Positions 1-45,647 of a stretch of 45,647 bases of DNA are shown piece after piece. Each line of letters starts with the position of its first letter. Position 1 is the stretch's first letter. The DNA lies in NCBI GenBank assembly GCA_903954185.1, contig CAJBMM010000030.1:1-45647 (forward strand), given 5' to 3'. Origin of the DNA: an uncultured Candidatus Berkelbacteria bacterium. Its GTDB lineage: Bacteria > Patescibacteriota > UBA1384 > CAJBMM01. The notes under the pieces are model-generated. The model did not search any database. It was not told the origin of the DNA and worked only from the letters and a program-made list of their open reading frames with translations. The position numbers were made by a program, and so were the translations under genes.

Positions 1-1587
1 TTCAAGAAAGATACCCCATTATTCAAAGCAGGTAATGTTAACTACCAGATAGTACTCCATCCAGAGCTTGTATCCTTACATGAACAACTACAAGCCTCTA
101 CCGGTACATTCAGAGTTGGATCTACCCAATTAAGTTACAATTCAACAAACAACAACACAGCCAGAAGCACAGACTCAACTACAGCTAAAGACAATACCAC
201 ACCAACAAGAACTAATCTCTTCACACTAGCTAAAGACATCCTCATACCTCAAACCGAGGCTCAAACTACCACCGCCACCACCAAAGACATTCAAGTCCCT
301 ATGGCTAAAAGAAACCTACTTAAAATTAAAATTCTTCCCCCAGATGGTAAAAATTGGCAATATCTGAAGGAAGGATACGGAGTCTCTATTGTCACAAACA
401 ATTCTTTTGGCACTGGATTTACTGATGAGGACGGTATTGTAAATTGGACTGCCTGTGTGAAGGGAACGTATAAAATAAATGTTAGGGGCTTTAAAGAAAC
501 GAAAGAAATTAGTTTTACCGAAGACCGTGGCCAGACAGTAAATCTCATATTTACACTTGAAAAAGAGTTGCAACCATTCCCAATTGATTATTTAAGAGTG
601 CATTCACCTAACGAAAACTATAAAACAGTTATTCTGGAAGCCAGGGACGGGGGTAGCTGGAAAAAAATTGGAGAAATGAAAGTGGACGATAAAGGAGCTG
701 CTGTATTTACAACAGCTAATTTTGGACTGGAGATTAATAAATTTTACCGCGTATCGATGAAATACAGCTCATACGGGGCAAGTACTATGTACAAACTACA
801 AATTAAAAGAGTTGATTATGCAGTTTATGATGATGTATATCTTATCGAATCCGAGGGATTATCAGGTTGTGAGAATAAAAGCATTTCTGATGTTTGGAGA
901 TGTGGCGATAAGGCAAAACAGCCATCATTTGATGACAAAATTGTTTCATTTAAAAATGGAATAAATTCAGTTGTGAATAATCCAAGTTACAAAACCATTT
1001 TTTCCAAACCTCCATATCCGCTTGCTATAATAGTAAAAGAATTGAATTCGGAAAGGGTTGTCGCAACATATTTCTCATGGGGATTTGAATATAGTAGATA
1101 CGGCGATGAATGCCCACGGACTCAGATAGAATTTAATGATGCACCACCACTAGGCGAGACAATTGTATTAAATTCGGATGATTATTTTGCTTTGCCATTA
1201 GATCTTACTAATGCCGGGGCTCATGAAGCGATGCATAGAAAACATTATTTAGAAGCACGGTCTGGCAAAATGCGCTGTGATTTTAGTGATGGTACCAGCA
1301 CCATAGTTTACAATATAATGATGAAGTCCATAAAAACACAATTTTTGGATGTTATAAAAAGCGAATTTGTAAATGGTAGCCTATACTATTATGCATCAAC
1401 AAACTATCTAGAGATGTATGCTGTGACAGGAGCTGCTGATTATTTGTATCACAATGAAGTTAATACTAATCTCAATACCAAAGTCACTGGTAAAACTCCA
1501 CAAGATGTTAAAGCAGCGCAAAATTTAATACGGGGTTGGGTAAATTATGTGATGTACCCGATTGTACCCAAGTGGACAAGTTCATAA
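1..1587 (+). CDS. Putative secreted HExxH metallopeptidase, 5'-truncated
   Basis: The reading frame is open from base 1, so the true start lies upstream; 528 residues are visible and the ATG at 301 is probably internal. The first ~100 residues are Thr/Asn-rich, like a linker. Residues ~100-195 (GTGFTDEDGIVNW, then GTYKINVRGF) resemble a carboxypeptidase-regulatory-like beta domain. Near the C-terminus HEAMH (visible codons 408-412) is followed 59 residues later by YLEMYA (Glu at codon 471), the spacing and context expected for a gluzincin zinc site with Glu as third ligand. No family was recognised, so peptidase activity is inferred. The stop overlaps the next ATG by one base, suggesting coupled expression. 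Confidence 0.6.
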   Translation, partial: FKKDTPLFKAGNVNYQIVLHPELVSLHEQLQASTGTFRVGSTQLSYNSTNNNTARSTDSTTAKDNTTPTRTNLFTLAKDILIPQTEAQTTTATTKDIQVPMAKRNLLKIKILPPDGKNWQYLKEGYGVSIVTNNSFGTGFTDEDGIVNWTACVKGTYKINVRGFKETKEISFTEDRGQTVNLIFTLEKELQPFPIDYLRVHSPNENYKTVILEARDGGSWKKIGEMKVDDKGAAVFTTANFGLEINKFYRVSMKYSSYGASTMYKLQIKRVDYAVYDDVYLIESEGLSGCENKSISDVWRCGDKAKQPSFDDKIVSFKNGINSVVNNPSYKTIFSKPPYPLAIIVKELNSERVVATYFSWGFEYSRYGDECPRTQIEFNDAPPLGETIVLNSDDYFALPLDLTNAGAHEAMHRKHYLEARSGKMRCDFSDGTSTIVYNIMMKSIKTQFLDVIKSEFVNGSLYYYASTNYLEMYAVTGAADYLYHNEVNTNLNTKVTGKTPQDVKAAQNLIRGWVNYVMYPIVPKWTSS

Positions 1588-2099
1588 TGAAAAACTTTTT
1601 GCAAAACTTTGTTAATAAATTTAAAATTATTAATCGCAGAAAAGTTACAATTGGAATTATTTTTATTATTGTAATATCCGTGCTGGTAATGGGTATTTTA
1701 CGCACTCGCAAATACTCTGCTTCAAGTGATGAACCGGTAGATGTATCGTATTTTGTCAGTGGAAGGCTTACTGATGCAGATAAAAACCCAATCTCGGGTA
1801 AAGATGTAGTAATAAATGGAATTTCTGGTAGATCAGATGCTGACGGTTATTATTTTCTAAATGTAGATTATTCTTACCCCAGTGCCCTAAAAGCAGATAC
1901 AGGTGAATCTGCTAATGTATATGTAATAGATCCAGACGACAATACTAAGCGCTATCCCATCACTAACATCGGAGATATTGGTGGCATACTACTACAAAGC
2001 CCTTGTGACGACCCTACTAACCCAGAAGACCCTGCCGAATGCCTTGCCCGCCATCAATACAATATTCAACAAGACATCGAAATTGAGGTTGCAGAATAA
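1587..2099 (+). CDS. Membrane-anchored protein with a carboxypeptidase-regulatory-like domain
   Basis: 170 residues from the ATG that overlaps the preceding stop (TAATGA). An in-frame ATG at 1536 lies inside the upstream gene and is less likely. A basic N-terminus and one hydrophobic segment (about residues 18-38) give a single membrane anchor. Next comes a CarboxypepD_reg/transthyretin-like beta sandwich (residues ~55-115: VSGRLTDADKNPISGKDV, then GRSDADGYYFL). The tail is acidic and includes CDDPTNPEDPAEC, whose two Cys could form a disulfide outside the cell. Coupling to the putative metallopeptidase suggests a shared cell-surface role, which is inference. Confidence 0.6.
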   Translation: MKNFLQNFVNKFKIINRRKVTIGIIFIIVISVLVMGILRTRKYSASSDEPVDVSYFVSGRLTDADKNPISGKDVVINGISGRSDADGYYFLNVDYSYPSALKADTGESANVYVIDPDDNTKRYPITNIGDIGGILLQSPCDDPTNPEDPAECLARHQYNIQQDIEIEVAE

Positions 2100-2132
2100 C
2101 CACTGCAATAATTCGATTGTTTATATATTTTG

Positions 2133-2157
2133 ATCGCCTCAGGGGGTATGAGGCGAT
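2133..2157 (+). terminator. GC-rich hairpin, possible terminator
   Basis: ATCGCCTCA and TGAGGCGAT form a perfect 9-bp stem around a 7-base loop, 33 bases after the stop at 2099. No clear T-run follows, so termination is uncertain. The same stem core recurs in the hairpin at 43157-43190. Confidence 0.45.
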
Positions 2158-2228
2158 TGCTACAAATGGATTAAATTCGTGAGAATTATCCATTTTCATT
2201 TTATTGCGGTTTAGGTTAAGCTTATTGT

Positions 2229-2822
2229 ATGAAAAGAACATTTTGTTTTTCTATAATTGAATTGTTAGTTGTTATAAGTATTATCGGCATACTTTCGACT
2301 CTTGGTTTTTATTCATATAGCACATCTAAAATGAAGGCTAGAGATACAGTTCGCAAACAAGACTTAAATTCTCTACAATTGGCAACGAAACTATATTTTA
2401 CTCAAGAAAAACATTATCCCATAGATACTGGTTCTAAATATGCCATTTGCTCAGCAACTGCGGTTGTGGGCGATAAGCAAAATTGGACAGACCTACAAAC
2501 TGCCCTAAACCCATTTTTATCATCATTACCAACTGATCCATTGGCTAGATGTACTGGTGCTTATCCGTATGCAGATTCTGCAAACCCTAAAAATGATTAT
2601 TTATACTATGTTCGAACTGGTAACCGTTATGCATATTGGGCATCACTCGAAAATCGGAATGACCCAGCCCGTAATAAAACATCGCCTTACAATACAATAT
2701 TAGGTTACACAATATACACCTCAAGCCCTGGGATCTATAAAAATGTTGATAATATGTTTGGCGTAGGGTGTAAGCTAAAAAATACCGCTAGCTACTGGGA
2801 TACGCCGTGTTTTGACAATTGA
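2229..2822 (+). CDS. Type IV pilin-like / pseudopilin protein
   Basis: 197 residues with a class III signal: short basic leader MKRTFC, then FSIIELLVVISIIGIL with Glu at mature position +5 and a hydrophobic helix (about residues 7-28). This is the N-methylation helix of type IV pilins and GspG-like pseudopilins, normally cleaved and methylated by PilD. The residue before the cleavage point is Cys where Gly is usual. The rest, with YPIDTGSKYAIC and several Cys, looks like a small globular pilin head. Its family function would be in a pilus or pseudopilus at the cell surface. No assembly ATPase or prepilin peptidase gene lies in this window. Confidence 0.8.
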   Translation: MKRTFCFSIIELLVVISIIGILSTLGFYSYSTSKMKARDTVRKQDLNSLQLATKLYFTQEKHYPIDTGSKYAICSATAVVGDKQNWTDLQTALNPFLSSLPTDPLARCTGAYPYADSANPKNDYLYYVRTGNRYAYWASLENRNDPARNKTSPYNTILGYTIYTSSPGIYKNVDNMFGVGCKLKNTASYWDTPCFDN

Positions 2823-2842
2823 TAAAATAGTGTATTTATGAT
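2812..2842 (+). promoter_or_regulatory. Putative promoter of fusA
   Basis: TTGACA at 2812-2817, overlapping the end of the pilin gene, is followed 19 bases later by TATGAT at 2837-2842. The spacer is long, so this is moderate evidence. Confidence 0.4.
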
Positions 2843-2899
2843 ATCTTACTTATGTGGCCAAACGACCACAATTTTATTGAAATTAAGGGAGAAGCTATA

Positions 2900-4969
2900 A
2901 TGGCCGAAATTAATCTTGAAAATACGCGTAATATAGGCACAATTGCTCATATTGATGCTGGAAAAACTACTGTTACCGAAGGTATTTTATATCGAACTGG
3001 CAAGGTTCATAAAATTGGTGAAGTCCATGAGGGTGAAGCAACTATGGATTGGATGGAACAAGAGCGCGAGCGTGGCATTACTATTACGTCTGCCGCAACA
3101 ACCTGCCATTGGAAAAATTTCCGTATCAATATTATAGATACCCCAGGCCACGTAGATTTTACCGTAGAAGTTGAGCGTAGCTTGCGTGTTTTAGACGGAG
3201 CAGTGGTTATTTTCGATGGCAAAATGGGCGTCGAACCTCAATCTGAGACGGTTTGGAGACAGGCAGACAAATATAACGTTCCTCGAATTTGTTTTATTAA
3301 CAAAATAAACCAAACTGGTGGCGATTTTTATAAATCCTTAGCTTCAATAAAAGAACGATTGTCTGCTAATGCATTTCCTGTACAGTTACCAATCGGTTTT
3401 GAACAAAGTATTAATGGTGTTGTAGACGTTATCTCACGCAAATCTTACACTTACAAAGAATATCACGATAAAGAGGTTATTGTTGGCGAGTGTCCAGAAA
3501 ACATGAAAGCAGATGTCGAAAAATATCGTACCGAAATTATTGAAAAAGCCATTGAATCAGACAATCTATTAATGGAAAAATACTTGAACGGCGAAGAACT
3601 TACCGATGCGGAAATTAAAAGTGCTGTACGAAAAAGTGTAATTCAGGGTAATTTTTATGCCATTCTGGGTGGAGACGGAAGAGGAGTTGTGGTAGAAACT
3701 TTACTAGACGCGATTACAGATTATCTTCCATCGCCTTTAGATGTTGAGCCAGCTAAAGCAATAGATCTTTCAAACGATGAAGAAATTACCGTAAAACCCG
3801 AAGCTGATGCGCCCTTTGCTGCACTAGCATTTAAGGTTGCGGCAGACCCATTTGTGGGTAAATTAATTTTCTTCCGCGTTTATCGTGGAAAATTAAGCTC
3901 TGGCTCTTATATCGTAAATACCACAAACGGCGAAAAAGAGCGTATTGGTCGCATTGTGCGATTACACGCCAACCATCGTGAAGATGTAGACTCCGTTTCA
4001 GCTGGCGATATTGCTGCCGCTGTAGGTTTAAGAGCAACCCGCACCGGCGATACTCTTTGCGATCCTGCGAATCAAATTAGATTAGAATCTATCACTTTCC
4101 CAGAGCCAGTTATTGATATGGCCGTAGAACCAAAAACTAAAGCAGATCAAGAAAAAATGGGTATAGCTATTGCTCGATTAGTTGAAGAAGATCCAACACT
4201 TAGAGTTAAGTCAGATCATGAAACTGGTCAAACCATACTATCCGGAATGGGCGAACTTCACTTAGAAATTATTGTAGATCGCATGCGCAGAGAATTTAAA
4301 GTAGAAGTTACAAGTGGTAAACCACAAGTTGCTTATAAAGAAACAATTCGAAAAACTGTGCAACAAGAAGGCAAATTTATTCGCCAATCTGGTGGTCGCG
4401 GTCAATATGGACATGTATATCTTGAAGTTGGACCAAATGAAGAGGGTGCAGGCTTGGTATTTGAAAATAAAATTGTCGGCGGCGCTATTCCTAAAGAATA
4501 CATTCCTGCGGTTGAAAAAGGCGTCAAAGAGGCAATGGAAAGAGGCGTTATTGCTGGCTATCCTGTCGAGGGTTTGCAAGTTAAGCTTTATGATGGAACA
4601 TTCCATGAAGTAGATTCATCGGAAATGGCATTCCAAATCGCCGGATCTATGGCTTTGCAAGATGCTGTTAAAAAGGCTGATCCTGTTATTCTAGAGCCAA
4701 TAATGAAGGTAGAAGTAGTAACCCCCGAAGAGTTTATGGGCGATTGTATTGGAGATATTAACTCCAAGCGCGGTCAAATACAGCAAATGACAGAGCGCGG
4801 CAACGCAAAAGTAGTTAATGCGACCGTGCCGCTATCATCAATGTTTGGTTATGCAACTACTTTGCGATCTATGTCACAGGGCAGAGCCAGCTATAGTATG
4901 GAATTTGACCATTACGCACCCGTCCCTGCGAACATTCAAACAGAAATTATTTCAGGAAAAATTAAGTAA
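2900..4969 (+). CDS. fusA: Elongation factor G
   Basis: 689 residues from the ATG at 2900, preceded by AAGGGAG; an in-frame ATG at 2852 would add an untypical leader. EF-G is the GTPase that drives ribosomal translocation and, with RRF, recycling. Seen: P-loop AHIDAGKTT (16-24), the RGITI switch (59-63), DTPGH (80-84), then the EF-G domains through to the C-terminal domain IV/V region ([35 protein letters not shown]). The G4 motif, normally NKMD, reads NKIN at residues 134-137, replacing the Asp that reads guanine. Length and all other motifs are normal. It sits directly before tuf; rpsL and rpsG are not upstream of it. Confidence 0.96.
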
Positions 4970-5001
4970 TTGGGTTTTTTAGGAATTTAGACACAAAACT
5001 G

Positions 5002-5030
5002 TTGACTATTTTATCGATATAAGATATAGT
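5002..5030 (+). promoter_or_regulatory. Strong sigma-70-type promoter of tuf and probably the ribosomal operon
   Basis: TTGACT (5002-5007), a 17-base spacer and TATAGT (5025-5030) match the consensus closely. Transcription would begin near 5037, about 22 bases before the tuf ATG, just upstream of the ribosome-binding site AAGGAG (5048-5053). Confidence 0.7.
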
Positions 5031-5058
5031 AATTATTAGTATTAAAGAAGGAGAAAAG

Positions 5059-6240
5059 ATGGCAGAAAAATTTGAGAGAAATAAACCTCACGTAAATGTT
5101 GGTACTATTGGACATGTAGATCATGGCAAAACCACGCTTACTTCGGCTATTACAAATGTATTAGCTAAAAAAGGTCTTGCAGTTGCTAAAAAATTCGAAG
5201 ATATTGATAATGCTCCAGAAGAAAAAGCACGTGGTATCACCATTGCTACTTCTCATCAAGAATACGAAACTGAAAAAAGACACTATGCTCATGTAGATTG
5301 CCCAGGTCATGCAGATTATATTAAAAACATGATTACAGGCGCAGCTCAAATGGACGGCGCAATATTAGTTGTTGCCGCTACTGATGGTCCTATGCCACAA
5401 ACTCGTGAACACATCTTACTTGCAAAACAAGTTGGAGTACCACGCATTGTTGTATACATGAACAAATGTGATCAAGTTTCTGATCCAGAGCTATTAGATT
5501 TAGTCGAAATGGAAGTTCGTGAACTACTTACCAAATATGAATTTGACGGAGATAATACTCCAATTATTCGCGGCTCTGCTTTAAAAGCTCTTGAAGGCGA
5601 TCCTAAATCCGAGGAATCAATCATGGAGCTTATGAAAGCTTTAGACGATTTTATTCCAGATCCAGTTCGCGACATCGACAAACCACTGCTTATGCCTGTT
5701 GAAGATGTTTTCTCAATCAAAGGACGTGGAACAGTTGCTACCGGAAGAATTGAACGCGGTATTGTTAAGATTAACGAAGAAGTAGAAATTGTTGGTATCA
5801 GACCAACCAAGAAAACTGTTGTAACTGGCGTTGAAATGTTTAGAAAACTTCTCGATCAAGGTCAAGCTGGTGATAATGTTGGTATCTTATTGCGCGGTGT
5901 TGAAAGAGAAGATATTGAACGCGGGCAAGTTATTGCCAAACCAGGATCAATTACCCCCCATACCGAATTCGACGCTGAAGTTTATATTCTCACCAAAGAT
6001 GAGGGTGGAAGACACACACCATTCTTTAAGGGCTATAAACCTCAATTCTATGTACGCACTACAGATGTTACTGGCGAAGTAACTTTACCAGCAGATGTAG
6101 AAATGGTAATGCCTGGCGACACAGTTAAAATGAACGTCAAGCTAATAGTTCCTGTAGCAATGGAAGATGGTATGAGATTTGCAATTCGAGAGGGTGGACA
6201 TACAGTTGGCGCAGGCGCAGTAACAAAAATAACCAAATAA
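5059..6240 (+). CDS. tuf: Elongation factor Tu
   Basis: 393 residues, the usual family length. EF-Tu carries aminoacyl-tRNA to the ribosomal A site as a GTP complex. Seen: P-loop GHVDHGKT (18-25), switch [13 protein letters not shown], an intact G4 motif NKCD and the SAL-type G5 motif ([11 protein letters not shown]), followed by domains 2 and 3 ([38 protein letters not shown]). A strong ribosome-binding site, AAGGAGAAAAG, precedes the ATG. It has its own promoter and lies 21 bases before rpsJ, so it probably leads the ribosomal transcript. Confidence 0.98.
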
Positions 6241-6261
6241 TAAGAGATATGGCACATTAAA

Positions 6262-6585
6262 ATGGCAAAAACAGACGAAGTTAAGCAAAGAATCAGAATC
6301 CGCTTAAAAGCATACGATTATCGAATTATTGATAAGTCTGCTGAGCAGATCATTCAAACAGCCGAACGATCTGGCGCAAAAGTTACAGGGCCAATTCCAT
6401 TACCTACTGATAGAAAGGTAATTACAGTAATTCGCTCGCCACACGTACACAAAGATTCCAGAGAGCAGTTTGAAATGCGAGTTCACAAGCGATTAATCGA
6501 TATTGTTGACCCTGAAAGTAAAACCATCGATGCCTTAACCAGTTTAGATTTGCCAGCCGGAGTAGATGTAGAAATTAAAATGTAA
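6262..6585 (+). CDS. rpsJ: 30S ribosomal protein S10 (uS10)
   Basis: 107 residues with the S10 hallmarks RIRLKAYD near the N-terminus and VTGPIPLPT followed by [18 protein letters not shown]10 sits in the 30S head and in many bacteria also acts as NusE with NusB (a nusB gene is at 41590) in antitermination. It opens the S10 block, 21 bases after tuf; the ribosome-binding site is weak. A structured 106-base gap separates it from rplC. Confidence 0.97.
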
Positions 6586-6594
6586 ATTATCAAA

Positions 6595-6665
6595 GTGATG
6601 ATTTTTATCACAGCCCAAGGATACTAACCTCAAATTCCTGTTTCAGATGAGATTAAGTCCTGGGC
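6595..6665 (+). other. Structured leader between rpsJ and rplC
   Basis: This 106-base gap is one of the few large gaps in an otherwise packed operon. A small hairpin (GTGAT 6595-6599 with ATCAC 6607-6611) is followed by a longer fold: GCCCAAGGA (6613-6621) pairs, with one bulged A, to TCCTGGGC (6658-6665), with further partial pairing inside (CTCA/TGAG). It could be a regulatory RNA, a protein-binding leader or a processing site. No known class was recognised. Confidence 0.4.
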
Positions 6666-6691
6666 AATCAGTTTTGTAAAATGAGAACATT

Positions 6692-7300
6692 ATGAAATTA
6701 CGGATATTAGGAAGAAAACTTGAGATGACGCAGATTTATCTAGATGGCGGTGAAATCGTACCTGTCACCATTATTGATTGTAGCCAATGCGTTGTAGCAA
6801 AAGTCATAGAAGATAAGCAAAGTGGTTCAACGGCTATCCAATTAGGTATAGGTATTGCAAAAAAACCGAGCAAACCCGTTGCTGGCCAATACAAATCTTT
6901 AGACACTCCAAAACATATTAAAGAATTTCCGCTTACTGAAGATGAAAAACCTGCAAAAGTTGGATCCTCGGTCAAAGTTACAGATTTTGAAGATCTTCCT
7001 TTTGTAAATATAGTTGCAATTTCTAAAGGCAAAGGATTTTCAGGAGTTATCAAAAGACACGGCTTTAGTCGTGGTCCGGAAACACATGGCTCAGATCATC
7101 ATCGCAAACCAGGCTCTATTGGCGCCATGTTTCCACAAAGAGTGTTAAAAGGACAAAAACTTCCTGGTCATATGGGTAATGCGCAAATTACTGTTAAAAA
7201 CTCAAAAATTGTATCAATAGATAAAACAAATAATCTTTTGGCTGTTAAAGGCGCTGTTCCGGGTAGCCGCGGTAATTTAGTAACCATAGTGAGCAATTAA
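6692..7300 (+). CDS. rplC: 50S ribosomal protein L3 (uL3)
   Basis: 202 residues, a typical length. The L3 signature is clear in the C-terminal half: HGFSRGPETHGSDHHRKPGS, IGAMFPQRVLKGQKLPGHMG. L3 is an early 50S assembly protein whose extended loop reaches towards the peptidyl-transferase centre. It ends one base before rplD, indicating one transcript. The ATG at 6692 follows TGAGAA, a weak ribosome-binding site. Confidence 0.97.
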   Translation: MKLRILGRKLEMTQIYLDGGEIVPVTIIDCSQCVVAKVIEDKQSGSTAIQLGIGIAKKPSKPVAGQYKSLDTPKHIKEFPLTEDEKPAKVGSSVKVTDFEDLPFVNIVAISKGKGFSGVIKRHGFSRGPETHGSDHHRKPGSIGAMFPQRVLKGQKLPGHMGNAQITVKNSKIVSIDKTNNLLAVKGAVPGSRGNLVTIVSN

Positions 7301-7301
7301 A

Positions 7302-7925
7302 ATGACAAAAAGTGATATTAAAGAAAATAAATCGACAATTAACCTATCTGTTCTTTCACAAGCAGTTAGAACGGCTCTAACTAATAAGCGCACTACAGTG
7401 GCGCATACAAAAGATAGAGGCGATGTTAGCGGTGGCGGAATAAAGCCATGGAAACAAAAAGGGACCGGCAGAGCAAGAGCAGGATCTTCAAGATCTCCAA
7501 TTTGGCGTGGCGGTGGCATTACTTTTGGTCCAAGAAGCACTGATAATTTTTCTCTAATGATGCCTAAAAAAATGCGAGGCTTGGCCATCAAAAACGCATT
7601 TCAAATTAAAGATGAGGCAAAGAAATTAGTAAAAATTGATAGCTTAGCCTTAGAATTCCCTAAAACGAAAAAGCTAGAAAAGCTTATTATCGACTTAACA
7701 GGATCATATTCATGTCTTATCGTAGTTAGCCCAGAAACATACAAGTTATATAGTATTGCTTCAAGAAACTTACCAAATATTAAAATGGTGCCAATTTTTA
7801 ACGCTTCACTTGTCGATCTATTAAATTATGATTTTATTGTACTTGATAAACAGGCTCAAGAGCATTATTTATCATCTGTTTTTGAAAAAACCGTAACTCC
7901 TAAAAAGGCTGGTAAAAATGATTAA
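7302..7925 (+). CDS. rplD: 50S ribosomal protein L4 (uL4)
   Basis: 207 residues. The conserved tunnel loop is present (RGDVSGGGIKPWKQKGTGRA, RAGSSRSPIWRGGGITFGPR); in the ribosome it forms part of the exit-tunnel constriction. In some bacteria L4 also represses its own operon, but no such site can be shown here. The end overlaps rplW by 8 bases, so the two are probably translationally coupled. Confidence 0.96.
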   Translation: MTKSDIKENKSTINLSVLSQAVRTALTNKRTTVAHTKDRGDVSGGGIKPWKQKGTGRARAGSSRSPIWRGGGITFGPRSTDNFSLMMPKKMRGLAIKNAFQIKDEAKKLVKIDSLALEFPKTKKLEKLIIDLTGSYSCLIVVSPETYKLYSIASRNLPNIKMVPIFNASLVDLLNYDFIVLDKQAQEHYLSSVFEKTVTPKKAGKND

Positions 7926-8196
7926 AGCATCGGCAAGAGTGACCGAAAAAGGATACTCAGGCCTTGGCCGTGGCGAATATACGTTCAAAACGACAAAAGA
8001 CATTACTAAGACTGAATTTATTACTTATATTAAAAATGTTTACTCTGTAGACGTTGTAAAAATTAAGTCTTTAAATGTCAAAGGGAAGGCTGTATCACGT
8101 GGTAGAATTAGCGGAAAAAGGCCAGACTATAAAAAAATGATCATTACTCTTAAAAAGGGTCAAAAAATAGCAGATTATGAACTGAGCGAGAAATAA
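7918..8196 (+). CDS. rplW: 50S ribosomal protein L23 (uL23)
   Basis: 92 residues with the L23 pattern RVTEKGYSGLGRGEYTFKTT, VYSVDVVKIKSLNVKGKAVS and a basic loop RGRISGKRPDYKKMIITLKKG. L23 lies at the polypeptide exit and is the docking point for trigger factor and SRP. The start overlaps the end of rplD and the stop is one base before rplB. Confidence 0.94.
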   Translation: MIKASARVTEKGYSGLGRGEYTFKTTKDITKTEFITYIKNVYSVDVVKIKSLNVKGKAVSRGRISGKRPDYKKMIITLKKGQKIADYELSEK

Positions 8197-8197
8197 T

Positions 8198-9022
8198 ATG
8201 AAATCAAATTTAGTTAAACCAACGAGTCCAGGTAGAAGAGGTTTTTCCAAACAAGACTTTACTGGTATAACCGCAAAGAAACCGCAAAAATCATTACTTA
8301 TGCCAAAAGTGAAAACTGGTGGAAGAAACTTTCAAGGCAGAATTACTGTTCGACATATTGGTGGCGGAAATAAGAATCTTTATCGTATGATAGATTTTAA
8401 ACGGGCAATTGAAGCAAAATTGACCATTAAAAGTATTGAATACGATCCAAACCGCAGTGCTAGAATTGCCCTGACAGAAGACGAAGCGGGCAGAAAATAT
8501 TATGTAATTGCGACAGAAGATATGAAGCCTGGAATGATCATTGAAAATGGTGTCAAAACCACCGTATCAATTGGTAACTGCATGGAGTTAATCAACATTC
8601 CTTCTGGAATTTTAGTAAGCAATGTTGAGTTAAATCCAGGCAAAGGAGCAGTTTTTGCTCGTAGCGCAGGATTGTCTGTAACAGTAATGGGGCACGAAAA
8701 TAATAAAACTATTATCAAATTACCTAGCGGTGAATTACGCAGAATAGATTCAAGATGCAAAGCTACTATTGGTAAAGTTTCAAACACAAACCATGAAAAC
8801 ATAGTTTGGGGAAAAGCAGGTAGAAAAAGATGGTTAGGTATTCGCCCAACTGTTAGAGGTAAAGCGATGAACCCAAATACCCATCCTCATGGTGGTGGAG
8901 AGGGCAATACATCAATTGGTATGAAATATCCAAAAACTCCATGGGGCTTGCCAGCTCTTGGGCGAAGAACGCGAGATAAGAATAAATTAAGTCAGTCATT
9001 AATAATCAGACGAAGAAAGTAG
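8198..9022 (+). CDS. rplB: 50S ribosomal protein L2 (uL2)
   Basis: 274 residues, normal length. The most diagnostic stretch is [15 protein letters not shown] near the C-terminus, which contains the conserved His beside the peptidyl-transferase centre. [20 protein letters not shown] in the N-terminal half is also typical. L2 is a primary 23S rRNA binder needed for subunit joining. The start codon lies one base after rplW. Confidence 0.97.
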
Positions 9023-9027
9023 GAGAA

Positions 9028-9312
9028 ATGAGTCGATCACTAAAAAAAGGCCCATTTATAGATCCTAAATTATTAAAAAAAGTCCAATCTGCAAAAACAG
9101 GTGAGCGTATTGTAATTAAAACATGGAGCAGATCGTCAACGATTTTCCCAGAGATGGTGGGTATGACATTTCAGGTTCACAACGGTAAAATTCATGTACC
9201 TGTATTTGTAGTTGAAGATATGGTTGGTCACAAATTAGGTGAGTTTTCGCCAACACGTAAATTTAAAAAACATGGTGGTAAAAAAGCCGCAGAAACATCA
9301 AAGGCAAAATAA
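9028..9312 (+). CDS. rpsS: 30S ribosomal protein S19 (uS19)
   Basis: 94 residues: [12 protein letters not shown] at the start and the signature [40 protein letters not shown]19 is in the 30S head next to S13 and contacts the A-site finger side. A good ribosome-binding site (TAGGAGAA) sits 5 bases after the rplB stop. The short Lys/Ala tail is usual. Confidence 0.97.
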
Positions 9313-9313
9313 A

Positions 9314-9682
9314 ATGATTAAAGTTATTAATAAATTTGTACATAGTGCACCCCGAAAAACAAGATTAGTTTTGGATGCAATAGTAGGATTAAATCCTATC
9401 GCAGCAATTTCTAAACTTACATTTTTACCAAACTCGGTTTCTATTGATGTACTTAAAACTGTCAAATCTGCCGTTGCTTCAGCAAAAGATAAGAATTTTG
9501 ATGACTCCTCACTCGTTATTACTCGTGCATTTTGTGACGAAGGTCCTAAATTAAAACGAAGAATCGTTTCTTCTCGCGGTAGGGCAAGGCCGATAGTCAA
9601 GAAAATGTCACACATTACAATCATTCTTTCCGAAATGAAATCGAAGCCCACAAAGTCAAATCCAGAAGTAAAAGGAGCATAA
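9314..9682 (+). CDS. rplV: 50S ribosomal protein L22 (uL22)
   Basis: 122 residues from the ATG at 9314, one base after rpsS. An upstream in-frame ATG at 9239 lies inside rpsS and is rejected. The start KFVHSAPRKTRLVLDAIVGL and the loop-forming KRRIVSSRGRARPIVKKMSH match L22, whose hairpin lines the exit tunnel beside L4. Length is typical. It is followed one base later by rpsC. Confidence 0.95.
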   Translation: MIKVINKFVHSAPRKTRLVLDAIVGLNPIAAISKLTFLPNSVSIDVLKTVKSAVASAKDKNFDDSSLVITRAFCDEGPKLKRRIVSSRGRARPIVKKMSHITIILSEMKSKPTKSNPEVKGA

Positions 9683-9683
9683 A

Positions 9684-10316
9684 ATGGGACATAAAGTTAA
9701 TCCAGTCAGTTACAGACTTCCACTCAACCTAGATTGGCAATCCAAATGGTTTGCTGGTAAAGATTATGCAAAATTATTACTTCAAGATGTTGATATTCGC
9801 AAATTTGTTGAGAAGAAACATCGAAATGCTGGGATTGAATGCGTCATTATTAGTCGTGGCACAAACGAAGTACTCGTAACCATTAAAACTGCAAAACCAG
9901 GATTGATTATTGGGCGTAGTGGAATGGGTAGTACCGACCTAAAATTACAGCTAGAAAAGATTACTGGTGGACATGTTCGATTGAGTATCGAAGAAGTTAA
10001 AAAGATTGATACTTCGTCCAGCCTAGTTGCTCAAAGTATTGCAAGCCAAATAGAAAGACGCGTTTCTTACAGAAGAGCAATGCGACAAGCGGTAGAAAAA
10101 GCTATGTCTGCAGGAGCAAAAGGTATTAAAATTTGCGTATCAGGCCGATTAAATGGTGCAGAAATTGCCAGAAGTGAGAAAATTGGTCAAGGTTCAGTCA
10201 CATTGGCTACTTTGCGTAGCAACATAGATTATTACTACACACCCGCTCAAACTACGTATGGAGTAATTGGTATTAAGGTATGGATTTATAAAGGAGAGCC
10301 ATATGTTAATGCCTAA
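9684..10316 (+). CDS. rpsC: 30S ribosomal protein S3 (uS3)
   Basis: 210 residues beginning MGHKVNPVSYRL. The KH domain is clear: its GxxG loop reads GLIIGRSGMG. The C-terminal signature GAKGIKICVSGRLNGAEIAR ends near the usual position, and the acidic or basic tail seen in some bacteria is missing. S3 forms part of the mRNA entry channel. A strong ribosome-binding site, AAAGGAG, overlaps the end of rplV, and the end overlaps rplP by 14 bases. Confidence 0.96.
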   Translation: MGHKVNPVSYRLPLNLDWQSKWFAGKDYAKLLLQDVDIRKFVEKKHRNAGIECVIISRGTNEVLVTIKTAKPGLIIGRSGMGSTDLKLQLEKITGGHVRLSIEEVKKIDTSSSLVAQSIASQIERRVSYRRAMRQAVEKAMSAGAKGIKICVSGRLNGAEIARSEKIGQGSVTLATLRSNIDYYYTPAQTTYGVIGIKVWIYKGEPYVNA

Positions 10317-10722
10317 AAAAATAAAACACCGAAAACAAATGCGACGTAAGAATCCAGGTATTGCCGTACGCGGAAATAGTATAGATTTTGGTAAATTTGC
10401 TTTAAAAGCTCAAGAACGCGGCATGCTTACTTCCAGACAAATTGAATCTGCCAGACGCGCCATGACAAGATATATTAAAAGAGGCGGCAAAGTATTTATC
10501 AGAGTATTTCCAGATTTGCCAATTACAAAAACAGCAGCCGAAACTCCAATGGGTGGAGGTAAGGGTACATTAGATCATTTTGCAGTTAAGATTAAACCCG
10601 GAAGCGTTTTATTCGAAATGGATGGCGTGTCGGATGTTGTTGCCAAAGAAGCAATGAGGTTAGCATCACACAAACTTCCTGTTGCGACTAAATTTATTAA
10701 TAAGGACAAATCAGATGAATAA
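10303..10722 (+). CDS. rplP: 50S ribosomal protein L16 (uL16)
   Basis: 139 residues from the ATG at 10303, chosen because AAGGAG (10291-10296) lies six bases before it and because MLMPKKIKHRKQMR matches the family start. A second ATG at 10309 is possible. Seen: GNSIDFGKFALKA, RRAMTRYIKRGGKVFIRVFPD and TPMGGGKGTLDHFAVKIKPG. L16 organises the A-site region of the 50S. It overlaps rpsC by 14 bases and rpmC by 8. Confidence 0.96.
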   Translation: MLMPKKIKHRKQMRRKNPGIAVRGNSIDFGKFALKAQERGMLTSRQIESARRAMTRYIKRGGKVFIRVFPDLPITKTAAETPMGGGKGTLDHFAVKIKPGSVLFEMDGVSDVVAKEAMRLASHKLPVATKFINKDKSDE

Positions 10723-10924
10723 GTCACAGGAATTTATTGCAAATTTATTAAAATTAGACAAAGCTGCTTTATTAAAAGCCTTAGTTGAAGCAAAAAAAGA
10801 ATTATCAAAATATAATCTAGAAAAATCTGTCAGTAAAGAAAATAATAATCGTAAATATAAATTATTAAAAAATAAAATAGCCAGAATAAATACAATTTTG
10901 ACAAAGGTAAAATATGGCCAATAA
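10715..10924 (+). CDS. rpmC: 50S ribosomal protein L29 (uL29)
   Basis: 69 residues from the ATG at 10715; an earlier in-frame ATG at 10682 lies within rplP. It is a short, Lys/Asn-rich helical protein with the L29 pattern LLKALVEAKKELSKYNLEK and a final KNKIARINTILTKVK. The identity rests on size, helical make-up and the fixed order rplP-rpmC-rpsQ. L29 lies at the exit tunnel. The gene overlaps rplP by 8 bases and rpsQ by 11. Confidence 0.88.
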   Translation: MNKSQEFIANLLKLDKAALLKALVEAKKELSKYNLEKSVSKENNNRKYKLLKNKIARINTILTKVKYGQ

Positions 10925-11207
10925 AACCAATGATTTTATACTTGCAACTATTATCAACGTCATTGATAGCAGTACTTCAAGAGTTTCAATAAAAGACGAA
11001 GTTTATAATTCCAAATATTCAAAATACTACAAAAGAACCAGGAAATTACTTGTAGACAACGATGGTAAATTACCAAAGCCAAATGATATTGTCAAAATAC
11101 ATTCAACCAAACCAATATCTAAAAGTAAAAGCTGGATGATAATTGATATAGTTGACGCAAAAATTACCGTAGATACAAAGAATAAAGCTACCGAGGAGAT
11201 AAAGTGA
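10914..11207 (+). CDS. rpsQ: 30S ribosomal protein S17 (uS17)
   Basis: 97 residues with the OB-fold S17 pattern: [55 protein letters not shown]17 is a primary 16S rRNA binder in the 30S body. The end is slightly extended and polar. It overlaps rpmC by 11 bases and rplN by 4. Confidence 0.94.
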
Positions 11208-11578
11208 TTCAACCAGGTACCCAGTTACAAGTAGCCGATAATACTGGCGCAAAATTAATTGAAGTAATTACTGTCGTAGGCAACGTTGCAGCTTGCGGAG
11301 CAGGTATAGGCGATATTATTACATGTTCAGTAAAGTCTGCCACCCCAAACGGAATGGTCAAAAAGAAGCAGATTGTAAAGGCTGTAATAGTAAGAACTGT
11401 AAAACAACATCGTCGCTCTGATGGTTCATACGTTAAATTTGATCAAAACGCTGCGGCTATTGTAACAAAAGAAAAAACGGGTTGGATGCCAAAAGGAACC
11501 AGAATATTTGGGCCGGTACCAAGAGAATTACGCGACGGTTTTATGAAAATTATTTCATTAGCACCAGAAGTTTTGTGA
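11204..11578 (+). CDS. rplN: 50S ribosomal protein L14 (uL14)
   Basis: 124 residues starting with GTG at 11204. The start is fixed by GAGGAG (11194-11199) and by the family start [17 protein letters not shown]. Other L14 marks are [30 protein letters not shown] and the terminal [22 protein letters not shown] region. L14 sits at the subunit interface. The stop is TGA, one of the clear uses of UGA as a stop in this genome. Confidence 0.96.
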
Positions 11579-11584
11579 GGAATT

Positions 11585-11893
11585 ATGGATATTAAAAAAT
11601 CAGATAGCATTTATGTCACAACAGGAAAAGATAAAGGTAAGATTGGAAAAGTTATTGCTGCTTATCCTAAAACCTACACAGTTCTTGTTGAAAAGATAAA
11701 TTTAGTGAAAAAGCATTTAAAGCCAACAAAAAGTGCACCACATGGTGGCATTCAAAGCATCGAACGACCAATCAGTATTGCTAAAGTTTCGTTAATTTGC
11801 CCAAATTGCTCAAAATCTACTAAAGTTGCTAACAAAATCATCAATGATAAAAAAAATCGTTTTTGTAAAAAATGTAATGAGTTAATTGGATAA
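11585..11893 (+). CDS. rplX: 50S ribosomal protein L24 (uL24) with zinc ribbon
   Basis: 102 residues. A KOW motif (VTTGKDKGKIGKVIAAYPKT) is followed by the L24 core INLVKKHLKPTKSAPHGGIQ. The C-terminus has two CxxC pairs (Cys72/75 and Cys94/97) likely to hold a zinc ion, as in many bacterial L24 proteins. L24 starts 50S assembly. A good ribosome-binding site (GAGGAAT) lies between it and rplN. Confidence 0.95.
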   Translation: MDIKKSDSIYVTTGKDKGKIGKVIAAYPKTYTVLVEKINLVKKHLKPTKSAPHGGIQSIERPISIAKVSLICPNCSKSTKVANKIINDKKNRFCKKCNELIG

Positions 11894-11897
11894 TAAA

Positions 11898-12443
11898 ATG
11901 AGTGAATTAAAAGACAGATATTTTAAAACCATTGCCCCACAGCTTAAAGAAACTTTAGGAATTAAAACTATTGAATTAATTCCCAAGTTAATTAAAGTTA
12001 CAATAAATATCGGTGCTGGCGATGCCCATAGTAACAAACAAATGCTTGAATCACTGCATCTAGATATGTCAAAAATAAGTGGCGCCAAGGCTGTTAGCAC
12101 AATTTCTAAAAAAGCCATTTCAGCATTTAAGGTTCGCGAAGGCAATATCGTTGGATTAAAAACCACCTTACGCGGTGATAGAATGTACGATTTTATTGAT
12201 AAGCTTATCAGCATAACTATCCCTCGCATTAGAGACTTTAGAGGCATGTCTAATAAATCTTTTGATGGTATGGGTAATTATAGTATTGGATTTAAAGAGC
12301 ATACCATATTTGTTGAAATTCCATACGAAACAAACAGTAAACCACACGGAATACAGGTTGTTATTAACACAAGTACAAAAAATGATCAGCATTCCAAGTT
12401 ATTACTTGAATTGCTTGGTTTTCCTTTTAAGAAAGATGAATAG
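11898..12443 (+). CDS. rplE: 50S ribosomal protein L5 (uL5)
   Basis: 181 residues from the ATG at 11898; a TTG at 11886 inside rplX is a weaker alternative. The start MSELKDRYFKTIAPQLKETL and the core VTLRGDRMYDFIDKLISITI-like stretch, RIRDFRGMSNKSFDGMGNYS and GIKEH-equivalent GFKEHTIFVEI mark L5, the 5S rRNA-binding protein of the central protuberance. It follows rplX by 4 bases. Confidence 0.96.
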   Translation: MSELKDRYFKTIAPQLKETLGIKTIELIPKLIKVTINIGAGDAHSNKQMLESLHLDMSKISGAKAVSTISKKAISAFKVREGNIVGLKTTLRGDRMYDFIDKLISITIPRIRDFRGMSNKSFDGMGNYSIGFKEHTIFVEIPYETNSKPHGIQVVINTSTKNDQHSKLLLELLGFPFKKDE

Positions 12444-12452
12444 GCGGATAAA

Positions 12453-12638
12453 ATGGCACGAAAATCAATGATTGTAAAATCGAAAAGAAAACCAAAATTC
12501 TCTACAAGGATTATTCGCAGATGCAATCTTTGTGGTAGACCAAGATCAGTATTACGCGATTTCGGATTATGTCGTATTTGTTTTAGAGAAATGGCTAGCA
12601 GGGGCCAACTTCCTGGTATAACAAAAGCTAGTTGGTAG
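12453..12638 (+). CDS. rpsZ: 30S ribosomal protein S14, type Z (uS14)
   Basis: 61 residues, the short zinc-binding form. CNLC (24-27) and CRIC (40-43) are the zinc ligands, and the C-terminal [11 protein letters not shown] is invariant in the family. S14 is in the 30S head next to S3 and S10. The ribosome-binding site AGGCGG precedes the ATG, 9 bases after rplE. Confidence 0.97.
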
Positions 12639-12647
12639 GAGTATTAT

Positions 12648-13043
12648 ATGATAAATGATCCAGTAGCAGATTTACTTACAAGAATTCGCAACGCTTCTAT
12701 GGCAGGTTTAACTGAACTTAGTTGTCCTTTTTCGAATTTGAAATTGAATGTTTCCAACATTTTAAAAAATGAAGGTTATATCGCTGATGTTCAAACAGAG
12801 AATGACGAACTAGTTAACACTAAGGCATTAAAAATTGTACTTGGTGAGGATAGTAGCAAAGTAATCACTCACATTAAACGCATAAGCAAACCAGGCAGAA
12901 GAGTTTATGTTAAATCGACCAACATACCCAGACCACTTAGGGGCCTTGGAACAGTTATTGTTTCAACTTCTGGCGGTGTTATTACTGGCAAACAGGCCAA
13001 GAAACTTGGTCTTGGTGGCGAAATTCTCTGTGAAATCTGGTAG
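12648..13043 (+). CDS. rpsH: 30S ribosomal protein S8 (uS8)
   Basis: 131 residues: DPVADLLTRIRNASMAG at the start, KRISKPGRRVYVK in the middle and the C-terminal signature GLGTVIVSTSGGVITGKQAK, ending LGGEILCEIW. S8 is a central 16S rRNA binder that in E. coli also represses the spc operon. The ribosome-binding site TAGGAG lies in the 9-base gap after rpsZ. Confidence 0.97.
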   Translation: MINDPVADLLTRIRNASMAGLTELSCPFSNLKLNVSNILKNEGYIADVQTENDELVNTKALKIVLGEDSSKVITHIKRISKPGRRVYVKSTNIPRPLRGLGTVIVSTSGGVITGKQAKKLGLGGEILCEIW

Positions 13044-13051
13044 GAGTAAAC

Positions 13052-13588
13052 ATGTCTAGAATTGGTAAACAAATTATTAAAGTTCCATCATCTATTAGCA
13101 TCGGCCAAATTGGCGATACTCTAGAGTTTAAAGGTGAAAAAGGTGTTTTAACGCTTAAACTCTTAGAGGGAATTACGATTGAGCAAAAAGATGGCATATT
13201 AGCCGTATCCAGATCAGATGACACTGCCGATCAAAAAGCAAAACACGGTTTACTTCGCACTTTAATCAATAACAAAATTATTGGAGTGAGCGAAGGATTC
13301 AGCAAAAAACTCGAAATTAACGGGGTTGGATACAGAGCAATTTTAGATGGTTCTAATTTGGTTTTAAGCTTAGGTTATTCACACCCAATTGTTGTTCAAG
13401 CTATACCAGAAATTAACTTTAAGGTTGAGAAAAATACAATTACAGTATCTGGAATTGACAATGTATTAGTTGGCGAGATAGCTGCAAAAATTCGTTCTTA
13501 CAGAAAACCAGAGCCGTATAAAGGCAAAGGTATTAAATACTTTGGAGAAAAAATTAGACGTAAAGCTGGTAAGACAGCAAAGGCATAA
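13052..13588 (+). CDS. rplF: 50S ribosomal protein L6 (uL6)
   Basis: 178 residues. SRIGKQIIKVPSSISI at the start and PEPYKGKGIKYFGEKIRRKAGK at the end are diagnostic; two repeated alpha/beta domains lie between. L6 sits near the factor-binding site of the 50S. TAGGAG just upstream serves as ribosome-binding site, 8 bases after rpsH. Confidence 0.97.
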   Translation: MSRIGKQIIKVPSSISIGQIGDTLEFKGEKGVLTLKLLEGITIEQKDGILAVSRSDDTADQKAKHGLLRTLINNKIIGVSEGFSKKLEINGVGYRAILDGSNLVLSLGYSHPIVVQAIPEINFKVEKNTITVSGIDNVLVGEIAAKIRSYRKPEPYKGKGIKYFGEKIRRKAGKTAKA

Positions 13589-13597
13589 AGGTATACC

Positions 13598-13930
13598 ATG
13601 CAAAACCGACAATTAAAGAAAAATCGATATTCATTCAAAGTGCAGGGTGATAAAATCACTCCTAGGTTAGCTGTATTCCGCTCAGATAAATTTATATATG
13701 CTCAAATTATTGATGATGTCAGCGCAAAAACTTTAGCCTCAGCATCAGACATAAAAAAGGATTCTAAATTAAACAAAATGGCGAGCTCGGTTATAATTGG
13801 AAAAATGATCGCAGAAAAAGCTAAAGAATTGAATATTAAAAAAGTAAAGTTTGATAGAGGCGGTTATCTTTATCACGGTAGAGTTAAAGCATTAGCCGAA
13901 AGCGCCAGAGAAAATGGATTAGAGTTTTAA
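13598..13930 (+). CDS. rplR: 50S ribosomal protein L18 (uL18)
   Basis: 110 residues. [19 protein letters not shown] and the end [28 protein letters not shown] match L18, which binds 5S rRNA with L5. The basic N-terminus found in longer family members is short here. It lies 9 bases after rplF and 16 before rpsE. Confidence 0.95.
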
Positions 13931-13946
13931 TCACGGAGTAAATCAA

Positions 13947-14429
13947 ATGCATGAAAACGAAAAACCAGTTAAAGAGTTTGAAGAAAAAATAATTGTACGC
14001 GATAGAGTAGCTCGTGTGGTTAAAGGCGGTCGCAGACAACGTACCCGTGTTTTAGTGGTCATTGGCGATAGAAAAGGGAGAGTTGGGTTTGGCATCGGTA
14101 AAGCAGAAGATGCTTCTTTGGCTAATGCAAAAGCGATCACATCCGCTAAGAAAAATATTATTACCGTCCCGATATTTAATGACACTATCCCACATGAAAT
14201 TACAGCAAAATCGACTGGTGCAATTATAATGCTTAAACCGGCCGGTAAGGGCACATCGGTTATCGCCGGTGGAGCAGTCAGGGCAGTTGTAGAATTAGCT
14301 GGGATTAAAAACATTCTTAGTAAATCTTTAGGATCAAGTAATGCTATAAATGTTGTTACCGCTACTTTTGAGGCATTAAAAGGTTTAAAATCAAGAACTC
14401 CTAAACTTAAGGAAGAAAATGTTAAATAA
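13947..14429 (+). CDS. rpsE: 30S ribosomal protein S5 (uS5)
   Basis: 160 residues. The N-terminal dsRBD-like part ([39 protein letters not shown]) and the second domain ([38 protein letters not shown]) are intact. S5 helps decoding accuracy and mRNA unwinding. The gene overlaps rplO by 11 bases, so no room exists for rpmD, which usually lies between them; absence of uL30 is a known CPR trait. Confidence 0.97.
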
Positions 14430-14826
14430 GCTAGAACCTAATATTGGAAAAAAATTAAAACGTGTTGGAAGAGGCATATCTGCAGGTGGTGGTAAAACCG
14501 CAGGCCGAGGCACAAAAGGTCAGAAATCAAGATCCGGCCACAATATTCCAAAGCGATTTGAAGGTGGTCAATCTTCACTTTTACAACGCCTACCTAAAAT
14601 GCATGGCACAAAAGGTTACAAGGTTAAACCGATTGTAATATCTTTTAAAACACTAGAATTGCATTTTAATGACAAACAATTAATTAACAAAGATTTATTG
14701 TTAGAAAATAAATTAATTAACAAGTTACACAATGTTGTAAAAATTATCGGTTCACTGGATATGAAAAAGCAATTTACCTTTTCTGAGGATATTTTGCTTA
14801 CTAAAAAACTAAAAGATTCACTATAA
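14419..14826 (+). CDS. rplO: 50S ribosomal protein L15 (uL15)
   Basis: 135 residues. The Gly/Arg-rich start [54 protein letters not shown] is the L15 signature; the C-terminal domain is AT-rich in codon use and less conserved. L15 is a late 50S assembly protein. The ATG lies within the end of rpsE (AAGGAAGAAA upstream as ribosome-binding site), and secY follows after 17 bases. Confidence 0.95.
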
Positions 14827-14843
14827 TAATCTAAAGGAACGTC

Positions 14844-16142
14844 ATGCAAGCCCTTAATAGGTTATTCTTAAATAAAGAATTAAGAAAAAGGGTTTTAATT
14901 ACTCTCGGATTATTACTTGTAACCCGCATTCTTGTACATATTCCGTTAGCCGCAGTTTCTGCAGACAAATTAAAATCTTTTTTTACTGGCAGTAGCAACC
15001 AAGCATTCGGATTACTCGACATATTTTCCGGAGGTTCAATTTCAAGATTTTCAGTGATTTTAATGGGCGTCGGGCCATACATCACAGCATCTATCATCAT
15101 TCAACTATTAACCGTTATTGTACCTTCGTTTGAAGCATTACAAAAAGAAGGCGAATACGGTAAAAATCGCTTAAATCAGTATACCCGTTATATCACCGTG
15201 CCTTTAGCTATTCTTCAAAGTTACGCCATGATTCTATTGCTAAAAAGCCAAGATGTAATCTCTTCATGGAATGCGCAAGAATTAGTAAGTATGCTTGTAG
15301 TTTCTACGGCGGGCACAATTTTGTTGATGTGGATAGGCGAAATAATTACTGAAAGTGGTATTGGAAACGGTATTTCACTCATCATTACCATAGGCATTTT
15401 GTCAGGCTTACCTGCCACCTTTGCTCAAAAATATTCTTTAGTAGTATCTGGTGGCATAATTGACTACAAAGAGCTTTTAAGTTTTTCGATATTTATTCTA
15501 TTCTCAATATTACTTATTGCAATAATTGTTTTAATGAATGATGCTGTTCGCCGAATACCCGTGTCATATGCAAGGCGAACTCGTGGTGAAACCCTATCGA
15601 ATAGCATCAATAGTTTTTTGCCAATTAAAGTTAATACGGCAGGCGTAATTCCGATAATATTTGCCGTTTCGATGCTTATGTTTCCACAACTTATCGGCAA
15701 GTTTTTTGAAAGCGCTAAAACTGATTGGGTTCGTAATTTTGCAATTTGGATTTCTTCAACAGTTTCGGCAGAAAAAAATGCACTAGTTTACGGCATACTT
15801 TACTTTTTGTTAGTTATCGTTTTCACTTATTTTTATACATCCATTGTTTTTAACCCTCAACAGATTGCGGAGAATTTGCAAAAACAAGGTGGCTTTGTAC
15901 CAGGAATTCGTCCAGGTAGCGAAACGGTAACATATCTTAGTGCCGTTATATCTCGAATAACATTTGTTGGATCGATATTTTTGGGCTTAGTTGCAATTTT
16001 ACCAATAATAATTCCATTATGGACAGGTGATCAAACACTCATTCTTGGCGGGACTGGAATTTTAATCGTCGTCTCTGTCGTAATCGAAACTATGCGTCAA
16101 GTTCAAGCTCAGCTAGTAATGACTAGTTATGAAAAATATTAA
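14844..16142 (+). CDS. secY: Protein translocase channel subunit SecY
   Basis: 432 residues with about ten hydrophobic helices. SecY forms the membrane pore for Sec-dependent export. Seen: LLDIFSGGSISRFSVILMGV (plug and helix 2 region), GPYITASIIIQLL, KEGEYGKNRLNQYTRY, RRIPVSYARRTRG in a cytoplasmic loop, NTAGVIPIIFA and NLQKQGGFVPGIRPG in the C-terminal cytoplasmic loop. Length is typical. As in many bacteria it closes the spc block and precedes adk, but here a LysM gene lies between them. AAAGGAA serves as ribosome-binding site. Confidence 0.97.
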   Translation: MQALNRLFLNKELRKRVLITLGLLLVTRILVHIPLAAVSADKLKSFFTGSSNQAFGLLDIFSGGSISRFSVILMGVGPYITASIIIQLLTVIVPSFEALQKEGEYGKNRLNQYTRYITVPLAILQSYAMILLLKSQDVISSWNAQELVSMLVVSTAGTILLMWIGEIITESGIGNGISLIITIGILSGLPATFAQKYSLVVSGGIIDYKELLSFSIFILFSILLIAIIVLMNDAVRRIPVSYARRTRGETLSNSINSFLPIKVNTAGVIPIIFAVSMLMFPQLIGKFFESAKTDWVRNFAIWISSTVSAEKNALVYGILYFLLVIVFTYFYTSIVFNPQQIAENLQKQGGFVPGIRPGSETVTYLSAVISRITFVGSIFLGLVAILPIIIPLWTGDQTLILGGTGILIVVSVVIETMRQVQAQLVMTSYEKY

Positions 16143-16146
16143 GCTG

Positions 16147-16152
16147 TATAAT
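16147..16152 (+). promoter_or_regulatory. -10 box for a leaderless LysM transcript
   Basis: TATAAT lies exactly six bases before the ATG at 16159, so transcription would start at or next to the start codon. No convincing -35 box and no ribosome-binding site are visible. Confidence 0.5.
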
Positions 16153-16158
16153 TGTTAA

Positions 16159-16809
16159 ATGAAAGCAAGGCATATTTATTATCCAATTTTACTCGCAACA
16201 ATAATTTCGTTAATCTATTTATTTAATAAGAATTATAGTAACTTTACTACTCCACAAACTAATACCGCAGAACAACCATCCAATATAGTTAAAGTTTCCG
16301 AACCGTCAATTTCCAATATTGTGAATTCGCAAATATACAGCGTAAAACAAGGTGACACGCTTTATAGCATAGGAAAGAATTTTAATATGTTGTGGACTGT
16401 GATAGCTAAGGTAAATAATTTAGAAGAAAATAGCACATTATTCGTTGGCCAAAATTTAACTATTCCATCTGAGAATGAAGCCAAAACAGTACAATCTAGA
16501 ACCGATACGATAATTGCAGACCAAGAAGAACAAGACAATCTCAAATCTGCTCAAGAATATGCACTCGCTGGCAAAGAAACGTTATCTTATCGTAAAATAA
16601 CAACAGAGGTCGTTAAAAAATCTAGACTACTAATAAAATACAATTTTACTGCCAATGATATATATATTGAAAAATCAATAGATTTAGAAGCGGGCATAGC
16701 CATTGTAGAAATTACACACGACGAATCACTTTATACGGTTACTCTTAATTCGTTTCAAAAAAATATGGGCGCCAATACAATTTGGACACCAGTCAAAGTA
16801 CAATACTAG
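16159..16809 (+). CDS. Membrane-anchored LysM-domain protein
   Basis: 216 residues. A single hydrophobic segment (about residues 7-22) after a basic start forms a membrane anchor or signal. A Thr/Ser/Gln-rich linker leads to one LysM domain (about 59-103: IYSVKQGDTLYSIGKNFNML, KVNNLEENSTLFVGQNLTIP). LysM binds peptidoglycan-type glycans, so a cell-envelope role is likely. The last 110 residues form a soluble domain that was not recognised. It is transcribed in line with secY and adk but has its own -10 box and appears leaderless. Insertion of an envelope gene between secY and adk is uncommon. Confidence 0.8.
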   Translation: MKARHIYYPILLATIISLIYLFNKNYSNFTTPQTNTAEQPSNIVKVSEPSISNIVNSQIYSVKQGDTLYSIGKNFNMLWTVIAKVNNLEENSTLFVGQNLTIPSENEAKTVQSRTDTIIADQEEQDNLKSAQEYALAGKETLSYRKITTEVVKKSRLLIKYNFTANDIYIEKSIDLEAGIAIVEITHDESLYTVTLNSFQKNMGANTIWTPVKVQY

Positions 16810-16816
16810 GATTCAT

Positions 16817-17461
16817 ATGATAATAATATTAATCGGTCCACAAGGAAGTGGTAAAGGAACTCAAGGTCAATTGCTAAAAAGAAACCATCATATCCACTAT
16901 ATCTCAACAGGTTCATTACTAAGAAAGATGGCAAAGCATACCAAGAATGGCGATAAACTAAAAGCCACCGATGGCAAACTGCTGCCAGATTCAGTTATCA
17001 ACGGCTTAGTTGAAGAAGAGATGCAAAAACACCATACCGCTAATTTTATATTCGATGGATACCCAAGAACTACCGAGCAAGCCGAATTTTTGTCGGATTA
17101 TATAAATGATCATTTTAAAGAAAAAAAATCGATGGTTATATATTTTGAATTAGACGATAATGAAGCAATTCGTCGAATTTCTAAAAGATTAACATGCGTC
17201 AGTTGTGGTTTCGTGACATATCCTAGCCGAATTTCCTTGTACCAAATATTTAAAATTTGTCCTAACTGCCATCATAAATTGGCTATTAGAGCCGATGACA
17301 ATGAAGTGGCAGTAAAAGAACGTCTTCGAATATTCCGCAAAGATACTTTTCCGCTCATTAATTATTATTCGGATAAACATATATTATTTACCGTAGATGC
17401 AAGAAAAAATATTGGTGCTATAAACGAAGAGGTTGAAAGAATATTAAATGAAAACAGATAA
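16817..17461 (+). CDS. adk: Adenylate kinase
   Basis: 214 residues. It interconverts ATP + AMP and 2 ADP in the cytoplasm. P-loop GPQGSGKGT at 7-15, the AMP-binding FDGYPRT at 79-85 and a long zinc-type LID with Cys127, Cys130, Cys148 and Cys151. The LID follows ISKRLTC. It is placed between secY and map, the classic order. AGGATT precedes the ATG, and the end overlaps map by 14 bases. Confidence 0.97.
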   Translation: MIIILIGPQGSGKGTQGQLLKRNHHIHYISTGSLLRKMAKHTKNGDKLKATDGKLLPDSVINGLVEEEMQKHHTANFIFDGYPRTTEQAEFLSDYINDHFKEKKSMVIYFELDDNEAIRRISKRLTCVSCGFVTYPSRISLYQIFKICPNCHHKLAIRADDNEVAVKERLRIFRKDTFPLINYYSDKHILFTVDARKNIGAINEEVERILNENR

Positions 17462-18233
17462 ATTAGTGGCAATGGAGAAAAGTGGCAAAATTTTACATGA
17501 AGCACTTCTGCTAGTTGTAAAAAGTGTCAAACCAGGTATTTCCGGACTTGAAATAAATGCAATTGCCGAAAATTATATCATCAACCAAAACGCTAAACCC
17601 TCTTTCAAGGGTTACAAAGGATTTCCTGCTGGATTGTGCGTTTCGATAAATAATGTCGTTGTTCACGGAATTCCATCATCTTACAAACTAAAAAACGGCG
17701 ATTTAGTAGGATTAGATTTAGGTGTTTTTTATAGTAAATATCATACCGACAGTGCCGTATCTGTTATCGTAACCGAGTCAGGATGTATTACTGCAGAAGA
17801 ACTCATAAAAATATCTAATAAATCAGATTTTAGCGATTTAAATGTTAAAGAAAGATTAATTTGCGTCTGCTATAAATCATTATATATAGGAATTGATCAA
17901 GCTAAAATTGGTGGCAAATCTGGTGATATTGGTGAGAGTATTCAGGAATATATCGAAAAATATGGGTTTGGCGTTGTGCGAGAGCTGGTAGGGCACGGCG
18001 TAGGCGAGCATATTCATGAAGATCCAAGTATTCCTAACTTTGGATCTAAAAATACTGGGTCAATACTAAAAGAACATCAAACCATAGCTATTGAACCAAT
18101 GGTTACGGTGGGCGATTGGCACGTAGAGGTATTAAAAGATAATTGGGGCATCGCCACCAAAGATGGCACGCTATCGGCTCACTTTGAACATACAATTTAT
18201 ATTTCAGATTCAGGCCCAATAATCTTAACCTAG
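17448..18233 (+). CDS. map: Type I methionine aminopeptidase
   Basis: 261 residues. It removes the initiator Met from new proteins using two metal ions. All five metal ligands can be placed: Asp90 and Asp101 (GLDLGVFYSKYHTDSA), His183 (VGHGVGEHIHEDP), Glu216 (IEPM) and Glu247 (HFEHT); His73 in VVHGIP is the conserved substrate-side His. An acidic stretch at about 112-135 (SGCITAEELIKISNKSDFSD) is longer than usual. The start overlaps adk by 14 bases. A hairpin after the stop may end the transcript before infA. Confidence 0.97.
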   Translation: MKTDKLVAMEKSGKILHEALLLVVKSVKPGISGLEINAIAENYIINQNAKPSFKGYKGFPAGLCVSINNVVVHGIPSSYKLKNGDLVGLDLGVFYSKYHTDSAVSVIVTESGCITAEELIKISNKSDFSDLNVKERLICVCYKSLYIGIDQAKIGGKSGDIGESIQEYIEKYGFGVVRELVGHGVGEHIHEDPSIPNFGSKNTGSILKEHQTIAIEPMVTVGDWHVEVLKDNWGIATKDGTLSAHFEHTIYISDSGPIILT

Positions 18234-18270
18234 AATATGTTAATCAATCGGATATTCTTTATTTTCTTTC
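18232..18270 (+). terminator. Possible intrinsic terminator after map
   Basis: AGAATAT (18232-18238) pairs with ATATTCT (18252-18258) around a 13-base loop, followed by the T-rich TTATTTTCTTTC. It is AT-rich and overlaps the map stop codon, so it is weak. Confidence 0.4.
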
Positions 18271-18309
18271 AAATAATTTATTAGCCATAAGCTATAAGCT
18301 AAAACCCAA

Positions 18310-18315
18310 TATAAT
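18310..18315 (+). promoter_or_regulatory. Possible -10 box for infA and the alpha block
   Basis: A perfect TATAAT occurs in the 145-base gap before infA. No good -35 lies 17 bases upstream. An alternative is TTGCAT (18316-18321) with TAAGAT 17 bases later. Either would make a leader of roughly 35-60 bases. Confidence 0.3.
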
Positions 18316-18378
18316 GTTGCATTATATTAGGATATATGTTAAGATTGTAGTTGAAAATAGCGAAATAGAGGATATCTT

Positions 18379-18705
18379 TTGAGTTCAAAAGAGAACGTAA
18401 TCGAATCGGAAGGTCTTATAATAGAGGCACTTCCTAATGCTAGTTTTAGAGTTAGTTTAGAGAGTGGACAAACTGTATTGGCTCATCTTTCAGGTAAGAT
18501 GAGGGTTAATTATATAAAAATCCTTCCAGGTGACAGGGTTTTAGTAGAATTAAGTGTTTACGATTTAACCAAGGGTAGGATTACCCGAAGATTACCGGTA
18601 AAAAGAGATTATCAAGAAGAAGTTATTATTACACCCGAGCCTATTACAGACAGTAACGACAAAGATGAGGCTACAAAAGAATTGGATAGCAAAGATGAAA
18701 GTTAG
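18379..18705 (+). CDS. infA: Translation initiation factor IF-1 with acidic tail
   Basis: 108 residues from a TTG start, supported by AGAGGA at 18367-18372. The first 75 residues form the S1-like OB fold: [54 protein letters not shown]-1 occupies the A site during initiation. About 30 extra charged residues ([20 protein letters not shown]) extend beyond the usual ~72-residue protein; their role is unknown. The gene overlaps rpmJ by 11 bases. Confidence 0.94.
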
Positions 18706-18811
18706 ACCATCAGTTAGAACAATGTGTAACAAATGCCGCATTATTAAGCGAGAAGGTGTTTTAAGAGTTTTGTGCGAAAATCCTAAACACAAGCAAAGAC
18801 AAGGTAATTAA
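18695..18811 (+). CDS. rpmJ: 50S ribosomal protein L36 (bL36)
   Basis: 38 residues starting [20 protein letters not shown] and ending KHKQRQGN. Cys11, Cys14, Cys27 and His32 are the zinc ligands of the zinc-type L36. It overlaps the end of infA by 11 bases, which is the standard infA-rpmJ-rpsM order. The gene is short and easily missed. Confidence 0.95.
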
Positions 18812-18906
18812 GAAAGGAGAGCTTTTAGGAAATTAGAGATTAGCTATTAGTGACGGTTGTACCCTTTCTAATAAGCTAATAAGCTAATAAGCTAATAAGC
18901 TAAATT
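18812..18906 (+). repeat. Tandem 8-bp repeat between rpmJ and rpsM
   Basis: An AAAGGAG ribosome-binding sequence lies at 18814-18820, but the rpsM ATG is 86 bases further on. Between them are a GAAATTAGAGATTAG-type stretch and four perfect copies of CTAATAAG (18868-18899) plus a partial fifth. Similar AGCTATAAGCTAAAA and GCTAATAGCTAG stretches occur at 18290-18304 and 40798-40810. The spacer looks like a repeat inserted between the old ribosome-binding site and the gene. Confidence 0.6.
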
Positions 18907-19293
18907 ATGGCCAGAATTGTCGGAATAAACATCCCAAATAATAAAAGAGTAAATATTGGCCTTTCATATATATATGGAATTGGTCCTTCGAATGCAATCG
19001 ATATTTTAAAACAAGCCAAAGTTGAAGGAAATCCAAGAATAAGTGACTTGTCTGAAGATGAAATTGAACGAGTTCGTCAAATTATTGATAAAAACTACAA
19101 GGTAGAAGGCGATTTGCGACAAGAAGTTGGCCAAAACATTAAACGGTTAAAAGAAATTGGGACATTTCGCGGTTCACGTCACGCCAAAGCCTTGCCAGTT
19201 CGCGGACAACATACTAAAAATAATGCTAGAACTAAAAGAGGGCGTAAGATAACTGTTGGTTCTGGTAGAAAAGTTTCCGCACAAAAAACATAA
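18907..19293 (+). CDS. rpsM: 30S ribosomal protein S13 (uS13)
   Basis: 128 residues: MARIVGINIPNNKRVNIGLS, YIYGIGPSNAIDIL at the start and RHAKALPVRGQHTKNNARTK, RGRKITVGSGRK at the end. S13 lies in the 30S head and forms bridges to the 50S. No ribosome-binding site is adjacent to the ATG because the tandem repeat lies directly upstream. Confidence 0.97.
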   Translation: MARIVGINIPNNKRVNIGLSYIYGIGPSNAIDILKQAKVEGNPRISDLSEDEIERVRQIIDKNYKVEGDLRQEVGQNIKRLKEIGTFRGSRHAKALPVRGQHTKNNARTKRGRKITVGSGRKVSAQKT

Positions 19294-19310
19294 ATGATTG
19301 GAATATGTAA

Positions 19311-19709
19311 ATGGCAAATGTAATTAAAAAAAATATTGCAAAAAAATCTAAGATTAAAAAAGTTATTCCAAAAGGGATGATATTTATTCAATCTACTTTT
19401 AACAACACGATTATCAGCGTCACTGACGCTACGGGCAATGTCATTGCTTGGGCATCTGCTGGTGCCTCTGGTTTTAAAGGAGCTCGTAAGTCTACTCCAC
19501 ATGCAGCCCAAACCGCTATGATTTCTGTCCTAGATCGTGCCAAACAGGTTGGATTAAAAGAAATATCCGTTATAGTTTCAGGCGTTGGACCAGGAAGAGA
19601 ATCTGCTGTTAGAGCTCTAGGAAATTCCGGTATCGATGTTACATCAATTAAAGACAAAACACCTATTGCACATAACGGCGTTCGCGCTAAAAAGCCACGG
19701 AGAGTATAA
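19311..19709 (+). CDS. rpsK: 30S ribosomal protein S11 (uS11)
   Basis: 132 residues with [34 protein letters not shown] and [14 protein letters not shown], ending in KKPRRV. S11 is in the 30S platform. The first 20 residues are a Lys-rich extension. The stop is directly followed by the rpsD ATG with no gap. Confidence 0.97.
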
Positions 19710-20303
19710 ATGTCACTAAAATTACCTACAAGTCCAAGATATCGCAAATCTGCAAAAAAACTTTTTTTACGCGAAAAAAGCCTTAAATCTAAGAACCCAT
19801 CAATTGTTTCAGTCGGAGCAATTATTGCCGGATCTACTTCTAGAGCTTCTGAATACGCAAAACAGCTCATAGAAAAACAAAAAGTACGTAGATTGTACGG
19901 AATTAGCGAAAGTCAATTTAAAAAATATTACGTATTAGCTAGCAAAGCAGGTCAAAATACCGCCGAAACTATGTTGCAGATTTTAGAAAGACGAATTGAT
20001 AATGTAGTTTACAGGGCTGGGCTTGCATCTACGCGTGCAGAATCTCGACAGATGGTATCACATAAATTAATTAAATTAAACGGACGAAGAGTAAATATTC
20101 CTTCAATTCTTGTAAAAACTGGCGATGAAATTGAACCTGTTAAAAAAACTGAACGCATGGAAAGCCTAAATAGTGATATGACCCCTAAATGGTTAGATAA
20201 GAATAATAAATCTTACGCCATCAAAATTTCTAACCTACCCGCAAGAGATGATGTAGACCAAGATATCAATGAACAACTAATCGTAGAGTATTATTCTAAA
20301 TAA
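19710..20303 (+). CDS. rpsD: 30S ribosomal protein S4 (uS4), Cys-free form
   Basis: 197 residues. The S4 RNA-binding domain is clear (RRIDNVVYRAGLASTRAESR, QMVSHKLIKLNGRRVNIPSI), and EKQKVRRLYGISESQFKKYY matches the N-terminal domain. The N-terminus has no zinc-binding Cys, so this is the C-minus form. S4 nucleates 30S assembly. It begins immediately after the rpsK stop. Confidence 0.96.
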   Translation: MSLKLPTSPRYRKSAKKLFLREKSLKSKNPSIVSVGAIIAGSTSRASEYAKQLIEKQKVRRLYGISESQFKKYYVLASKAGQNTAETMLQILERRIDNVVYRAGLASTRAESRQMVSHKLIKLNGRRVNIPSILVKTGDEIEPVKKTERMESLNSDMTPKWLDKNNKSYAIKISNLPARDDVDQDINEQLIVEYYSK

Positions 20304-20320
20304 TCAAAAAAGGATTTTTC

Positions 20321-21220
20321 ATGGAACAAATTATATTACCACAAGTCATAGAAAGTGTTGTTAGCCCAGAAAAAAGCTCATTTGTTATCGCTCCTTTGTT
20401 TCCAGGATATGGAAACACGGTTGGTAATAGCATTAGAAGAGCGCTCTTATCTTCTTTACCGGGTTCAGCAATTTCATCAATAAAGATTGATGGCGTAGAA
20501 CATGAATTTTCAACTGTTAAAGGAATGAGAGAAGACGTTGTTGAACTAATATTAAACCTAAAACAAGTTAAAATTTACCTTCACGATACGTCTGAACCGG
20601 TTGTAATTAGATTAGAAGCTAAAGGTCCAGGGGTAGTCACAGCCGCAAACTTTAAAGAAAACAGCAAAGTTTCTATTGCCAACCCAGATCTTTATCTTTG
20701 CACGCTTTCCGAAAAATCTTCTCTTGTCTTAGAGGCCACTATTGAATACGGACGCGGCTACGATGCAGTAGAAAAAAGAGAGGGTAAAAACACTGAAATT
20801 GGCCGTATAGCAATCGACGCATTATATAGCCCAGTTGTAGCTGTCGGATTAAATGTAGAAAATACTCGCGTTGGCAAAATGACCAACTACGATAAATTAA
20901 CACTTACCGTTTCTACCAATGGAACCGTTGCTCCAAAAGATGCGCTAAAATTCGCTTCTGCAATTTTAGTTGATCAATTTCATTTATTAGCTACGTTTGA
21001 TCAGGTTTCTACACCAGACTCTGCTGTAAATAGCGAGGTTGGCATGGGTATTGAAAACACTAAAATTGAGGATTTATTTAACGCCAAAGCGGTTAAAATA
21101 CTCGCAGAAAATAATATTACCTCATTAGATGATATCAAAAATGCATCACAAGAAACTATCGATGCGCTTTCTGGCTTAACCCAAAAAGCTTTGACAGAAA
21201 TTAATAAGATAAGAGCATAA
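20321..21220 (+). CDS. rpoA: RNA polymerase alpha subunit
   Basis: 299 residues. The N-terminal assembly domain (to about 225) shows FVIAPLFPGYGNTVGNSIRR, ALLSSLPGSAISSIKIDGVE and EFSTVKGMREDVVELILNLK. A linker of about 15 residues leads to a C-terminal domain (about 240-299) ending ALSGLTQKALTEINKIRA. The CTD normally contacts UP elements and activators. The protein is somewhat shorter than the E. coli form. AAAAGGAT precedes the ATG; rplQ follows after one base. Confidence 0.97.
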   Translation: MEQIILPQVIESVVSPEKSSFVIAPLFPGYGNTVGNSIRRALLSSLPGSAISSIKIDGVEHEFSTVKGMREDVVELILNLKQVKIYLHDTSEPVVIRLEAKGPGVVTAANFKENSKVSIANPDLYLCTLSEKSSLVLEATIEYGRGYDAVEKREGKNTEIGRIAIDALYSPVVAVGLNVENTRVGKMTNYDKLTLTVSTNGTVAPKDALKFASAILVDQFHLLATFDQVSTPDSAVNSEVGMGIENTKIEDLFNAKAVKILAENNITSLDDIKNASQETIDALSGLTQKALTEINKIRA

Positions 21221-21221
21221 T

Positions 21222-21626
21222 ATGGCATCGCAAAGAATACTTAGTCGCAAAAGCGACAATCGAAATCACTTATATCGAAATTTAGCTACTTCTTTAGTAT
21301 TGTATGAAAAAGTAGATACTACTGAAGCTAAAAGCAAAGAGCTAAAACGACTGATTGATAAATTAATTAGCACCGCTAAAAAGAATGATCTTAGTGCCAG
21401 ACGTGCTATGTCTGCATATTTATTCGACAATAATGCTGTTGATAAAATGTTCGATGTTCTAGTACCAAGATATTCCAGCATTTCCAGCGGTTTTTCTACT
21501 TTAGCAAAAATTGCATCTCGCAAGGGTGACGGAGCAATGACTTGCCGCGTAGAGCTAATTAACCCAGAAATTAAAACTGCTAAGATATCTGCTCCAAAGA
21601 AGGATAATGATGACAAAGACAAATAA
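21222..21626 (+). CDS. rplQ: 50S ribosomal protein L17 (bL17)
   Basis: 134 residues: LSRKSDNRNHLYRNLATSLV, LYEKVDTTEAKSKELKRLID and KIASRKGDGAMTCRVELINP. L17 lies near the tunnel exit. The N-terminus is shorter than the usual MRH start by a few residues, and the tail is Lys/Asp-rich. The end overlaps rplM by 20 bases. Confidence 0.95.
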   Translation: MASQRILSRKSDNRNHLYRNLATSLVLYEKVDTTEAKSKELKRLIDKLISTAKKNDLSARRAMSAYLFDNNAVDKMFDVLVPRYSSISSGFSTLAKIASRKGDGAMTCRVELINPEIKTAKISAPKKDNDDKDK

Positions 21627-22014
21627 CACCGAACATAATTGGCATTTAATAGATGCAAAAGACACAGTATTGGGCAAGATTGCAGTTGAAGCCGCCGTTT
21701 TATTAATGGGTAAAAACAAAGTAGAATATCGTTCCCATTTAGATATTGGCGAGATGGTAGTTGTAATAAATGCTAAACATGTAAAATTAACTGGCAACAA
21801 GTTAGAAAACAAAATGTATCGCTCGCATTCTGGTTATCCTGGCGGTCTTAAAGAAACCACAGCCGGTAAACTTCTCGAAGTAGATCCTGAACGCATTATT
21901 TGGGAAGCAATATATGGAATGTTGCCCAAAAACAAACTCCGCGAAATATTCATTAAAAGATTAAAAATATACGCTGGTAGTGAGCATCCTCACACTGCTA
22001 ATATTAAAGGATAA
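21607..22014 (+). CDS. rplM: 50S ribosomal protein L13 (uL13)
   Basis: 135 residues; ATG ATG at 21607 and 21610 are equal candidates. WHLIDAKDTVLGKIAVEAAV, MYRSHSGYPGGLKETT, IYGMLPKNKLREIFIKRLKI and YAGSEHPHTA identify L13, an early 50S assembly protein. The conserved lysine of the KxYxxHTG... stretch is altered to MYRSHSG. It overlaps rplQ and lies two bases before rpsI. Confidence 0.96.
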   Translation: MMTKTNNTEHNWHLIDAKDTVLGKIAVEAAVLLMGKNKVEYRSHLDIGEMVVVINAKHVKLTGNKLENKMYRSHSGYPGGLKETTAGKLLEVDPERIIWEAIYGMLPKNKLREIFIKRLKIYAGSEHPHTANIKG

Positions 22015-22016
22015 CC

Positions 22017-22409
22017 ATGGTTGTTAAAAAAGAAACATCAGCTTTAAAATACACATCCAGCCTTGGTCGTCGAAAAACCGCCATCGCTCAAGTTAGATTA
22101 ATGCAGGGTAGTGGAATTCTAACTTTAAATAATAAAGTATTAGCACTAGATCCACGACTTGCTGAACCACTTGAAATGGTTGGGGTTAGTGATAAATACG
22201 ATATTAGCGTAATAGTACGTGGTGGTGGTAAAGAAGGACAAATAATCGCTATTCGACATGGCATAGCCAGAGCTCTTGTTAAAATAAATGAAGATTTTAA
22301 AACAACTCTTAAAAAAGCTGGATTCATTACTCGAGATTCACGCGAGAAAGAACGTAAGAAATTTGGCTTAAAGAGCGCTCGTCGCGCACCTCAATTCTCA
22401 AAGCGCTAA
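22017..22409 (+). CDS. rpsI: 30S ribosomal protein S9 (uS9)
   Basis: 130 residues: SSLGRRKTAIAQVRLMQGSG, VRGGGKEGQIIAIRHGIARA and the C-terminus KKFGLKSARRAPQFSKR. The last Lys-Arg contacts the P-site tRNA anticodon loop in known structures. It ends the ribosomal block; a 66-base gap with a short S16-like reading frame follows. Confidence 0.97.
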   Translation: MVVKKETSALKYTSSLGRRKTAIAQVRLMQGSGILTLNNKVLALDPRLAEPLEMVGVSDKYDISVIVRGGGKEGQIIAIRHGIARALVKINEDFKTTLKKAGFITRDSREKERKKFGLKSARRAPQFSKR

Positions 22410-22419
22410 CAGGAGTTTT

Positions 22420-22455
22420 ATGCTTGTAATTCGCCTCAAGCCAGTTGGCGGATAA
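22420..22455 (+). pseudogene. Probable 5' remnant of rpsP (S16)
   Basis: ATG at 22420, preceded by a well-spaced AGGAG (22411-22415), opens an 11-codon frame MLVIRLKPVGG then TAA. MLxIRLxxxG is the typical start of ribosomal protein S16. The rest of S16 is not found in any frame. A hairpin spans part of it (ATTCGCC 22429-22435 with GGCGGAT 22447-22453, one G-T pair). It could instead be a leader peptide for rbfA. The match is short. Confidence 0.4.
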
Positions 22456-22475
22456 CGATCTACAACCTAACGCAT

Positions 22476-22799
22476 ATGTCAAACAGAATTGAAAAGCTAG
22501 AATCTTTGTTCACGACAGAAATATCTAATTATTGGCGCAAATTTCAATCCGATAATATTATTACTGTGTCTAAAGTTGATATTAGCCGCGATTTGAAGTC
22601 GGCCACCATTTGGGTTAGTACTATTGTAAAAACAGGCTCTACTTTATCTGAGTTACGCAAAGATATTGGCAATTTAAGCAAATATCTCTCTTCGCGTTTA
22701 AGTATTCGCGCTATGCCTCATATTGATATAAAGGTAGATAGCGGTATTGCTTATGCCGATAAGATTAGCAATATGATAGAAGACCTGAAGAAACAGTGA
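22476..22799 (+). CDS. rbfA: Ribosome-binding factor A
   Basis: 107 residues in the usual RbfA size range. The KH-like fold pattern is visible: RIEKLESLFTTEISNYWRKF, ITVSKVDISRDLKSATIWVS, RLSIRAMPHIDIKVDSGIAY, ADKISNMIEDLKK. RbfA matures the 16S rRNA 5' end in the small subunit. No ribosome-binding site is obvious. The stop codon overlaps the start of a dispersed repeat (CAGTGAGCAGTGAGCAG). Confidence 0.88.
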   Translation: MSNRIEKLESLFTTEISNYWRKFQSDNIITVSKVDISRDLKSATIWVSTIVKTGSTLSELRKDIGNLSKYLSSRLSIRAMPHIDIKVDSGIAYADKISNMIEDLKKQ

Positions 22800-22903
22800 G
22801 CAGTGAGCAGAGATCATAGAACAGAGAGCATGAAGCTTGAAGCATGCATAGCACTCCTGCGATGTGAGCCTGACGCAGTCTGTAGGCGCATCGGAGGTGT
22901 GCG
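22798..22903 (-). repeat. Dispersed palindromic repeat, copy 1
   Basis: The core at 22851-22903 is an imperfect palindrome (GCACTCCTGCGATG against CATCGGAGGTGTGC, 12 of 14 pairs). Its reverse complement matches 39679-39731 base for base over most of 53 positions, and the flank (TTCTATG, CTGCTCACTG) also matches the region after that copy, giving a unit of about 106 bp. Confidence 0.7.
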
Positions 22904-23027
22904 AGCGAAAGAATAGGTCGCATTGAATTTTGATTGATTCAAAATTATTTAATATTTCAAAATTGATTCGTCATTTATAATGTATATTTCGTCATTTCTC
23001 ATCGTAGGTGTTCACACCCTTGAAAAA

Positions 23028-23135
23028 ATATTGTTCGAGGAGTCCGTACAACGAGAACTATATACCAGATAGAGTTCTCGCCCCTCTAAGCGGGGCATTT
23101 GAGACGCTTAGCGTTTCGCCATGCTCGAACAATAT
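23028..23135 (+). other. Cloverleaf-like structured element
   Basis: A perfect 12-bp stem (23028-23039 with 23124-23135) encloses three hairpins: CGAGAACT/AGTTCTCG (23052-23080), CCCC/GGGG (23081-23095) and GAGACGC/GCGTTTC (23101-23117, one G-T pair). The arrangement suggests a four-way-junction RNA or a composite palindromic repeat. It is not a tRNA. The surrounding 22800-23203 holds no gene; an overlapping frame from 23008 looks spurious. Confidence 0.5.
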
Positions 23136-23168
23136 CAGGCTTTTCATAAACATAAACTCTTATCTCTC

Positions 23169-23197
23169 TTACCAAATACGTAATAAAATGTTATTAT
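23169..23197 (+). promoter_or_regulatory. Putative leaderless promoter of the membrane protein upstream of pheS
   Basis: TTACCA (23169-23174), 17 bases, TATTAT (23192-23197), then exactly six bases to the ATG at 23204. No ribosome-binding site is visible. Confidence 0.5.
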
Positions 23198-23203
23198 CAT
23201 CTC

Positions 23204-23584
23204 ATGAAAAGACTAAATTTCTTGTTATTTTGTATATCATGCGTTTCATTATTTCTCACATATCTGATAATTACCACCATAAGCCCGTTTTCAATAAGTA
23301 ATTATTACTTAACTGTATTCTATTTTATACTTTTTTCATTCGTTTTTTCTTTTTCGCTATTCTGCCGATCGTATCTTATTCCTGAACTTTTCCATAAAGT
23401 CATTTATCAAAATGAATGGTTAGCACTTGTCCGCCAATCGATGATTTTTTCGTCTGTAATAATATTATTTCTTATTTTGATGTCTATAACATCTATAGGC
23501 GTTATTGATGTATCATTAATCATAATAAGCGCGTTAATTTTTGAGCTATTCTTTCATGTTAGAATGCCAATTAGAAAGTCATGA
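23204..23584 (+). CDS. Small multi-pass membrane protein, unknown
   Basis: 126 residues, mostly hydrophobic, with about four membrane segments (approx. 4-24, 32-54, 76-97, 100-118) and a short basic C-terminus (HVRMPIRKS). It is not recognised. The stop overlaps the pheS start (ATGATG with TGA), so the two are coupled and cotranscribed. The membrane topology is all that can be said about its function. Confidence 0.65.
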   Translation: MKRLNFLLFCISCVSLFLTYLIITTISPFSISNYYLTVFYFILFSFVFSFSLFCRSYLIPELFHKVIYQNEWLALVRQSMIFSSVIILFLILMSITSIGVIDVSLIIISALIFELFFHVRMPIRKS

Positions 23585-24570
23585 TGGATAATAATTCTTT
23601 AAATAATCTAATTATTTCTGCCAAGAGCGATCTTGAGGCTGGTCAAAGCACTTACGATTTAAGAATTAAATATTTAGGCAAAAATAGCGAAATATTTAAA
23701 TCTTTTAAACTTTTGCCCTCACTTTCATCAGATGAAAAAAAGGAATTTGGGCCTTTATTAAATAGTATAAAAGCCAATTTAGAATTGCTTTTACAAGAAG
23801 ATGTAAAAACATCCAAAATATCACAAGATTATACCGCACCACTTAAAGTACACAAACACGGTCATAGCCATCCAACAGATTACACCATGGCTTTAATGAT
23901 TAACATTTTTAGCAAATTAGGTTTTAAAGTTTTTGAAACACCGGAAATAGAAGATGAAAACGACAACTTTTCATTCTTGCGTGTCGCTAAAGATCATCCA
24001 GCGCGAGATATGCAAGATACTTTTTGGACCACCGACGAAAAAGTTTTACGCACCCAAACTACCGCTTTTCAACGTCGTGCATTAGAGCAATTTAAACCAC
24101 CTTTTGCAGTAATTCAAGCCGGAAAAGTATTTCGTGCTGAATCTGAAGATGCAACTCACTTGTCAGAGTTAAACATGTTAGATGGTTTTGCTATTGGCAC
24201 CGATTTAAATTTTACGCATCTTAAAGGTGTATTATATAACTTTTTACGTCAGCTCTTTGGCAACGATGTTAAAGTAAGATTTAGACCATCATTTTTTCCG
24301 TTTGTAGAACCAGGGGCAGAAATGGATATGATGTGTTTAAAGTGCAAAGGGTCTGGTTGTAAAGCTTGTGGTAATAGTGGATGGTTAGAAATAATTGGAT
24401 GCGGTATTACTCATCCAGAAATCATAGAATCTGCTGGTTTAGACCCGAATATTTACCACGGAATTGCTTTTGGTATTGGAGTTGAACGAATTGCCATGCG
24501 CATGTTTGAGATGGATGACATAAGAGAGTTAGTAAAAAATAATCCTGAGTTTTTAGAACAGCTAACTTAA
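23581..24570 (+). CDS. pheS: Phenylalanyl-tRNA synthetase alpha subunit
   Basis: 329 residues; ATG at 23581 or 23584. The class II catalytic core charges tRNA-Phe as an alpha2-beta2 enzyme with PheT. Seen: HKHGHSHPTDYTMALMINIF, DDIRELVKNNPEFLEQL at the end, RTQTTAFQRRALEQFKPPFA, GKVFRAESEDATHLSELNML (motif 2 region), VEPGAEMDMMCLKCKGSGCK, CGNSGWLEIIGCG and the motif 3 GIAFGIGVERIAMRMF. The two CxxC pairs form the usual Zn-ribbon-like insert. The N-terminal coiled coil that binds tRNA is short (about 80 residues). Confidence 0.96.
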   Translation: MMDNNSLNNLIISAKSDLEAGQSTYDLRIKYLGKNSEIFKSFKLLPSLSSDEKKEFGPLLNSIKANLELLLQEDVKTSKISQDYTAPLKVHKHGHSHPTDYTMALMINIFSKLGFKVFETPEIEDENDNFSFLRVAKDHPARDMQDTFWTTDEKVLRTQTTAFQRRALEQFKPPFAVIQAGKVFRAESEDATHLSELNMLDGFAIGTDLNFTHLKGVLYNFLRQLFGNDVKVRFRPSFFPFVEPGAEMDMMCLKCKGSGCKACGNSGWLEIIGCGITHPEIIESAGLDPNIYHGIAFGIGVERIAMRMFEMDDIRELVKNNPEFLEQLT

Positions 24571-24575
24571 CGCGT

Positions 24576-24581
24576 TATAAT
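24576..24581 (+). promoter_or_regulatory. Possible -10 box for pheT
   Basis: A perfect TATAAT follows the pheS stop; the -35 region is poor (TTAGAA). Transcription would start near 24588, within the palindromic repeat ahead of pheT. Confidence 0.3.
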
Positions 24582-24586
24582 GATTA

Positions 24587-24630
24587 GATCCTTCGGCAAG
24601 GATCGTCATTCGATCCAGGCGCAGGATGAC
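24587..24630 (+). repeat. Palindromic repeat between pheS and pheT
   Basis: GATCCTTCGGCAAGGATC (24587-24604) is a hairpin with a CGGC loop, followed by a second part ending CAGGATGAC. Read on the minus strand it begins GTCATCCTGCGCC, like the other GTCATYC-type repeats in this window. A frame running through it from 24580 would add 29 odd residues to PheT. Confidence 0.6.
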
Positions 24631-24666
24631 AGCGAAATTATATCCTTAAATCAAACAGAGGAAAAT

Positions 24667-26952
24667 ATGAAATTTGTTAAAAAATACTTAAACACCAAAC
24701 TTGCAGCCGCAGAGGCTGCCGCAATTATTAATCAAAGCGTTCAAGAAGTAGATGCGGTAATATCAACTGGCGTAAAAGCAAGCGGCGTAATTACAGTTAA
24801 AATTATCGATATTCAAAAACACCCCAATGCCGATAAACTTCGTATTATTACTGTAGACGATGGCCAAACCCTGACCGATATTGCTACAGGTGCCCCTAAT
24901 ATTGAAGTCGGACAAATCATTGCGCTTGCCAAACCTGGAGCTAAAATATTGGCTGTGGACCATTACAATCCAAATTTTGATATTAATCAAGCCGAATTTA
25001 TGGAAATCAAAACAGTTAATCTTCGAGGAGTTGATTCGCCGGGGATGGTTTGCGGCCCAGATGAATTGGGAATTTCTAATAGTGTAACCAGTGGATTGTA
25101 TATTTTTCCCCAAAATACACCTTTAGGCAAAAAAGTTGAGGATGTTATCCCAACAACCGAAATTATTGAAACCGACGATAAAGGCACAGCACACCGTCCA
25201 GATTTATTATCATACAAAGGTATTGAGCTAGAACTTTCTGCCGCGCAGAATATTAAAATTGAGCCCAAAAATTACCCTGTTCCAGAAAATAAACTGGACG
25301 GAAATATGATGGTAGATAAATTAGATCTACAATTGGCAGCTTGTTTTTGTATCGCCAAAATTGAAGGCGTAAAGGGCATTGAAACCCCTGCCGAAATTAA
25401 ACAATTTCTATTAGATAATAATGTTAAATTAATAAATTTTTCTACCGATTTAACTAATTACATCATGCTTTTAGAAGGCGTGCCAACCCATGCGTTTGAC
25501 GAAAGCTATGCCGCGAATAATCTTTCAATTCGCTACGCTAAAAAAGATGAATTAATAACGGTATTAAACGGTCAAACGTATAAGTTAGAAGGCGCGGATA
25601 TCGTCATCGCCAATAAGGATAAAGCGATGGATATTGCTGGCATAATTGGTGGGGCCGAAAGCGCAACAAATAACACAACTAATTCAATTATTTTAACAGC
25701 TGCAGCTTGGAACCCAATAAGCGTACGAAAAACATCTAGAAGGCTTAGTGTTCGCACAGAAGCTTCTGCTCGGTTTGAGAGGGGATTACCACCACAATTT
25801 GTCACAAATTCCTTCATAAGCCTTGTGGAGCTATTTACAGCCAATGGGGCTAAATTGACTTACTTCAATATATTAAGTGATAAAACCCCCAAAGATGATA
25901 GTTATACAATAACCCCAGATTTAGTTTTTTCAATATTGGGAATACGTTTAGAGCAATCGCAAATTAATCGTTATTTAGAATTGCTCGGCTACAACATAGC
26001 TAAAAATAATTGCGTTCCTCCATATTGGCGCAAAGATATTAATTGTATTTCCGACATAATTGAAGATGTTGCCCGCCTACACGGCTACAACAATGTGCCA
26101 ATGGTAATCCCTAATTTAATAAATAACAGCGCTATTGATTCCCCAACCTATACTTTTGCCGAAAATTTGCGAAAATTTGCTGCACTAAGCGCTTATGAAG
26201 TAAAAACAAGTATTTTTTCAAATATAAATAGTGCCAAGTCATTTGAGGTTAAAAATCCTATCGGTAACAATAAATATATAAAAGAAGATAATTTGCAAGC
26301 CATTAAACTTGCGGCACAAAACTTTATTCATCGCGGCGTTGAAATTTTCTCATTATTCGAAATTACAAACGTCTACTCTAAAGATGAAAATAAATCGAAC
26401 GAACTAAAGGTTTTTAGTTACGCATCGTCGCTAAAAATAGAAGATGCAAAATCGGAGCTTGCCACCATTTTTCACCTGCTAAAGATTAACATCACAAAAG
26501 TAAAATTTGACGAGTTAAATGGCGAAGGATTAATTAGCTTTGACAGTACGGTTATTGGCAAATTTTTAAACCATAAAATTCGCCAAACTGAAATAGTTAT
26601 AATTGAACTAGAGCTAGAAAAGCTACGTAAAATTGCTAATAATAAACCTGAATATCACCACTATTCACAATACCCCAAAATTAAACGCGATATTGCCTTT
26701 ATCGCCGAAAATACTATCAAATTAGGCGATTTAGCCAACTTTATAAAATTAAAGTCTGAATTAATTACTTCTGTAGAGTTGTTTGATCAATTTAGCGATA
26801 TTAAGTTTGGCGCACGTAAACAATCGTTAGCATTTCATATCACTTTTCAATCCGATTCGGGCACATTAACAGATGCCCAAATTAACGAAATAATGGCAAA
26901 AATTGAACAAAACTTAACTCAAGAATACAAAGTTAAGATAAGAGAGGAATAG
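24667..26952 (+). CDS. pheT: Phenylalanyl-tRNA synthetase beta subunit
   Basis: 761 residues from the ATG at 24667, which has CAGAGGA just upstream; the in-frame ATG at 24580 runs through a palindromic repeat and is rejected. Domains in order: a start resembling other PheT proteins (MKFVKKYLNTK), the tRNA-binding OB fold (about 40-150, VKIIDIQKHPNADKLRIITV), the B3/B4 editing region (about 200-380, HRPDLLSYKGIELELSAAQN, YAKKDELITVLNGQTYKLEG), the B5 and core-like region, and a C-terminal FDX-ACB domain (about 665-760, YPKIKRDIAFIAENTIKLGD). It pairs with PheS. aspS follows one base later. Confidence 0.95.
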   Translation: MKFVKKYLNTKLAAAEAAAIINQSVQEVDAVISTGVKASGVITVKIIDIQKHPNADKLRIITVDDGQTLTDIATGAPNIEVGQIIALAKPGAKILAVDHYNPNFDINQAEFMEIKTVNLRGVDSPGMVCGPDELGISNSVTSGLYIFPQNTPLGKKVEDVIPTTEIIETDDKGTAHRPDLLSYKGIELELSAAQNIKIEPKNYPVPENKLDGNMMVDKLDLQLAACFCIAKIEGVKGIETPAEIKQFLLDNNVKLINFSTDLTNYIMLLEGVPTHAFDESYAANNLSIRYAKKDELITVLNGQTYKLEGADIVIANKDKAMDIAGIIGGAESATNNTTNSIILTAAAWNPISVRKTSRRLSVRTEASARFERGLPPQFVTNSFISLVELFTANGAKLTYFNILSDKTPKDDSYTITPDLVFSILGIRLEQSQINRYLELLGYNIAKNNCVPPYWRKDINCISDIIEDVARLHGYNNVPMVIPNLINNSAIDSPTYTFAENLRKFAALSAYEVKTSIFSNINSAKSFEVKNPIGNNKYIKEDNLQAIKLAAQNFIHRGVEIFSLFEITNVYSKDENKSNELKVFSYASSLKIEDAKSELATIFHLLKINITKVKFDELNGEGLISFDSTVIGKFLNHKIRQTEIVIIELELEKLRKIANNKPEYHHYSQYPKIKRDIAFIAENTIKLGDLANFIKLKSELITSVELFDQFSDIKFGARKQSLAFHITFQSDSGTLTDAQINEIMAKIEQNLTQEYKVKIREE

Positions 26953-26953
26953 C

Positions 26954-28339
26954 ATGGAAAGAGTTTTAAACAGTGAAACAGTAAAGCATATTGGCAGTAA
27001 AGTTTCGGTTTGCGGCTGGGTACAAACCCGCAGAGATCACGGCAAAATAGTATTTTTAGATATGCGAGACACAAGCGGCTTGTTGCAGGTGGTAATATTT
27101 GACTCTACTTTAGTTAAACAAATAGAAGATCAAACCATTAACCGCGAATATGTGCTTTCTGTTACCGGAACTGTAGCAGCCAGACCAGAAAAATTAGTAA
27201 ACGATAAAATTCCTTCTGGAACGGTAGAATTACAATGCGAAAAAATTGAGGTACTTTCTGCAGCCGAATTCCCTCCATTCGAAATTGAAGAGGAATTGAA
27301 TGTAGATGAAGAAATGCGTATGAAATATCGTTACCTAGATTTACGCCGCCCCACAATGCTTAACAGATTTAAACTTAGATCAAAAGTTCTGCAATTTATT
27401 CGTAATTGGTTAATTGAAAAAGAGTTCGTAGAAGTAGATACCCCCATGCTTACCAAAGATACACCAGAAGGTGCGCGTGAATATATTGTTCCATCACGAT
27501 TGCAACCGGGGAAAGGCTATGCCTTGCCACAATCGCCACAACAATTTAAACAACTGTTAATGGTATCTGGCTTCGAAAAATATTTTCAAATTGCCAAGTG
27601 TTTACGCGATGAAGACCCAAGAGGCGATAGGCAACCAGAGTTTACACAACTCGATATGGAGATGAGCTTTGTAGAGCAAGAAGACGTGATGAAGTTAAAT
27701 GAAGCTTTGCTTATCGATTTAATCGAAAAGTTAGCACCAAATAAGCATATTCAAACCAAACCGTTCCCACGCATGACTTATGCCGAGGCTATGGAAAAAT
27801 ATAAAACCGATAGACCAGATTTACGGGTTAATAAAGACGACCCGAACGAATTGGCGTTTTGCTGGGTAGTAGATTTTCCATTTTTCGAAAAATCCGATAA
27901 TGGTAATTGGACTTTTACTCACAATCCATTTTCCGCCCCTGTGCCAGAAAATATGGCCGATCTTATGGAAAAAAAGAATATCCCCGATATAAAAACAACG
28001 CAATACGATATTGTTTTAAACGGTTTTGAAATTGGTGGCGGAAGTATTAGAAATCATCAGGCAAGTGCATTGCATAAGGTTTTTGAAATAATGGGGTTAA
28101 CCGAAGAATTGATCGAAAAGAAATTCGGTCATATGCTTAAGGCATTCGCTTATGGTACACCTCCTCATGGCGGCATTGCTTGGGGATTCGACCGCTTAAT
28201 GATGCTCTTAACCGATACGCCAAATATACGCGAAGTCATTGCTTTTCCAAAAACAGGCGATGGTCGCGACCTTATGATGGGCGCCCCAAGCATAATAACT
28301 GACGAAAAACTGAAAGAACTACATTTAAAAAGAAGTTAA
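26954..28339 (+). CDS. aspS: Aspartyl-tRNA synthetase, short form without GAD insert
   Basis: 461 residues, where bacterial AspRS is usually about 580-600. The anticodon-binding OB fold (KVSVCGWVQTRRDHGKIVFL), motif 2 (LRDEDPRGDRQPEFTQLDME) and motif 3 (HGGIAWGFDRLMMLLTDTPN) are all present, as is the TPEGAREYIVPSRL stretch of bacterial AspRS. After TDRPDLRVNKD the protein passes straight to ELAFCWVVDFPFFE, so the bacterial GAD insertion domain (about 100-130 residues) is absent. Aspartylation should still work. AGAGGAA lies upstream and the gene is coupled to pheT. Its stop opens a 57-bp tandem repeat. Confidence 0.94.
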   Translation: MERVLNSETVKHIGSKVSVCGWVQTRRDHGKIVFLDMRDTSGLLQVVIFDSTLVKQIEDQTINREYVLSVTGTVAARPEKLVNDKIPSGTVELQCEKIEVLSAAEFPPFEIEEELNVDEEMRMKYRYLDLRRPTMLNRFKLRSKVLQFIRNWLIEKEFVEVDTPMLTKDTPEGAREYIVPSRLQPGKGYALPQSPQQFKQLLMVSGFEKYFQIAKCLRDEDPRGDRQPEFTQLDMEMSFVEQEDVMKLNEALLIDLIEKLAPNKHIQTKPFPRMTYAEAMEKYKTDRPDLRVNKDDPNELAFCWVVDFPFFEKSDNGNWTFTHNPFSAPVPENMADLMEKKNIPDIKTTQYDIVLNGFEIGGGSIRNHQASALHKVFEIMGLTEELIEKKFGHMLKAFAYGTPPHGGIAWGFDRLMMLLTDTPNIREVIAFPKTGDGRDLMMGAPSIITDEKLKELHLKRS

Positions 28340-28484
28340 CGGAAATTCGAAATACGAAATACGAAATTAGATGATAATGTTGATTAAAGAAGTTAACGGA
28401 AATTCGAAATACGAAATACGAAATTAGATGATAATGTTGATTAAAGAAGTTAACGGAAATTCGAAATACGAAATTCGAAATTCG
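28331..28484 (+). repeat. 57-bp tandem repeat at the end of aspS
   Basis: The unit starts AGAAGTTAACGG, which contains the last aspS codon and its stop. It repeats at 28388 and 28445 (period exactly 57), with two near-perfect copies and a shorter third that ends in GAAATTCGAAATTCGAAA. Each unit holds runs of GAAATACGAAAT. Confidence 0.85.
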
Positions 28485-28508
28485 AAACAAAAAAGATGTT
28501 TAATTATT

Positions 28509-28859
28509 ATGATGGATTATAATTTACAAAAACGGACAATCGAATTTAGCAAAAATTCAATAATTTTTGCAAAAAAGTTGCCAGTTAATCACATATCACG
28601 CCCGATTATTACACAATACATTAAGTGCTCATCAAGCATTGGCGCTAACTATTGTGAAGCTAATAATGCAGAGTCAAAAGCTGATTTTAGACATAAAATA
28701 TCAATATCGAGAAAAGAATCGCAAGAAACCTGCTATTGGTTAGAGATTATGAAAACAACATTTGAAGAATTCACGCCTGAAATAATAGTATTACTAAAAG
28801 AAGCAACCGAACTTAACTTAATCCTTTCAAAAATATTACTTAATAGCAAAGACAAATAA
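28509..28859 (+). CDS. Four-helix bundle protein
   Basis: 116 residues from the ATG at 28509 (28512 also possible); an in-frame ATG at 28428 reads through the tandem repeat. The helical pattern with KKLPVNHISRPIITQYIKCS, SSIGANYCEANNAESKADFR and SRKESQETCYWLEIMKTT matches the four-helix-bundle family related to proteins encoded within 23S rRNA intervening sequences. The molecular role of this family is not settled. No 23S rRNA is nearby. No ribosome-binding site is visible. Confidence 0.8.
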   Translation: MMDYNLQKRTIEFSKNSIIFAKKLPVNHISRPIITQYIKCSSSIGANYCEANNAESKADFRHKISISRKESQETCYWLEIMKTTFEEFTPEIIVLLKEATELNLILSKILLNSKDK

Positions 28860-28954
28860 TGTAACAGAAATTTGAAGCACGAAATTCGAAAATCGTAACA
28901 TATTATTCGATCCTCTGTTTCTGATTTCAAATTTCGAATTTTTGTTAAATTAAT
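28860..28954. repeat. Degenerate GAAATTCGAAA-type repeat before queH
   Basis: ACAGAAATTTGAAGCACGAAA (bases 28863-28883) and the following AT-rich palindromic text resemble, in opposite orientation, the region 29757-29840 (TTTCGTGCTTCTGATTTCTG), so queH is flanked by imperfect inverted copies of the same repeat. Related GAAAT-CGAAA text occurs at 28340-28485 and 38520-38560. Confidence 0.5.
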
Positions 28955-29524
28955 ATGATTAAATCCAAAATCTTATTACACGCTTGTTGCGCACCTTGCT
29001 TAACGGCAGCGCACGACAGGTTAAAATCTGAATACGATATAGATATTGTTTGGTACAACCCAAATATTTATCCAGTTGACGAAGAAAAGAAACGCTTGGC
29101 AGAGTTAAGACGATATGCGGGCGAGGTCAAGGCTAATCTTATAGAATTACCGTGCAATGATGACGATATTGTCGAATGGAAACAGTCTGTGGTGAGTTTT
29201 GCTCATTTGCCAGAAGGCCAAAGACGTTGCAGCGAATGTATTTATTTTCGACTAAACAAAATGACTAAGTTTGCCAAAAAAGAGAAGTATAAACGAGTTG
29301 CCACCACACTAACTGTTTCTCCAAAGAAATCTGCCATATTAGTAAATAATGCTTTAAAGAAATCTAGCATTAATGCAGGGTTAGAATATATTGAGGCAGA
29401 TTTTAAAAAACAAAACGGTTATTTAAAATCAATCGAACTATCTAAAGCTCACAATCTTTACCGCCAAAACTATTGCGGCTGCGAATATAGCTTAAGTGAA
29501 AGTAAACAGAAGCACGAAATCTAA
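28955..29524 (+). CDS. queH: Epoxyqueuosine reductase QueH
   Basis: 189 residues. QueH performs the last step to queuosine in tRNA, reducing epoxyqueuosine. Its Cys pattern is complete: HACCAPC (9-15), EGQRRCSECIYFRL in the middle and QNYCGCEYS near the end; these hold an FeS cluster and a second metal site in characterised members. Other queuosine genes are not in the window, so the substrate would come from elsewhere. The ATG follows AT-rich repeat DNA with no clear ribosome-binding site. Confidence 0.88.
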   Translation: MIKSKILLHACCAPCLTAAHDRLKSEYDIDIVWYNPNIYPVDEEKKRLAELRRYAGEVKANLIELPCNDDDIVEWKQSVVSFAHLPEGQRRCSECIYFRLNKMTKFAKKEKYKRVATTLTVSPKKSAILVNNALKKSSINAGLEYIEADFKKQNGYLKSIELSKAHNLYRQNYCGCEYSLSESKQKHEI

Positions 29525-29607
29525 AAATCAGGAAGAATGCTTCGAATTTCTAATTTCAATTTTTCGTTTAATTTCTAATTAAATTATTCGAAAACTTTAT
29601 ATCAATT

Positions 29608-29677
29608 GTCATTCCTGCGCAGGCAGGAATCTACATAATAAATTATCCGATTGGATCCCTGCCTGCGCAGGGATGAC
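29608..29677. repeat. Inverted pair of dRS3-like palindromes
   Basis: ATTCCTGCGCAGGCAGGAAT (29611-29630) and, 24 bases later and inverted, ATCCCTGCCTGCGCAGGGAT (29655-29674); each is preceded or followed by GTC/GAC. Both are self-complementary at the ends. They closely resemble the Neisseria dRS3 repeat (ATTCCC, 8 bases, GGGAAT). Confidence 0.75.
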
Positions 29678-29848
29678 AAATAATTTTGAATACCTATTTT
29701 CACACCATTTTCTGTTACTTTTGCCACTTTTCTCACTTTTTCCTACACTTTTCTTTCAAATTTCGTGCTTCTGATTTCTGTTAAATTAATAAATTGATTT
29801 ATTTTTCGAATTTCTAATTTCGAATTTTTGTTAAATTCTCTTACATAC

Positions 29849-29876
29849 TTGTCATCGCCACTACTCGGAATATAAT
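29849..29876 (+). promoter_or_regulatory. Promoter of the small membrane protein at 29944
   Basis: TTGTCA (29849-29854), 16-base spacer, TATAAT (29871-29876). A leader of about 60 bases contains GGGGAGGA at 29933-29940 just before the ATG. Confidence 0.55.
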
Positions 29877-29943
29877 AAAATTAAATACATTAATAGCGTT
29901 TCATGTTTCAAGTTCCATGATCCATGACCGCAGGGGAGGAATT

Positions 29944-30180
29944 ATGTTCAATAAAAGCCACAAAGAAAAAACATTCTTGGGTGTTGCCATGTTTATTATA
30001 TTGCTAGGAGTAATTGTTTTGGTAATAGGATTATGCCAGTGGGTTTATAACTGGTGGTACCTAGATTACGCATTTGCCATGCCATCTGCAAAAGTAATCG
30101 GCGGCCTTGTCGTAATTGCACTTGGTTACATTCAATTAGAACTCGAACTCATCCGCACTCACAAACGCATTAAAGAGTAA
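29944..30180 (+). CDS. Small two-helix membrane protein, unknown
   Basis: 78 residues from the ATG at 29944, set by GGGGAGGA four bases upstream; an in-frame ATG at 29917 is upstream of that site. Two hydrophobic helices (about 11-39, FLGVAMFIILLGVIVLVIGL, and 51-67, KVIGGLVVIALGY) are joined by a Trp/Tyr-rich loop; the tail ends IRTHKRIKE, on the cytoplasmic side by the positive-inside rule. It has its own promoter. It could be a toxin-like or lipid-associated small protein, but nothing supports a specific role. Confidence 0.65.
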   Translation: MFNKSHKEKTFLGVAMFIILLGVIVLVIGLCQWVYNWWYLDYAFAMPSAKVIGGLVVIALGYIQLELELIRTHKRIKE

Positions 30181-30482
30181 TTCTATAATTTAAAATACTA
30201 ATGCCGCATATCTAATACACTTTGTAGAATCTCCGTTTTAAATGTTGGTATTACCTAGCGGTATACTTTGTAGTTTAGTTTGCTTAATATTGACATTTAT
30301 GCGCATTTATGCTAATATATACGCTTGTGGCTATTATTTAGCTTTGTAGCACTTTTACACATTAATTTCGTATATTATCTGCGCTTGCGTGTAGCACCGT
30401 GAGTACAACATAGTTTGTATTTACAGCGCTATACCCAAGCGAGTCGCGACTGCGCGCCTCGACTTCATCAAGGAGGTGGCAC
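30181..30482. other. Gene-free region with long leader for the histidine phosphatase
   Basis: No reading frame was accepted. The DNA is AT-rich to about 30380, then becomes GC-rich towards 30482. The promoter is at 30290-30318. Confidence 0.5.
30290..30318 (+). promoter_or_regulatory. Promoter upstream of the GC-rich phosphatase gene
   Basis: TTGACA (30290-30295), exactly 17 bases, TAATAT (30313-30318). It lies about 165 bases before the ATG at 30483, leaving a long leader that ends in the strong ribosome-binding site AAGGAGGTGG (30470-30479). Confidence 0.6.
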
Positions 30483-31148
30483 ATGCCACACCCATTCGAT
30501 CCCAACCTTACGCTGGTAGTATGGCTTCGCCATGCTAGGCATGAGAATCAGATCGTCCCAGAGAGCGCGTACGCCGAGTTGGCATACGAGGGAATGATGC
30601 TCGAACGACTCGGGATCAAGATCGATGTCGTCTTCGGGTCCCCGCTTCCTCGCGCAGTACGCAGCGCGTTGATGTTGACCGCCGGTAACAACAGCGTCGC
30701 CAAGATCTATACCCACAACGCTCTCGGCGACTTCACCACCAACCCTGGGCTGGGCCCCCTGGTGCCAATGATCAAAGCGGCGGCGGCGGCAGAGGGCGCG
30801 GAGGCGGAGGCGTTTGCGTTGCAGATGAACAACGTTAACGTCCGTGAACGAATTCTCGAGATCGGACGCCTCGCTGCAAAGCAAGTCGAGATTGCGAAAG
30901 CAACTCTTGCTGGACCGGGCGGCGTATTGCTCGTGCCGGGTCATAGCCCGGCGCTCGAGCTGGCCATCATGTCCATGCGAGGGAGGAAGTTTTTGGGTGA
31001 GGATACCGACTCCAATATCCCAATCACGCCGCCCTTTATGATGGAAAGAGGGTCAGTTGCCGTAACAATATTTAGTTACGGCAGCTACGTCGACACCCAG
31101 TACCTAGGCATCGTCGACGACAAGACCACCTGGCCGCCTGCCCCATAG
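30483..31148 (+). CDS. GC-rich histidine phosphatase superfamily protein
   Basis: 221 residues. The branch 1 histidine-phosphatase signature is LRHARHEN: Arg16-His17 would hold the phosphohistidine, with Ala in place of the usual Gly. SPLPRAVRSA (Arg57, Arg60) and VPGHSP (His154) complete the active site. The family removes phosphate from small molecules or proteins; the substrate is unknown. The gene is much richer in G and C than its neighbours, with codons such as CTC, GCC and GGC. It has an AAGGAGGTGG ribosome-binding site unlike those around it and two GC hairpins after it. Together these suggest recent transfer. An Ala-rich stretch is at 99-110. Confidence 0.85.
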   Translation: MPHPFDPNLTLVVWLRHARHENQIVPESAYAELAYEGMMLERLGIKIDVVFGSPLPRAVRSALMLTAGNNSVAKIYTHNALGDFTTNPGLGPLVPMIKAAAAAEGAEAEAFALQMNNVNVRERILEIGRLAAKQVEIAKATLAGPGGVLLVPGHSPALELAIMSMRGRKFLGEDTDSNIPITPPFMMERGSVAVTIFSYGSYVDTQYLGIVDDKTTWPPAP

Positions 31149-31163
31149 GCTGGCAACGTATCT

Positions 31164-31230
31164 GGGGTGCAAGAAAGGCACCCCAACGAGACCCTCCTGG
31201 CTATCCAGCCGCGGAGGGTCTTCGCATTTT
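31164..31230 (+). terminator. Two tandem GC hairpins after the phosphatase gene
   Basis: GGGGTGC/GCACCCC (31164-31184, perfect 7-bp stem) and GACCCTCC/GGAGGGTC (31190-31220, perfect 8-bp stem) followed by TTCGCATTTT. The second is a likely terminator. It could also stop the opposing operon that ends at 31237. Confidence 0.6.
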
Positions 31231-31236
31231 ATAGGA

Positions 31237-32745
31237 TTAAATTCGTTTAATTATTTTTACTAAACCCGTATCGCCATTAACTTCTATAACATCACCATTT
31301 TTTATTAGTTTGGTGGCAATTTTAGCGCAGGTAACCCCTGGAATTTTTGCCTCTCGGGCTAACGTTGCAGTATGCGATGTTAAGCCAGTTCCGCCATCGG
31401 CAACTATGCCTGCCGCACGTGAAATAGCAGGGGAGAAGCTAGGAACTGCTTGAACCGTAACAATTATATCTCCCTTATTTATTCTATTGGCTTCATTTGG
31501 ATTCATCATTAACCTTGCGGTACCAGTAACTATTCCTTTTGATATTCCCATGCCTTGTATAAAGTCTGCCTTCACATCTATACCGAATAATTTTTCTTCC
31601 CACTTCTTTGCTTCTTTACCAGTTAATACCTGCGTCTCTCCACCTTTTACAGGTAACCATATAGAAAGCTCATACCTATCTTCTAATGTTCTCTTTATTT
31701 CCTTGCCATTTAATGCACCTAAAACTTCATCCATTTTCATAAATCGGATTAATTTTAATGTTATACCTGTTCTTTTTGCCACCTCTTCTAATACTTTGTC
31801 AAAGTAGTAAAGGCTTTGCGAAACAATGGTTTTTCTCTGCTCTTTGTTATACATACCATCACGCATAATTTCAAATTTCAAAACCTCCGCTGCCGTCATC
31901 TTTAATTCTTTCTGAGCAACCCCAACTCTCTCATCATGCTTATCGACAATTTCACGTTTTTTCCTAATTATTTCAATATCCTTATTTTTTACATTGTTTG
32001 ATAAGCGAATAATCACGTCTTGAATGGTTAAAATAGGATCTTCATAGTCTCGCGTTACCCAAAAAAACTCTTTCTGATGACACTCTATCAACCTCATTAA
32101 TTCGGGAAATTCTTGAATTTTTTCGAAGCTCACATTATGCATAAATAAGTCTAACCATTGTTTGTTTAACAGTATTTTTTCTAGAATATTTAACCGAGCA
32201 AGTTCTTCATGCAAATTTACCATTGCTTTGGGCTGTGTAGTTAATATAGTAAAATATTCGCTCGATATTTCTTCGGGCAATTTACGTTTATCAATAATAC
32301 TTTTTAGATCTTCCATTAAGTGGGTTTCAATGCAAAGAATAGGAAAGTAGCGTGGATAAATTTGCTGATAACTGTTTTTGTAGTAGTCGAATAAACCCGC
32401 AAGATCATCATTTGTCATTGCTGTAAGGTCAATTGGATTTATGGATTTAAGTTTAGTTATAAACTCATCACCCAATTGTTTCATTTCTTTAGATCTCTCT
32501 TTAAAGAATTGCGGATTATTTTTTACTACTTCCATAACAATTTCTGCAGCAATTTTCATTTCTTTTTCTTCAACAAAAATTGTTTGCATATTATTTTGAT
32601 AAACCATTGGTACCGCAGTGTATGCAAAACCAGCGATATCTTTCATTTGATTGGAAATTGACTCCATCGATAAATAGTTCGGAAAAGGACTCATCCGTTG
32701 TCTGCTAGAATAGTTGTACCATTTTTTATCTAATAAATTACCCAT
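31237..32745 (-). CDS. Phosphohistidine swivelling-domain protein, paralog 4
   Basis: 502 residues, last gene of the operon. The N-terminal ~300 residues are helical and were not recognised, though YFTILTTQPKAMVNLHEELA matches similar stretches in paralogs 2 and 3. A helical part with KEQRKTIVSQSLYYFDKVLE leads to the swivelling domain (about 400-502): GMGISKGIVTGTARLM, then GGTGLTSHTATLAREAKIPG with the phospho-acceptor His458. It lacks an ATP-grasp domain and a TIM barrel, so it must get phosphate from another protein. It is the most diverged copy: it ends VNGDTGLVKIIKRI. It overlaps the preceding gene by 8 bases. Confidence 0.8.
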   Translation of the reverse strand: MGNLLDKKWYNYSSRQRMSPFPNYLSMESISNQMKDIAGFAYTAVPMVYQNNMQTIFVEEKEMKIAAEIVMEVVKNNPQFFKERSKEMKQLGDEFITKLKSINPIDLTAMTNDDLAGLFDYYKNSYQQIYPRYFPILCIETHLMEDLKSIIDKRKLPEEISSEYFTILTTQPKAMVNLHEELARLNILEKILLNKQWLDLFMHNVSFEKIQEFPELMRLIECHQKEFFWVTRDYEDPILTIQDVIIRLSNNVKNKDIEIIRKKREIVDKHDERVGVAQKELKMTAAEVLKFEIMRDGMYNKEQRKTIVSQSLYYFDKVLEEVAKRTGITLKLIRFMKMDEVLGALNGKEIKRTLEDRYELSIWLPVKGGETQVLTGKEAKKWEEKLFGIDVKADFIQGMGISKGIVTGTARLMMNPNEANRINKGDIIVTVQAVPSFSPAISRAAGIVADGGTGLTSHTATLAREAKIPGVTCAKIATKLIKNGDVIEVNGDTGLVKIIKRI

Positions 32746-34273
32746 TTATTCTCCTTACTGTTCCATTATTAGCATCTACTTCAACCAAATCACCATCTTT
32801 AAATACTTTTGTAGCAACTTTTGTACCGATAATGCATGGCTTTTTCATCTCGCGAGCTACAATAGAAGCGTGAGACGATATTCCGCCTTGGTCCGTTACA
32901 AATGCACATGCTTTGTGCATTGCTGGCAAGTAATCTGGGCTTGTGGCCGATGCTACTAAAACATCGCCTTTTTGTACTTTTCCGATATCAGATTTATTTC
33001 TGATTATTCTAACAATCCCCCTTGCATATCCTAAACATGCTACATGACCGCTAATCTCAGTTACTTCACTGCTAGCGTCGATGGTAATTTGAGCATCATC
33101 AAATAATTTTTCCGCATCCTTACCAATTAGCACTTTGTGTTTATAACCTTCGGCAACATATAAACATTTTTGGCGACGTTGCTTAGATTCTGATAGTAAA
33201 ATTGGCAGCTTATTACTATTTAATAGCTTTATAACTTCTTCGAATGTATAGTACCTTAAATCGTTTAATGTTAATCCCTCAAATCTACTGGCTATCTCTG
33301 TAAGGCACAAATCGAAAGTATCATTAATTAATGATCTGGTTTCCATACGCAACGTCTTTAAATATGCAAAGTCAGCGGCAACGGCAAATATCATTTCTTC
33401 TTGATCGGTTAAGCTTAATTTTTGGACGAGATCTTTTTTCTTAATTGGAATATCATGAATATACGACATAGCTTCTAAGTACCTATTTTCTATATCTTCA
33501 TGCTGCAACAAATTATATACCAATTCAATAAAATCTCCCCAACTTCTTCTTGGCCCCTCATATTCATATTTATAAATGTCAAAGTCATCTACCGTATTTT
33601 GCAAAAATATTATCCAGTCAGCCTCGCTGTTAATCGCATTTTCTGTAGCTTCTATAGAATTTATTGTTCCAAACTTTTTGGTAATTTCATTTGCTAAAAA
33701 TAATAACCGACGATTCTCTTTCATGGCTGCTGTATCTTGAGATGGGGAAGTGAGTATATTGATTGCCCCTGATGTACTAACGTCTAATTTGTTTTCTGCT
33801 ATCCTCGACTTAGCAATTCTTAGCAGTTCATTCGATAGCATATGATGTTCATAATCTATGGCAACGGGTGTGAAACCCCAATAATGCATTTCGGTTGATT
33901 TCTCCCATGCAGTAACTAAGAATTTCACTAATTCCAAGTTGCTAGCATCTGCAAAGTTTGCTTTTCCTAATGCTTGTAGTGAAGATGCTTTTAAAGCCTC
34001 TTCACAAGATGAGATTGCACCCCTATGGATTAATCTAAAATCAATTTCACAAGATTTAATGCCTTCTAATAATTTTTGCCCTATTTCCCACCAATTATCT
34101 TTATTAACAGACCATCTTACATAGCCACCCTCAAATAAAGCGAGCGATTCACTAAACTCAAAACCAAAGGTGTTTTTTAGCTTTTTGGTATGAAAACCGT
34201 CTAAAATATTTTGTGCCGTAAATAAGTTAATTCCAGGTTCTTCGTTAATTACAATGTGAATTTTAGATAACAT
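32738..34273 (-). CDS. Phosphohistidine swivelling-domain protein, paralog 3
   Basis: 511 residues. An unrecognised N-terminal part (ILTSPSQDTAAMKENRRLLF resembles paralogs 2 and 4) and a helical middle (FAVAADFAYLKTLRMETRSL) precede the swivelling domain (about 400-511): GHVACLGYARGIVRIIRNKS, GDVLVASATSPDYLPAMHKA, then TDQGGISSHASIVAREMKKP, whose His468 is the predicted phosphorylated residue. The C-terminal fold matches the PEP-utilising enzyme mobile domain. It overlaps the gene upstream by 11 bases and the one downstream by 8, so all are probably translated in concert. Confidence 0.82.
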   Translation of the reverse strand: MLSKIHIVINEEPGINLFTAQNILDGFHTKKLKNTFGFEFSESLALFEGGYVRWSVNKDNWWEIGQKLLEGIKSCEIDFRLIHRGAISSCEEALKASSLQALGKANFADASNLELVKFLVTAWEKSTEMHYWGFTPVAIDYEHHMLSNELLRIAKSRIAENKLDVSTSGAINILTSPSQDTAAMKENRRLLFLANEITKKFGTINSIEATENAINSEADWIIFLQNTVDDFDIYKYEYEGPRRSWGDFIELVYNLLQHEDIENRYLEAMSYIHDIPIKKKDLVQKLSLTDQEEMIFAVAADFAYLKTLRMETRSLINDTFDLCLTEIASRFEGLTLNDLRYYTFEEVIKLLNSNKLPILLSESKQRRQKCLYVAEGYKHKVLIGKDAEKLFDDAQITIDASSEVTEISGHVACLGYARGIVRIIRNKSDIGKVQKGDVLVASATSPDYLPAMHKACAFVTDQGGISSHASIVAREMKKPCIIGTKVATKVFKDGDLVEVDANNGTVRRING

Positions 34274-35825
34274 CGATAATCTTTCGTACTATACCCTTAT
34301 TAGCTTCTACTTCTACCAATTCTCCGTCATGCAAAACTTTGGTTACAACCTTAACCCCAACCACACAAGGCACCCGTAATTCGCGAGATACAATTGCAGC
34401 ATGGCAAGTTATTCCACCATCGTCTGTTACTATTGCAGCAGCTTTTTTCATAGCAGGTACTAGCGAGGGAAATGTAGTGTGAGCAACCATAATATCGCCT
34501 TTTTCCATCTTGGGCATATCGGACACATCATTTACTATCTTTACCGCACCTCTTGCGTAACCGGCACACGCACACATTCCTTTAAATTCGGTTTGTTCGT
34601 AATTTACGTCATCTATCTTTATTTCGTCCTTTTTATCTAGTAAAAACTTCTCAGCCTTTTTGCCACTTAATATCTCAAATTTGCCATTATTAAATGACAT
34701 TATAGATAAAGCGTATCTTTCGCGCACCAAATCTTTATTATACCTTCCACCGCTAATAATTAATTCCTTAATTTCTGGGTTAGACATCATCAGCAACTCA
34801 TCAAGACTTACATTAAATCTATAAGTTAACTCGGCATATATATGTTCAACTAAAACAAAGAAAAAATTAAAAGCATAATCTTTGCGATAACCTTTTAAGA
34901 AAATAATGTCCGCAGCCATATCAAAAGTTTTTTTATCTTTTGGAGCAACACCTAGCTTTTTAAATAAATCTGCTTTTTCGTGTTTTACATTATTTGGCCG
35001 CGCCTTTAAATTTTTCATCTCTTTAGAAATATTTAATCCGGCATTTAACTGCGAAACCCAAGTTTGCAAATAATGATCAATTTTATACGCTGGTCCCAAA
35101 TATCCGTATGGCTCCCAATGCCATTTCTCAAAATGGTGGACTATGGCTTCAATTGATTTATCAGACAACCCCACAGGAATTGTGGTGCAGTCAGTCAAAT
35201 TTGTAATAATTTTTTTATCTGATCGGTTGCTAGATATTATTTTCAGCACTTGTAATGACTCAATTTCTTCGATAATCTGCAGGCTATTCTTATTTGGAGT
35301 GGTTAAAATGCTAAACACATCAGCCGGATCTAAATTCACCCCAGATTTAGCTACATATTCATTAGTTAAATTTGCCAAATACTTACTAAAATCCTCTTCA
35401 CTATCTACAAACCAAGTTGTTGCAAGCGCGTGTGCGTGTGCTACCTCTTGTAAGTCCACAAAATCAATAAATAATTTTGCAAGTTTATTGTTGCTTAATT
35501 TAGTCCAATCTAATGCGGCAAGCTCATTCGCAAACGCATGAACTTTTTCGTACAATTCAAAGGTTTCATTATGGATTTTCTTAACTAAGCTATAATTATT
35601 CAAAATCATTTTTATAGTTTCATTAATCAATTCATGTAATTCATCACCTCTAAAATATGCATTTTTGCACTCTAAACCACGCATTACGGTAAAATATTCT
35701 TTGGCATATGCCTTACCAAATATTAATATTTGCGATTCGTTCCTCCCTTTACTAAATGGGGGATAAAGTAAATGAAAACCGCATTTTTTTATCGAGAAAT
35801 TGTTTACAAACATAGCATCACCCAT
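34263..35825 (-). CDS. Phosphohistidine swivelling-domain protein, paralog 2
   Basis: 520 residues. The N-terminal half is unrecognised but carries ILTTPNKNSLQIIEEIESLQ, shared in form with paralogs 3 and 4, and YGYLGPAYKIDHYLQTWVSQ. The helical region (FDMAADIIFLKGYRKDYAFN) runs into the swivelling domain (about 405-520): GMCACAGYARGAVKIVNDVS, GDIMVAHTTFPSLVPAMKKA, TDDGGITCHAAIVSRELRVP with His475. The ATG at 35825 is 14 bases after the preceding gene. Known relatives with this domain move a phosphate between an ATP-grasp site and a substrate site. The substrate here cannot be told. Confidence 0.82.
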   Translation of the reverse strand: MGDAMFVNNFSIKKCGFHLLYPPFSKGRNESQILIFGKAYAKEYFTVMRGLECKNAYFRGDELHELINETIKMILNNYSLVKKIHNETFELYEKVHAFANELAALDWTKLSNNKLAKLFIDFVDLQEVAHAHALATTWFVDSEEDFSKYLANLTNEYVAKSGVNLDPADVFSILTTPNKNSLQIIEEIESLQVLKIISSNRSDKKIITNLTDCTTIPVGLSDKSIEAIVHHFEKWHWEPYGYLGPAYKIDHYLQTWVSQLNAGLNISKEMKNLKARPNNVKHEKADLFKKLGVAPKDKKTFDMAADIIFLKGYRKDYAFNFFFVLVEHIYAELTYRFNVSLDELLMMSNPEIKELIISGGRYNKDLVRERYALSIMSFNNGKFEILSGKKAEKFLLDKKDEIKIDDVNYEQTEFKGMCACAGYARGAVKIVNDVSDMPKMEKGDIMVAHTTFPSLVPAMKKAAAIVTDDGGITCHAAIVSRELRVPCVVGVKVVTKVLHDGELVEVEANKGIVRKIIDVI

Positions 35826-35839
35826 GCTTTATCCTTTCA

Positions 35840-37273
35840 CTAAATCTTTCTCACAATTCCTTTATTCGCATCTACTTCTACCATATCACCATCTTTAAAT
35901 ACTTGTGTGGCATTTTTGGTGCCGACAACACAGGGTTTACCTAATTCTCGAGATACAATGGCAGCGTGAGAAGTAATACCCCCCTCATTTGTCACGAAAG
36001 CAGCTGCCTTACCCATGATCGTTAAGTAATCCACCGAAGTCATTGGCGCCACTAATATATCACCGATTGATACTTTTGACATTTCCGACGCATTATTTAC
36101 TATTTTCACCGCCCCAATCACTTTTCCTCGGCTTGCGCCCAATCCCTTAATTTCATTTGACTGGCATTCGATAGCAATACCATCCTCAAGCACCTTGATT
36201 CCTTTATCTACTTCGGCCTTAGTTAACGTTCTCAGTACGCCACGATGATTAATGGCGCAACCGATTTGCTTACGCTCAAGCAATATCGCAATCGGGTCAA
36301 TATAGCCTCCCTCAATAATATGCCCAATTTCATCGGGAGTGAGAAAAAAACCGATTTCCCAAGATTTAGCACCAATCTTCTTTGCAACAAACTCAAATAC
36401 CCGGTGTGCCTGCATTGAGGCGTAGCAAAAAGTATTCTTACGCTGTTCATTAAGGTTTGCAGTAATTTGCAAAATTGTAGCTACCTTCGTCACTTCTTCA
36501 TCATTTATCTGCTTAAATAATTTATTTCTCGCAGCCTTATTGGCAACATGATTATTCTGTATTTTTTTTATTTCGGCCATCGCTTTTGGTTTCGATATAT
36601 TCTCGATTTCAGTTAAAACGTAGTTTTTATCCCATGCCGATCCGCAAAAGTTCACCGGAATATGCTTGTATTTGGTTAACCACAAGGCAACCAATTCGTC
36701 TCGTTTCTGTTGGTCATTGCCACATTTTACCACGATATTCATTAGTTCAATGCGCGACTCGATGTATGGCGTATTCTCGTCTGGATAGGTAATTCGTGAA
36801 ATATATTCATTAGCAACTTCCTTCGGTACTCCGGCGTTTTGCAGAGCCATTGTTAATTTATCGGTGCCAATTCGCCCAAGAGAAGTAGTAATATGCAAAC
36901 CGGCGCATAGCATGGCATAAGACTGGCAAAAATTATGCCAATTCTGCTTATTAATATTAATCGCCAAACGATCAGTGTCATTTATCAGTTTTCGGCGCAA
37001 TATTTGATACTGATTAATCAGCCGTTTAAGCTTTATAGGTGCAGTGACCAACTTCCACAGATCATCGCTATATTGTTTGCTGTTTTCGCAATTTATAAAT
37101 ACCGAGGTTAATTTTCCACCGCGCACTATCGATGTTTGCTGTAGGGGCGTTTTTAAACCATAAAGTTTACTGTAATAATAATGCCCATAATCGCTTAGAT
37201 GTTCATGCCAAAAAGACATGTTGCGTGTAACTTCAAGATTTAGTTTAGCTCCATCAATAATAAATTCAATCAT
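35840..37273 (-). CDS. Phosphohistidine swivelling-domain protein, paralog 1
   Basis: 477 residues. It differs from the other three in its N-terminus (NMSFWHEHLSDYGHYYYSKL, HIPVNFCGSAWDKNYVLTEI). A helical region with NEQRKNTFCYASMQAHRVFE and GFFLTPDEIGHIIEGG resembles the substrate-side helical domain of rifampin phosphotransferase-like proteins. The swivelling domain (about 370-477) has GLGASRGKVIGAVKIVNNAS, GDILVAPMTSVDYLTIMGKA and TNEGGITSHAAIVSRELGKP, with His436 predicted as the phosphate carrier. The ATG overlaps the stop of the Bro-N gene by one base. The last 16 codons closely match the tail of that gene. Confidence 0.83.
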   Translation of the reverse strand: MIEFIIDGAKLNLEVTRNMSFWHEHLSDYGHYYYSKLYGLKTPLQQTSIVRGGKLTSVFINCENSKQYSDDLWKLVTAPIKLKRLINQYQILRRKLINDTDRLAININKQNWHNFCQSYAMLCAGLHITTSLGRIGTDKLTMALQNAGVPKEVANEYISRITYPDENTPYIESRIELMNIVVKCGNDQQKRDELVALWLTKYKHIPVNFCGSAWDKNYVLTEIENISKPKAMAEIKKIQNNHVANKAARNKLFKQINDEEVTKVATILQITANLNEQRKNTFCYASMQAHRVFEFVAKKIGAKSWEIGFFLTPDEIGHIIEGGYIDPIAILLERKQIGCAINHRGVLRTLTKAEVDKGIKVLEDGIAIECQSNEIKGLGASRGKVIGAVKIVNNASEMSKVSIGDILVAPMTSVDYLTIMGKAAAFVTNEGGITSHAAIVSRELGKPCVVGTKNATQVFKDGDMVEVDANKGIVRKI

Positions 37274-38151
37274 TAAACCTTTCGCACAATTCCTTTATTT
37301 GCATCTACTTCTACCAAATTATCATCTCTAGTACCTATTTGAACTTTTGCATTCGTAAGAAAGTTACTGCCTGTTACTACGCTTTTACCGGTTTTGCTTT
37401 CTAATTCTTTTCGGGCATTTTTGGCAATGCTGCCACCTTTTATACCAGCAACTTTATTGGGAATAAAGCCTGTTGCCTCATCTTTTTCGGCAATTTGCCG
37501 TGTAGAAAGCTCGGCTAGAGCAGTAAAGATAAGCTCTGCCTCCGACATATGATCGCGTAAATTTTGTTTATCCAATTTTTTTAAATCTTTATGTTTACTA
37601 ACAGTTATCCCGCTCCATTCCTCATGAATAACGTTAGTTAATATGGCAAATTCCTCTTGTTTAGTAACCTCGTGCTCTTTCCAATAATCGGTTAATTTAT
37701 TGCGGGTTTCTTGCCCCATCATCCGTTGCTGAATCCACTTTTCGCTTCTGCCATACTTTTGCCAATTCTCACGTGCCCGTTTAAGAGATTTTTCCGGATC
37801 TTGAATTTCTTCAATTCTTTCGTGCCCAACTTTTGCCAGCCACAACTTAAACGGTTCCGCGTTAGGTGAGGGGATAGATTGGATAATTCTAAACATTACT
37901 TCTGTATCAGCAGTATCGGTTGTGTAAAATTTCCCATCTGACGATTGCAATTTCAGTTGGTTACATTTTGTAACCGACTGATTTCCTTCTTTTTTCAAAC
38001 GATTTTTAAGGACCTTCCAATAATTTCTCGGGTCAGGGCTATTTGACAACACGCCAACGACATCAACAACCGAAAAATACCACTTTTCAGCATTTTTATC
38101 CCACACTTTTCTAATTTTTTTACCTTCAAATATGGCAATTTTTTCATCCAT
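37273..38151 (-). CDS. Bro-N / DinD-like protein with a swivelling-domain tail
   Basis: 292 residues. The Bro-N domain (about 5-110) shows KIRKVWDKNAEKWYFSVVDV, NSPDPRNYWKVLKNRLKKEG and IPSPNAEPFKLWLAKVGHER. The middle matches DNA-damage-inducible protein D (MGQETRNKLTDYWKEHEVTK, MSEAELIFTALAELSTRQIA, ARKELESKTGKSVVTGSNFL). The final 16 residues, DNLVEVDANKGIVRKV, do not belong to that family; they copy the end of the swivelling-domain proteins. Bro-N proteins are often carried by phages and mobile elements. The gene starts eight bases after the ATP-grasp gene and overlaps the next by one base. Its biochemical role is unknown. Confidence 0.85.
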   Translation of the reverse strand: MDEKIAIFEGKKIRKVWDKNAEKWYFSVVDVVGVLSNSPDPRNYWKVLKNRLKKEGNQSVTKCNQLKLQSSDGKFYTTDTADTEVMFRIIQSIPSPNAEPFKLWLAKVGHERIEEIQDPEKSLKRARENWQKYGRSEKWIQQRMMGQETRNKLTDYWKEHEVTKQEEFAILTNVIHEEWSGITVSKHKDLKKLDKQNLRDHMSEAELIFTALAELSTRQIAEKDEATGFIPNKVAGIKGGSIAKNARKELESKTGKSVVTGSNFLTNAKVQIGTRDDNLVEVDANKGIVRKV

Positions 38152-38159
38152 AATAATTC

Positions 38160-38801
38160 CTAACCAAGAGTGGTTATTGGCCTAGATTGAGTGATGTATA
38201 ATTTGTCTTTTTCCATTGCCCACTCAATATCACACGGAAATTTGTAGTGATTTTCTATGCCAATGCATATGTTGGCTAATTCAATAATTTTTTCGTCAGT
38301 AAGTTTTTGCAACTCTTGTTTTGCGTGTTCAATTGGATATTCTTCTGTAACCCCATTTCGTTTTGTAATCATAATTTCTTGTTGAGAAATGTATTTATCC
38401 ATTATGTGGATTCCTACCTGCGCAGGAATGACAGGCACGGAGTGTTCTGCTTTTGCACGTTCATCGGGCGAACACACAGATTCGCCCCTACGATCATTTA
38501 AATTATTTTCTTCTTCCAATTTTTCGGATTTCCGATTTCGGATTTCGGATTTTGTCGTCTTCAAGACGACGTAAGTATCTGGTGTAATAATTCCACCCAC
38601 AATTGCTTCTCCTAACCCATAGCCAGCTTCTATCACCAACTGATCATAATCCTGAGTTACCGGATGAACCGTAAAGCATATCCCAGAAATTTCTGACTGT
38701 ACCATTTTTTGCACCACCACCGCCACAGACACTTTAGTGGTATGCAATTTTTTCTCAAATCGATAAAATAGGCTCTTGGCGTAAATAAAGAAGACCAGCA
38801 C
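38160..38801 (-). pseudogene. ATP-grasp (PPDK_N-like) gene, C-terminal part after the frameshift
   Basis: Homology begins at about 38770 (FYRFEKKLHTTKVSVAVVVQ) and continues through SGICFTVHPVTQDYDQLVIE, AGYGLGEAIVGGIITPDTYV to the end, DIEWAMEKDKLYITQSRPIT, the normal end of an ATP-grasp nucleotide domain. The first ~10 residues read from the ATG at 38801 are out of frame with the family. The domain stops just where the swivelling domain would begin in PEP synthase, so this was a stand-alone ATP-grasp subunit. About 55 residues in the middle (38390-38560) come from inserted repeats (KSEIRNRKSEKLEEE, VIPAQVGIHI). Confidence 0.75.
38390..38560 (-). repeat. Palindromic repeats inserted in frame in the ATP-grasp gene
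   Basis: On the minus strand a GAAATCCGAAATCGGAAAT-type block (about 38525-38556) is followed by other non-family text and then a dRS3-like unit, ATTCCTGCGCAGGTAGGAAT, preceded by GTC (38410-38432). The unit is translated as VIPAQVGIH. The reading frame stays open across the block. Confidence 0.7.
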
Positions 38802-39241
38802 TCTTTTATCGTATCTAGCAATTTATCCTCGGTTGTATTTAAATAAGACTCTAACTCACCAGCCCAAGAAGCGCTAGATGAATCCTCGGCTGTAGCCGAT
38901 GAACGAACGGCAACAAACTCAGCATTTAGCGTTTTATAATGTTGCAGCACCACATCTTTTATATCGGCAGGAAATTGTGCATTTTTTATCAGTGCGCGAA
39001 TTTCTTCAGACATTTTTTCGACAGAATTAATATCTTGATGATTTAGTTTGTGTAATGCCGATTCTATTTCTACATCGATGCCAGTTTCTTTAATAAATTG
39101 CTCAAAAGAAGCAGATAGTACCACAAACCCCGGTGGCACCGGAATACCAGCTTTTGTCATTTCGCCTAAAGATGCACCCTTGCCGCCGGCTAGGGCCACA
39201 TCGTTCTTATCTAACTCTTTAAAATTTCGCACCAATTCCAT
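38657..39241 (-). pseudogene. ATP-grasp (PPDK_N-like) gene, N-terminal part before the frameshift
   Basis: Start at 39241 (an ATG at 39247 also exists; AAAAAGGATGA lies six bases before the chosen one). The family match is good: GGKGASLGEMTKAGIPVPPG, FVAVRSSATAEDSSSASWAG, ELESYLNTTEDKLLDTIKEC, WSSLFTPRA. It then falls out of frame, because one base is missing near 38770/38771, and ends in unrelated residues after about residue 170. This domain binds ATP and phosphorylates the swivelling His in pyruvate phosphate dikinase, PEP synthase and rifampin phosphotransferase. Restoring one base would give a ~360-residue protein. It heads the minus-strand operon. Confidence 0.78.
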
Positions 39242-39270
39242 ATTCATCCTTTTTAAAATGTTATTTTTTC

Positions 39271-39352
39271 GTCACCCCAGTTTGACCGGAGTCTACTAAA
39301 GGCTTTCTAGATTCTGGACTGGAGAACGCTAAGCGTTCCAAGCCAGAATGAC
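39271..39352. repeat. 82-bp repeat with GTCA and TGAC ends
   Basis: It begins GTCACCCCAG and ends CCAGAATGAC, so the ends are imperfect inverted repeats. Inside, GAACGCTAAGCGTTC (39323-39337) is a perfect hairpin. It belongs to the same general GTCATYC-type family as 43628-43653. Confidence 0.6.
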
Positions 39353-39416
39353 CTATTAAACATTCTTTAATTATTACAAATTGATAAATTTTTAATTCAT
39401 TGATAATTGAAAATTG

Positions 39417-39434
39417 ATTCGCCAGCTGGCGAAT
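39417..39434. repeat. Perfect 18-bp palindrome
   Basis: ATTCGCCAGCTGGCGAAT equals its own reverse complement. It sits in AT-rich DNA and could be a dimeric protein site or a repeat fragment. Confidence 0.6.
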
Positions 39435-39543
39435 TGAAAACTGTCTTTACTGGCTTAATTTTACGCTTATTGTGTAATAATCTCAAGAGGACGCGAAGTC
39501 TGGTAATCGGGTGAACAATATTGAAAATATTATATTCGCGAGC

Positions 39544-39640
39544 AGGGTTGTTCCCTACGCAGCTCCGTGCGTAGTAGGGTGCAACCCTTAACACAAATTG
39601 TTGGAGGGTTGCACCCTTGTCAGACAAGGGAACAACCCTT
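39544..39640 (+). repeat. Compound palindromic element, copy A
   Basis: Four 13-bp modules in order: AGGGTTGTTCCCT, AGGGTGCAACCCT, AGGGTTGCACCCT, AGGGAACAACCCT. Modules 1 and 4 and modules 2 and 3 are mutual complements, so the unit can fold as nested stems. Small hairpins (ACGCA/TGCGT and CTTGT/ACAAG) fill the gaps. Confidence 0.75.
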
Positions 39641-39678
39641 TTGATGCGCATTTAACCTCACGCAATTGTCCGACATCC

Positions 39679-39731
39679 CGCACACCTCCGATGTGCCTAC
39701 ACGCTAGCGCAGGTTCACATCGCAGGAGTGC
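39679..39731 (+). repeat. Dispersed palindromic repeat, copy 2
   Basis: Inverted homologue of 22851-22903: it opens CGCACACCTCCGATG and closes CACATCGCAGGAGTGC. Homology continues to about 39785 (TTCTATG repeats and CTGTTCACTG). Confidence 0.7.
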
Positions 39732-39774
39732 TTTGTTTGACCTTTGTTCTATGTTCTATGTTCTATGGCCGCTG

Positions 39775-39803
39775 TTCACTGTTCCCCAATAAACTGCTAT
39801 AAT
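39775..39803 (+). promoter_or_regulatory. Putative leaderless promoter of rluB
   Basis: TTCACT (39775-39780), 17 bases, perfect TATAAT (39798-39803), then six bases to the ATG at 39810. No ribosome-binding site is visible. Confidence 0.55.
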
Positions 39804-39809
39804 TTGCCC

Positions 39810-40550
39810 ATGAGAATTAACCATTTTATCGCAAGCGCAGGAATTTGTTCACGCCGAAAAGCTGACGAGATGGTCAAGGCAGGCATGATAAAAGTCAATC
39901 ATATAATTATCCGAGAGGTTGGCTTAGAAATTTCTTTAACCGACATTGTAGAGGTGAATAAGAGTGGCACGTGGAGTATCATATCTACACCCACTACAAC
40001 AGTAACATATGCTGTCAATAAACCAGCTGGATATACATCAACAGCAGAAGATAGGTTTGCTAAGAATTTAGTTATCGATTTAGCACCCAAAAACCCTCGG
40101 GTTTTTACTATAGGGCGTCTTGATAAAGATAGTGAGGGATTAATTTTATTGACAAATGACGGTGAACTTACCAATCGCTTAACCCATCCTTCAAATCATG
40201 TATCTAAAACTTATATAGCCACCATTGGCATTCCACCTAAATACGATATAAATCAAATTGCTACAAATTTATCCAAGCTTGAATCTGGGGTATTTATTGA
40301 TGATAGAAAAACTGCCCCATCAAAAATTAATATATTGCACCCCGTAAACAAACAATCTCATACCTTTGAAGTAAAAATTGTATTATCCGAAGGTCGCAAC
40401 CGACAAATCCGTAAGATGTTTCAAAAAATCGGCTTGAATGTGTTAAAATTAAACCGTATAGCAATTGGCAAACTAGAATTAAACAGTCTTAAAATTGCAT
40501 CGGGAAAATACAAAGTATTAAACAGCAAAGAATTATCATTACTTAAATAG
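39810..40550 (+). CDS. rluB: RsuA/RluB-family 16S/23S rRNA pseudouridine synthase
   Basis: 246 residues from the ATG at 39810; the earlier ATG at 39744 is upstream of the -10 box and reads repeat DNA. An S4 domain (1-45, MRINHFIASAGICSRRKADE) is followed by the catalytic domain with YAVNKPAGYTST and GRLDKDSEGL, where Asp105 is the nucleophile. The end has EGRNRQIRKMFQKIGLNVLK, typical of the family. It turns a specific uridine in rRNA (or tRNA for RluF) into pseudouridine; the exact target cannot be read from sequence. The stop starts a 75-bp tandem repeat. Confidence 0.88.
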   Translation: MRINHFIASAGICSRRKADEMVKAGMIKVNHIIIREVGLEISLTDIVEVNKSGTWSIISTPTTTVTYAVNKPAGYTSTAEDRFAKNLVIDLAPKNPRVFTIGRLDKDSEGLILLTNDGELTNRLTHPSNHVSKTYIATIGIPPKYDINQIATNLSKLESGVFIDDRKTAPSKINILHPVNKQSHTFEVKIVLSEGRNRQIRKMFQKIGLNVLKLNRIAIGKLELNSLKIASGKYKVLNSKELSLLK

Positions 40551-40708
40551 TTAAAAGTGACAACGCCACGTTGTCATCCTCGACGCGAGTATACGAGCAA
40601 TTATTCGAGGATCCAAGAAAGAAAGTTAAAAGTGACGACGCCACGTTGTCATCCTCGACGCGAGTATACGAGCAGTTATTCGAGGATCCAAGAAAGAAAG
40701 TTAAAAGT
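40549..40708 (+). repeat. 75-bp tandem repeat after rluB
   Basis: The unit AGTTAAAAGTGA... starts at the rluB stop (40549), repeats at 40624 and begins a third time at 40699 (period exactly 75). Each full unit contains GTCATCCTCGA and TCGAGGATCCA as inverted ends of a palindromic block (about 40573-40614 and 40648-40689). Confidence 0.85.
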
Positions 40709-40748
40709 TGCGGAAAGATAATTATAAAAATTCACTACTAATAAGTTA

Positions 40749-40790
40749 ACCCATTCGACAAGCTCAGGGTTATCCTGAGCGGGGTCGAAG
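40749..40790 (+). repeat. CATTCGACAAGCTCAGG-type palindrome
   Basis: TTCGAC with GTCGAA at the ends and GCTCAGG/CCTGAGC as inner stem form a double palindrome. Similar sequences recur in many environmental genomes. It lies before rnc. Confidence 0.6.
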
Positions 40791-40821
40791 GATAATCAGC
40801 TAATAGCTAGAAAGCTAACCC

Positions 40822-41517
40822 ATGTTACCAGAAAGAAATTTTTCACAATTAGAAGCTAGAATTGGTTACACTTTTAAAAACCAAAATTTATTACAGCGTG
40901 TTTTTTTACATCGCTCGGCTTTAAACGAGCATCGTGGCGAAAACTTAGAAAATAATGAACGCATGGAATTTTTAGGTGATGCTGTTTTAGAACTTATCTC
41001 CACTGAATATTTATATAATAATTTCAAAAATCCAGAGGGCGAGCTAACAAACTGGCGATCGGCATTGGTTCGTGGACAACATTTAGCCGTAAAAGCCGAG
41101 CAACTTGAATTTGGTGATTTGATGTATTTAAGCCGCGGAGAGCAAAAAAGCGGTGGCAAAGCAAAACAGCTAATTTTGGCAAACGCATTCGAAGCTTTAA
41201 TTGGCGCAATGTATTTAGATGGTGGATACGATTGTGCCAGCAAATTCGTGCATCGCTACATAATATCTGACTTAAACGATATTTTATCTAATAATTTGCA
41301 CCTAGACCCCAAAAGTCATTTGCAAGAGTTAACACAAGAAAAACATGGCATTACACCCAATTATCGCGTACTAAAAGAAGAAGGACCAGATCATAACAAA
41401 CAGTTTGTTGTTGGTGCATATTTAGGTGAAAAGCAGATTGGCGAAGGTAGCGGCACTTCTAAACAAACAGCACAAATTGCAGCGGCCGCAAACGCACTGG
41501 CTAGCCAAACCAAATAA
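40822..41517 (+). CDS. rnc: Ribonuclease III
   Basis: 231 residues. It cuts double-stranded RNA in rRNA maturation. The catalytic signature ERMEFLGDAVLEL gives Glu49 and Asp53. The second acidic pair region reads ILANAFEALIGAMYLD: Glu124 is present, but Asn121 is at the place where E. coli and Aquifex enzymes have Asp. The dsRBD (about 155-228, DPKSHLQELTQEKHGITPNY, VGAYLGEKQIGEGSGTSKQT) is complete. Expression may rely on an upstream promoter; a GCTAATAGCTAG repeat lies just before the ATG. Confidence 0.95.
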   Translation: MLPERNFSQLEARIGYTFKNQNLLQRVFLHRSALNEHRGENLENNERMEFLGDAVLELISTEYLYNNFKNPEGELTNWRSALVRGQHLAVKAEQLEFGDLMYLSRGEQKSGGKAKQLILANAFEALIGAMYLDGGYDCASKFVHRYIISDLNDILSNNLHLDPKSHLQELTQEKHGITPNYRVLKEEGPDHNKQFVVGAYLGEKQIGEGSGTSKQTAQIAAAANALASQTK

Positions 41518-41556
41518 TTTTAAAATTTGCTACATTATATTACTTATTTCTGGTAA

Positions 41557-41562
41557 TATAAT
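41557..41562 (+). promoter_or_regulatory. Possible -10 box for nusB
   Basis: TATAAT about 27 bases before the ATG; no good -35. Followed by the ribosome-binding site GAGGAA (41581-41586). Confidence 0.35.
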
Positions 41563-41589
41563 TACAATACTAATTTATACGAGGAACTT

Positions 41590-42096
41590 ATGAATCGCCA
41601 TTTATCTCGAACCATCGTCATGCAAACCATTTACGAATGGGATTTTAGGAAAGACAGAGATTATGTAGAAATCGCAGAGCGCAATACAGATCAATACGAC
41701 GCAGAAACAGATAAAGAATATATTACTATCACTGTAAAAGGAATTATTGAAAATATTGATAAAATAGATCCGCTATTACAACAAGCCGCCCCAGATTGGC
41801 CAGTAGGGCAAATTGCGGTTATCGATAAAACAATATTGCGAATTGCGGTTTACGAATTAATGATAGATCGCAAAGTCCCACCTAAAGTAATAATTAATGA
41901 GGCTGTAGAGCTAGCCAAAACCTTTGGGTCCGATAACTCAGGTAAATTTATAAATGGAGTTTTGGGAACGCTTTACCGCCAAAGCGATTTACCTAAAGAA
42001 GAAGAGGTAGAAAAAGTATTAGAAGAAAACGAAAAAGTATTAGAAGTGCCAGAAGATTCTGGCCCAGTAACTGCACACGTAATGCCCGATAACTAG
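41590..42096 (+). CDS. nusB: Transcription antitermination factor NusB
   Basis: 168 residues. The helical NusB fold is visible in [57 protein letters not shown] and [20 protein letters not shown]. NusB with S10 binds BoxA RNA during rRNA transcription. The last ~30 residues are Glu-rich, an extension with no known role. GAGGAA lies four bases before the ATG. Confidence 0.93.
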
Positions 42097-42165
42097 TTAG
42101 TAAACTTAAACATTTGATAATTTTAGCATCATATCGCCAAACAAAAACTTCTCGAAAGCGACACT

Positions 42166-43134
42166 ATGTTTCATTATTTAATTTTATCGTTGTCACTATT
42201 AGCCAATACCTTAGGTGCTAATAGTTTAGCATCTAAAATTGAGCAACCAATTATTAAACCAAACGTCAGTGCACAATCTGTCAATAACTCTGCTACCAAA
42301 GCTTTACCTATTCCAAAGCCATTACCCAAATTAACAAACACAACCTCGCTTTCTATGGAATCGCAAGCATACTTAGTTTTTGATCCTAAAAGTGCCACCG
42401 TTTTAATTGAAAAAAATGGTTATAAAAAAAGACCAATGGCTAGCACTATTAAAATTATGACCGCAATATTAACTGTAGAGCGTGGTAAGTTAGACGATGT
42501 AGTGACAATATCACCCAAGGCAGCCAGCCAACCAGGCTCTAGCGCAGGATTACGCAATGGTGAGCAAATTACCGTAAAAAATTTATTATACGGACTCATG
42601 CTAAATTCTGGCAACGATGCTGCCATGGCTTTGGCTGAATATATATCTGGCAATGAAGAATCTTTTGTATCACTCATGAACCAACGCGGCTCCGAACTTG
42701 GTTTAACGCAATTTCATGCTAGTGACCCAGCCGGATTAGATGAAAATCCAATAAGTGGCACCATTATGTCTCCATATAATTTGGCCAAGTTGATGAGTTA
42801 CTCGTTAAAATTTAACAACCTTAAAGATATTATGAAAACAAAAAGTATTGAGTTTACAAATGTAGACGGCAAGATTCCACGCACACTTACAAACTCAAAT
42901 AGATTTGTGACTTTTGATGACCCTAGAATTTTGGGTGGCAAAACAGGCACCGGATCGAACATTGGATCGGGCGGGGCTGGACATGTGCTAGTATCAGCCT
43001 TGGAGCAAAATGGTTACACGTTTATTGGTGTGGCTTCGGGAACTTTTGCCGATAAGCCAACCGCCTCTTACGAACAGGTTAAAAAACTTTTAAATTTTTC
43101 GTTTGACAACATTCAACCTAAGGCCAGCGAATAA
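42166..43134 (+). CDS. D-alanyl-D-alanine carboxypeptidase (PBP5/6-like)
   Basis: 322 residues. A hydrophobic start (1-22, MFHYLILSLSLLANTLG) is a signal or anchor, followed by a Pro/Thr linker (to about 65). Peptidase S11 motifs are intact: STIK (Ser93-Lys96), SGN (148-150) and KTG (259-261). It trims the last D-Ala from peptidoglycan stem peptides outside the membrane. The usual C-terminal amphipathic anchor of PBP5 is missing. A convergent hairpin terminator separates it from rpmF. No clear ribosome-binding site was seen. Confidence 0.9.
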   Translation: MFHYLILSLSLLANTLGANSLASKIEQPIIKPNVSAQSVNNSATKALPIPKPLPKLTNTTSLSMESQAYLVFDPKSATVLIEKNGYKKRPMASTIKIMTAILTVERGKLDDVVTISPKAASQPGSSAGLRNGEQITVKNLLYGLMLNSGNDAAMALAEYISGNEESFVSLMNQRGSELGLTQFHASDPAGLDENPISGTIMSPYNLAKLMSYSLKFNNLKDIMKTKSIEFTNVDGKIPRTLTNSNRFVTFDDPRILGGKTGTGSNIGSGGAGHVLVSALEQNGYTFIGVASGTFADKPTASYEQVKKLLNFSFDNIQPKASE

Positions 43135-43156
43135 TTAATAACTAATCTTAATATAA

Positions 43157-43190
43157 AACGAATCGCCTCAGGGGTCTGAGGCGATTCGTT
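43157..43190. terminator. Bidirectional intrinsic terminator between dacA-like gene and rpmF
   Basis: AACGAATCGCCTCA (43157-43170) pairs with TGAGGCGATTCGTT (43177-43190): a perfect 14-bp stem with loop GGGGTC. It is followed by CTTTAAGTTTTT on the plus side and, on the minus side, by a TTTTATA stretch. The converging genes on both sides fit a shared terminator. The core matches 2133-2157. Confidence 0.85.
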
Positions 43191-43207
43191 CTTTAAGTTT
43201 TTATAAG

Positions 43208-43516
43208 TTAAGCGTCTTTTTCAGTCTTTTTTACAGTTTTCTTTGCAGTCGACTTCTTTTCGCTAGACGATTTCTCTGCAGGCTTCTTTTCTTTTTTAGG
43301 TGTCTCTACATCCGCTACAGGCTCTTCAGCCGCAACTTTCTCTTTTTGCACAATTACTTGACGGCCACGATATGTGCCGCAAGAGGGGCACACAGCATGA
43401 GCTAATCTTGGCTCATGACATTGTGGACAAAAAGTAATTTGTGGTAATTCTAATTTAATTTGTGAACGTCTTGTTCCAGAGCGAACATGTGACATTCTTT
43501 TCTTTGGCATGGCCAT
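43208..43516 (-). CDS. rpmF: 50S ribosomal protein L32 (bL32) with long charged tail
   Basis: 102 residues, longer than the usual ~60. The core is MAMPKKRMSHVRSGTRRSQ followed by zinc Cys30, Cys33, Cys43 and Cys46 (CPQC, CPSC). The extra ~45 residues are Lys/Glu/Ala-rich (KKEKKPAEKSSSEKKSTAKK), a low-complexity extension of unknown purpose. L32 lies near the E site. AAAGGA lies nine bases before the ATG (ATG at 43510 is also possible). yceD lies upstream, as in most bacteria, but at a distance. Confidence 0.93.
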   Translation of the reverse strand: MAMPKKRMSHVRSGTRRSQIKLELPQITFCPQCHEPRLAHAVCPSCGTYRGRQVIVQKEKVAAEEPVADVETPKKEKKPAEKSSSEKKSTAKKTVKKTEKDA

Positions 43517-43627
43517 GAGGGTGGTTCCTTTCGATTTTAACTTATTGCGATATACTTTTCAGCTTTTTCACTATCGCAAAACAATTTTCAAATTTCAATT
43601 TACAATTTTCAATGAAGGAATATCTCT

Positions 43628-43653
43628 GTCATTCTGGCTTTGACCAGAATCTA
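43628..43653. repeat. GTCATTC-type palindrome between yceD and rpmF
   Basis: ATTCTGG (43631-43637) pairs with CCAGAAT (43644-43650), preceded by GTC and followed by CTA. Shares the form of 29608-29677 and 39271-39352. Confidence 0.6.
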
Positions 43654-43679
43654 TATAATAGATCTTCAATAATTTTGGA

Positions 43680-43706
43680 CTTTGGTCTTTGGTCTTTGGT
43701 CTTTGA
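43680..43706. repeat. Tandem 7-bp repeat
   Basis: About three and a half copies of GGTCTTT between yceD and rpmF. Confidence 0.7.
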
Positions 43707-43721
43707 ATTATCTTTTATATC

Positions 43722-44243
43722 TTACACTATTTTTGGTTTGTTGTCTACTTCTTCCGAGATAAAATGATTGGTATTTGCTTTTTTATGATCTGGATTATCA
43801 TTTAAGTTAACACCACAAGTAGGGCACAATCCTAAACAGCTTTTTTTACATACCGGAAACTGGTCTATAGCGGTTACAAATGTATCAATAATTGGCTGAA
43901 TTAAGTTCACTGCCAAATCGGAGGTTATTTTAATTCTATCGTCACCATCTTCTACCGATTGCGAAAATTCAAACTCAGATTCATTTTCAATCTTGTGTAA
44001 GGTTACTTTTAAGCATTTTGAACATTCTTGATTCAGTTCTCCCAAAACGCTCAAATTAAGCATTAAAAACTTTTCGGCTTTTTCCCAAATCAAATTAACT
44101 TTAACCTCACCTAAAACCTGAATTTCGGTTAAATCTGCCACTATTTCTGGTGTTAAAGTAAGTGTGTCTGTGGCGCTTTGTCCAAGCTCCATTTTCCAAT
44201 ACTCTTTAACTACATAATTTTCTAAAAATTTATATTCTTTCAT
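43722..44243 (-). CDS. yceD: YceD-family (DUF177) protein
   Basis: 173 residues from the ATG at 44243, with GAGGAA upstream; a longer form from 44294 is unlikely. The family marks are CSKCLKVTLHKIENESEFEF and, near the end, CKKSCLGLCPTCGVNLN, two Cys clusters likely to bind metal. YceD proteins are linked to 23S rRNA maturation and are usually encoded with rpmF, as here. The gene is separated from rpmF by about 205 bases of repeats. Confidence 0.88.
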   Translation of the reverse strand: MKEYKFLENYVVKEYWKMELGQSATDTLTLTPEIVADLTEIQVLGEVKVNLIWEKAEKFLMLNLSVLGELNQECSKCLKVTLHKIENESEFEFSQSVEDGDDRIKITSDLAVNLIQPIIDTFVTAIDQFPVCKKSCLGLCPTCGVNLNDNPDHKKANTNHFISEEVDNKPKIV

Positions 44244-44298
44244 ATATTTCCTCGCTAGTTTATTTATACTCCAAATTATGCTCATTTGCCACATTGCT

Positions 44299-44325
44299 GG
44301 AGGGGTAGCGAAAAGGGCTACTCCC
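44299..44325. repeat. Hairpin upstream of the C39-like peptidase
   Basis: GGGGTAGC (about 44301-44308) pairs with GCTACTCC (about 44317-44324) in the divergent region between yceD and the peptidase gene. Confidence 0.5.
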
Positions 44326-44342
44326 CAAACTAATTAAAAATT

Positions 44343-44410
44343 AGGGTTGTAACCCTTAAGCATGTAGTTGTTTGAGGGTTGCACCCTCGTAATACGAGGG
44401 AACAACCCTT
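44343..44410 (+). repeat. Compound palindromic element, copy B
   Basis: AGGGTTGTAACCCT, then AGGGTTGCACCCT and AGGGAACAACCCT. It lacks the first module of copy A and has a hybrid in its place. The last two modules are identical to those of copy A. Confidence 0.75.
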
Positions 44411-44451
44411 TTCATTGCCAGCATAAATGCATCCTCAATTTGCTGAATTTA

Positions 44452-44481
44452 TTGGATGGATTCGCGTGAGTTCGATATAAT
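44452..44481 (+). promoter_or_regulatory. Putative leaderless promoter of the C39-like peptidase
   Basis: TTGGAT (44452-44457), 18 bases, perfect TATAAT (44476-44481), then six bases to the ATG at 44488. No ribosome-binding site is visible. Confidence 0.55.
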
Positions 44482-44487
44482 GACCAC

Positions 44488-45264
44488 ATGACCAAGAAGT
44501 TACTAATTCTAATCTTTTTTGCCCTAATTGTCATCTTATTATTTAGAGTGGAAAATAATCATGCCAACCAAACTAGGTCGCTTACTCCAATTGCAACGCC
44601 CACCGAATCAACAAAAACTCCGGAACTAATCGGCCCACCAGATTCGATCTCGCCGTCAGAGTCACCCTCCAATACGCCTCTACCGACTACCCCACCAACT
44701 GTAGGACTACCAGCTAAAATATCAATCGAGATGCCTTTTACTACACAAGCACCCCATACTAATTGGGATGCGTTGCACGAGGATGCTTGCGAAGAAGCAA
44801 GTTTAATAATGGTAATGCATTATATAAACAACACCAAAATTACTTCAAAAGAATCTGCCGAAGAAGAAATTTTGCAAATGGTTAAGTGGGAAACTGAAAA
44901 CGAGCTAGGTTATAGCATTACTTTGCAACAACTTATAGAGGTAGCCAAACATTACGGCATAAAAACTGCTCGCATTGGCACAGCTAATAAAGAAAAAATA
45001 CAAAAAGAACTTAGCGATGGTAAACCAGTAATAGTACCTGCCGCTGGGCGCGAGTTAGACAACCCGAATTTTAAAACTCCAGGGCCACTTTATCACATGT
45101 TAGTGATTAAAGGTTACGATAAGAACGGATGGATTACTAACGACCCAGGCACGCGCAAAGGTGAAGGTTTTAGATACACTTACGATAATTTATTAAATGC
45201 CATTCATAACTGGGATGCTAACGATATTAATAATGGAGCCAAAGAGTACATGGTTATAGACTAG
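44488..45264 (+). CDS. Secreted or membrane-anchored C39-like cysteine peptidase
   Basis: 258 residues. An N-terminal hydrophobic segment (4-20) is followed by a Pro/Thr/Ser-rich linker (30-75), then a C39_2-type papain-like domain. The triad can be placed as Cys101 (HEDACEEASL), His203 (LYHMLVIKGYD) and Asp219 (WITNDPGT). In this family the fold often occurs as an extracellular peptidase; no ABC exporter is nearby. It appears to have a leaderless transcript. The gene lies between two compound palindromes (copies B and C). Confidence 0.85.
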   Translation: MTKKLLILIFFALIVILLFRVENNHANQTRSLTPIATPTESTKTPELIGPPDSISPSESPSNTPLPTTPPTVGLPAKISIEMPFTTQAPHTNWDALHEDACEEASLIMVMHYINNTKITSKESAEEEILQMVKWETENELGYSITLQQLIEVAKHYGIKTARIGTANKEKIQKELSDGKPVIVPAAGRELDNPNFKTPGPLYHMLVIKGYDKNGWITNDPGTRKGEGFRYTYDNLLNAIHNWDANDINNGAKEYMVID

Positions 45265-45442
45265 CTGGTAGGCTGTAGGTTGTAGGAAAGGGTTGTTCCC
45301 TCATTCGATGAGGGAACAACCCTCCAACGAAACGTGTTTAGGGTTGCACCCTGTTCCGCTCAAAGCTGCACAGGGAACAACCCTTACTCGCAAATTGAAT
45401 TTAACTTCCAAGCCGCCTCTACAAACTACAACCTACCAGCTA
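45262..45442 (+). repeat. Compound palindromic element, copy C, with flanking inverted repeats
   Basis: The core at 45289-45385 holds AGGGTTGTTCCCT, AGGGAACAACCCT, AGGGTTGCACCCT and AGGGAACAACCCT. Outside it TAGCTGGTAGG...TTGTAG (45262-45285) is matched by CTACAACCTACCAGCTA (45426-45442), an inverted repeat with a 7-base gap on the left, giving a MITE-like outline. Confidence 0.7.
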
Positions 45443-45452
45443 CCACCTAACC

Positions 45453-45647
45453 TCAGGAGATCATCTCATCTTTTTTAGCCCTAACGAATCCTAGCCATTG
45501 CTCTAAGAGTTGCACCACAATTTTAAACGGTGCTTCTAAAATAAAATCGAAGATAAATAAGAAAATATTTGCCTTATCTAACCTAGTTGATACCTGATAT
45601 CCAATTGTTAAGAATGGAAGGAGCAAGAAATCTATCGCTGCAGCAAA
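45453..45647 (-). CDS. Unidentified protein, C-terminal part only
   Basis: The window ends inside this frame; 64 residues and a TGA stop are visible. They include hydrophobic stretches (FAAAIDFLLLPFLTIGYQ, NIFLFIFDFILEAPFK) and a charged end (GFVRAKKDEMIS). A membrane protein is likely. No family was recognised. Confidence 0.45.
   Translation of the reverse strand, partial: FAAAIDFLLLPFLTIGYQVSTRLDKANIFLFIFDFILEAPFKIVVQLLEQWLGFVRAKKDEMIS

Follow-up and report, generated by a model that had tools for sequence, protein, structure and literature searches.

In Neisseria, the repeat dRS3 serves as a target for phage attachment or IS110/Piv-type insertion. A GIY-YIG nuclease of N. meningitidis, studied under the name Ssn, reportedly influences transformation and cuts single-stranded DNA at a sequence that occurs hundreds of times. 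A survey of REP sequences assigns dRS3 to the CGTC-1 class (Di Nocera et al. 2013, PMC3733652), whose members are described there as palindromes with an unpaired CGTC, TGTC or CCTC tag at one end, an 8-bp stem starting with AT, a 4-nt loop and a short unpaired tail, mostly CCA. They are multi-copy, lie mostly between genes and form mainly head-to-head dimers (PMC3733652). The same survey lists Proteobacteria, Chlorobi, Bacteroidetes, Spirochaetes and Thermotogae as hosts of the CGTC class, describes the class as lacking a dedicated transposase, reports no case of CGTC sequences flanking a tyrosine transposase gene, and leaves open what mobilises the superfamily, dRS3 of pathogenic Neisseria included (PMC3733652). 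GTAG REPs are recognised and cut by TnpA-REP enzymes (PMC8266576). Here, we describe a CGTC-tagged repeat pair in a member of the Patescibacteria, a group outside the phyla listed in that survey, and the nuclease gene that such repeats often bracket in related genomes.

A head-to-head palindrome pair downstream of queH

The window, that is, the whole stretch of DNA analysed, is a 45,647-nt contig (C30; 37% G+C) of an uncultured Candidatus Berkelbacteria genome that comprises 998,031 bases in 43 contigs and is 96.6% complete. At 29608-29677 it holds two GTC-tagged 20-bp palindromes (29611-29630 and 29655-29674) lying head to head, so the inverted pair reported by the first-pass annotation is real, with 24 nt between the two 23-mers (Table 1). 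The TGTC tag of the left arm occupies 29607-29610, the right arm is TGTC-tagged on the other strand, and the stem of the right arm carries a compensated T:A to C:G change. The dimer is intergenic, 83 bases beyond the queH stop codon. Folded as single-stranded DNA (29605..29680, + strand), the whole dimer is predicted to form one long hairpin of -27.9 kcal/mol, as against -8.07 (sd 2.39) kcal/mol for 200 shuffles (z -8.3). A reading as an RNA family was set aside, the span 28300-30500 being blank in Rfam. AT-rich tracts of TTCGAAATTCG-like units surround the dimer (28329-28499 and 29540-29842), and a perfect 57-nt tandem pair lies within them.

Table 1. Features of the repeat pair and its surroundings (window coordinates)
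Feature	Coordinates	Strand	Remarks
Left arm, 23-mer GTCATTCCTGCGCAGGCAGGAAT	29608..29630	+	sequence read directly
Right arm, 23-mer GTCATCCCTGCGCAGGCAGGGAT	29655..29677	-	sequence read directly
Spacer of the dimer, 24 nt	29631..29654	.	contains left-arm tail TACATAA and right-arm tail CCA
Left-arm build			TGTC-tagged palindrome, 8-bp stem ATTCCTGC, 4-nt loop GCAG; then C and tail TACATAA
Right-arm build			TGTC-tagged palindrome, stem ATCCCTGC, loop GCAG, tail CCA
queH (QueH, epoxyqueuosine reductase) gene	28955..29524	+	genomic context
Third family copy	38410..38432	-	within an ORF that matches PPDK_N (PEP synthase-like)
Tagged hairpin of another stem class, GTCATTCTGGCTTTGACCAGAATC	43628..43651	+	same kind of tail, TATATAA

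Since tag, stem and loop match the CGTC-1 description in the survey (PMC3733652), the feature is, judged by its sequence, a CGTC-1 REP dimer. It shares with that class the TGTC/CGTC tag, the AT-starting 8-bp stem, the 4-nt loop, the head-to-head arrangement and the intergenic position. Unlike the consensus tail CCA, the tails of about half of the genome's own units differ: TAYATAA follows 23 of 48 units, and 15 of the 48 carry CA after the C. Among 5606 occurrences of ATC in the same loci, 36 read ATCTAYATAA, the 23 unit tails included. Judged by their tails, the arms of the repeat are not alike.

How close is the pair to dRS3 itself? In one record of Neisseria gonorrhoeae, a dRS3 core and the bases flanking it are GTCATTCCCGCGCAGGCGGGAATC, and the left window copy is one base pair away from this 24-mer (C:G to T:A). 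Neither window copy has the exact dRS3 form ATTCCC-N8-GGGAAT (they read ATTCCT...AGGAAT and ATCCCT...AGGGAT); that form is present elsewhere in the genome, on C41. The dRS3 likeness pointed out by the first-pass annotation thus stands, to within one base pair in the left copy. Its designation as a NIME-like arrangement does not, because the repeat is not peculiar to Neisseria: of the 146 genomes searched, 40, the present one included, contain exact CGTC-1 palindromes, which are patchy among relatives. Compared with the Neisseria dRS3/NIME arrangement, the host is another, its genome of ~1.0 Mb being smaller than Neisseria genomes are, and there is one spaced dimer here, as against a dense array in the gonococcal locus (L284).

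The repeat family across the genome

The window by itself shows no significant excess of the motif: ATTCC-N10-GGAAT, allowing at most one mismatch, occurs 4 times versus 1.91 expected, a count equalled or passed in 14 of 100 shuffles. Over the whole genome, the 23-mer has 49 matches with at most three mismatches (25 on the + and 24 on the - strand, one fused place on C27 being counted on both), and its reversed control has none; the copy number, which the first-pass annotation had named as the point on which its claim hung, is far above chance. A looser tagged form, GTCATYC-N9-12-GRATC, is found 58 times, again with a control of 0. CGTC-1 copies lie near contig ends at C2:288 and C13:290, and the assembly may break at such copies.

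Other copies in the genome are tagged TGTC or CGTC, and 17 distinct units have in common the unpaired tag GTC and a C after the stem. In these 17 units, which were chosen for an 8-bp stem starting with AT and a loop of 4, 98.5% of cells are paired. Variation of the stem is compensated at three pairs, and 10 cells are changed on both sides versus 2.8 in shuffles, a value as high being reached in 0 of 500. Two of the five covariation measures were unremarkable, namely the number of pairs changed on both sides (3, reached by 52 of 500 shuffles) and the pair types (reached by 491 of 500). ORFs of at least 100 aa contain only 4 of 51 units, versus 571 of 820 random points; this set of 51 counts two fused palindromes on both strands, and its loci overlap in part with those behind the 48 tails. 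Spaced pairs within 150 nt were head to head in seven of eight cases (17-27 nt between) and same-direction in one, two further places are fused palindromes, and many of the 51 units are partnerless by a strict pairing test.

The related units that the first-pass annotation had listed in the window are a mixed group. The one placed at 38407 is a true copy (38410-38432), sitting in a stretch of ~40 extra residues relative to PDB 8a8e, and the one at 43628 has a different stem and a tail of the same kind. Those at 40573 and 40648 turn out to be another hairpin, GTCATCCTCGA...TCGAGGATCC, one tagged copy of which lies in each unit of a 75-bp tandem duplication (40549-40698, 97% identical). The entry at 39271 is weak, and that at 24587, the tag of which is actually at 24605, lies inside an ORF and is probably a chance match. 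Several other observations were made in the window: the PEP synthase-like gene (PPDK_N, 38160-39247) is divided between two ORFs that overlap in different frames; another family of palindromic repeats, AGGGTTG...AGGGAACAACCCT, is present at 39605-39639, 44375-44409 and 45289-45323; and a 57-nt inverted repeat, 84% complementary, has its halves 16.8 kb apart (22847-22903 and 39679-39735).

A GIY-YIG nuclease gene bracketed by the repeats

Head-to-head copies 327-337 bp apart were noticed in three genomes of different families, and each such pair brackets one GIY-YIG ORF. A profile built from these three bracketed ORFs (the seeds) was searched in 146 genomes and found strong homologues (at least 80 bits) in 49 of them, two in the present genome; the gene is patchy between relatives. 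Among 90 homologues, 35, with the three seeds among them, have outward-facing GTCATYC tags on both sides within 60 bp, and 54 have them on any side, whereas inward-facing tags, counted as a control over the same distance, flank 1 of 90 on both sides and 14 on any side. Gene ends were taken throughout as the ends of the profile match, homologues under 70 bits (L162 and L163 among them) were left out, and the 90 include some broken fragments. With the distance widened to 100 bp, 41 of 90 are bracketed, as against 3 of 701 places taken at random from these loci, and 27 of the 90 have no outward tag on either side.

Two other gene sets served for comparison. RAYT genes, from 20 hand-picked loci with L169 (broken frame) omitted and ten RAYT loci from another search unused, carry tags within 60 bp on both sides in 0 of 19 cases and on any side in 1 of 19, and the both-side count stays at 0 of 19 at 100 and 150 bp. 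Weaker GIY-YIG matches, 21 of them within 20 hand-picked stretches, give 0 of 21 on both sides and 2 of 21 on any side at 60 bp, and both-side counts of 1 of 21 at 100 bp and 2 of 21 at 150 bp. Named genomes were chosen by protein only: in the best 80 of 581 confirmed loci, scanned over 72 bp before the match and 60 bp after the stop codon, outward tags occur on both sides of 24 and on any side of 40, with 3 and 17, respectively, for the inward control. By record title or genus, the 24 bracketed loci among these best 80 include Alpha-, Beta-, Gamma- and Deltaproteobacteria, Omnitrophus, Chloroflexi, Parcubacteria and Moraniibacteriota. In the Moraniibacteriota homologue (L262), the bracketing sequence is GTCATTCCCGCGCAGGCGGGAATC.

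Y, Y..G, R, H, E and N are among the columns invariant in 36 nuclease homologues; these columns include the residues that are catalytic in GIY-YIG enzymes. The best Foldseek matches of the confidently predicted fold (pLDDT 95.3) are UPF0213 (1zg2, E 0.0034) and Slx1 (6seh, E 0.010), with the I-TevI domain at E 1.0 and no match at E 0.001 or better. As predicted, the protein would share the GIY-YIG fold with I-TevI, UPF0213 and Slx1; unlike GIY-YIG homing endonucleases, it has no separate DNA-binding domain in its chain of 93-97 aa, and its gene lies outside any intron. One phage record holds a 35% identical match to the nuclease. A literature search of partial coverage gave, among the matches listed, no title or abstract opening that joins GIY-YIG nucleases to CGTC REPs, and one on GIY-YIG together with dRS3 found nothing within a similarly incomplete coverage of the literature.

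Two nucleases in the genome itself

Both nucleases of the present genome are intact ORFs, one of 97 aa on C15 and one of 87 aa from its first ATG on C9, and both are GIY-YIG proteins by Pfam PF01541 (E 1.1e-15 and 2.3e-12). Each of them is adjoined by hairpins of its own: loop-4 hairpins in one case, a hairpin of the GTCATYCYGA kind in the other. Next to the C15 nuclease, the stem is ATTCCCGT with the loop GAAA, not the abundant ATTCCTGC form; a close tagged copy lies on its right only, and a complete dimer ~100 bp to its left. The C9 nuclease (L104 947-1294) lies between the two members of another inverted pair, TCATCCTGAGTAAAACGAAGGATCTCTA and a partner 93% complementary to it. Around the C15 gene (L089 1373-1943), half-sites ending in AATGAC are seen on both sides with a 22-bp period. 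Because the abundant stem differs from the one beside the C15 nuclease, the pair at 29608-29677 may be served by this nuclease with relaxed specificity, by one that was lost, or by one in an assembly gap.

Co-occurrence and matching of hairpins and nucleases

Across the 146 genomes, the nuclease is present in 30 of 40 with CGTC-1 palindromes versus 19 of 106 without (OR 13.7, p 2e-10), and in 14 of the 15 with at least seven copies. The association persists with RAYT held fixed (OR 10.6 and 13.3) and when each family contributes a single genome (median OR 10.8, median p 2.5e-5), and within-family discordant pairs follow CGTC-1 by 8:1. Ten of the 40 CGTC-1 genomes have no strong nuclease match, G060 with its 9 copies included; partial matches are present in G019 and G027.

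Do particular nucleases go with particular hairpins? In the 39 of 172 loci that have a palindrome on both sides, the two flanking stems are identical in 19, compared with a shuffled mean of 7.3 and a maximum of 17. On a quick tree of 172 proteins, with the compared labels on 83 rows, 3 changes suffice for loop-4 CGTC-1 versus GTCATYCYGA hairpins (after shuffling, a mean of 18.6 and a minimum of 13), and the loop-4 and loop-5 classes separate poorly (12 changes; shuffled mean 16.4, minimum 11). Hairpin class thus partly follows nuclease phylogeny. The labelled rows nearest to the genome's own two nucleases mostly have the same kind of hairpin, and one genome holding two nuclease-hairpin kinds with mostly matching tree neighbours argues against mere host relatedness.

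Sites with and without the gene

In Azospirillum lipoferum 4B, a block of repeat dimer, nuclease gene and repeat dimer lies between sufB and sufC, and the nuclease/dimer block is absent from between these genes in A. oryzae, A. ramasamyi, strain B510 and A. argentinense. The flanks between the genes have diverged so far that the exact borders of the block cannot be placed; for the block itself, we infer a gain in A. lipoferum and not four losses. Sinorhizobium meliloti Ak57 has two copies of the nuclease gene, one of them truncated, among loop-5 hairpins; at the same site, Sinorhizobium K101 is without the gene and has a single fused palindrome left. For the Rhizobium CIAT894 site, no clean empty site was found. 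In N. gonorrhoeae, the nuclease homologue (51% identity) lies among 16 dRS3 cores arrayed over 3.3 kb, and the dRS3 copies nearest to the gene are not outward-facing.

Discussion

What moves these repeats? We consider it probable that the CGTC-1 REP dimer is a non-autonomous repeat, whose partner is most likely not a RAYT but a single-domain GIY-YIG endonuclease of ~95 aa that, in its autonomous form, is bracketed by the same class of hairpin and would work by extrusion, cutting and repair. By its predicted fold, the dimer would extrude as a hairpin when the DNA is single-stranded; a nuclease of the matching clade would bind the GTC tag and stem-loop and cut there; and the cut ends would be repaired or recombined using REP copies as homologous sequence, allowing the hairpins and the bracketed gene to spread in a homing-like manner, mostly between genes. 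The two nucleases of the present genome would act in trans. GIY-YIG enzymes are not known to join DNA ends, and movement would therefore need host repair.

This arrangement resembles REPINs and REPtrons with their RAYT (TnpA-REP) in its inverted REP pair, its single long hairpin and the bracketing of an enzyme gene in the autonomous form. It differs from them in the tag, which is GTC-AT and not GTAG, in the enzyme, which is GIY-YIG and not HUH/Y1, and in a genome without Y1_Tnp. The likeness to the Ssn nuclease and NTS sites of N. meningitidis consists in a single-domain GIY-YIG protein and in a gonococcal homologue embedded in dRS3 repeats. The substrate specificity of Ssn may differ from that of the partner nuclease proposed here, and a link of Ssn to the CGTC REPs of the present genome would be conjectural; from sequence we infer that the partner nuclease cuts and mobilises the repeats. 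The CGTC-1 survey describes no association with transposase genes (PMC3733652), whereas in the relatives studied here a gene is bracketed by the repeats.

The most serious competing account, against which we lean slightly, takes the nuclease-hairpin pair as real and gives it a job other than spreading: the hairpins would be cut sites on incoming or replicating single-stranded DNA, controlling transformation or DNA processing. What is reportedly known of Ssn in N. meningitidis speaks for such a job, as does the gonococcal homologue within its dRS3 array. However, a bracketed gene that is found in one Azospirillum and absent from four, and that is patchy between relatives in general, fits a mobile unit. 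A role in DNA processing and a mobile unit may also both be true together.

We regard it as unlikely that the repeats are or were spread by Y1/RAYT transposases in the way of GTAG REPs, with the transposase lost or having acted earlier and the nuclease gene riding along. The precedent is that TnpA-REP enzymes recognise and cut GTAG REPs (PMC8266576), and RAYT genes do co-occur with CGTC-1, being present in 28 of 40 genomes with the palindromes versus 43 of 106 without (OR 3.4, p 0.002; one genome per family, median OR 4.2, p 0.012). Yet this association loses its significance once the nuclease is controlled for (p 0.53 and 0.49), no RAYT gene of the 19 from relatives was tagged on both sides at any of the three distances, and the survey reports no CGTC-flanked tyrosine transposase gene (PMC3733652). 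The search for RAYT genes that the first-pass annotation had recommended came out against them as well: no Y1_Tnp (RAYT/Y1 transposase) was found in the present genome, which is 96.6% complete and has 49 repeat matches, and RAYT was rejected as the partner on this and on the bracketing counts. RAYTs may still have some part in the spread of CGTC-1, because within-family discordant pairs follow CGTC-1 for RAYT too (6:0).

Structural repeats kept for RNA, as terminators or mRNA stabilisers with no mobility today, would be expected to lie mostly between genes and to fold strongly, as these do. The GTC tag is conserved though unpaired, however, and the TAYATAA tail recurs on 23 of 48 units, while the repeats are patchy in relatives and without an Rfam match around the dimer (28300-30500); we think this reading improbable. 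Very improbable is that the repeats are targets of other elements, that is, phage attachment sites or insertion sites of the IS110/Piv type: dRS3 likeness and nothing else favours it, a Transposase_20 search of the genome, on which IS110/Piv was rejected as partner, gave no match, and neither the compensated stem nor the head-to-head dimers need it as an explanation.

The reading in which a GIY-YIG nuclease mobilises the dimer may be extended beyond this genome, at a confidence only just short of even. CGTC-tagged REPs across bacteria, dRS3 included, could be satellites of minimal mobile elements, each made up of a lone single-domain GIY-YIG gene with its own recognition hairpins on either side; hairpin class would co-evolve with nuclease clade, and the elements would spread by cutting and repair without a transposase. 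Should the Ssn studies have linked the sites of that nuclease to dRS3 already, the Neisseria side of this picture would be known, and what is added here would be the superfamily of CGTC REPs, the mobile unit with its bracketing repeats and the spread over phyla. The bracketing names an enzyme that can be tested and offers natural nuclease-hairpin pairs from several phyla. If our reading is true, the work on a single-strand nuclease in Neisseria would be tied to a class of repeats found far beyond that genus, and the spread of REPs by a nuclease that is not a transposase would constitute a second route beside that of the RAYTs.
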